Part shown: positions 1 through 64,000 of the stretch, one piece after another
How the letters are laid out: every line of letters begins with the position of its first letter
Position numbering within the stretch: the stretch's first letter is position 1
From: Acidimicrobiia bacterium
GTDB lineage: Bacteria > Actinomycetota > Acidimicrobiia > Acidimicrobiales > Aldehydirespiratoraceae
Assembly (NCBI GenBank): GCA_022820805.1
Contig: JAJEEV010000033.1
Span: 59,398-123,397 of the forward strand
DNA: 64,000 nt
Direction of reading: 5' to 3'
Program-made: the position numbers and the translations under genes
The notes under the pieces: model-generated
Told to the model about the DNA's origin: nothing
What the model saw: the letters and a program-made list of their open reading frames with translations, nothing else
Databases searched by the model: none

Positions 1-593
1 CCGGCCTCGTCGATCTTGCCGGCGGCGTAGAGCTTGCGGGCCTCCCACACGATGGTCCCCGAGCCGGTGCGACGGCCCTCGTGCCAGCCGTTGAGCATGG
101 GGCCCACCGACAGCGCGATGGCGGGCAGGTTCACGGTGGCCGCGGCCATCAGGCACGCGGGGGTGGTCTTGTCGCAGCCGATGGTGAGCACCACCCCGTC
201 GAGCGGGTAACCGTGCAGCACCTCGACGAGCCCGAGGTAGGCGAGGTTGCGGTCCAGGGCGGCGGTGGGCCGCTTGCCGGTCTCCTGGATGGGGTGCATC
301 CCGAACTCGAAGGCGACCCCGCCGGCCTCACGGATCCCCTCGCGCACCCGCTTGGCCAGCTCCAGGTGGTGCCGGTTGCACGGCGACAGGTCCGAGCCGG
401 TCTGGGCGATCCCGATCTTCGGCTTGTCGGACTGGAGCTCCTCGCGGGTCAGCCCGAAGTTCACGTAGCGCTCTAGGTACAGCGCGGTGAGGTCGAGTTC
501 GCCCCCCGCGCCGAACCAGGCCGCTGACCGCAACCCGGCGGAGCCGGCTGCGTCGACTCCACCGTGTGCCGGCGGGTCAGAAGAGGTGCTCAT
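1..593 (-). CDS. IlvD/Edd-family dehydratase (dihydroxy-acid / sugar-acid dehydratase), C-terminus beyond window edge
   Basis: Minus-strand translation from ATG at 593: ...[151 protein letters not shown] is diagnostic. Not in ORF track because it is open at the edge. Confidence 0.9.
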
Positions 594-683
594 CAGGGCC
601 ACACTACCCGGCGGCGGTCGTGCCACTTGCGCCGCGACCGGCGGCGGTCGCCCGCTTCCGGGTCCTGCCTGCCGGCAGCACGA

Positions 684-774
684 GCGACCGGCTGCAGGTG
701 GCACGGGCGACCGGCTGCAGGTGGCACAGGAGACCGACTGCGGGGGCACGGGCGACGGGCTGCTGTGGCAGCGG
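684..774. repeat. Degenerate ~22-23 bp tandem repeat, about 4 units (GCGACCGGCTGCAGGTGGCACGG)
   Basis: Units start near 684, 707, 730 and 752; first two nearly identical, last two diverged. Confidence 0.7.
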
Positions 775-801
775 GACCCTCGCGCTGCGAGGATACGGCC
801 C

Positions 802-1557
802 ATGCAGGACCGCAGGATCGCGATGGTGACCGGCGCGGGAACGGGCGTTGGTCGAGCCGCGGCGCTGGCCCTCGCACGGGACGGCTGGCACGTGGTGGCG
901 GTGGGCCGGCGCGCGCAGCCGTTGGCCGGCACCGTCGAGGAATGCGAGCGTCTGGGCGGCTCCGGGTCGGCGGTTCCCGCCGATGTGAGCGATCCGGCGT
1001 CGGTGGCCGCCCTGTTCGACAGGGTTCGGGCCGATCGCGGCCGCCTCGACCTGCTGTTCAACAATGCCGGCACGGTGGCGCCGGCGGTCCCGGTCGACGA
1101 ACTCGATGTCGAGGACTGGCAGCGGGTGGTGAACGTCAACCTCAGCGGCTCGTTCCTGTGTGCCCGGCAGGCGTTCGGGATGATGAAGGCACAGGAGCCG
1201 GCCGGCGGGCGGATCATCAACAACGGGTCGGTCTCGGCCCACACGCCGCGGCCCAACAGCGCCCCGTACACCGCCACCAAGCACGCGATAACCGGGCTGA
1301 CCAAGTCGCTGTCACTCGACGGTCGGCCGTTCGGCATCACCTGCGGCCAGATTGACATCGGCAACGCCCGGACCGACATGACCGCCCGGATGCCCGAAGG
1401 CGTGGTCCAGGCCGACGGCAGCGTCAAGCCCGAGGCCACCTTCGATGCGGCCGACGCCGGCCGGGCCGTGGCCTACATGGCCAGCCTTCCCGCCGGCACC
1501 AACGTGTTGACCATGACCGTCATGGCCAACGGCATGCCCTTCGTAGGTCGCGGCTGA
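802..1557 (+). CDS. SDR family oxidoreductase
   Basis: [28 protein letters not shown] (TGxxxGxG), NNAG, YTATK; start trimmed from ORF 487..1557. Confidence 0.9.
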
Positions 1558-1562
1558 CGCCG

Positions 1563-2522
1563 ATGCGGGTCCTCATCACCGGCGCGGCGGGGATGATCGG
1601 CCGCAAGCTGACCCAGCGGCTGGTCGAACGGGGCCGCCTTCTCGACGAGCGGATCGACGCTGTGGATCTCGTCGACGTCGTGGAGGCGCCGGCCGACGCG
1701 GCGGTGTGCACCGCCCACACCGCCGATCTGTCCCGGCCGGGCGCAGCCGAGGCGCTGGTGTCGCTGCGGCCCGATGTGGTGTTCCACCTCGCGGGGGTGG
1801 TCTCCGGCGAGGCGGAAGCCGACTTCGACAAGGGCATGCGAGTGAACGTCGACGGCACCCGGCAGCTGTTCGACGCCCTGAGGTTCGCGCCGGGCACGGC
1901 CCGGGTGGTCTTCACGTCGTCGATCGCGGTCTTCGGTGCGCCGTTCCCCGACCCCATCCCCGACGACTTCCATCCCACGCCGCTCACCTCCTACGGCACC
2001 CAGAAGCTGATCGCTGAGGCGCTGCTGGCCGACTACAGCCGCCGCGGGTTCCTCGACGGTGTCGGGATCCGGCTCCCGACGATCAGCGTCCGCCCGGGCT
2101 CGCCCAACGCGGCCGCCTCCAGCTTCTTCTCGGGCATCATCCGCGAGCCGCTCGCCGGCCGGGAGGCACATCTGCCGGTGTCCCGTGACGTGCGCCACCC
2201 CCACGCCAGCCCCCGCGCCGCGGTGCGGTTCCTGGTCCATGCCGCCGAGATGGACACCGCCCGTCTGGGACCGCGCCGCAACCTCACCATGCCGGGCGTG
2301 TCGGTGACGGTCCGCGAGCAGATCGAGGCCCTCGGGCGGGTGGCCGGAGCAGCCGTGACCGACCTGATCCGCGAGGAGGCGGATCCCGCGGTCGCCGGCA
2401 TCGTCGCCGGGTGGCCCCAACGCTTCGACACGTCACGCGCCGCCAGCCTCGGGTTCGAGGCCGACCGGAGCTACGACGACATCATACGCGCCCATATAGA
2501 CGACGACCTCGGGAGCCGCTGA
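1563..2522 (+). CDS. NAD-dependent epimerase/dehydratase, D-erythronate dehydrogenase-like
   Basis: MRVLITGAAGMIGRKLTQRLVERG; HLAGVVSGEAEADFDKGMRVNVDGTRQLFDALR is typical of DenD-like proteins. Confidence 0.8.
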   Translation: MRVLITGAAGMIGRKLTQRLVERGRLLDERIDAVDLVDVVEAPADAAVCTAHTADLSRPGAAEALVSLRPDVVFHLAGVVSGEAEADFDKGMRVNVDGTRQLFDALRFAPGTARVVFTSSIAVFGAPFPDPIPDDFHPTPLTSYGTQKLIAEALLADYSRRGFLDGVGIRLPTISVRPGSPNAAASSFFSGIIREPLAGREAHLPVSRDVRHPHASPRAAVRFLVHAAEMDTARLGPRRNLTMPGVSVTVREQIEALGRVAGAAVTDLIREEADPAVAGIVAGWPQRFDTSRAASLGFEADRSYDDIIRAHIDDDLGSR

Positions 2523-2539
2523 CCGGCAGGCCCGATCCA

Positions 2540-2581
2540 GAATCTAGATTTCTACTGATTCTGGACAAAGTCTAGAATCAG
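2540..2581. promoter_or_regulatory. Two adjacent palindromes upstream of furA (candidate FurA operator)
   Basis: AATCTAGATT (2541-2550) perfect palindrome; CTGATTCTGGAC-AAA-GTCTAGAATCAG (2555-2581) 11/12 arm match; directly before -10-like TATAGT (2585-2590). Confidence 0.7.
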
Positions 2582-2596
2582 TGGTATAGTGGCGGC

Positions 2597-3052
2597 GTGA
2601 GCGACCACGCCGAGCAGATGCTCAGGGAGCACGGCATCCAGGTGACCGCCCAGAGGCTGGCCGTGCTGGGGGCCGTGTCGGCCCGTCCCCACGCCACCGC
2701 CGACGACCTCGTCAACGATGTGCGCGCCCACATCGGGGCGGTGTCCCGCCAGGCGGTCTTCGACGCGCTGGGAGTGCTGTCGGAGAAGGGCCTGATCCGG
2801 CGCATCCAGCCGGCACGGTCGGCGGCCCGCTACGAGGACCGAGTCGACGACAACCACCACCATCTGGTGTGCCGCCACTGCGGCCGCATGGTCGACGTGG
2901 ACTGCGCAGCCGGGTACCGCCCGTGCCTCGATGTCGTCGACGACTTCGGCTTCGCCATCGACGAGGCCGAGGTCATCTACTGGGGCCTGTGCCCCTCCTG
3001 CCGGAAAGCGGCCGCCGCGTCCGGCCAGGAACCACTCGATCAACACCACTAA
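2597..3052 (+). CDS. furA: Fur-family transcriptional regulator (FurA-type)
   Basis: [28 protein letters not shown]...[16 protein letters not shown]; immediately upstream of katG. Confidence 0.92.
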
Positions 3053-5299
<2,247 letters not shown>

Positions 5300-5366
5300 C
5301 GCCCGACACAGTCGGCCGGCGGCCGGGTGCCGCCCGGGTCGTCGCTCTGCCAGACTGAGGGCGCGG

Positions 5367-6623
5367 ATGACTGAGACCAGCGAGCCCACCCTCCTCGACG
5401 GCGACAGCTACATCGACGGGTGCCCCCACGCCCGCCTGGCCGCGCTCCGCGAGGCCGGCACCACCAGCTGGCAGCCGGGCACGGTCGATCCGAGCATGTC
5501 GCAGCCCGAGGTCTTCGGGGCATGGTTCGTGCACCGCTACGAGGAGGTCAAGTCGGTTCTGCGCGACCCGGCGACGTTCTCGTCGCAGCGGGGCACCGTG
5601 ATGCTGGTGGACCCCGCCCCGGACCGGGTGGAGGCCATGTCGAACATGCTGCTCAACATGGATCCGCCCAAGCACAGCCGCTACCGCCGGCTCGTCGCGG
5701 CCATCTTCACGCCCCGGCGGGTGGAGGAGCTCCGGCCCCGGGTGGAGGCCCTCGCCAAACAGGTCATCGACAGGATCGCCCCGATCGGGACCGCCGACGG
5801 CATCCACGACATCGCCGCCCCGATGCCGATGCGGGTGATCGCTGAGCTCCTGGGGATCCCCGAACGGGGCGAGCAACTGTTCGAGATCTCCAACCGGATG
5901 ACCGGCGCGGTGGATGACCGCGACCCCGAGACGCGGCTCCGGCTGGCGCTGGAGGCCGCCCTCGACATCCACGTGCTGGGCCAGGAGACGGCCCGCGAGA
6001 AGCGGGGCCGCCCCGACGGCACCGTCCTGTCGGCCTACGTGAACGGCACCCTCGAGGGTGTCGACGCCGACCAGCAGGGCGCGACCGACGAGGAGACGGG
6101 GTGGTTCCTGATGCTGATGGCGGTCGGCGGCAACGAGACGGTGCGCACCGCCACCGCGCAGGCCATCCGCATCTTCTCGCAGTGGCCCGGCCAGCGCGAT
6201 CTCCTGGTGTCGGACCTCGACCGCTACATGCCGGGCGCGGTGGAGGAGATCCTCAGGTACCGGGCCCCGATCCGCAGCATCCGCCGCACCACCAACGCCG
6301 ACGTGGAGATCGATGGCCAGCCGATGGGCGAGGGCACCAAGGTGGTCTGCAACTTCACTGCTGCGCTGCGCGACCCCCGGGCCTTCGACGATCCCGACAC
6401 CTTCGACATCACCCGCGAGCAGCCCCGCACCCAGCTGGCTTTCGGCTTCGGCGAGCACTACTGCCTGGGCGCCAACCTGGCCCGGCTCCAGTTGCAGGTG
6501 ATCCTGCGGGAGATCTACAGCCGTATTCCCGACATCCATCCCTCCGGCGAGGTCGTGCACCAGCCGTCGCCGCTCATCTCGGGACTGCTGAGTATGCCGG
6601 TGGCGTTCACCCCCGAGACCTGA
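5367..6623 (+). CDS. Cytochrome P450
   Basis: VGGNETVRTA I-helix, EEILRY ExxR region, FGFGEHYCLGANLARLQ heme-binding loop. Confidence 0.95.
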   Translation: MTETSEPTLLDGDSYIDGCPHARLAALREAGTTSWQPGTVDPSMSQPEVFGAWFVHRYEEVKSVLRDPATFSSQRGTVMLVDPAPDRVEAMSNMLLNMDPPKHSRYRRLVAAIFTPRRVEELRPRVEALAKQVIDRIAPIGTADGIHDIAAPMPMRVIAELLGIPERGEQLFEISNRMTGAVDDRDPETRLRLALEAALDIHVLGQETAREKRGRPDGTVLSAYVNGTLEGVDADQQGATDEETGWFLMLMAVGGNETVRTATAQAIRIFSQWPGQRDLLVSDLDRYMPGAVEEILRYRAPIRSIRRTTNADVEIDGQPMGEGTKVVCNFTAALRDPRAFDDPDTFDITREQPRTQLAFGFGEHYCLGANLARLQLQVILREIYSRIPDIHPSGEVVHQPSPLISGLLSMPVAFTPET

Positions 6624-6674
6624 CCGTCAGCGACGTCGTCTGCCTGGGCGAGCAGTCAGGTTGCCATCCCTCCA

Positions 6675-6686
6675 ATAATCGATTAT
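6675..6686. promoter_or_regulatory. 12-bp perfect palindrome ATAATCGATTAT, candidate ArsR/SmtB operator
   Basis: Located 13 bp upstream of the ArsR-family start codon. Confidence 0.55.
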
Positions 6687-6698
6687 CGTCGATGGTCG

Positions 6699-7031
6699 AT
6701 GGGTAGTGCTTCTGGGACCGAGAATCGGCTGACCCTCGGCCCTGGCGAGGCCGGCGAGTACGCGAGCTGGTTCCGGTGCCTGGCCGACGGCACCCGGCTG
6801 CGGGTGCTGAACGCAGTGGCGACGGCGGGCCGGCCGGTGACCGTGGGTGAGGTCGTGGACCGCGTCGGGGTGGGCCAGTCGACGGTGTCGCACCATCTGA
6901 GGATCCTGGCCGACGAGCAGTTCGTCTTCCTGCGGACCGAGGGCACGCGGACGCTGGTCACCGTCAACGCTGCCTGCCTGACTGAGCTGCCGGAGGCAGC
7001 GGCCCGCATCATGGGGTCCGATCCCCGATGA
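6699..7031 (+). CDS. ArsR/SmtB-family HTH regulator
   Basis: LADGTRLRVLNAVATAGRPVTVGEVVDRVGVGQSTVSHHLRILADEQFV winged-helix pattern. Confidence 0.88.
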   Translation: MGSASGTENRLTLGPGEAGEYASWFRCLADGTRLRVLNAVATAGRPVTVGEVVDRVGVGQSTVSHHLRILADEQFVFLRTEGTRTLVTVNAACLTELPEAAARIMGSDPR

Positions 7032-7990
7032 CGTCGCTGACCGGCACGGTGGTGCTGGTGGCGGAGATGGTGGCGCTGCTGCTGGGGGTGACGTTCGGTG
7101 TGACGCTGCTGCAGCGCCGCCTGGGCGATGAGACGATCCGGCGGTGGATGGGCGGGCCTCCCCGCCGGGCCGCCCTCAAGGGCATCGCGCTGGGCTTCGT
7201 GACGCCGTTCTGCACGTACTCGGCCATCCCGGTGCTGGTCGGGATGCGCCAGGCCGGCGTGCGGCCCGCGGGCTACGCGGCGTTCATCTTCGCGGCGCCG
7301 GTGGTCGATCCGGTGCTGGTGGGCGTGCTGGCCCTGATCGTCGGCCCGGCCGGCGCGGGCCTGTATGTGGTCGCAGCCTTCACGGCCGCGTTCCTGCTGG
7401 CTCTGATCGTCGACGCCGCCGACATCAGCCCGCACCTGAAGCCGGTTCCCGCCCTCGTCCACGCTCCCGCCTCGGGCGGACCCGCACCTGCCGAATCCCA
7501 GCCGTCGCCGCTGGCGCCCTGCTCATCGCCGGGGCCCCTGTCCTGCTCGTCGTCCGAGCCCGAGCCGTGGGACGGATGGCGCCACGAGTCTGCCGCGGCC
7601 TGGCGCCGGGCGTTGGCCCTGCTGCGGAGCATGGCCTGGCTGATGGCCCTGGGTGTGGGCATCGGCGCGGCCATCAGCCTGCTGGTCCCCGCCGATGCGG
7701 TCGTCGGCATCGCTGGCGCCGGCAACCCGCTGGCCCTTCCCACCGCCGCAGCGGCCGGCGTTCCGCTGTACTTGGGCACCGAGATGCTGCTGCCCATCGG
7801 CGACGCCCTCCACGCCGCCGGGGCCGGCTCGGGTGCCATCGTGGCCCTGGTGATCGCCGGGGCGGGCGCCAACATCCCCGAGTTCGCCCTGCTCACCAAG
7901 GTGGCCCGGGGCCGCCTGGTGGCCGCGTTCTTCGTCTACGTGTTCGCAGTGGCCGTAGCCGCCGGCCTAGTAACCGACCTCCTCCTATAA
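7028..7990 (+). CDS. Permease, ArsP_1/DUF318-like
   Basis: Multiple TM segments; GFVTPFCTYSAIPVLVGMRQAGV (conserved TPFCSCS-like motif); overlaps ArsR gene by 4 bp. Confidence 0.8.
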   Translation: MTSLTGTVVLVAEMVALLLGVTFGVTLLQRRLGDETIRRWMGGPPRRAALKGIALGFVTPFCTYSAIPVLVGMRQAGVRPAGYAAFIFAAPVVDPVLVGVLALIVGPAGAGLYVVAAFTAAFLLALIVDAADISPHLKPVPALVHAPASGGPAPAESQPSPLAPCSSPGPLSCSSSEPEPWDGWRHESAAAWRRALALLRSMAWLMALGVGIGAAISLLVPADAVVGIAGAGNPLALPTAAAAGVPLYLGTEMLLPIGDALHAAGAGSGAIVALVIAGAGANIPEFALLTKVARGRLVAAFFVYVFAVAVAAGLVTDLLL

Positions 7991-8024
7991 CAACCGGCCA
8001 CTCACCAGCTAAGGCATCGGAAGA

Positions 8025-8762
8025 TTAGACGAGGCTTGAAGAGAACCCCACAGGGCCCTGTCGGGCTGCGTCGTCTCGATCCAGTAGGCGGTCGTCCAGA
8101 TCCGGCAAGCAGTCGTCCTGTTCCCATCCGGGTTGTGGGAAGTTCTCGCCGTGAGGCATTCGCACTCCGTAGACGGTCTGCCAGTACCAGCGCTCCGCCC
8201 TGTGCGAGCACACGGTCGCGGGGGCCCGGTAGGGAACGCCGCCCGCCTTGAGCCATCCAGGCGTCTCGCCCGCCACCCAAATGCCCCACTCTCGCGTGTC
8301 ATGGTCCCTGACAACACTCGCGACCGTCTGCTGGCCCTCGCACACCAGCGGCGGCGTCGAATGGAACTCAGTTCGGTCGTCTCGCTCCGGGTACCCGCGC
8401 ACAGCTGGAACGACTCCGTTAGACCGCGTCAGCGGATCGTTGATCGCGGGGATGTCGTTGGCCTGTTCGAACTCCGGCTGGGGATTGCTGGGCCCGTAGC
8501 TCAGTCGGCCTCCGAGGGCCGCCTGCCAGTACCAGCGCTCGGCTCGGTGGATGCTGGTTGCGAGCGGCGCGCTGTAAGGCTCGCCACCGGCGTGGAGAAG
8601 GCGGGCGCTGTCGTAGCCGCCGTAGTAGGGCGGTGTCCGGAACGCGCAGTAGATGTGAACACGCCAACGCTCATCGGACTCGGGCTCGTGCTGGACGACG
8701 CTCGCCCGCCAGTAGGCGGCGACCACCCAAACCCATCCCGTGCTGAACTGGCAGTATCTCAT
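8025..8762 (-). CDS. Hypothetical protein with internal duplication
   Basis: Two copies of HRAERWYWQ...GxR...G...PQPxxEQ in one 245-aa ORF. Confidence 0.6.
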   Translation of the reverse strand: MRYCQFSTGWVWVVAAYWRASVVQHEPESDERWRVHIYCAFRTPPYYGGYDSARLLHAGGEPYSAPLATSIHRAERWYWQAALGGRLSYGPSNPQPEFEQANDIPAINDPLTRSNGVVPAVRGYPERDDRTEFHSTPPLVCEGQQTVASVVRDHDTREWGIWVAGETPGWLKAGGVPYRAPATVCSHRAERWYWQTVYGVRMPHGENFPQPGWEQDDCLPDLDDRLLDRDDAARQGPVGFSSSLV

Positions 8763-8876
8763 GAGTCACCTCAATTTACAGTCATCTTCATACCATACCA
8801 GATGGAGGGGGCGAGGCAACGCAGCACGTCCCAGGCGTGTGGCGGCTGGCCGGCCGGCTGGTGTGAGCGACGGCCG

Positions 8877-9732
8877 TCAGAGGGTGGTGGTGCGGGCTAG
8901 GAACTGTTCGAGGTGGGTGGTGAGGACCTCGGGCTGGTCTATGGGGATGAGGGTGCGGCTGTCGTCGACCCACACCAGCTCGGCGTTGTCGAAGTGCTCG
9001 GCGAGGCGCACGGCGTGCTCGGGCGGCATCAGCTTCTCGTCGCGGGCCCACACGATGAGCACGGGGCCGTCGAAGGCGCCCTGCTGTTCGGCCCATTCGA
9101 GCAGTTGCGCCTTGCCGGGGACGCTGCGGAGGTACTTGTCGAGGTCGCGCCGCACCCTGGGGTTGTGGCGCAGCGGCTCGATCAGGCTCCTGAACTGGTC
9201 GTTGGGCAGGCGCTTCTTGGTGAGCGCCCCGCAGGTGAACGGCAGGTGCCTGATCAGGCGGGGGCGCAGGAGCTGCGCGGTGAGGAAGGTGCCGCCGGGC
9301 AGCGACGCGTTGAGGCACAGCAGCCGGCCGGGGGATACCGGGCGGGTAGTTGTCGAAGGCCTCGCACGACACCAGCACCAGGCTGCCGACGCGGTCCGAG
9401 CCGCCGGGAGCGACCACGAGCTGGGCGCCGCCCCAGCCGTTGCACACCAGCGTCACGTCGCGCAGGTCGAGCTCGACGAGGAAGCCGGCGATCATGCGGG
9501 CGAGCGACTCGAGGCTGAGGTCGGCGTCGTCGGGCATGGGCGTGCGGTGGGCGCCGAAGGGCAGCTCGGGCACGATGCAGCGGTAACGGTCCCGCAGCTC
9601 GGCGACGACGGGGTCCCACAGCGTGCCGTTGGTCAGCACCCCGTGCAGCAACACCACCGCAGGCCCGTCCCCACCAGTGTCGGAGTACATGAGCCCAGCC
9701 GAAGACGGCCCTTTGAGAGCGCGAGTAGCCAC
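8877..9732 (-). pseudogene. Alpha/beta hydrolase, frameshifted
   Basis: N-terminus MATRALKGPSSAGLMYSDTGGDGPAVVLLHGVLTNGTLWDPVV...VLVSCEAFDNYPPGIP then frame change at a 5-G run (9330-9334); C-terminus continues in another frame: ...VLIVWARDEKLMPPEHAVRLAEHFDNAELVWVDDSRTLIPIDQPEVLTTHLEQFLA. Confidence 0.8.
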
Positions 9733-9738
9733 CCTGGG

Positions 9739-10191
9739 CTAGGCGGCCATTCGGATTAGCCGGTCGCCGGTCTTGGTGTCGACGTAGGCGAAGCTCTGAG
9801 GCGGTCGGAAACCCTCGGGCTTCGCTCGCAGGTCTTGAAGGGGAATCTGCCGGCTGAACGCTCGCGGTCGAATCAGCGTCAGAGCGGCGCCCACGTCGAC
9901 GCCCTCGAAGTACTCCTGGAACTCGTTGTAGAGCAACCCAGCGCCAGGGCCGTGCTCTCGCCACAGGGTCGGGAGGTCTAGGGGCTGAACGCTGGTGATG
10001 ATGCACGTGCCGAGGAGCGCTCGCACCGGCGACGCCGCATACAGCAGCGCCCGTGTCGGCACCACGATCTTGGGCTCCGTGCGTCGCAGCTCAACGGTCT
10101 TGACGCCCGCGAGGATGGCCTCCGCGAATCTCGGCTTGAGCGACAGAACGACCATCCGGTCCGGGTCGAGTCCCTGCACCTCAAGCGTCAT
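9739..10191 (-). CDS. ASCH-domain protein
   Basis: VVLSLKPRFAEAILAGVKTVELRRTEPKIVVPTRALLYAASPVRALLGTCII...EFQEYFEG matches ASCH architecture. Confidence 0.8.
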   Translation of the reverse strand: MTLEVQGLDPDRMVVLSLKPRFAEAILAGVKTVELRRTEPKIVVPTRALLYAASPVRALLGTCIITSVQPLDLPTLWREHGPGAGLLYNEFQEYFEGVDVGAALTLIRPRAFSRQIPLQDLRAKPEGFRPPQSFAYVDTKTGDRLIRMAA

Positions 10192-10376
10192 TGCTTCTCA
10201 TCCCCTCCTCGTAGAACCCGTGGACCGCGCCCTCATCGATCGTGTTCATACTGTCGCACAAGCAGCGATTGTGTACCGATGTCGCCGGTTGTCGGACTCA
10301 GCTCTCCGAGTCAGTTATCCACAAGCCCTCACGTGCCAGTTCCGGGGAGCCCATGGGTGTCGGTTAGTGTTCCGCT

Positions 10377-11891
10377 GTGGATCCAGACGGGATCTTGGGA
10401 GAGATACACGTCCCTAGGCCGGGCAGTGCTGACGCATCGGCACTGATCAATCTCGACATCACGTTCCCCGTGGGGTTGAAGGTCGCTGTCGTCGAGCGCG
10501 TTCAGGTTAAGGATCTGGGCGAGGAATGGGCAGACGCCGGCGTGTACCTCTTGCTTGAGCGAACAGGTCGAGATGGGGCATGGGGCGCCTACGTCGGTAA
10601 GAGCGCCGCAGCCGGCGGTGTGAGGGGACGTCTTCGACTCCACCTACGGGATCCCAACAAGTCCAGTTGGTACAGAGCAGTGGCCGTGTGCCCTTTAGAC
10701 GGCGGCTGGGACGAGGCAGAGGTCGCATGGCTGGAAGGTCGGGTCTATCGCACCTTGCAAGAGTTGCCTGGAGTCTCGCTGTCGAACTCCCAGGAGCCAG
10801 GGAGCGGCAGACTTGCCCTGCGTCGGCAGATGCCGCTGCAAGCGGTTTCGACAGCACTGACCGCCGTGCTGGTACTCATCGGGCATCCTGTCTCGACGGG
10901 CGGCGCGCAAGAGGCATCTCAGCCTGAATCGCCCGATCCTCCCGTCAATGAGAAACCGTTGCGGCCCGGCAAGTTGGCGCACCTGCTAGAGGCCGGACTG
11001 CTGACTTCAGGCGCCAAGCTCGTCGCGCTCGACGAGAGATGGCCCGGCAACGCGACGATCACGGCTGAAGGACGAATTGACGTTGCTGGGGAGACCTACA
11101 CTTCGCCGTCGGGAGCGGCCAAGGCCCTTTCCGGACGCATAGCTGAGTCCGGATGGGACTTCTGGGCCGTCGGGTCCGATGACGGACCGACTCTGAACGA
11201 ACTGCGTCGCCGCCACGAGTCGGGCTCGACGAGTCCGCCATCCCCAACGACCAAGCAAGGCAAGACGCTCGCTCGCGGATCGTCCAGGTCTGGCAAACTG
11301 GCGGACCTGCTAGAAGCTGGACTGCTGACTTCAGGAGCCAAGCTCGTACCGCGAGACACCAGGTGGTCCGGAGAAGCGACTGTTACCACAGCGGCGCAAA
11401 TCGAGATTGCCGGAGAGACTTACTCCTCGCCGTCAGGAGCGGCCAAGGCTCTCACCGGGCGCATAGCCGAATCGGGGTGGGACTTCTGGCTTCTTGAGTC
11501 CCAGACTGGCCCAACTCTGAACGAACTCCGCAGCCTGCTCGCATCCGGTTCGACGAGTCCACCAACACCCGGGGACCGTCAAGGCGACGCCTCCGCTGCC
11601 GAGTCGTCCCGGCCTGGCAAGCTGTTGAACCTCCTAGAGGCAGGACTGCTGACTTCAGGGAGCACGCTCGTGGCGCGAGACCCGAGATGGCGCGGAGAAG
11701 GGACAGTTACGGCTGAAGGTTGGATCGATGTGGCGGGAGTCATGTTCTTCTCGCCGTCAGGGGCAGCCAAGGCACTCAGCGGGCGCATAGCCGAAGCCGG
11801 ATGGGATTTCTGGGCAGTCGAATCCGCAGACGGCCCAACCCTGAGCCAACTCCGCGACCGCCTCCAGAGCGGCACTACCCCTGCGCCGTAA
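10377..11891 (+). CDS. GIY-YIG nuclease-like domain with three tandem RAMA/DUF4357-like domains
   Basis: N-terminus DAGVYLLLERTGRDGAWGAYVGKSAAAGGVRGRLRLHLRDPN...AEVAWLEGRVYRTL; then three repeats LLEAGLLTSGxxLVxxDxRWxGxxTVTxxxxIxVAGxxxxSPSGAAKALxGRIAExGWDFW, starting at 10962, 11286, 11610 (exactly 324 nt apart). Confidence 0.8.
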   Translation: MDPDGILGEIHVPRPGSADASALINLDITFPVGLKVAVVERVQVKDLGEEWADAGVYLLLERTGRDGAWGAYVGKSAAAGGVRGRLRLHLRDPNKSSWYRAVAVCPLDGGWDEAEVAWLEGRVYRTLQELPGVSLSNSQEPGSGRLALRRQMPLQAVSTALTAVLVLIGHPVSTGGAQEASQPESPDPPVNEKPLRPGKLAHLLEAGLLTSGAKLVALDERWPGNATITAEGRIDVAGETYTSPSGAAKALSGRIAESGWDFWAVGSDDGPTLNELRRRHESGSTSPPSPTTKQGKTLARGSSRSGKLADLLEAGLLTSGAKLVPRDTRWSGEATVTTAAQIEIAGETYSSPSGAAKALTGRIAESGWDFWLLESQTGPTLNELRSLLASGSTSPPTPGDRQGDASAAESSRPGKLLNLLEAGLLTSGSTLVARDPRWRGEGTVTAEGWIDVAGVMFFSPSGAAKALSGRIAEAGWDFWAVESADGPTLSQLRDRLQSGTTPAP

Positions 11892-12022
11892 CCGCGTTAG
11901 CACGACTTACCATCCGTTAGCCGAACTGGGGCGACAGCTGAGGCTCGAGACAGATCCCTGAGCGTGCTCCGGCGGTCAAAGATCCTCACTGAGCGATGAC
12001 GGCGCAGGACGCTTCCCAGGCG

Positions 12023-19848: not shown

Positions 19849-19925
19849 GGCCAGAGAGGTTACGGCGAGCGCAACGGCTGCGGCGCGACCATTCCCGCTC
19901 GCGGGAGCCGCAGTAGTGTGAGGTC

Positions 19926-20363
19926 GTGGGTGTGGGGGCGTGGTTGCTGGCCGCTGCGATAGCACTCGCGCACGGACTGCTGGCCGTGTTCCTCATCGTG
20001 GGCGCGCCGTTCGCCGCCCGCCGGCCCCGTGTGATGGCGTGGTACCTGGTCATGCTGGTGCCGACCGCCATCGTGAACCTGGGGCGGTTCCCGTGCCCGT
20101 TGACGGTGTGGGAGAAGGACTTCTGGCGCCTCGCCGGCGAGACCCCGTACCGCGGCGGGTTCATCTCCCACTACTTCGTCAAGCCGATCTACTCCGACGG
20201 CCTCACTTCCACCGGGGAGGACCTGCTGCTGGTCTCGGTGGTGGTGTGGTGCCTGTCGTGGCTGCTGTACTCCGCCGCGCACCACCTGCGGAAGCGGCTG
20301 CGCAGCGGCTCGATCCCACCGTCCGACGCCCACCCGATACTGGACACCGGCACCGGAACCTGA
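19926..20363 (+). CDS. DUF2784-like membrane protein
   Basis: Small multi-TM ORF; NLGRFPCPLTVWEKDFWRLAGETPYRGGFISHYF. Confidence 0.75.
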   Translation: MGVGAWLLAAAIALAHGLLAVFLIVGAPFAARRPRVMAWYLVMLVPTAIVNLGRFPCPLTVWEKDFWRLAGETPYRGGFISHYFVKPIYSDGLTSTGEDLLLVSVVVWCLSWLLYSAAHHLRKRLRSGSIPPSDAHPILDTGTGT

Positions 20364-20406
20364 GACATTCGCGGAGCGCCTGTGGACACCCCGACACCCA
20401 CTAGCA

Positions 20407-21606
20407 GTGGCTGCTAGCGCCCGGCGCTCCGACGTGGCCGCGGTGGCCGCGTCGGGCGCGTTGCTGGCCGCGGGGGCCATCCCGCAGATCATCTCGGGAC
20501 CGCTGGGCCCTTACCTGCGGCTCGACCTGGGAATCAGCTCATCGCAACTGGGACTGGGCCTGTCGCTGTCGGCGGTGCCCGGTGTGGTGCTCTCAGTGTG
20601 GGGCGGCCGGATGACCGACCGCATCGGCGGCATCACCGTCGGGCGGCTCACCTGCATCGTGTCGTGCCTGTTCGTGGTGGCCATGTCGCAGGCACCCAGC
20701 GTTGCCTGGTTCGTGGCCCTGCTGGGCACGGCCGGGTTCCTGCGGGTGATCTCCGAGCCGAGTTCGTCGAGGATCCTGGTGGACCTGCTGGTGCGCACGC
20801 CGAGGGTCCTCGCCTTCGGTATCCGGGAGGCGTCGCTGCCGTTGCTGGTGCTGGTGTCCACCGCGGTGCTGCCGGTGTTCGGCGACTGGCTGGGCTGGCG
20901 CACCTTGTTCGCGGCGTCCTCGGTGTTCGCGGTCGCGGGGCTGTGGCTGTTGCTGGGCCCGGCCCGGCCCCGCCGCCAGCCGGGACCGCAGGACGACCCG
21001 CTGGACTCCCATCAGGCACCGGTCCAGCCGCCCGCCGGCGCCGGCGGAGACGCCCCGACCCTGGGACTGAGCTTCTACAGCGGCGCCGGTCTGCTCATGT
21101 TCAACCTGGTGGTGTTCAACACCTTCGCGTCACTGTCCTTCGTCGACGCCGGCTCCAGTCCCGACGGGGCAGCCGCGCTGGTGGCAGTCTCCGCGGGAGG
21201 AGCCGTGCTGATGCGAGTCGGCTGCGCCTACGCGGTCGCCCGGCGGGGACTCAACGCCCGCTCGACGTTGGCCGCCATGGCCGCCGTGGCCGTGGTCGGC
21301 TACCTGGCCATGGCCACCGGCAACCACCGGTGGATGCTGGCGGGCATACCGGTGGCGTACCTGTCCGGCTGGGGATGGACTCCCCTGCTCTACAGCCACA
21401 TCACCGTCGGGCGAGAGCAGTCCACCGGCAAGGTCACCGGGGTGGTGTCGGCTCTCTTCGCTTCCGCGGCCATCGCCGGCCCTGTCGCCGCGGGCTGGGT
21501 GGCCGAGCAGCTGGGATGGCTGGCCGTCTGGGCTGCCGCCGCCCTGTTCTCGGCGTCGGCGGCCGTCCTGATGGGATACCGGCCCACGGCCAGCCACGCC
21601 CGCTGA
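20407..21606 (+). CDS. MFS transporter
   Basis: 12-TM-like; VWGGRMTDRIGGITVGRLT loop 2-3 motif. Confidence 0.85.
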   Translation: MAASARRSDVAAVAASGALLAAGAIPQIISGPLGPYLRLDLGISSSQLGLGLSLSAVPGVVLSVWGGRMTDRIGGITVGRLTCIVSCLFVVAMSQAPSVAWFVALLGTAGFLRVISEPSSSRILVDLLVRTPRVLAFGIREASLPLLVLVSTAVLPVFGDWLGWRTLFAASSVFAVAGLWLLLGPARPRRQPGPQDDPLDSHQAPVQPPAGAGGDAPTLGLSFYSGAGLLMFNLVVFNTFASLSFVDAGSSPDGAAALVAVSAGGAVLMRVGCAYAVARRGLNARSTLAAMAAVAVVGYLAMATGNHRWMLAGIPVAYLSGWGWTPLLYSHITVGREQSTGKVTGVVSALFASAAIAGPVAAGWVAEQLGWLAVWAAAALFSASAAVLMGYRPTASHAR

Positions 21607-21779
21607 GGACCCCCACCCAGGTGCCCGCACTTCACTCCCCGGCGGCACACCAACCGCGGCACCGCCTCGACCCGCACCCCGGGTGCTGGCATTGATTCTG
21701 CGAAACGGTGCGATCTAGGGTCGCACAGGCCACCGTACGAGCCCCGGAGGGCGAGGCCGGCAGACCGGGAGAAGGCGCC

Positions 21780-22865
21780 ATGACTTCTGCGGAGACGACG
21801 TCTGAGGAGACGCGACCGGCGCCGGCCCGGGCGGCGCCGACCGACGACGACCTGTACGAGGCGCTGCGGGACTACTGGCACCCGGTCGCCTACTCGTCAG
21901 AGCTGGCCGGCGGCGGGCCGCTGCCGGTCACGCTGCTCGACGAGCCCCTGGTGCTGGCCCGCATAGACGGCACGGTGTCGGCATTCCGCGACATCTGTGT
22001 GCACCGGGGCACCGCGCTCTCGCTCGGCTCCGTCGACGGGAACGGCCTGCGGTGCGGCTATCACGGCTGGACCTACAACGGCGAGGGCCGCTGCACCAGG
22101 ATCCCGGCCCGGCCCGACCTCACGATCCCGTCACGGGCCCGGCTCACCGCCTATGCGGTCGCCGAGCAGGCTGGCCTGATCTGGGTCTGCCTCAGCGGCG
22201 ATCCGGTCTACCCGCTGCCCGAGAACCCCTACTTCGACGAGGAGTCGATCCGGCTCATCGAGGTCGAGCCCTACAACTGGAGGTGCGCGCTCCCCCGCCG
22301 CATCGAGAATTACGTCGACTTCGGCCACTTCGCCTGGGTCCACGACGGGGTGCTCGGCGACTCGGCTCATCCCGAGGTGCCCGACCACTCCATCGGCCGC
22401 CACCGCAACGAGCTGCGCTTCGAGCACCCGCACATGGCCGAGCCCCCCGACTCGGGAAAGAACAAGAGCCTCGAGATCGACGGGGCCGTGGAGGTCAGGC
22501 TCGACTACCGGCTGTTCATGCCCAACACCATCCTGCTCGACCAGTACATCGAGTCGGTCGACCAGCGCTACATCCTGTTCTTCAGCGTCTGCCCCACCGG
22601 CCGCAACACCTGCCGGTGCTTCACGTTCATGGGCCGCGACTACGCATTCGACGAGGCCACCGACGCCGAGATGCTCGACTTCAACGCGCTGGTCATCGGC
22701 CAGGACCTGGCCTTCGTGGAGTCCCAGCGCCCCGAGGAGCTGCCCGTCGACCTGAGCGCCGAACTGCAGATCGCGGGCGTCGACCGGGTCGCCATCGAGT
22801 ACCGGCGCTGGCTGCGCGAGATCGCCAGGGGCGCCGACTCCGCCCGCCAGGCCGCCGGTCGATGA
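21780..22865 (+). CDS. Rieske [2Fe-2S] aromatic ring-hydroxylating oxygenase
   Basis: CVHRGTALSLGSVDGNGLRCGYHGWTYNGEGRC Rieske motifs (CxH...CxxH). Confidence 0.92.
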   Translation: MTSAETTSEETRPAPARAAPTDDDLYEALRDYWHPVAYSSELAGGGPLPVTLLDEPLVLARIDGTVSAFRDICVHRGTALSLGSVDGNGLRCGYHGWTYNGEGRCTRIPARPDLTIPSRARLTAYAVAEQAGLIWVCLSGDPVYPLPENPYFDEESIRLIEVEPYNWRCALPRRIENYVDFGHFAWVHDGVLGDSAHPEVPDHSIGRHRNELRFEHPHMAEPPDSGKNKSLEIDGAVEVRLDYRLFMPNTILLDQYIESVDQRYILFFSVCPTGRNTCRCFTFMGRDYAFDEATDAEMLDFNALVIGQDLAFVESQRPEELPVDLSAELQIAGVDRVAIEYRRWLREIARGADSARQAAGR

Positions 22866-22909
22866 CGCCGCCGCAGGCCGTCTGACCCGCTGCCGACGGT
22901 CGAGCCGCG

Positions 22910-23911
22910 ATGACCGACGACGGCGCCATCCACGACGACTTGACCGACGACGACGCCATCTATGAGGACGGCTTCCGCCTGGCCAACGGCCTGGCCGGCG
23001 AGGCGCTCATCATCGGGTCGGCGAACCCCAGGAACTTCCACCAGGCCATTTCCGACCCCGTCGCCATGGAATGCCAGGACCTGTGGGCGAAGCTGTTCGT
23101 TCCCGAGGGCCCGGGGCCGTTCCCGGTGGTGATCGTCGCTCCGGGCAGCCTCGGTCTGCAACAGCACCACATGGCCATCGCGGCCGCGATCACCGACATC
23201 GGCGTGGCGGCCTGCACCGTCGACCCGTTCCGCACCCGCGGCGTCGTCAGCACCGTGGTGAGGCAGGTCCAGTTCTCGTTCGCGGCCAGCGCCTGGGACG
23301 TCCTGGCCGCCGCCGAGCTCCTCGCCGGCCGTGACGACATCGACCCGGCCCGCATCGGCGCGCAGGGCCACAGCCGGGGAGGCTCCGCGGTGCTCAACGC
23401 CGCGTCGGTCCATCTGGCGGCCGCATCCGGCGCACCCAAGCTCATCGGGGTGTACGCCGCCTACCCCTGGTCGGGACAGCAGTTCCTGGACCCCTCCGTC
23501 GGGCCCACCCGGGTGCGGGCGATCATCGGCGAGCGCGACGACTGGTGCCCGCCGGTGCAGGTCCAGGCCCACATCCAGGCCATCCGCGCCGCCGGCGCCG
23601 ACGCGACCGTGCGCATCGTGGCCGGCGCCAACCACAGCTTCGACCGCACGACCCCCCTGGAGTTCATCGCGGACGCTTCGGTGACCCCCGGAGCACCCAC
23701 CTACTACATCGCCGACGACGGCGCCTTCATCCTGCCGACCTCGGACGCTCCCGACCCCGGCCTGGTCGACCGCGACGGATTCCTCTACGCCATCGAGGCA
23801 GGCTTCGGCGTGCGGGGCGCCCACATCTCCGGCAACCCCGAACTCGTGTCCGTCTTCTACGACGACATGACCGAGTTCTGGACCAAGACCATGGCGACCA
23901 CGAAGACCTAG
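22910..23911 (+). CDS. Dienelactone hydrolase-like alpha/beta hydrolase
   Basis: VVIVAPGSLGLQQHH, GAQGHSRGGSAVLNA nucleophile elbow, GANHSFDR. Confidence 0.8.
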   Translation: MTDDGAIHDDLTDDDAIYEDGFRLANGLAGEALIIGSANPRNFHQAISDPVAMECQDLWAKLFVPEGPGPFPVVIVAPGSLGLQQHHMAIAAAITDIGVAACTVDPFRTRGVVSTVVRQVQFSFAASAWDVLAAAELLAGRDDIDPARIGAQGHSRGGSAVLNAASVHLAAASGAPKLIGVYAAYPWSGQQFLDPSVGPTRVRAIIGERDDWCPPVQVQAHIQAIRAAGADATVRIVAGANHSFDRTTPLEFIADASVTPGAPTYYIADDGAFILPTSDAPDPGLVDRDGFLYAIEAGFGVRGAHISGNPELVSVFYDDMTEFWTKTMATTKT

Positions 23912-23974
23912 ACCAGGATCAGCCCCGCAAGGGCCTGGAAAACCGTCGCGTCGCGGCGTCGACGGCCAGGCGTC

Positions 23975-24769
23975 CTAGGCGAGTTCGTCGGCTAGCGGGA
24001 AGACGTTCGAGGTCATGCCCCCGTCGACCACGATGTTCTGGCCGGTGGTGTAGGCGCCGTCGGCCGACGCCAGGTACGCGTAGGTGCCGGCGATCTCGGC
24101 GGGAAGGCCGAGGCGGTTCATGGGGACGATCGGCCAGCTCTCACGGGCCGCCTCCATCGCCTCCTCGCTTCCCAGCAGCGCCAGGGACATGGGGGTGTCG
24201 AGCGGGCCGGGGCTGACGCAGTTCACCCTGATGTTGTGCTCGACGAGCTCGATGGCCATCGTCTGGACGAGGCTGATGATGCCGGCCTTGGACACGCCGT
24301 AGTGGGCGTCTCCGGTCGATGCGGTCATGCCCGAGATCGACGCGGTGTAGAGGATGGCGCCGCCGTTGCCGGCCGCCACCATCGCCCGTGCCGCGGCCTG
24401 GCCCAGTACGAACGACGCGGTGAGGTTGATGTCCAGGATCCGGTACCACTCCTCGAGTTCGAGCTCGAGGAACGGGTGGATCGAGTCGGCGCCGGCGTTG
24501 CTGATCAGCACGTCGAGGCGGCCGTCGCCGCGGACGGCCTCGTCCACGGCCCGCCGGCAGTCCTCCGGTCGGCTGACGTCGCCGACCACCGATCGGGGCT
24601 CACAGCCGATCTCTGCCAGCTCGGACACGACGTCGTTGATGCGCTCGGCGTCCTTGTCGAACAGCGTGACCCGGGCGGCGCCCTCCTGGGCGAACCGGTG
24701 CGCCGTGGCCCGACCCACGCCGCTGGCTCCCCCCGAGATCAGCGCGGATGCGCCTGCAAGTCGTTTCAC
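23975..24769 (-). CDS. SDR family oxidoreductase
   Basis: GASALISGGASGVGRATAHRFAQEG; SNAG; YGVSKAG. Confidence 0.92.
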   Translation of the reverse strand: MKRLAGASALISGGASGVGRATAHRFAQEGAARVTLFDKDAERINDVVSELAEIGCEPRSVVGDVSRPEDCRRAVDEAVRGDGRLDVLISNAGADSIHPFLELELEEWYRILDINLTASFVLGQAAARAMVAAGNGGAILYTASISGMTASTGDAHYGVSKAGIISLVQTMAIELVEHNIRVNCVSPGPLDTPMSLALLGSEEAMEAARESWPIVPMNRLGLPAEIAGTYAYLASADGAYTTGQNIVVDGGMTSNVFPLADELA

Positions 24770-24797
24770 GTCTGGTACCGCCCCTCGCTTCTAGGGC

Positions 24798-25967
24798 CTA
24801 CACCGCGGCCCGGTCGCGGTCCTTGAGCTCGTGGAGGGTCTCGGCCACCCGGCCCAACCCCTCCAGGATGGCTTCGGGGGCAGCCGCGAGGCTCACCCTC
24901 ACGAATCCCTCCCCGCCCTGGCCGAACGCCAGTCCCGGCACGATCACTACCCGGTGCTGCTCCACCAGCCTGGTGGCGAAGGACCACGAGTCGAGGCCGC
25001 TGTCGCGGATGTCGACCATGATGAAGAACGAGCCGCCCGGCCTGACGTAGCCGATGCCCTCGGCGTCGAGCAGCGCCATCGCCTTGTTGCGGCGCTCCTC
25101 GTAGGCGGCGACCATCTCGCCCACACAGTCCTGCGGACCCTCCAACGCGACCGCGGCGGCGTGCATGGAGATGGTGGCCGCGCTGGAGACGACCGGCTCC
25201 TGATGCAGCGACAACTCCTGCACGAAGTCGGCCGGGCCGACCACGTAGCCGATCCTCCAGCCGGTCATGGCGTAGGTCTTGGAGAACGAGTAGACGCTCA
25301 GGAGCAGATCGGACCGCACCTGCGACGCCACCGAGAACGGCTCGCGGTCGAACACCACCTCGTCGTAGGCCTCGTCGCTGATCACCGCGATGCCGCGGCG
25401 GGTGGCCATCTCGGTCACCTCGACGAGGTCGGCAGGATCGAACACCACGCCGGTCGGATTGCCCGGCGAGTTGAGCAGCAGCGCGGTCGTGTCCGGCGTG
25501 ATGGCCGCCTCGACGGCACCCGCATCGAGCCGCCAGTCCGTCGACGCGTCGACCGGGTACGGGACGGCCCGGGCGCCGAGGACGTGGATCATGGCTGCGT
25601 AGTTCGACCATCCCGGGTCGGGAACGAGCATGTCGCTGCCGGGTTCCACCGCCAGCATGATGCTGGTGAAGAGCCCGCCGCAGGCCCCGGTGGTGACGCA
25701 GACCTCGTCGGGCGTCGCGGTCACGCCGTTGACACGGCCGAGCTTGGCGACGATGGCCTCTCTCAGCTCCAGGAAGCCCTCACCGGGTGCGTACCCGGTC
25801 GATCCTGCACTGGATCTCTCAGCGGCGCCGGCGATGATGTGCCCGGGGGTGGTGAAGTTCGGGTCGCCTCCGGCGAGCTCGATCGGATCGTCGATGGTGG
25901 ACGCGAGGTCGGCCATGCGCCGGATGCCCGAATGGGGCGTCTCCAGCAGATGGGGCCGAACCCGCAT
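24798..25967 (-). CDS. Class I/II PLP-dependent aminotransferase
   Basis: LNSPGNPTGVVF, VISDEAYDEVVFD, SFSKTYAMTGWRIGY. Confidence 0.95.
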   Translation of the reverse strand: MRVRPHLLETPHSGIRRMADLASTIDDPIELAGGDPNFTTPGHIIAGAAERSSAGSTGYAPGEGFLELREAIVAKLGRVNGVTATPDEVCVTTGACGGLFTSIMLAVEPGSDMLVPDPGWSNYAAMIHVLGARAVPYPVDASTDWRLDAGAVEAAITPDTTALLLNSPGNPTGVVFDPADLVEVTEMATRRGIAVISDEAYDEVVFDREPFSVASQVRSDLLLSVYSFSKTYAMTGWRIGYVVGPADFVQELSLHQEPVVSSAATISMHAAAVALEGPQDCVGEMVAAYEERRNKAMALLDAEGIGYVRPGGSFFIMVDIRDSGLDSWSFATRLVEQHRVVIVPGLAFGQGGEGFVRVSLAAAPEAILEGLGRVAETLHELKDRDRAAV

Positions 25968-26665
25968 CAGCCGCCGCCCGGATCGAACATGCCTCGGCCG
26001 GTAGCAGGCGGCTCGATCACGACATGCTCGTGGGTGAACCAGAAGTGGCCGTCGGTCCTGGCGTAGCGCGGAACATCCTCCCAGGCCTCGGCCGCCCGCG
26101 GATGCTCGCCGGCGCTCGCCTGCGCCTCCCGGCTCGGATACCACAGCTCGATGAACGCGTCGACGGTGCGCTCCACCGCCATGCCCAGGGTGTCGTGAAC
26201 CCGCGACACGACGTAGCCGGAACTGCCCGGGATCGACGCGGAGATGGGTGCATGCGTGTTCTTCCAGTAGTCGAAGAACCCTTCGAGCGTGAAGTCGTCT
26301 CGCTTGGCCGCCGTCCCGAACAGGTTGAGCCGGGAGTGCTCGCCCGACGGCTTCCTCTGGACCGGAGACAGGAACACGATCTCCTCGACACGCCAGCTCG
26401 ACAGCCTCGCTCCCACCGAGCCCGTCAGGTCAGCGGTGACCGACCCGGGATCCGCGCCGGCCGAGTCGTCGATCCACGCCTGCACCACCGCGAGCGACTC
26501 TGCGGGACCGGTCAACGGCTCGTCCAGGCTGCTCACCGTCAACCCGACCAGCCCTGTGGGAGCGCTGTCGCCTGCCGCCACCAGCTGCGCTACGGCGTCG
26601 TCGCGCTCGCTCGGCGTGACGTCGCCGTCGGCCTCGACCAGGACCACGTACTTCTCTACGGCCAT
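25967..26665 (-). CDS. EthD-domain protein
   Basis: LEGFFDYWKNTHAPISASIPGSSGYVVSRVHDTLG...VDAFIELWYPS. Confidence 0.75.
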   Translation of the reverse strand: MAVEKYVVLVEADGDVTPSERDDAVAQLVAAGDSAPTGLVGLTVSSLDEPLTGPAESLAVVQAWIDDSAGADPGSVTADLTGSVGARLSSWRVEEIVFLSPVQRKPSGEHSRLNLFGTAAKRDDFTLEGFFDYWKNTHAPISASIPGSSGYVVSRVHDTLGMAVERTVDAFIELWYPSREAQASAGEHPRAAEAWEDVPRYARTDGHFWFTHEHVVIEPPATGRGMFDPGGG

Positions 26666-26908
26666 CTGCTCTTCTCCCCGTCGAACTGCAAGGCACGAGC
26701 CCGGCGATTGAACGGCGCCAGAGTCGCGGTGTAGAGATGATGTCGCAAATGCGGCCGCTTGGCGAAACCATGGCCGGGCGTCGACGGCCGTGGACGCTTC
26801 CAGCGGCCGGCACCAGCACACAACGGGCCGCGGTTCCGAAACGGCCTGGGAGATCGTCTCGTTGTAGGTTGGGCTGGGGGCCCGGCCGAATGCGAGAAGG
26901 TGGGCGGA

Positions 26909-28204
26909 ATGCATGACGTGCTTGTGGTCGGTGGCGGCATCGCCGGGCTGACGGCTGCTCGTGATCTGGCCACATCCGGCTACTCGGTGCTGGTGCTCGA
27001 GGCACGGGACCGGCTCGGGGGGCGGACCTGGTGGAAGCAGTTTCCGGGCAGCGACCGTCGCACCGAGATGGGCGGCACCTGGTTCGACGAGGGCACCCAG
27101 CTCAACATCGCCCGCGAGATCCAGCGCTACTCGCTTCCCACAGTCTTGAGCCCAGCCGGCCAGGACTTCCGGGTGTCGCTCACCGGGCGCAGCCTCCCCC
27201 GCTCCGACCAGCCCGTTCCCCGCGAGGTCCGTCCCGACCTCGACAGGGCCCTCGACTTCGTCGTCGAGCAGTCTCGCCGGGTGACGTTCGGGTCCGGCCT
27301 CGACAGTCCCGACATCCGGGACCTGGACATTGCCTTCTCGAAGTTCATCGCGCCCTACGCCCACCCCGAGATCGTCGGGGAGTACCTCTCGATGTGGGCT
27401 GCCTTCGCGTTCGGCTGCGACCCCTCGGATGTGTCGGCGCTGCAGGTCCTCACCTGGGTCGCCGGATACGACAACACCGTTTGGACGCTCGATGACGCCC
27501 CCGCGACGAAGTTCGCCCAGGGAACCACCAGCCTGGTCGAGGCCCTCGCGAGCGATGGCGGCGCCGAGATCGAGCTGTCTGCGCCGGTCGCTGCGATCGC
27601 CGACACCGGCAGCAACATCGCTGTGGAGACCGCCGGCGGCGAGATTCACACGAGCCGCTTCGCGGTGCTGGCCGCGCCGGTAAACACCTGGCGGGACATC
27701 GACCTTCCCGTCCCGGCCGACTCGCTCAAGGCCCGATTCGCCCAGGAGGGGTTGGCCGGGCATGCGCTGAAGGTCCACGCCCTGGTCGACAACGTCCCCG
27801 AGTTCCTGATGGCCTCGGGCTGGGGCGGCCCCCTGTGCTGGGCGTCCGAGCAGGCCAACTTCGACGGTGGCCGGCTCATCGTGGGCATCGGTGCCGACGA
27901 TGCGGCGCTCGACGCGTCGGACCCGGCCCAGGTGCAGGCAGCCCTCCGCCAATGGGTCCCGGAGGCCACCGTCCGGGCGTGCCACGGCCACAACTGGTCC
28001 GCCGATCCGTACTCCAAGGGGACCTGGACGACCTACCGCCCCGGCCAGCTCGCCCGCTACTACACCGACTTCGCGGTCCCCCACGGCCGGCTCTACTTCG
28101 CGGGCTCGGACGTGGCTCGAGGCTGGGCCGGCTTCATGGACGGAGCCATCGAGAGCGGTGCCGACGTGGCGGCCGCACTCAGCCGGCTCCTCCGCGACGA
28201 CTAG
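26909..28204 (+). CDS. Flavin monoamine oxidase family protein
   Basis: MHDVLVVGGGIAGLTAARDLATSGYSVLVLEARDRLGGRTWW; C-terminal LYFAGSDVARGWAGFMDGAIESG. Confidence 0.93.
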   Translation: MHDVLVVGGGIAGLTAARDLATSGYSVLVLEARDRLGGRTWWKQFPGSDRRTEMGGTWFDEGTQLNIAREIQRYSLPTVLSPAGQDFRVSLTGRSLPRSDQPVPREVRPDLDRALDFVVEQSRRVTFGSGLDSPDIRDLDIAFSKFIAPYAHPEIVGEYLSMWAAFAFGCDPSDVSALQVLTWVAGYDNTVWTLDDAPATKFAQGTTSLVEALASDGGAEIELSAPVAAIADTGSNIAVETAGGEIHTSRFAVLAAPVNTWRDIDLPVPADSLKARFAQEGLAGHALKVHALVDNVPEFLMASGWGGPLCWASEQANFDGGRLIVGIGADDAALDASDPAQVQAALRQWVPEATVRACHGHNWSADPYSKGTWTTYRPGQLARYYTDFAVPHGRLYFAGSDVARGWAGFMDGAIESGADVAAALSRLLRDD

Positions 28205-28234
28205 GGGCCTCTCCACGGGCCACGGAGGGCTTCC

Positions 28235-29884
28235 ATGGCAGACATCACGGTGTTCCTGGCCCGCACGGTGCGCACGATGGAACCGTCGCTGCCGGTCGCT
28301 GAGGCGGTCGCGGTCCAGGGTGGCCGCATCGTCGAGGTTGGAACCCTCGAGACGATGCGCCCCTGGCTGGAGTTCCGCAGCCATGAGGTGGACGACACGT
28401 TCAAGGACCTCTGCATCATGCCGGGGTTCGTCGATCCTCACCTGCATCCCTCCATGGCCGCGATCCTGCTGCCGATGCACTTCACGACGGCCGTCGGGTG
28501 GGACCTGCCGTGGGAGGACATCGGGCCCGTAACCGGCGACGAACAGTTCCGCACTCGCCTGGTCGACCTCGACGCCAGCCTGCCAACCGGTGAGCCGCTG
28601 TTCGCCTTCGGCCATCACCCCATCTGGCACGGCCCCATCGACCGGAACGCGCTCAACCAGGTCTCAGCGACCCGGCCGATCGTGGTGTGGCACCGCGGCT
28701 ACCACTCGCTGGCGGTGAACGACGCCTGCCTGCGGTGGATGCGACTGGACACCGCGGCGGCTCGACGCCACCCCCAGGTCGACCTCGACGCGGGCAGGTT
28801 CTTCGAGACCGGCCTGGGCCTGGCGTTGCGCCACCTTCGCGGCTTCATCCTCGAAGAGGTCCGGTTCCGGCGCGGGCTCGACCGGATGCGCCAGGTGATC
28901 CATCACGGCGGCCACACCACCATCGGCGACGCCGCGCTCGGCTTCTACGGCTTCGAAGAGGAGTGGGATCACCTGCAGGCGGTCATGGAGAGGCCCGACA
29001 CCCCGTTCCGGGTCCAGCTGATGCCCTTCACCATGGGACCGGAGGGCGACGAGCGGACCGACGAGGAGCTCCTCGAGCGGGTGTTGGCGTACCCGTCGCG
29101 GAACACGCATCGCCTGCGGTTCAGCGATCACGTGAAGATGTTCGCCGACGGGGGGTTCTTCGCCGAGCTGTTGATGCTCAAAGCACCCGGCCATCTCGAC
29201 GGTCGTCACGGCGAGTGGATGACGCCCCCGGAGAGGTTCGAGGCGATCGCCCGGGTGCTGTGGAACGCGGGGCTGAAGATCCATGTGCATTGCAGCGGGG
29301 ACCTCGGCGTCGAGCTGGCGCTGTCGACGCTCGAGAGGCTCCAGTGGGAGCGTCCCCGCTTCGATCACCGGTTCACGTTCGAGCACTTCGGCGTCTCCAG
29401 CTCTCAGCAGGTCGACCGGATGGCAGCGGTCGGGGCGTTGGCCTCGGTGAACGCGTACTACGTGTACGAGCTGTCCGAAGCCTTCGCGACGAGCACGCTG
29501 GGGTATGAGCGGGCGTCGCAGATATCGAGGGTCGGGTCGCTGGAGCGGGCCGGCGTGCGCTTCGCGGTCCACTCGGACTTCCCGATGGCGCCGGCCAAGC
29601 CCCTCAACAACGCCTGGGTCGCGGCCAACCGGCTCACCGAGTCGGGGGCGGTGATGGGTGCCGGCGAGCGGGCGTCGCTGGATGCGGCCATCAGGGCGAT
29701 CACCAGCAACGCCGCCCACGTCCTCGGGCTCGAGGAGGAGATCGGGTCGTTGCGCTGGGGCAAGCGAGCCGACTTCACCGTCCTGGAGGCGGATCCCTAC
29801 GAAGTCGGCGTCGAGGCCCTCCGGGACATCCCCATCTGGGGCACGGTCTTCGAGGGCGAGAAGTTCGCGCTCCGGGACGGCTAG
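28235..29884 (+). CDS. Amidohydrolase (YtcJ-like)
   Basis: IMPGFVDPHLHPSM; KMFADGGFFAEL; HSDFPMAPAKPL. Confidence 0.88.
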   Translation: MADITVFLARTVRTMEPSLPVAEAVAVQGGRIVEVGTLETMRPWLEFRSHEVDDTFKDLCIMPGFVDPHLHPSMAAILLPMHFTTAVGWDLPWEDIGPVTGDEQFRTRLVDLDASLPTGEPLFAFGHHPIWHGPIDRNALNQVSATRPIVVWHRGYHSLAVNDACLRWMRLDTAAARRHPQVDLDAGRFFETGLGLALRHLRGFILEEVRFRRGLDRMRQVIHHGGHTTIGDAALGFYGFEEEWDHLQAVMERPDTPFRVQLMPFTMGPEGDERTDEELLERVLAYPSRNTHRLRFSDHVKMFADGGFFAELLMLKAPGHLDGRHGEWMTPPERFEAIARVLWNAGLKIHVHCSGDLGVELALSTLERLQWERPRFDHRFTFEHFGVSSSQQVDRMAAVGALASVNAYYVYELSEAFATSTLGYERASQISRVGSLERAGVRFAVHSDFPMAPAKPLNNAWVAANRLTESGAVMGAGERASLDAAIRAITSNAAHVLGLEEEIGSLRWGKRADFTVLEADPYEVGVEALRDIPIWGTVFEGEKFALRDG

Positions 29885-29886
29885 AG

Positions 29887-30831
29887 ATGGCCGCCGGCAG
29901 CCTCGACGGCCTCGTCCCGGTGACGGTGGTCGCGGGCTATCTCGGTGCCGGCAAGACGACATTGATCAACGAGCTGCTGGCCCAGGACCACGGGCGGCGC
30001 CTGGCGGTTCTGGTCAACGACTTCGGTGCGGTCAACATCGACGCCGCCCTCATCGCCGAACACACCGGCCGAACGTTGAGCCTGAAGAACGGCTGCGTGT
30101 GCTGCTCGATCGCCGACGAGCTCGGCGACGCCCTCGACGAGGTGCTCTCGCTGGAGCCGGCGCCGGAGCAGATCGTCATCGAGGCCAGCGGCGTCGCCGA
30201 TCCGGCCAAGGTCGCGGCCTACGGGCAGGGCTGGCCCGGCTGCCGCCTCGATGCCGTGATCGTGCTCGCCGACGCTGAGACCGTGAGGGCGAGGTCGCGA
30301 GACCAGTTCGTCGGTGAGTTGGTGACTCGCCAGCTCCGGCGAGCCGATGTGGTGCTGGTGACCAAGTGCGATCTTGTGACTGATCCCGAGCTGGCCGGCG
30401 TCGTCGGCTGGCTCGCTGAACAGGCCCCCGGTGCAGCCAGGTTCACCCGTCGCGCCGGCCAGTTGGATCCAGCGCTGGTTCTGGAGGACGGTCGAGCTGT
30501 TGAGGGCACCACGCGGAGGCGGACCCTCGACGACGCCGACGCCGGGGCGCAAGCAGTGTTCGAGTCAGTCTTGATCGAACTCGCCTGCCCGGTTGACCGG
30601 GAGCGAGTCGAGGCCGCGCTGCGGGACTGGCCCCAATCGGTCCTGCGGGTCAAGGGCGTCGTCGAGTTTCGCGGATCCGGGAAGCTCCATCTAGTGCAGA
30701 GGGTCGGGCGCCGTTGGCGCATCGAGGAAGCCCCCGCCGGCCTCGGGCAGCAGCACATCGGCAAGCTCGTGGTCCTCGGGCTGAGCGGAACCCTCCACCA
30801 CGGCGATCTCGCCGCAGCGCTGCGGGGCTGA
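29887..30831 (+). CDS. CobW/G3E-family GTPase
   Basis: VTVVAGYLGAGKTTLINELLAQ; GCVCCSIADELGDAL; TKCDLV. Confidence 0.93.
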   Translation: MAAGSLDGLVPVTVVAGYLGAGKTTLINELLAQDHGRRLAVLVNDFGAVNIDAALIAEHTGRTLSLKNGCVCCSIADELGDALDEVLSLEPAPEQIVIEASGVADPAKVAAYGQGWPGCRLDAVIVLADAETVRARSRDQFVGELVTRQLRRADVVLVTKCDLVTDPELAGVVGWLAEQAPGAARFTRRAGQLDPALVLEDGRAVEGTTRRRTLDDADAGAQAVFESVLIELACPVDRERVEAALRDWPQSVLRVKGVVEFRGSGKLHLVQRVGRRWRIEEAPAGLGQQHIGKLVVLGLSGTLHHGDLAAALRG

Positions 30832-30897
30832 CCTGGTCCTGACATCGAACACGAGCAAGGCTCGACCGGCTGGGCGGGGGCGCTAGGTTGCTATCCG

Positions 30898-39656: not shown

Positions 39657-40669
39657 CAGCTTCCTCCTTCTGCCTCGACGGCGCTGATCACGGTGCCGGC
39701 CAGGTACGCGAGCCGCTCCTCGCGTCCACCGGACAGCAGCGCGAAGGTGATCCGGTCGATGTCGAGTTGCCAGAGCCGGCGGATCCGGCCCACACACGTG
39801 TCGAGATCGCCGACCAGCGCCACCGACTTGACGAAGTCGTCGGAGACGGTGTGCTTGTGACCGGCCTGCAGCGAGAGGTGATCGACGAGGCCGTAGGCGT
39901 CCGCGGCGCGCGCGAACTCTCCGCGGAACCTCTCCCACGCGGGCGGCATCCGCCTCCACGGATGGAACGTGGCCGCCTGACTGGTGGCCCATGCCCGAAC
40001 GTCGTCGAGGGCGCGCTCCTCGTCGTCGCTCACCGACATGGTGACGAACAGGTCGACAGTCAGCTCGCGGCGGTCCCGTCCCGCGGTCTTCAGCCCCTCG
40101 TGGATGTAGTCGAGCTGCCAGGAGCAGAAATCCGGGTCCGCGGCCCCCATGAGCACGGCGCCGTCGCAGGTCTCGCCCGCGAGGCGCAGCATGGCGGGCT
40201 GCGACACCGCCAGATAGACGGGGATCTGGCGTCTCGCGGCGGCCAGACGCACCCGGGTGCCGTAGAGGTCGCACGGCTCGCCGCTGAAGAGCTGCCGGAA
40301 CTCGTCGATCCCAGAGCGCAGGGCGCCCAGCCTGGACGGCACGCCTCCGGCGCCGAGCACGGCCGACCAGCCCGCCCCGAGTCCGAGCACGGCCCGGCCG
40401 TTGGAGAGCTCGTCGAGCGCGGCGGTGGCATTGGCCGTCACCGTGGGGTGTCGGGTGACGAGGTTGGTGACCCCCGCGCCGATGAGCACGTTCTCAGTGG
40501 ACAGCGCGGCCAGGTTCATGGCGGCGTACACGTCCTTCATCCCGAGCTGGAAGTCGATGTACCAGAGCACCTCGAACCCGTGCTCATCGACGGCCCGCGC
40601 CAGCTCCGACGTCCGGCTGAGCGGTTCCCGGGGGCTCACACCCATGGAGATGCCGTAGGAGCCGGTCAC
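39656..40669 (-). CDS. LLM-class flavin-dependent oxidoreductase
   Basis: VLIGAGVTNLVTRHPTVTANATAALDELSNGRAVLGLGAG. Confidence 0.92.
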   Translation of the reverse strand: MTGSYGISMGVSPREPLSRTSELARAVDEHGFEVLWYIDFQLGMKDVYAAMNLAALSTENVLIGAGVTNLVTRHPTVTANATAALDELSNGRAVLGLGAGWSAVLGAGGVPSRLGALRSGIDEFRQLFSGEPCDLYGTRVRLAAARRQIPVYLAVSQPAMLRLAGETCDGAVLMGAADPDFCSWQLDYIHEGLKTAGRDRRELTVDLFVTMSVSDDEERALDDVRAWATSQAATFHPWRRMPPAWERFRGEFARAADAYGLVDHLSLQAGHKHTVSDDFVKSVALVGDLDTCVGRIRRLWQLDIDRITFALLSGGREERLAYLAGTVISAVEAEGGS

Positions 40670-41460
40670 GGGGCTGCCCTCGCACGCAGGAGTCGGGCGA
40701 GAAGCTCGCCGTAGGCGTCGGGCCGGTCGACCGACAGCAGATGACCGGCTCCGGCGACCTCGTGATAGCGGCTGTGGCAGACAGTGTCGACGATGATGTC
40801 GGACGCCCGGCGCGGGCAGAAGACGTCGTGCTGTGCACCGACGACGTCCACCGGGGCCTCGATCCGGGCCAGCAGCGGGTTCAGCGGCTCGTCGCGGATC
40901 CCGACCATCGCTCGGGCCGCGTTCACGTAGCCGCGGCCGTCACCGACGGCCTCCAGCCGTCTCCGAGCCGCCGAGTCGATGTCGGCCCCGGTCACGATCT
41001 GCTTGCTGGTGTCGTCGCGGAGTCCCGCCTCGAACCGGGCCCGGTCGCCGGCCTCCAGCTGCGCGATACGGCCGGCGAAGAACTGGGCCGCGGCCTTCCC
41101 GACGATCGACGAGGTGGCCACCACCACGAGATGCCGGATCAGCGCGGGCGCATCGACGGCGGCCCTGAGTCCGACGGTGCCGCCCAGCGAATAGCCGACG
41201 ACCGCAGCCGGACCGGTCACCATTCGCAGGAACGCCTCCAGGTCGCCGCTCAACTGCGCCAGGGTGCCGTCGCCCTGCCCGAGAGTTGTCCGACCGTGGC
41301 CCCGGAGGTCCACGGCGTAGACGGTGAACTCGTCAAGACGGGCCGCGACGGCGTCCCATGAGCGATGGTCCTCGGCCAGTCCGTGCAGCAGCACCACCGG
41401 CGGACCCGAGCCCCGCGACCGGTAGTGGACCACGATGTCGTCCAGCTCGATGGTGCTCAC
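40666..41460 (-). CDS. Alpha/beta hydrolase
   Basis: PPVVLLHGLAEDHRSWDAVAARL; AVVGYSLGGTVGLRAA. Confidence 0.92.
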   Translation of the reverse strand: MSTIELDDIVVHYRSRGSGPPVVLLHGLAEDHRSWDAVAARLDEFTVYAVDLRGHGRTTLGQGDGTLAQLSGDLEAFLRMVTGPAAVVGYSLGGTVGLRAAVDAPALIRHLVVVATSSIVGKAAAQFFAGRIAQLEAGDRARFEAGLRDDTSKQIVTGADIDSAARRRLEAVGDGRGYVNAARAMVGIRDEPLNPLLARIEAPVDVVGAQHDVFCPRRASDIIVDTVCHSRYHEVAGAGHLLSVDRPDAYGELLARLLRARAAP

Positions 41461-43070
41461 CGGTCCGGGCCTCGATCCGGGCCTGCCCCGCCGGCGCCTA
41501 CCAGTTCGTCCCGCAGCTGCTGCTTGCGGATCTTGCCTGCGGCCGTTCGCGGGAGACGATCAACCTGCACCAGCCGCTCGGGCCAGTACCTCCGGGGCAG
41601 CCCCTGGCTCGCGCAGAAGGAGACCACATCATCGAGGTCGATGGGAGAGCCGGCCTGCACCACCGCGCAGATGCGCTCACCCAGGCGCTCGTCGGGCCAG
41701 CCGATGACGGCCACTCCGACCACATCGGGGTGGGCGGCGATCGTGTTCTCGGTGTCGACCGGCGAGATGTTCACACCGGCGCGGATGATCAGGTCCTTGA
41801 GTCGCCCGGTGATGGTGACGTAGCCGTCGGCGCCGATGCGGGCCAGGTCCCCGGTGCGGAAGAACCCGTCGCCCACCAGGTGGGAGTCGTACATCTCGGC
41901 CTGACCGTAGTAGCCGTTGAACACGCCCGGCCCCCGCATGACGAGCTCGCCTTCCCCGTGGGCCTGCAGCCCCATGTCGGCGTCGAGGACGCACAGCTCG
42001 AGACCGGGCAGCCCGACTCCCACCGTGGTCGCGACCTGCTGCTCGGTGGACCCGGCCACGCAGGTCGTCAAGCCGCCCTCGGTCATTCCCCACAGCGGCG
42101 TGACGAACGTGTCCGGCAGCTCGGTGCGGCAACGGCGGATCAGCGCGGGCGGCACCTGGGCCCCACCGCACAGGAATGTCCGCAGCGGCGCCAGCTTGGG
42201 CTCGCGGCGGTGCCAGGGAGCCTCGGCCAGATCCAGCAGGAACGGGGTCGCCGCCGCGGTGAACTCGGCTCGGTGGCGGGCCACCAGTTCCAAGGCGGCT
42301 CCGGCATCCCATTGGTCCTGGAGGATGAGCGGGGCACCCAGGAACAGCGACAGGCGGGCGCCGTGGATCGCGCCGACGCTGTGTCCGAGCGGTGACGGCA
42401 TGAAGACGGGCGTAGCGGAGCTGAGGAGGAAGCGTTCGGCGAACTGCTGGTTGAGTGCGGCCAGCGTGTCCTCGCTGTGGCTGACCGCCTTCGGGGGCCC
42501 GGTCGTGCTCGACGTGAACATCAGATGCGCGATCGCCTCGGGCACTCCCAGCGCCGACCCATCCGGGCCGACCTCCAGCCCGGACACCTGCGGACCAGAC
42601 ACCTCCAGTCCGGTGCCCTCCGCGACGGCCACCGGGATCGGGACGGAGGCCGCGGCGGCAACTCGCCCGACCGCTTCCGCCGACGGTCCCCGCCGGCTGC
42701 GGCCGGCGCAGACGACCAGGGCCGGCTCCACCAGCTCGAGGATGTGGCTCAGGTGGGCCTCGGACGTGGTGACCGGGGCGGTGGCCGGGACATGGCCCGC
42801 CCTCAAGGTGGCCAGGAACATGACCACCCAGGAAGCGGAGTTGGGGAGGACGATGACGACCACCCGCCGGCCGGGGCCGGTGACCGAGCGGATCGCCTCC
42901 CCGGCCACGCCCGCTGCGTGCCACAACTGTGACCGGGAGAGGATGGCGCTGCCGCTCACGACGGCCAGTTCGTCGGGCCTCTCGACGACGTGCGACTCGA
43001 AACGGTCGACCAGCCTCCGGCCGGTCCACCACCCGGCGAGCCGGTAACGCTCGGCCACGTCATCGACCAC
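41457..43070 (-). CDS. AMP-dependent acyl-CoA synthetase/ligase
   Basis: HLMFTSSTTGPPKAVSHSE; FRTGDLARIGADGYVTITGRLKDLIIRAGVNISPVDTE; LPRTAAGKIRKQQLR. Confidence 0.95.
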   Translation of the reverse strand: MVDDVAERYRLAGWWTGRRLVDRFESHVVERPDELAVVSGSAILSRSQLWHAAGVAGEAIRSVTGPGRRVVVIVLPNSASWVVMFLATLRAGHVPATAPVTTSEAHLSHILELVEPALVVCAGRSRRGPSAEAVGRVAAAASVPIPVAVAEGTGLEVSGPQVSGLEVGPDGSALGVPEAIAHLMFTSSTTGPPKAVSHSEDTLAALNQQFAERFLLSSATPVFMPSPLGHSVGAIHGARLSLFLGAPLILQDQWDAGAALELVARHRAEFTAAATPFLLDLAEAPWHRREPKLAPLRTFLCGGAQVPPALIRRCRTELPDTFVTPLWGMTEGGLTTCVAGSTEQQVATTVGVGLPGLELCVLDADMGLQAHGEGELVMRGPGVFNGYYGQAEMYDSHLVGDGFFRTGDLARIGADGYVTITGRLKDLIIRAGVNISPVDTENTIAAHPDVVGVAVIGWPDERLGERICAVVQAGSPIDLDDVVSFCASQGLPRRYWPERLVQVDRLPRTAAGKIRKQQLRDELVGAGGAGPDRGPDR

Positions 43071-43192
43071 TGCTGCCCTCCACGTCCGTTCGGCTCGACG
43101 GCAGTATTGCAGGTGCCTGCCAGAATCAGGAGACTGACGTCGCTTTTGCTTCATTGGGGGGAGCGCGCATGGTGCGGTAGGATCGCACGTCC

Positions 43193-43807
43193 ATGGCCAC
43201 TGAGCCGACCACGCCCAAGGGCCAACGAACCCGGCAGACCATCCTCGACGCCGCATCGAAGGTCTTCACCCGAGACGGCTACGTCGATGCCCGCATGAGC
43301 GACGTCGCCGAGCAGGCCGGGCTCTCCCTCGGCGGCCTGTACCGGTATTTCGAGAACAAGGAGGACCTGTTCGGCAGCGTCATCCGGGACCTGCACGAGG
43401 AGCTCTTCCGTCTGAGCCGGTCGTCGACGCCCATCGTCGAGGACCCTGAGGCCGCCCTGTTCGAAGCCAACCTCGGCTACCTCCGGCACTACCACGCCAA
43501 CAGCGGAGTGCTGCGTGCGTTCATCGAGGCGACAACGGTGGAGGAGCGCTTCACCACCATCTGGTGGACGATGCGCGAGCGACACGTGGCCCGGTTCGTG
43601 CATGCGGTGGAGAACGACGACCGCGTCCAGCTCGGGGGGCTCGATCCGGCAACCGTGGCCCGGGCCATGGCCTCGCTCGTCGAGCAGACCGCGTACACGA
43701 CGTTCGCCCACGCCGCGCTCAACACCGCGCCGGTGGACGTCGAGACGGTCGCTCGCATCGTGACCAGGGCCTGGTACCGCAGCTTCTACGGGGACTCCCC
43801 CGCCTGA
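43193..43807 (+). CDS. TetR-family regulator
   Basis: TRQTILDAASKVFTRDGYVDARMSDVAEQAGLSLGGLYRYFENKEDLF. Confidence 0.95.
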   Translation: MATEPTTPKGQRTRQTILDAASKVFTRDGYVDARMSDVAEQAGLSLGGLYRYFENKEDLFGSVIRDLHEELFRLSRSSTPIVEDPEAALFEANLGYLRHYHANSGVLRAFIEATTVEERFTTIWWTMRERHVARFVHAVENDDRVQLGGLDPATVARAMASLVEQTAYTTFAHAALNTAPVDVETVARIVTRAWYRSFYGDSPA

Positions 43808-43869
43808 CAGCCTCGGACCGGCCGCCAGGTCGGACACGCCTCCCGGCCGTGCCGTGCCCCGCGGGCGGC

Positions 43870-44583
43870 TCATATCTCGGCGCCGAGGTAGGCGGCCGCT
43901 AGCCTCTCGTCGGCCAGGAGTTCCCGGCTGGTGGCCTCCAGGGCCACCTCCCCGGACTCGAGCACGAAGGCCCGGTCGCAGATGTGGAGCGCCTCGTGGG
44001 CTCGTTGCTCCACGACGATCATCGCGGTCGTCTCGCTCTCGAGCAGCCGCGCGATGCCCTCGAAGATGTCGTCGGCGGCTCGGGGAGCCAAGCCCATCGA
44101 GGGCTCGTCGAGCATGAGCAGCCGCGGGCAGGCCATCACGCCGCGCGCCACCGCCAGCATCTGCTGCTGGCCGCCCGACAGCGCGCCTCCGTCGCGGTTG
44201 AGCATGCCGGCCAGCGCAGGGAAGATCTCGAGCACGAGGTCGCGGCGCTCGTCGTGGCGGTCCCGGGCGATGCTGCGGTGGCTGCCGAGCCGGAGATTGT
44301 CGGCCACCGTCATCGACGCGAAGATCATCCGCCCCTGGGGCACGTGCACGATGCCGGCCTCGACGCGCCTGTGCGGCGCCTGCGAGAGAAGATCCCGGTC
44401 CTCGAAGCTGATCGAGCCGGAATCGGCTGCCACGGTGCCGCTGATCGCCTTCAGCAGGGTGGTCTTCCCCGCGCCGTTGGGTCCCAGGATGGCGACGCGC
44501 TCCCCCCGACCGACTCGAAAGTCGACGGAGCGCAGCGCGGGGACGCCGTCGTAGCCGGCGCAGAGGTCACTGATCTCGAGCAT
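43870..44583 (-). CDS. Branched-chain amino acid ABC transporter ATP-binding protein (LivF-like)
   Basis: ILGPNGAGKTTLLKAISG; LSGGQQQMLAVARGVMACPRLLMLDEPSMGLAP. Confidence 0.93.
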   Translation of the reverse strand: MLEISDLCAGYDGVPALRSVDFRVGRGERVAILGPNGAGKTTLLKAISGTVAADSGSISFEDRDLLSQAPHRRVEAGIVHVPQGRMIFASMTVADNLRLGSHRSIARDRHDERRDLVLEIFPALAGMLNRDGGALSGGQQQMLAVARGVMACPRLLMLDEPSMGLAPRAADDIFEGIARLLESETTAMIVVEQRAHEALHICDRAFVLESGEVALEATSRELLADERLAAAYLGAEI

Positions 44584-46369
44584 GCTCCATCCACTTCGAT
44601 CCGAGGTAGGCCTCGATCACGCCCGGATCGGACACGACGTCCTCCGGCGGGCCCTCGGCGATGACGCGGCCGTCGTCGAGCGCGACTACCGACTCGACGT
44701 ACTGGATCAGCGACCGCACCGAGTGCTCGATCACGACGATCGCGGTGTGAGGAGCCACCAACTCGTCGACCGTCCCGAAGAAGCCGGCCCGCTCGGACTC
44801 GTTCAATCCCGCCAGCGGCTCGTCGAGCAGCAGCAGGTCCGGCTCACTGACCATGGCGCGCGCCAACTCGAGGCTCTTGATCTCGGCCGTGGTGAGGGCA
44901 CTCAGCTCGCCGAGCGCCTTGCCGGCGAGGCCGACTCGCTCGAGCATGGCCATCGACGCCGCCACGGGATGCGGCAGCGAGGCGCCGATGGCCGCCACCA
45001 CAACATTGTCGAGCGGCGACATGAGATGGAAGCCCTGGGGAACCTGGAAGGTGCGCGACATGCCGAGCTCGTAGCGCCGCGGGGCGCGCAGCCGGTCTAC
45101 CGCGGCCCCCTTGAACAGGATCCGCCCGGCATCGGCGCGCAGGTGAGCCGTCATGATGTTGAAGAGGGTCGTCTTGCCCGCCCCGTTCGGGCCGATGATG
45201 CCGACGCGCTGGCCGGCATCGACACTGAAGGCCACGTCGGAGAGCACCTCGTTGGCGCCGAAGCTCTTGGCCACGCCATCCACCTCGAGCACCTTGGCGC
45301 CGGCCGGGAGCGGCATTCGCGGCCGTTGACGGCGAAGCGGCAGCCTCAGGAGCGGCGACGGCCTCGGCGAGGGTGCCGCGAGACGCTGGAGAAGGCTCCG
45401 ACCCGCGAGCTCGCGTGATGGATCGGGCCGCGTCGCGATGCGTCGGCAGCCCCGCTCGATGGCGGGCAGGATCCCCCGTGGTATCAGCAGCGCGACCAGG
45501 ACCAGCGCGGCGGCATAGACGAGCTCCTGAGCGCCCGGGACGGTCTCGCCGATCGAGTCGTCCAGGAACATCGCCAGGGGGATGAGGAAGGCCGCACCCA
45601 CGACGGGGCCCCAGGTCTGTCCCACCCCGCCGACGAACGCCACCGACAGCATGACGATCACCACCGTGATCCCGAAGACCTCCTCGGCGACGGTCACCCG
45701 CAGGACGGCCTTGACCCAGAGCACGGCCATGGCGGCCGACAGCGCAGCTGAGATCATGAAGGCGGCCGACTTCCATGCGACGGTGCGGATGCCGACGGCG
45801 CGGGCCAGGACCTCGTTGTCGCGCACCGCACGGAGGGCGAATCCGAAGGAGGTCACGTCGATCAGTTCGCTGATCGCCAGAGCAACCACGAGCATTCCAA
45901 GGCCCACCCACACGTAGGTGTGGGAGTTGGAGAACTCCATGAACTCCCATTCGCCCTCGGGGTGGAACGGAACCGTGAGTTCGGGGTCGCCGTAGTGGGA
46001 GACGAGCAGTTCGAGGATGAGCGGGAAGGAGATGGTGGCCAGGGTGAAGTAGAACCCCCTGAGCCGGAATGTGGGCAGGCCGACGGCCAGGGCCACGGCC
46101 GCGGCGACGCCCATGCCGATGGCCATTCCGATCCAAGGGGAGGTGTCGCTGTCGCGCAGCAGGATCGTGAAGCCGTAGGCGCCGATGCCGACGAACGCGC
46201 TGTGGCCCAGCGAGATCTGTCCGGCCTTGGCCATCAGATTCCAGGCCACACCGGCCAGCGCCCACACGACCGACAGCGTGAGCACCCTCACGTAGAACCG
46301 CTGATCAAGCCAGCCGTTGAGGGCGGCGACGACCACCACCAGCACAATGAACGGAACCAGGCGCCGCAT
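44567..46369 (-). CDS. Fused permease (LivM-like) + ATP-binding (LivG-like) protein
   Basis: N-terminal LivM-like TM region; C-terminal IIGPNGAGKTTLFNIMTAHL...LLLLDEPLAGLNESE. Confidence 0.92.
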   Translation of the reverse strand: MRRLVPFIVLVVVVAALNGWLDQRFYVRVLTLSVVWALAGVAWNLMAKAGQISLGHSAFVGIGAYGFTILLRDSDTSPWIGMAIGMGVAAAVALAVGLPTFRLRGFYFTLATISFPLILELLVSHYGDPELTVPFHPEGEWEFMEFSNSHTYVWVGLGMLVVALAISELIDVTSFGFALRAVRDNEVLARAVGIRTVAWKSAAFMISAALSAAMAVLWVKAVLRVTVAEEVFGITVVIVMLSVAFVGGVGQTWGPVVGAAFLIPLAMFLDDSIGETVPGAQELVYAAALVLVALLIPRGILPAIERGCRRIATRPDPSRELAGRSLLQRLAAPSPRPSPLLRLPLRRQRPRMPLPAGAKVLEVDGVAKSFGANEVLSDVAFSVDAGQRVGIIGPNGAGKTTLFNIMTAHLRADAGRILFKGAAVDRLRAPRRYELGMSRTFQVPQGFHLMSPLDNVVVAAIGASLPHPVAASMAMLERVGLAGKALGELSALTTAEIKSLELARAMVSEPDLLLLDEPLAGLNESERAGFFGTVDELVAPHTAIVVIEHSVRSLIQYVESVVALDDGRVIAEGPPEDVVSDPGVIEAYLGSKWMEHARDQ

Positions 46370-47250
46370 CAGATGGCCCGCTGAACCTTGCCGAACAGGC
46401 CGTTGGGCCGCACGTACAGGATGAGCAGGAACAGCGCGAACACCCAGACGTTCTTCACCGCGGCAGAGGTCCACACCTGCGACACCGACTGGATGATCCC
46501 GATGAGCACGCCCCCGACGAAGGCGCCGCTCACGCTGCCCAGACCGCCGAGCACCACGGCGGCGAACATCACGACCACGAACCGGAACCCCACGAACGGC
46601 GTGATGCTCTGGAACGTGACGAGGGCCGCTCCCCCCACCGCGGTGAGCGCCACGCCGACTCCGAAGGCGATGCGGTTGGTGCGGTCGATGTCGATGCCCA
46701 TGTAGGTGGCCGCCTCCCAGTTCTCCGACGCGGCCCGGATGGCCCTTCCCGTGCCGGTCCGGTTGAGGAACAGGAAGAGCAGCGCCGCCACCAGCAACGA
46801 GAGCAGGAAGGCGTAGAGGCGTACCCGGCTGATGAAGATGTCGCCGATGAAGTCGCCCTCGTTGGCATACGCCGGTGCCACCACCCGGGGCTCCGACGAG
46901 TACCGGATGAGGATCAGGTTCTGGAAGATCAGGCCCAGCCCGATGGTGAGTATCACCTGGGCGTCGTGATTCTCGCGCTGGCCGATCACGAAGCGGATGA
47001 ACAGCCAGTGCACCGCCATGCCCAGCAGCAGGAACACGACGAACACGGCGGGCACTGCGAGGAACGGGTCCAGTCCGAAGCCTCCCGCGAACAGCGCCCA
47101 CGAGAGGTACATCGCGAGCATCATGAAGTCGGCCTGGGCGAAGTTCACCACCCGCATGACGCCGAAGATCAGCCCGAGGCCCGACGCCAGGAGCGCGTAG
47201 ACCCCGCCGATGAGGATCCCCGGCACGAGGAACTGCAGGAACTCAACCAT
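46369..47250 (-). CDS. Branched-chain amino acid ABC permease (LivH-like)
   Basis: PGILIGGVYALLASGLGLIFGVMRVVNFAQADFMML. Confidence 0.93.
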   Translation of the reverse strand: MVEFLQFLVPGILIGGVYALLASGLGLIFGVMRVVNFAQADFMMLAMYLSWALFAGGFGLDPFLAVPAVFVVFLLLGMAVHWLFIRFVIGQRENHDAQVILTIGLGLIFQNLILIRYSSEPRVVAPAYANEGDFIGDIFISRVRLYAFLLSLLVAALLFLFLNRTGTGRAIRAASENWEAATYMGIDIDRTNRIAFGVGVALTAVGGAALVTFQSITPFVGFRFVVVMFAAVVLGGLGSVSGAFVGGVLIGIIQSVSQVWTSAAVKNVWVFALFLLILYVRPNGLFGKVQRAI

Positions 47251-47338
47251 TACGCCGACCGGCCCCGCCCCCGGCCATCCGGGGACGGGGCCGGCTCCCG
47301 AGAGGAGCGCATCGAATTATCGGGGTGGTGGACTCTCG

Positions 47339-48913
47339 TCAACTCCAGACGGGCTCGCACACGGCGAACTCCACCGGATAGACCGTGCACGGGATCAGGT
47401 TCCCGTCCACCTCCTGCCACTGCGCCAGCACCCCGAAGTGCTGGTCGACGCGGCCGGTGGCGCTGAAGCTGATCGCGGAGGTCGGCATGAGGTCCACTGC
47501 GACGCCCTCGGTCAGCTTGACGGTGTTGAAGGCCCTGGTGACCGCGTCCGGGGAGGGATCGCCGGCCTGCTCCAGCGCGGCTGCGATGAGATGCACCACG
47601 AAGTAGCCGCCGATGTGGTCCTGGCGGGCGTAGGGCTGGTCGATGGCCGCCGCCAGCTCGTCGAACGCGTCGGTGCCGGCGAGCGGGTTGGCGTAGACGA
47701 ACGTCGACAGCCCGGCCACCTGCGGACCGAGATCGGCCCATGCGGGCAGCAGCCCCTGCCCGCCGTTCTGGACGACCGGTGCGGTGACGCCCCGGGCGAT
47801 CAGCTCGTTCTGGAGTCCGCTCACATCGCTGAAGGCGAAGGCGATGTTGAAGATGACGTCCACGTCGGCGTTGGCGATCTTGGTCGCCACGCCCGAGGGA
47901 TCGTCGAGCCCGCCCGGCGCCCATGTGTCGGTGACCGCAACGTCGATCCCCCGCTCGCCGAACTCGGCCAGCAGGGCTTGCTGCAGCGGCACCGCCGCAG
48001 CCGATGTGGAACCGACGACGGCCACCCGCTCCATCGTGATCCCCGCCTGGTCGAGGCCGGGCTGGATGGCGTCGAGGATGAGGCCCTTGATGGCCGACGC
48101 CGGCGGCGAGTAGCCGAACACATGGGTGAAGCCCTCGCGGTCGGTCACCGAGTCGGCGAAGCTCTCGGTCACGAACGGGACCCCGGCCCGCTCGGACACC
48201 TCGGTCGCGGCCAGGCTGAACGACGACAGCCACGAACCTGCGATGGCTGATACGGCGGGCTCGTCGTCGAGCAGCCGCTCGACCGCGGTGGCCGCCTCCT
48301 CCGCGGACCCGCCCGCATCGTAGATTGCGAGCCGCAGCGTGGCGCCGCAGAGCGATTCGATGCCACCGGCCGCGTTGAGGTCCTCCACCGCCTTGGTCGC
48401 GCCGGCGATCTCGGCACTGCCGACGAAGCTGAACGTTCCCGACATCGGCCACACCGTGCCGATGACCACCTCGTCCACACAGTTGCGATCGTCGACCGCA
48501 GCTGCGGCGGCGGCCTCCTCGGCCGCGGCGGCGGCTTCCGCCTCGGCTGCGGCGGCGGCCTCCTGCGCCTCCTGCAACTGCTGTTCGAGATCGGCCACGA
48601 CCGACGGGTCGACGCCCTCGGCGGACTCGGCATCCGCGATCGCCTCGGCCAGGGCCGCCTCGGCCTCCGCAGCCTTGGCCGCGGCCGCGTCCGCCTCGGC
48701 CCGGGCGTCCGCCGCATCAGCCTCGGCCTGCTCGAGCGCGGCCGCGTCGACACCCGAGTCGACGACGGCGGCCGCGGTGGTGGGCGTGGCCTCTCCGGCC
48801 GGGTCGGTCGTCGAGTCGTCGCCGCATGAGGCTCCGACCAGGCTGATGATCGCGAGCAGCAAGCACCACTTGATCACCGTTCGTGTGCCGCTGGCGGGTC
48901 GCGTCGTGTTCAT
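47339..48913 (-). CDS. ABC substrate-binding lipoprotein with Ala-rich N-terminal coiled coil
   Basis: Lipobox-like LVGASC; ~90-aa Ala/Glu/Asp helical segment; then VVIGTVWPMSGTFSFVGSAEIAGATKAVEDLNAAGGI. Confidence 0.9.
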   Translation of the reverse strand: MNTTRPASGTRTVIKWCLLLAIISLVGASCGDDSTTDPAGEATPTTAAAVVDSGVDAAALEQAEADAADARAEADAAAAKAAEAEAALAEAIADAESAEGVDPSVVADLEQQLQEAQEAAAAAEAEAAAAAEEAAAAAAVDDRNCVDEVVIGTVWPMSGTFSFVGSAEIAGATKAVEDLNAAGGIESLCGATLRLAIYDAGGSAEEAATAVERLLDDEPAVSAIAGSWLSSFSLAATEVSERAGVPFVTESFADSVTDREGFTHVFGYSPPASAIKGLILDAIQPGLDQAGITMERVAVVGSTSAAAVPLQQALLAEFGERGIDVAVTDTWAPGGLDDPSGVATKIANADVDVIFNIAFAFSDVSGLQNELIARGVTAPVVQNGGQGLLPAWADLGPQVAGLSTFVYANPLAGTDAFDELAAAIDQPYARQDHIGGYFVVHLIAAALEQAGDPSPDAVTRAFNTVKLTEGVAVDLMPTSAISFSATGRVDQHFGVLAQWQEVDGNLIPCTVYPVEFAVCEPVWS

Positions 48914-48973
48914 GGCTGCTCCTTGGTCTGGTGGCACCGGCCTGCCGATCTCGCGAAATCAACCGGTGTCCCG

Positions 48974-49018
48974 ACATTAGGCAGTCTCCCGGCCGATGTC
49001 AAAAGTGATATCACTTTT
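48974..49018 (-). promoter_or_regulatory. TTGACA-N17-TAATGT promoter with overlapping 18-bp perfect palindrome AAAAGTGATATCACTTTT
   Basis: -35 48997-49002, -10 48974-48979 (minus strand), palindrome 49001-49018. Confidence 0.75.
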
Positions 49019-49230
49019 TTTATTGTTGCTCCGACCATGGACCGCGCTTGGCGACTACGAGACGGTGTTCGTGCCCCGCTACGGACGGCTACGTCATCGA
49101 GTCCGCCGTGGTCACCGGCGACAATTGCCCCGCTTGCTGCTCAAGCCCTGCTGCGTGTCCCCGCACTGCCCCGCAGTACTCTGCCGCATTGTTTTCGCAG
49201 GGTCCGAAACATCAGGAAGGAGGACCTGAC

Positions 49231-50082
49231 ATGGCTAGTAAATCGCCACCGTCGGGGCCGCGCTCGGAGCCGGGGCGTCTCGGGAGGTACACGAAGCGGG
49301 CCGAGCCAATAGTGCTCGCGTTGGCGATCGCCAGCGTGCCGTTGTTCTTGCTGGAGCATCGGCATTGGCTCGCCGCTGCTGCCGGCTGGGTCGTGGTGGC
49401 GGTGTTCTTTGCGGACCTCGTCATTCGTGTCGCGCTGGTTGACGGATCAAGACGCGAGTACTTGGTCCGCCACTGGTACGACGTGGCGATCGTGTTGTTG
49501 TCACTGTTGCCGTTGGCTCGTCCCCTGAGAGCACTGCGAGCGTTGACGTTGCTCCGCGGTCTGCGAGCCTTCATCGCCGCCCACAAGGCAGCCACCACCC
49601 TGACGCGGGGCTGGAGGGGCCTGCACGGCAAGGCACTGATCGTCTCGAGCGTCGCGTTGTCAGCGGTGGCCGTGCTGGCTGTGTACGAGGCGGAGCACGC
49701 AGCCGGTGGCAGCATCGACTCGTTGGAGGACGCTCTGTGGTGGGCGGCCGCGACCGTCACGACTGTCGGTTACGGAGATCTAAGCCCCGACACCACTGCA
49801 GCGCGTGCGGCTGCGGTGGTGCTGATGGTGTGCGGAGTCTCGCTGTTCGGCCTGCTCACTGCGAACGTGTCGGCGAAGTTCTTGAAGAACGATGCGCTGC
49901 TGGCCTACGAGCAACTGGCGGCGATGCTCCACACGGGTCGGTCGTGCCCGAATTGTGGCCACACGCCGTCGCTGCACGACAGCGATGCCGACCCGGCACG
50001 CGGGCCCGAAGCGGCGGCAGCCGCCGATCCAACCGAGTTGGCGTCCGTCCCTGTGGATTCCGACGCTCGGGGCCACCGGTAG
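49231..50082 (+). CDS. Voltage-gated-like potassium channel
   Basis: ALWWAAATVTTVGYGDLSPDT selectivity filter; AAGGAGG upstream. Confidence 0.92.
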   Translation: MASKSPPSGPRSEPGRLGRYTKRAEPIVLALAIASVPLFLLEHRHWLAAAAGWVVVAVFFADLVIRVALVDGSRREYLVRHWYDVAIVLLSLLPLARPLRALRALTLLRGLRAFIAAHKAATTLTRGWRGLHGKALIVSSVALSAVAVLAVYEAEHAAGGSIDSLEDALWWAAATVTTVGYGDLSPDTTAARAAAVVLMVCGVSLFGLLTANVSAKFLKNDALLAYEQLAAMLHTGRSCPNCGHTPSLHDSDADPARGPEAAAAADPTELASVPVDSDARGHR

Positions 50083-50245
50083 CGCCGGTAGCAACAGGTC
50101 GGGACGGCCTTGACTGCGGCTGCGAGACCGACCGCCAGAAGCGTCAGGGCTGCAGGCAACAACGGACCGTCTGACGATTCTCTTCCGCGACATCGCGTCT
50201 CGGGGCCGCAGGCATCTGTAGTGCATATCGTGATACATTCCGGTC

Positions 50246-50485
50246 GTGGCCCGTTCGATATCGGTTCGTCTCGATGAGGACGCCCAGCGCGCTCTGCGCC
50301 AGCTGGAGGATCAGGGCCTGACGCAGTCCGAGGCCATCCGGTCCTCGCTGGTGCATGAAGCGGCCCGCATCCGGGCCCGGCGGGCTCTGGCCGCGGAGGT
50401 GGCCGCCCTCGAGGCCGACGAGGCCGACCGGGCCGAGATGAGCGAGGTCGCGACTCTCATGGAACAGCTCCGTGCGCCGGGGTGA
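50246..50485 (+). CDS. RHH-type antitoxin (MazE-like partner)
   Basis: MARSISVRLDEDAQRALRQLEDQGLTQSEAIRSSLVHEA; overlaps MazF-like gene. Confidence 0.85.
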   Translation: MARSISVRLDEDAQRALRQLEDQGLTQSEAIRSSLVHEAARIRARRALAAEVAALEADEADRAEMSEVATLMEQLRAPG

Positions 50486-50789
50486 CATCTTCGAACTGCG
50501 CCTCCCACGAGGCGTGGGACATGAACAGCGAGGCCGTCGCTTCGGAGTGGTGGTGCAGTCCGACGCGCTGCTGCCGCGATCGGTCGTGCAGGTGGCGCCA
50601 ACCTCAACCAGCGCCCGGCCAGCCTCGTTCCGGCCAGTCATCGAGGTGGACGGGACCGCGACGACGGTGCTCGTCGAGCATGTCGGCGCCGTCGACGTCA
50701 CCCGCCTCGGCGACCTGGTCGGCCACCTGCGCCCAGAGGAGCAGTGGGGCATCGACACCGCCCTAACAACGATCTTCGACCTGCAATAG
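50472..50789 (+). CDS. MazF/PemK-family toxin
   Basis: MRRGDIFELRLPRGVGHEQRGRRFGVVVQSDALLPRSVVQVAPTSTSARPASFRPVIEV. Confidence 0.92.
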   Translation: MRRGDIFELRLPRGVGHEQRGRRFGVVVQSDALLPRSVVQVAPTSTSARPASFRPVIEVDGTATTVLVEHVGAVDVTRLGDLVGHLRPEEQWGIDTALTTIFDLQ

Positions 50790-50983
50790 CATCCACCGCC
50801 CGGCTCGCCACGAGCCTGCGGGCAGGCCTAGATCAGCACAGCCACAGCAGCCCTCGGCTCCACGCCTCGACGCACGCATAGCCGTAGGCAGCCGACGTCA
50901 TCTCGAGGACCCCGTCGGGATCGACCGCGCCGATCTCCGCCACGCCGTTGAATGGGCCCTGGGAGCGGTGACTACTAACGTGA

Positions 50984-51232
50984 CTAGCCGTGATCGCGTG
51001 GCTGCTTAGGTGGTTTCTTGCCGCGTAATCCGGCGATGGCTCCGGCCAAGGCCCAGCCTAAGTTGCTGCGGATTTTTCGCCGCCGATGTTGGCGTTCTAG
51101 GCGGTCGAGTTTGGCTTCGAGTTCGTCGATTTGACGGTTCAAGTCCTTCGCGGCGTCGTCTGCGGAAGGCATCGAGATGTTCATGCTGCGAGCACGATAT
51201 CGCTGCGGTCTGATGACGCGCCGCTCCAGCAT
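50984..51232 (-). CDS. Small hypothetical coiled-coil protein
   Basis: DDAAKDLNRQIDELEAKLDRLERQHRRRKIRSNLGWALAGAIAGLRG. Confidence 0.5.
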   Translation of the reverse strand: MLERRVIRPQRYRARSMNISMPSADDAAKDLNRQIDELEAKLDRLERQHRRRKIRSNLGWALAGAIAGLRGKKPPKQPRDHG

Positions 51233-51395
51233 CAGCGTCAGGAAGGGATAGTTCGACCAAGGATCCGCCGGAGAGCCGAGATGAGACCCACCAGTGGATG
51301 CTCACCCCCCGGCCCATCAGATCCTCGCCGACGAACCCGACAACTGATCGTCGCAGGTGAGGCTGGATCTGGGATGTGGTCTGAGGTGGGCTTTG

Positions 51396-51470
51396 TCGGG
51401 CTGGGGAGATTTGAACTCCCGACCTTCGGTCCCCCAGACCGACGCGCTAACCAAGCTGCGCCACAGCCCG
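51396..51470 (-). tRNA. tRNA-Pro (anticodon GGG)
   Basis: CGGGCTGTGGCGCAGCTTGGTTAGCGCGTCGGTCTGGGGGACCGAAGGTCGGGAGTTCAAATCTCCCCAGCCCGA; acceptor, D, anticodon (TCGGT-CTGGGGG-ACCGA) and T stems all pair. Confidence 0.95.
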
Positions 51471-51489
51471 AATGGGCTGAGGCTAGCGG

Positions 51490-51702
51490 CTACAGCAACA
51501 GGGCGACACCCTGCACGGCCCGCCAGACGAGGTAGACCGCGGCTCCGCCCACCAGCAGCCAGAAGTGCCACGGGATGCGCTCAGCGGCCGGTGCCGGGAC
51601 CTTCTCGGGCTGCTGGACCTCCGACCCGCAGCCGGGGCAGGCGCCCTCAGATGTGAGCGTCGCCGGCGTCAGGTATCGCTCGCAGGACCGGCACCATGCC
51701 AT
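51490..51702 (-). CDS. Small zinc-ribbon membrane protein
   Basis: MAWCRSCERYLTPATLTSEGACPGCGSEV plus one TM helix. Confidence 0.7.
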   Translation of the reverse strand: MAWCRSCERYLTPATLTSEGACPGCGSEVQQPEKVPAPAAERIPWHFWLLVGGAAVYLVWRAVQGVALLL

Positions 51703-51706
51703 GGGC

Positions 51707-52804
51707 TCAGTCGCGGCGGATGGCCATGATGGCCGTGTCGTCACCGATCGACCCGCCCGCGAAGTCCTTGGCCGCGTCCAGCAGCGACTTGCACAACACG
51801 TCGGGGGCCGCGTTCAGGTCGCGCTCCACCGACTTGATGATCCGGCCCTCGCCGAACAGCTGGCGACCGGCGCGGGCCTCGGCCAGACCGTCGGTGTACA
51901 TCACCACCAGATCCCCCGACGCCATCGGAATCTCACGCGAGAAGTACGTCGCCGCCGGGTCGAGCATCAGCAGCGGGCCCGTCGACCGCAGCGGCCTCAC
52001 CCCGTCCTCCTGGAACAGGAACGCGGCCGGGTGGCCCGCCGACGAGTAGCGCAGCGTCCCCGCCTCGGTGTCGAACACCACCACACAGACCGAGATGAAC
52101 TCCTCGTTGCGGTCACCCGCCGCCAGCTGATCGTTGATCTCCTCAAGGGCCTGGGCCGGGTCGCGGAACTGGCGCAGGAACACCCTCAGCAGGTACTTGG
52201 CCTGGAACGCGGTGATGGACGACTCGATGCCGTGGCCGGCCACATCGCCGATCACCGCGGCCACCCGGTGGCGCCCCACCCGGTGCACGTCGAAGAAGTC
52301 GCCGGCCATCAAGCCCGAGCCGGCCTGGTACACCCGGCCGATCTCGAACCCGCTGAAGTCGGGCACCTCCTCGGGCGCCAGACGGGCCGCCCAAGCCTTC
52401 GGCGCCAGTTGCTCCTGCTGCAGCGCCTGCTCGGCCCGGCGCTCCAGCCCGATGCGGTTGCGGGCCATGCGGGCCTCTTCCACCGAGGTGCGGGCCCACC
52501 ACACCGACATAAGCGCAGGCAGCGCCAGCAGCCCGAGCACCGCGGCGATGTTGGCCGACTCCACCCTGCCGACCAGCAGAGCCGCCGGCGCCAGCAGGGC
52601 GTAGACGATCACGCCGTGGAGCTCCTTGCGCAGCGAGGTCATCGCCAGGGCCTTCGCCTCGGGGTGCACGGCGGCGTCGGCCTCCACCAGGCGCAGGACC
52701 CGCATCCGGTGGCGGGCCGAGCGGACGTAGAAGATCATGGCCAGCGCGCAGGACAGAGCCAGAAGATCGAGAACGATCGTTCTCACACGCACCCCTCCCC
52801 GCAC
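51707..52804 (-). CDS. SpoIIE/PP2C-family protein serine phosphatase
   Basis: MAGDFFDVHRVGRHRVAAVIGDVAGHGIESS; MYTDGLAEAR; GSIGDDTAIMAIR. Confidence 0.92.
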   Translation of the reverse strand: MRGGVRVRTIVLDLLALSCALAMIFYVRSARHRMRVLRLVEADAAVHPEAKALAMTSLRKELHGVIVYALLAPAALLVGRVESANIAAVLGLLALPALMSVWWARTSVEEARMARNRIGLERRAEQALQQEQLAPKAWAARLAPEEVPDFSGFEIGRVYQAGSGLMAGDFFDVHRVGRHRVAAVIGDVAGHGIESSITAFQAKYLLRVFLRQFRDPAQALEEINDQLAAGDRNEEFISVCVVVFDTEAGTLRYSSAGHPAAFLFQEDGVRPLRSTGPLLMLDPAATYFSREIPMASGDLVVMYTDGLAEARAGRQLFGEGRIIKSVERDLNAAPDVLCKSLLDAAKDFAGGSIGDDTAIMAIRRD

Positions 52805-52884
52805 TCGGCCGGCCGTTGCCGTCCATCGTACCGGTATCGGCGTAGTCCGGGCCGTTCAGGGTCCCGGACCCGGCGGCGGTACGG

Positions 52885-54243
52885 CTACTCGTCGCGGCGC
52901 CGGACCCTCATCTTGATCGCGGTCGTGCCGAGATCGAAGCTCTCGCGCAGCTTGCGCTCGATGTAGCGCAGGTACGTGCGGGGCAGCGTCCGGTTGGCGA
53001 ACAGCGTGAACGTGGGCGGGTCGGTGGCCACCTGCGTGGCGTACAGGATGCGGGCGCCCGCGGGCGCGGCCTGAGCCGCCTGGGCCGCCCGCACCACGTC
53101 GTTCACGCGCCGGGTGGGGATGCGGGTGCGGTACTCGGCGACCGCCTCGCTCAGCGACGGCCAGAGCCGGGTCACTCCCTTGCCGCTCAACGCGCTGATC
53201 CGCAGCACCGGCGGGCTCGCCAGGAAGCCCAGCCTGTCGTTGACCGCCTCCCCGAGATCGAGTCGGGCCTCGGTGCCGACCAGGTCCCACTTGTTGAGCA
53301 GCACCACGATCGGGCAGCCGGCGGCGTCTACGCGCTCAGCGAGGCGCTGGTCCTGATGGGTGACCCCCACCGTGGAGTCGATCACCAGCAGGGCCACGTC
53401 CGCGGAGTCCACCGCCCGCAGCGCCCGCACCAGCGAGTAGTACTCGGTGCCCGAGTCGATGCGGGCCCGGCGGCGCATCCCGGCGGTGTCGATGAAGCGC
53501 ACCGGCCCCTGCTCGGTCTCGATGAGGGTGTCGATGGCGTCGCGGGTGGTGCCGGGCAGGTCGTGCACGATGGCGCGCTCCTCCCCTATCAGCCGGTTGA
53601 ACAGCGTCGACTTGCCCGCGTTGGGCCGGCCCACCAGCACCACCGAGAACGCCTCGGCGGCCGCCTCGGCCAGCCCGCTGCCAGCCTGCCCGCCGGCCGT
53701 CGACTCGGTGCCGTCGCCGATCGGCGGGTCGGACCGGCGCTCCTCGTCGGCCTCGTCGAGGCGGGCCACGATCTCCTCGAGCAGGTCGCCGGTGCCCCGG
53801 CCGTGCAGCGCGCTCACCTGGTGGGGGGCGCCCAGTCCGAGCCCGAGCAGCTCCCAGACCGAGTCTGCCCCGCTGGGGTGGTCGACCTTGTTGGCCACCA
53901 CCAGCACGGGCACATCGGCGGAGTACAGCACCCGGGCCACCTGCTCGTCGTCGGCGGTCAGCCCCACCGAGGCGTCCACCACGAACAGCACCGCGTCGGC
54001 CTCGCGCACCGCCCGCTCCGCCTGGGCGCTGACCTTGGCGTCGAGCTCGTCGCCGCTCGCGCTCCAGCCGCCCGTGTCGAGCAGCGTGAAACGCCGGCCC
54101 TGCCACTCGGCCTGCACCGCCTTGCGGTCGCGGGTGACCCCGGGGCGCTCCTCCACTATGGCCTCGCGGCGCCCGAGGATCCGGTTCACCAGCGTCGACT
54201 TGCCGACGTTGGGGCGGCCCACCACGGCCACCACCGGGCTCAC
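52885..54243 (-). CDS. der: Ribosome biogenesis GTPase Der
   Basis: Two GTPase domains: VGRPNVGKSTLVNRILG and VGRPNAGKSTLFNRLIGEERAIVHDLPGTTRD. Confidence 0.97.
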   Translation of the reverse strand: MSPVVAVVGRPNVGKSTLVNRILGRREAIVEERPGVTRDRKAVQAEWQGRRFTLLDTGGWSASGDELDAKVSAQAERAVREADAVLFVVDASVGLTADDEQVARVLYSADVPVLVVANKVDHPSGADSVWELLGLGLGAPHQVSALHGRGTGDLLEEIVARLDEADEERRSDPPIGDGTESTAGGQAGSGLAEAAAEAFSVVLVGRPNAGKSTLFNRLIGEERAIVHDLPGTTRDAIDTLIETEQGPVRFIDTAGMRRRARIDSGTEYYSLVRALRAVDSADVALLVIDSTVGVTHQDQRLAERVDAAGCPIVVLLNKWDLVGTEARLDLGEAVNDRLGFLASPPVLRISALSGKGVTRLWPSLSEAVAEYRTRIPTRRVNDVVRAAQAAQAAPAGARILYATQVATDPPTFTLFANRTLPRTYLRYIERKLRESFDLGTTAIKMRVRRRDE

Positions 54244-55649
54244 GACGGCTCCAGCGCCAGCCGCAGCGCCCGGCCGTGGGTGGCGACCACCTCCACCGGG
54301 CGGGGAAGGTCCCCAACATCCATGCCGTCGAGGAATCGCCCCCGGCTGAGGCACACGTCGGGCAGCAGGTACCGGTCGCCCTCGGGCTCGCTCTCCAGGA
54401 CTCGCGCGACGTCTTCGCCGACCATCAGACCGGTCACTCCGATGTTCCCGCCGAAGAACCGGTTCTCGACCGGCACCACACGGGCGTCGGGGCGCCCGAG
54501 CGAGGCCACCAGCGGCGAGACGACGGCCGCTCCCAGGGTGCCCGACAGCACGGCGACGGCCGCGTCACGGGAGGGGCGCCGCCGCCCGAGCGACACCGCC
54601 ACCGGTGCGGCATCCGCGCCGGCGGCCACCGCCTCGGCCGCGGAGCCCTGGCGGGGCGCGCGGTAGCCGTCGGCGGGCGCGCCGTCCACCCAGGCGAAGA
54701 AGCCCGACCGCGGCGGCGTCGGCTCGTGGCCCTCCTCGCCGAACTCGGTCTCGAACGCCCGGGCCATGCCGATGCCGTCCTCGTGCATCTCGAAGCCCTC
54801 GTAGTGCTCCGCCGCCGGGAACCCGCGCCCGCACATCAGGTAGTACTCGTCGGCAACGAACGCCAGCCGGCGGCCCAGCACCCGCAGGAACACCGACTGC
54901 CAGCTCTCCACGAGGTCGACGACCGCAGCCGCCTCGGCCCGGGTGTGCAACCGCATCCGCGGCTGGCGGTTGTACCTCGACAGCCCGAGGGGCACCACGC
55001 ACAGCGAGCGCAGCTCCCAGAAGCGCTCGAGCACCCCCGCGAGGGTGTTGTCCAGCACGTCGCCGTCGTTGACGCCGGGACACACCACGACCTGCCCGTG
55101 GACCTCGATGCCGGCGTCGAGCAGCAGCCTCAGCCAGCGCAGCGACACCGCGCCCCGCCGGTTCTGGAGGATCGAGGCCCTCACGTCGGGGTCGGTGGCG
55201 TGGATCGACACGTACAGCGGCGACAGCCGCTCGGTGACCACCCGCTCGAAGTCGAGCTCGGTGAAGCGGGTCAGGGTGGTGAAGTTCCCGTACAGGAACG
55301 ACAGCCGGTAGTCGTCGTCCTTGAGGTACAGCGAGCGGCGCATTCCCTTGGGGAGCTGGTGCACGAAGCAGAACTCGCAGTGGTTGTCGCAGGTCTGCAC
55401 GCCGTCGAACACGGCCGCGTCGACCTCGGCACCCAGGGGCTCGCCCTCGCGCTTGCGCACGACCAGAGCGAACCGGTCGCCGGCGCGCTGCACCTCCAGG
55501 GGGACCTCGGCACCGTCGCTGAGCAGTTGCCAGCGGATCACGTCGCGGGGTGCCTCCCCGGCGATGGCCGCGACCTCGTCGCCGGGCATCAACCCGGCCC
55601 GCTCGGCCGGCGACCCGGACGCGACAGCCACGATCTGCGGACCGGCCAT
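54240..55649 (-). CDS. DUF512 radical-SAM protein with PDZ-like N-terminus
   Basis: GVQTCDNHCEFCFVHQLPKGMRRSLYLKDDDYRLSFLYGNFTTLTR. Confidence 0.92.
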   Translation of the reverse strand: MAGPQIVAVASGSPAERAGLMPGDEVAAIAGEAPRDVIRWQLLSDGAEVPLEVQRAGDRFALVVRKREGEPLGAEVDAAVFDGVQTCDNHCEFCFVHQLPKGMRRSLYLKDDDYRLSFLYGNFTTLTRFTELDFERVVTERLSPLYVSIHATDPDVRASILQNRRGAVSLRWLRLLLDAGIEVHGQVVVCPGVNDGDVLDNTLAGVLERFWELRSLCVVPLGLSRYNRQPRMRLHTRAEAAAVVDLVESWQSVFLRVLGRRLAFVADEYYLMCGRGFPAAEHYEGFEMHEDGIGMARAFETEFGEEGHEPTPPRSGFFAWVDGAPADGYRAPRQGSAAEAVAAGADAAPVAVSLGRRRPSRDAAVAVLSGTLGAAVVSPLVASLGRPDARVVPVENRFFGGNIGVTGLMVGEDVARVLESEPEGDRYLLPDVCLSRGRFLDGMDVGDLPRPVEVVATHGRALRLALEPS

Positions 55650-55812
55650 CGTCCAAGGCTACCGGCCAGCCATGGCGGGCCAGGCCACCCAGCACGACTG
55701 CCAAGCCTAGAATTGCATGTTCAATCAGTTCTATGTATTTTACTGATATGTGCATGTTGTGGGTTCTATCGGGGTGGTGTGACAGCAATCGCTGGGGCAG
55801 CAGGGGACGACC

Positions 55813-57243
55813 GTGGCGATGGTGACCGTGAGCCGGGCCGGCGACCGCCTGATCGCGGTCAAGCAGGTCGCCTCCGGACGTGCCCGGGACCTCGAACGGG
55901 AGGCCGAGACGATCAAGCGGCTCGACCATCCCGGGCTCGTGCGCTTCGTCGGCCTGATCGAGACACCCGACGGCGGCCGGGCCCTTCACACCGAGTTCGT
56001 GAGCTCCGACACCTGGTCCACCCGACCGCTCAACGATCCCGCCGAGAGGGCTGCGGGACTGGCGGTGCTCGCGGGAGTGGTCGCCGACCTGCACGACCTG
56101 GGCGTGGCCCACGGCCAGCTCGACGCGACCCATGTGCTCCACGGCGACGGTGATCGGCCGGTGCTGTGCGGGTTGCGGCTGGCCGCGCCGGTCACTGCCG
56201 AGAACCGCCGAGACGACCTGGTCGCCCTGGCCGACCTCTGCCACCGTCCCGCTCTCGGTGAGGGACCACTTGTGGGGAAGCTGTCGGCGCTGGCCGATGC
56301 GGTGAGGGCAGGGCGGCTCGATGCCCGCGAGCTGGCCCGAAGGCTCGATCTGCTGCTGGACAAGCGGTCGGGCGCGCCTGGTCCGGTACGGCACGCCCGT
56401 GAGCGCACAGCCGGGCCCCGCCGGGAGAGATCCAAGCCCAGGGCGCTGGTGATCGTCGCAGCCGTGCTGGGCGCCTCGGCGGCCGTCCTGGCTGCAGGAG
56501 TCTGGAGTCGCAGCCAGGGAACGAGCGCACCAGCTACCATCACCGACCCGGCCAACACCGCGGCCGCCGCAGCCGGCTACCAGGCAGGCGGCCCGGACCC
56601 GCTCGGCGCAGCGATGTCCGCGGACGCCGCCGCGCCGAGCCCCTTCGGCACCGCGGCCGCAAAATCCGCTGCACACCCGACCGGCGCACCACAGGCCGAC
56701 GCACCACAGGCCGACGCCGATATCACCAGTGCCGACCCGGCCGGCCCGGCCGAGGCCTCGGGCTCAACGGCATATCTGTCGCCGATGGTGCCCGGCGGGG
56801 CCGCCCCCGGTTCCATGGCCAGACCGAGCATCCTCGCCGACGACGCCGGCACCACCGCCGGCCCCCACGCCAGCGAGCCGTTGCTGCCCCCGACTCTCAT
56901 CCCCGCACAGGCGCAACGACCCGAAGACACGGCCTCACATCAGCCGGGAGCGGTTCTGGAGCACGGCGGCAACCGCTATGGCGTGGGCACCGCCGGGGAC
57001 TTCGTGACGACAGGCGACTGGGACTGCGACGGTCGGCCGACACCGGCGATCATCCGTCCCAGCACCGGCCACGTGGTGCTGTTCGACACGTGGCCCGCCG
57101 CGGGCCAGAGCGTCGCCATGCCGGTGCGCTGGGAGGTGGACACCCCGACCGGCGCGGAGGCGGTCGCCCAAGGCCCCTGCGACCTGCTGAGGGTCTACAC
57201 GCCAGCCGGCTCCAGGCTCCTCGACCCGATGGAGAACCATTGA
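55813..57243 (+). CDS. Protein-kinase-like (possible pseudokinase) membrane protein
   Basis: LIAVKQVASGRARDLEREAETIKRLDHPGLVRFVG; VAHGQLDATHVLHG replaces HRDLKxxN; single TM; C-terminal GDFVTTGDWDCDGRPTPAIIRPSTGHVVLFDTWP. Confidence 0.7.
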   Translation: MAMVTVSRAGDRLIAVKQVASGRARDLEREAETIKRLDHPGLVRFVGLIETPDGGRALHTEFVSSDTWSTRPLNDPAERAAGLAVLAGVVADLHDLGVAHGQLDATHVLHGDGDRPVLCGLRLAAPVTAENRRDDLVALADLCHRPALGEGPLVGKLSALADAVRAGRLDARELARRLDLLLDKRSGAPGPVRHARERTAGPRRERSKPRALVIVAAVLGASAAVLAAGVWSRSQGTSAPATITDPANTAAAAAGYQAGGPDPLGAAMSADAAAPSPFGTAAAKSAAHPTGAPQADAPQADADITSADPAGPAEASGSTAYLSPMVPGGAAPGSMARPSILADDAGTTAGPHASEPLLPPTLIPAQAQRPEDTASHQPGAVLEHGGNRYGVGTAGDFVTTGDWDCDGRPTPAIIRPSTGHVVLFDTWPAAGQSVAMPVRWEVDTPTGAEAVAQGPCDLLRVYTPAGSRLLDPMENH

Positions 57244-57275
57244 GCCGGCCCGGCTCGGGCCAGACCCAGGCCGGC

Positions 57276-57980
57276 CTACGGAACCCGGGGAAGGTGCCCG
57301 CTGCGTCTGGCGCCCAGGATGGCCGCCGCCGCGGTCGCCGCCGTCTCGGCTCTCATCACGTGGGGTCCCAACCCCACATGGGCCTCCACTGCGGCCAGCT
57401 CTGCGTCGGCCCACCCGCCCTCGGGGCCGACCAGCAGGAAGTTCTCGCCCTCGGCCAGGGGACGGCCCACCGAGACCGCCAGGGCCGCGCCGGCCAGGTC
57501 GAGCTCGCCGAAGGCCCCCAACGGGTCGACCTGCGGCAGCCACGCACGGCGGCACTGCATGACCGCCTCGCGGGCCACCCGCCGCCAGCGATCGGCCTGC
57601 CGGGCCGCCTTGTCGCCGTCCCAGCGCACCACGGACCGCTCGGCCACAAACGGTGCGATCCGGTCGACTCCCAGCTCGGTGAGCTTCTGCACCACCGTCT
57701 CCGAGCGCCCGCCCTTGAGCACCGCGAAACCCACCGCGACCTCCACATCCGGCGCCGCGACCGAGACCACGTCACCGTCGGGCTCGATGGCCGCGCCGAA
57801 GCGGCAGAACCGCCAGCGCCCAGCCCCGTCGCCGACGGTCAGCGGATCTCCGGGGCGCAGCCGCAGCACCCGCTCCAGATGATGGCGGTCGTCGCCGGAC
57901 AGCTCCGGCGCGTCCACATCGTCGACCAGGGCATGCGGTCCGGGCCGGCCGCCCCCCGCGACCGATGCCAGCCCGCTCAC
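57276..57980 (-). CDS. rsmE: 16S rRNA (uracil1498-N3)-methyltransferase
   Basis: HHLERVLRLRPGDPLTVGDG; VQKLTELGVDRIAPFVAERSVVRWD; LVGPEGGWADAELAAV. Confidence 0.95.
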   Translation of the reverse strand: MSGLASVAGGGRPGPHALVDDVDAPELSGDDRHHLERVLRLRPGDPLTVGDGAGRWRFCRFGAAIEPDGDVVSVAAPDVEVAVGFAVLKGGRSETVVQKLTELGVDRIAPFVAERSVVRWDGDKAARQADRWRRVAREAVMQCRRAWLPQVDPLGAFGELDLAGAALAVSVGRPLAEGENFLLVGPEGGWADAELAAVEAHVGLGPHVMRAETAATAAAAILGARRSGHLPRVP

Positions 57981-59095
57981 CGGAACGCGGTGCGGATCCG
58001 GCCCAGCAGGCCCTCGCTCTCCTCGGCGACCTCCTCGCCCCGCAGCTCGGCCAGCCGCCGCACCAGCTCCTCCTGCTCGTCGGTGAGGTCGTCGGGCACG
58101 TCGACCACCAGCCGGATCAGCAGGTCGCCGCGGCCCCGGCTCCGCACATGGGGCACGCCCCGGCCCCGCAGGCGCAGCACCGCGCCCGTCTCGGTGCCCC
58201 GAGCAATGGCAATGGTCTCGGTGCCGTCGAGCGTCTCGTACTCGAGGCGCGCCCCCAGCGCGGCCTGCGTGAACGGCACGTGCAGCTCGTGCACCAGGTC
58301 GCTGCCGTCGCGGTGGAAGCGCGGGTGGGGCCGCACCCTGGTGTGGACGTACAGGTCGCCGTGGGCGCCGCCGCGGGGCCCGGCCGCTCCCCTGCCGCTG
58401 AGCCGCAGCGTGGTCCCGTCATCGACCCCCACCGGCACCTGGACGCTGTAGGTGCGCCGCTCGAGCCTCCGCCCGTGACCGTCGCACTCGCCGCACGGCT
58501 GCTCGATCATCTCGCCCAGGCCGCCGCAGCGGTCGCACGCGCCGGCGGTCACCATCTGGCCCAGCATCGACTGGCGCACCTGGCGGACCTGGCCCGAGCC
58601 GCCGCACTGCGAGCACCGCACCGGCGAGGTCCCGGCCTCGGCGCCGCTGCCGTCGCAGGACTCGCAACGCACCGCGGTGCGCACGCTCACCTCCCGCTCG
58701 GCACCGAACACCACATCGCTGAGCTCGAGGTCGACGTGGGTCTCAAGATCCTCGCCGGGAGGCGGCCCGTGGTGGCGCGGCGACGAGCCGAAGCCCCCGA
58801 AGGGCGAGTCGGCGCCGAAGAAGGCGTCGAAGATGCTGCCCAGCCCCCCGCCGAAGGGATCGGCGGCCCGGGCCGCGCCCGGGTCGTCGGTTCCGAAGCG
58901 GTCGTACCGCGAGCGCCGCTCGGGATCCGACAGCACCTCGTAGGCCGCGCTCACCTCCTTGAAGCGAGCCTCGGCCTCGGGATCGCCGGGGTTGGCGTCG
59001 GGATGGTACCGGCGGGCCATCTTGCGGTAGGCCCGCTTCAGTTCCTCATCGGTGGCGTCACGCGCCACGTCGAGAGTCTCGTAATGGTCCGCCAT
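57977..59095 (-). CDS. dnaJ: Chaperone DnaJ
   Basis: YRKMARRYHPDANPGD; four CxxCxGxG-type zinc motifs. Confidence 0.98.
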   Translation of the reverse strand: MADHYETLDVARDATDEELKRAYRKMARRYHPDANPGDPEAEARFKEVSAAYEVLSDPERRSRYDRFGTDDPGAARAADPFGGGLGSIFDAFFGADSPFGGFGSSPRHHGPPPGEDLETHVDLELSDVVFGAEREVSVRTAVRCESCDGSGAEAGTSPVRCSQCGGSGQVRQVRQSMLGQMVTAGACDRCGGLGEMIEQPCGECDGHGRRLERRTYSVQVPVGVDDGTTLRLSGRGAAGPRGGAHGDLYVHTRVRPHPRFHRDGSDLVHELHVPFTQAALGARLEYETLDGTETIAIARGTETGAVLRLRGRGVPHVRSRGRGDLLIRLVVDVPDDLTDEQEELVRRLAELRGEEVAEESEGLLGRIRTAFR

Positions 59096-59142
59096 CTACG
59101 ACTCGTCCAGTGCTGGCACGACCCGGCCGCTAGCGGCCATCT

Positions 59143-60135
59143 CTACGATTCGCCGAGGGCGTGTCCAAGCCGGCGGCTGACCGCGGCGACCGCCGACAGC
59201 GCCTGCGGATAGTCCATCCTCGTGGGCCCGATGACGCCGATGGTCCCGCCGTCGCCGCCGTCGGTGCTGTAGGGCGCTAGCACCAGCGAGCAGTCCACCA
59301 GCGAAGGCACGCCCGTCTCCTCGCCGATGGCCACCCGCAGACCCCGATCGAGCACCCTGCGCATCAGCGTGACCACCACGAGCTGCTTCTCCAGCACCCC
59401 GAGCACCTCGCTCAGCTGCTCCACCGCGTCGAAGGCGGCGGCCAGCTTGGAGGTTCCCCCCACGAACACCTCGTGATGGGCCCGGGCCTCCCGCAGCGCG
59501 GCGAGGGCCGCCGCCAGCAGCTTGTCGTCGGGCTCGTCGCAGTCGTCGACATCGGCCAGGGTCCGGCCGACCACCCGCCGGGCCAGCCGCTGGGACGCGT
59601 CGGCCACCACCTCGGGGGCAGTGTCGACCGGCACGTCGACGGTCCGCTTCTCGACGACGCCGTTGGACATGACCGCGACCACCATCACCGTCCCCGACGC
59701 CAGATCCACGAGCTGGGCGGAGCGGACGGTGGCCGCCGCGGGGCTGGGCGCCACCACCACCGCGGTCCAGTCGGTCAGATCCGACAGCAGCCCGGTCGTG
59801 TCGCTCAGCATCGACTCGAACCCGCCGTGGGAGACCGCGAAGAACTCGTTCACCTGCCGGCTGTCGACCGCGTCGAGGGTGGGCGCGGGCGAGCGCCGGC
59901 GCCACTGATCCACGAAGAACCGGTACCCCTTGACGGTGGGCACCCGGCCCGCGCTGGTGTGGGGCTGGACCAGGTACTGCTGGTCGGACAGCGCGGCCAT
60001 CTCGCTGCGCACCGTGGCCGGCGACGCCTCGACGCCGGGCGAGCGGGCCACCCGGGCCGAGCCCACCGGCTGGGCGGTGCTGATGTACTCCTGCACGACG
60101 GCGTAGAGGATGGCCGCCTTGCGGTCGTCGAGCAT
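59143..60135 (-). CDS. hrcA: Heat-inducible repressor HrcA
   Basis: RKAAILYAVVQEYISTAQPVGSARVAR; upstream of dnaJ. Confidence 0.95.
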   Translation of the reverse strand: MLDDRKAAILYAVVQEYISTAQPVGSARVARSPGVEASPATVRSEMAALSDQQYLVQPHTSAGRVPTVKGYRFFVDQWRRRSPAPTLDAVDSRQVNEFFAVSHGGFESMLSDTTGLLSDLTDWTAVVVAPSPAAATVRSAQLVDLASGTVMVVAVMSNGVVEKRTVDVPVDTAPEVVADASQRLARRVVGRTLADVDDCDEPDDKLLAAALAALREARAHHEVFVGGTSKLAAAFDAVEQLSEVLGVLEKQLVVVTLMRRVLDRGLRVAIGEETGVPSLVDCSLVLAPYSTDGGDGGTIGVIGPTRMDYPQALSAVAAVSRRLGHALGES

Positions 60136-60145
60136 GGAGCAGATG

Positions 60146-64000: not shown

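Follow-up and report, generated by a model that had tools for sequence, protein, structure and literature searches.

Phage defence candidates of the PDC-S14 type, which PADLOC lists as a single-gene system under the models PDLC04921, PDLC04925 and PDLC04923, usually consist of a GIY-YIG nuclease domain followed by one RAMA domain. Such GIY-YIG-RAMA fusions have already been noted as type IV candidates (PMC11037411), and PDC-S14 has been reported to overlap GAO_29, whose mechanism appears to resemble restriction (PMC10855318); a survey of open-access papers found no biochemical or phage data on any PDC-S14 member. A candidate parallel is offered by Ahi29725I and Apa233I, 6mA-dependent type IV enzymes of the wH-GIY-YIG group that likewise join a nuclease to a methyl-reader domain, although the domain shown to sense 6mA in these enzymes is a winged helix rather than a RAMA domain (PMC11037411). 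What the RAMA domain reads, if anything, is disputed. The RAMA domain of the methyltransferase CcrM touches only DNA phosphates, through S315, H317, N330, W332 and R350, and mutation cripples the enzyme (PMC6787082), while that of MPND, a eukaryotic histone- and DNA-binding protein, bound double-stranded DNA without a preference for 6mA in one study (PMC9963953). Both solved RAMA structures thus show backbone contacts and no base reading (PMC6787082, PMC9963953), and the literature on RAMA and modified DNA is conflicting, with the 6mA preference of MPND itself in dispute (PMC9963953).

Here we describe a gene whose product resembles these proteins in having a GIY-YIG domain followed by RAMA, and differs from them in carrying three RAMA domains. 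It lies in a 64,000-nucleotide stretch of Acidimicrobiia DNA, the whole of which we call the window, and is a rare RAMA copy-number variant of the catalogued PDC-S14 family, not a new kind of system. PADLOC assigns the protein to PDC-S14 on a near full-length match (PDLC04921, 4.9e-111, best stretch at profile positions 27-273 of 280); because the profile covers the nuclease and the first RAMA copy, the presence of three copies marks a variant and does not exclude the protein from the family. The defence affiliation suggested by a first-pass annotation of this DNA therefore stands as family membership, and on sequence grounds the product is probably a DNA-cutting enzyme of phage defence.

Domain organisation of the gene product

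A single open frame encodes the protein, and its parts are as follows.

10377-11891, + strand: whole gene, GIY-YIG nuclease plus three RAMA domains; 504 aa, GTG start, PDC-S14 family
10479-10877, + strand: GIY-YIG nuclease domain, aa 35-167; catalytic set Y57, Y72, R85, H89, E120 and N137 present
10887-10961, + strand: disordered linker from nuclease to RAMA 1; AlphaFold2 pLDDT below 50 for aa 175-196
10962-11213, + strand: RAMA 1, aa 196-279; from Tandem Repeats Finder, PF18755, copy alignment and AlphaFold2
11214-11285, + strand: Ser/Pro-rich linker 1 (SGSTSPPSPTTKQG...); from copy alignment and AlphaFold2
11286-11537, + strand: RAMA 2, aa 304-387; same four sources as RAMA 1
11538-11609, + strand: Ser/Pro-rich linker 2 (SGSTSPPTPGDRQG...); 64% DNA identity to linker 1
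11610-11861, + strand: RAMA 3, aa 412-495; same four sources as RAMA 1
11862-11888, + strand: C-terminal tail (SGTTPAP); by sequence comparison, a further linker copy begins here
9739-16206, no strand assigned, context only: low-GC3 island (from GC3) with an ASCH protein, this gene, a Zn-ribbon/HNH protein, a Phd antitoxin, an MTase-HNH gene, a PIN protein and an HTH-M78 protein

The N-terminal part is, by profile comparison, motif and topology, a GIY-YIG domain that retains its catalytic residues. Both the GIY and YIG motifs and the catalytic Arg, Glu and Asn are found (G55/Y57, Y72/G74, R85, E120 and N137); G55, Y57, Y72, G74, R85, H89 and E120 show no variation among 26 family members, of which 25 also have N137, and the order of strands and helices in the structural model is that expected of the fold. 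In hhalign comparison the match to GIY-YIG/DUF4357 proteins has a probability of 99.4% and that to UvrC one of 70%, with reversed controls at 0.5-1.5% (1.5% for the GIY-YIG/DUF4357 comparison), and together with the motif residues this bears out the earlier description of the N-terminus as GIY-YIG-like. Matches to the Pfam model PF01541 are weak and occur in 16 of 32 family members. A Foldseek search of the PDB with the nuclease-domain model gave no significant GIY-YIG match, weak viral GIY-YIG matches were seen, and neither the GIY-YIG profile nor the whole single protein sequence matched any PDB sequence. The GIY-YIG/DUF4357 proteins (L020, L021, L022, L024 and L027) share a homologous nuclease domain with the window protein but end in a DUF4357-type C-terminus instead of a full-length RAMA. 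One of them, the 403-aa ORF of L027, has two tandem C-terminal units of DUF4357 type, a parallel duplication in a sister family.

The C-terminal part is repetitive. Tandem Repeats Finder reports a period of 324 nt with 2.8 copies, 74% matches and a score of 909 at 10962-11862, and alignment places the starts of three 84-aa units at aa 196, 304 and 412, an exact spacing of 108 aa with 24-aa Ser/Pro-containing linkers in between; the layout first read from the sequence, three domains of about 84 aa at a 324-nt period, is therefore correct. The label 'perfect-period' that accompanied it holds for the spacing and fails for sequence identity, the copies having diverged to 73-74% identity in DNA and 65-75% in protein between pairs. 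Linker 1 was duplicated along with its RAMA domain. With about 27% of bases differing between copies, chance or an assembly duplication can be ruled out as the source of the repeats. The third codon position is the least alike between copies (0.52-0.62), and dN is 0.17-0.25 against a dS of 0.68-1.01; because third-position changes dominate and dN lies well below dS, the sequences indicate that purifying selection has maintained every copy from the duplication onwards.

As to the identity of the repeats, PF18755 (RAMA) matches the whole protein at 1.1e-47 in three stretches, and the copies taken one by one score 58.7, 58.2 and 55.7 bits against a curated cut-off of 35.2. The DUF4357 model, PF14267, scores 41.4 bits on the whole protein against a cut-off of 38.4, with a best stretch limited to positions 25-54 of the 54 in the profile. 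Because the DUF4357 model is matched in part only, the repeats are better called RAMA, and of the original term 'RAMA/DUF4357-like' the first half is retained. An AlphaFold2 model built from 26 sequences (mean pLDDT 82.7) contains three compact, well-ordered and mutually alike RAMA folds joined by linkers with pLDDT below 50, so that the comparison with PF18755 and AlphaFold proposed at the outset favours RAMA on both counts. The best solved Foldseek matches are CcrM (PDB 6pbd, C-terminal RAMA; E 6.9e-4) and the MPND-DNA complex (PDB 7ydt and 7ydw; probability 1.00, target TM 0.70-0.72). Sequence and model thus point to a beads-on-a-string protein, in which a GIY-YIG domain with intact catalytic residues is followed by three RAMA domains on flexible linkers.

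RAMA copy number across the family

A first scan of the genome collection with the single sequence as query returned no relatives; an alignment query recovered 30, nearly all from Actinomycetota, to which a class-level search added one more (G749), and RAMA domains were then counted in each with a local profile. Among the 31 relatives counted, 23 have one RAMA domain, two have two (L050 and G749) and six have none, and the window protein is the only one in the counted family with three. Likewise, RAMA was found in 22 of 399 genomes of the phylum, with more than one match within an open frame in the window's genome only. The six RAMA-less homologues, all from Nonomuraea (L058-L061, L063 and L064), retain the GIY-YIG domain; in L063 the frame continues from upstream transposase-like sequence. 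The family is patchily distributed across genomes. Searches for close relatives in phages and viral contigs found nothing useful, nor did a plasmid search, which gave one RAMA/DUF4357-only match. Nearly identical GIY-YIG-RAMA genes occur in genomes labelled Chloroflexi (L044) and Acidimicrobiaceae (L048), through recent transfer or mis-binning.

The nearest relative, G749 (L113:8699-10048, same order), is 46% identical to the window protein and shares its arrangement of GIY-YIG and tandem RAMA, but it has two RAMA domains, of which the second belongs to the ordinary NGW type. In a phylogenetic tree its first RAMA falls into a single clade with all three of the window copies (100/99 support), and from this grouping the window protein is concluded to carry three copies of one RAMA type. 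A common origin with the two copies of L050, from Modestobacter, was rejected, the L050 copies falling outside the window clade. Tandem RAMA domains are also seen apart from the nuclease: a 518-aa ORF in L005 and L114 (the latter on contig C208 of G047, a genome of the same family) has two RAMA domains without GIY-YIG, and the repeated segment after each of them resembles an integrase core-binding (SAM-like) domain.

Methyltransferase neighbours and the local island

Flanks of up to 10 kb on each side of the relatives were fetched, and an amino-methyltransferase of PF01555 or PF02384 was found at 12 of 23 loci against 0.47 expected from the methyltransferase density of the same genomes, a comparison in which gene calls were mechanical, some loci (L054-L057) are related, and general defence-island clustering is not separated from linkage to restriction-modification (R-M) genes. 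An association with DNA methyltransferases, as first proposed, is accordingly supported at the family level. Among winged-helix type IV enzymes, 87% lack a methyltransferase within a distance of three genes (PMC11037411). A hand count over the same distance finds one at about 10 of 24 GIY-YIG-RAMA loci, for which the binomial P against 13% is about 5e-4. Some of these loci are operon-like: L042 (2472-10801) encodes a methyltransferase, an HsdS-like protein, a large ORF, a YgjP-like protein and GIY-RAMA, and L054 (5609-10768) and L055 (5366-10768) encode a PF01555 methyltransferase, a Res-like helicase and GIY-RAMA. At L039 (639-4867) and L051 (9926-13466) the GIY-RAMA gene adjoins a type IIG gene, and PADLOC identifies further type IIG enzymes in L040 and L041. 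Single-RAMA GIY-YIG genes thus occur as extras in or beside type I, type III and type IIG loci with unrelated methyltransferases (also at L036:6091-10813), and single-RAMA proteins are possibly a general R-M accessory nuclease. Adenine methyltransferases of varied specificity are frequent among these neighbours, which fits poorly with cleavage wherever 6mA occurs; simple cutting at any N6-methyladenine is disfavoured by how often single-RAMA relatives are found in R-M loci of types I, IIG and III.

These associations give weight to the main alternative, possible though somewhat doubtful, namely that RAMA is a non-specific module for binding double-stranded DNA and the protein an accessory or clean-up nuclease for restriction or repair enzymes, in which three copies would raise affinity or processivity and no modification would be read. 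An add-on indifferent to specificity would be expected to turn up beside unrelated methyltransferases, as the relatives in type I, IIG and III loci do; the RAMA domains of CcrM and MPND contact the backbone and make no base contacts, and six Nonomuraea homologues have no RAMA at all. The nearest relatives of the window protein, however, stand alone, and a triggerless non-specific nuclease would endanger its host unless regulated.

In the window itself, the genes of the island have a GC3 of 0.64-0.83 against 0.89-0.97 in their neighbours, and the region from 9.7 to 16.2 kb is probably an acquired island. The ASCH-domain protein (9739-10191, - strand) matches PADLOC PDC-M11B and is divergently oriented to the GIY-YIG-RAMA gene with 185 bases between them; it is a possible candidate for a second modified-base reader in the island. 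On the other side of the gene, 12023-12736 (- strand) encodes a topoisomerase-type zinc ribbon with an HNH nuclease domain. Counterparts of the ASCH, Zn-HNH, PIN and M78 genes were sought in the flanks of the relatives, and none were found. Additionally, an alpha/beta hydrolase (8788-9732 and 8877-9155, - strand) has its N- and C-terminal halves in different frames, through a frameshift, a pseudogene or a sequencing error.

The MTase-HNH gene of the island (13156-14310) had been proposed to form a dedicated modification-dependent defence or regulatory pair with the GIY-YIG-RAMA gene. A distance of 1.3 kb separates the two genes, which share the low-GC3 island, and methyltransferases are enriched near GIY-YIG-RAMA genes at the family level; but they are encoded on opposite strands, the Zn-ribbon/HNH gene and the antitoxin gene lie between them, and a full GIY-YIG-RAMA gene is present in none of the four genomes with the closest orthologues of the MTase-HNH gene (G047, G049, G631 and G695; 52-68% identity), so that the co-occurrence predicted for a pair fails. 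The nearest GIY-YIG-RAMA relative, G749, has no methyltransferase among nine scanned ORFs of its neighbourhood. We consider a dedicated pair very improbable. Nor is there any sign that the MTase-HNH gene is 'switchable', as it had been called: three close orthologues have uninterrupted frames of nearly equal length, 410-415 aa from stop to stop against 409 in the window.

A role outside defence should also be weighed. The GIY-YIG nucleases include the repair enzymes UvrC and Slx1, and the patchy distribution of the family would suit either a nuclease of DNA repair or recombination, or a gene of the island that at present has no defence role. Purifying selection on each RAMA copy and the intact catalytic residues argue against this reading, and the island-borne distribution and the R-M neighbours of the relatives point instead to defence; we regard it as improbable.

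DNA-contact residues and a proposed mode of action

When the window copies are placed on CcrM by family-profile alignment, Ser (245/353/461), Trp (260/368/476) and Arg (277/385/493), the counterparts of the phosphate-contacting S315, W332 and R350, are retained in all three. The H317 position is not conserved and the residue is absent from the window copies, and at the position of N330, which is Asn in 24 of 26 family members, they have S258, S366 and A474; CcrM, a methyltransferase with one RAMA domain, keeps both residues. The first RAMA of G749 also has Ser at the N330 position, and because of this the sequences place the loss of Asn before or together with the amplification of the domain. 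The number of contacts may compensate for single RAMA contacts that are thereby weakened. Each copy has 8-10 Lys plus Arg against 10-11 Asp plus Glu, and hence no net positive charge.

The reading that we tentatively favour, at a little under an even chance, is that the protein is a stand-alone, tethered, avidity-based PDC-S14 restriction nuclease, possibly type IV-like, whose RAMA array prefers dense or unusual modification. Each RAMA domain would bind the DNA backbone weakly through the Ser, Trp and Arg residues held in common with CcrM; three linked weak contacts would then generate avidity and concentrate the nuclease on DNA, where the flexibly tethered GIY-YIG domain would nick or cut nearby. 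In the least certain step of this scheme, the array would prefer DNA whose bases are densely or unusually modified, for example that of modified phages, and the sparse methylation of host DNA would leave the nuclease untriggered. If several contacts had to be made at once, a densely modified invader could be distinguished from a host whose methylated sites are scattered; without the conserved phosphate-contacting Asn, each of the three copies would bind less firmly, so that cleavage would rely on multivalency. Consistent with a stand-alone restriction nuclease, no methyltransferase was found near the genes of the tandem-RAMA relatives G749 and L050, and the window gene lies in a low-GC3 island of defence-like genes. 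Against this reading count the solved RAMA domains without base reading, the lack of a 6mA preference in MPND, the adenine methyltransferase neighbours, which would be unexpected if any 6mA triggered cleavage through RAMA, the window copies without net positive charge, and the search of the PDB that gave no significant GIY-YIG fold match.

A stricter form of this proposal, which we judge unlikely, is density-gated restriction, in which three tethered RAMA copies, weakened by loss of the phosphate-contacting Asn, would require clustered modified sites, so that heavily modified phage DNA would be cut and sparsely methylated host DNA tolerated.

For the family as a whole, the single-RAMA relatives in type I, IIG and III R-M loci constrain a simple model of 6mA cleavage. 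The three-copy RAMA array, set beside its one- and two-copy relatives, provides a natural series for the role of valency in the recognition of DNA by RAMA domains.
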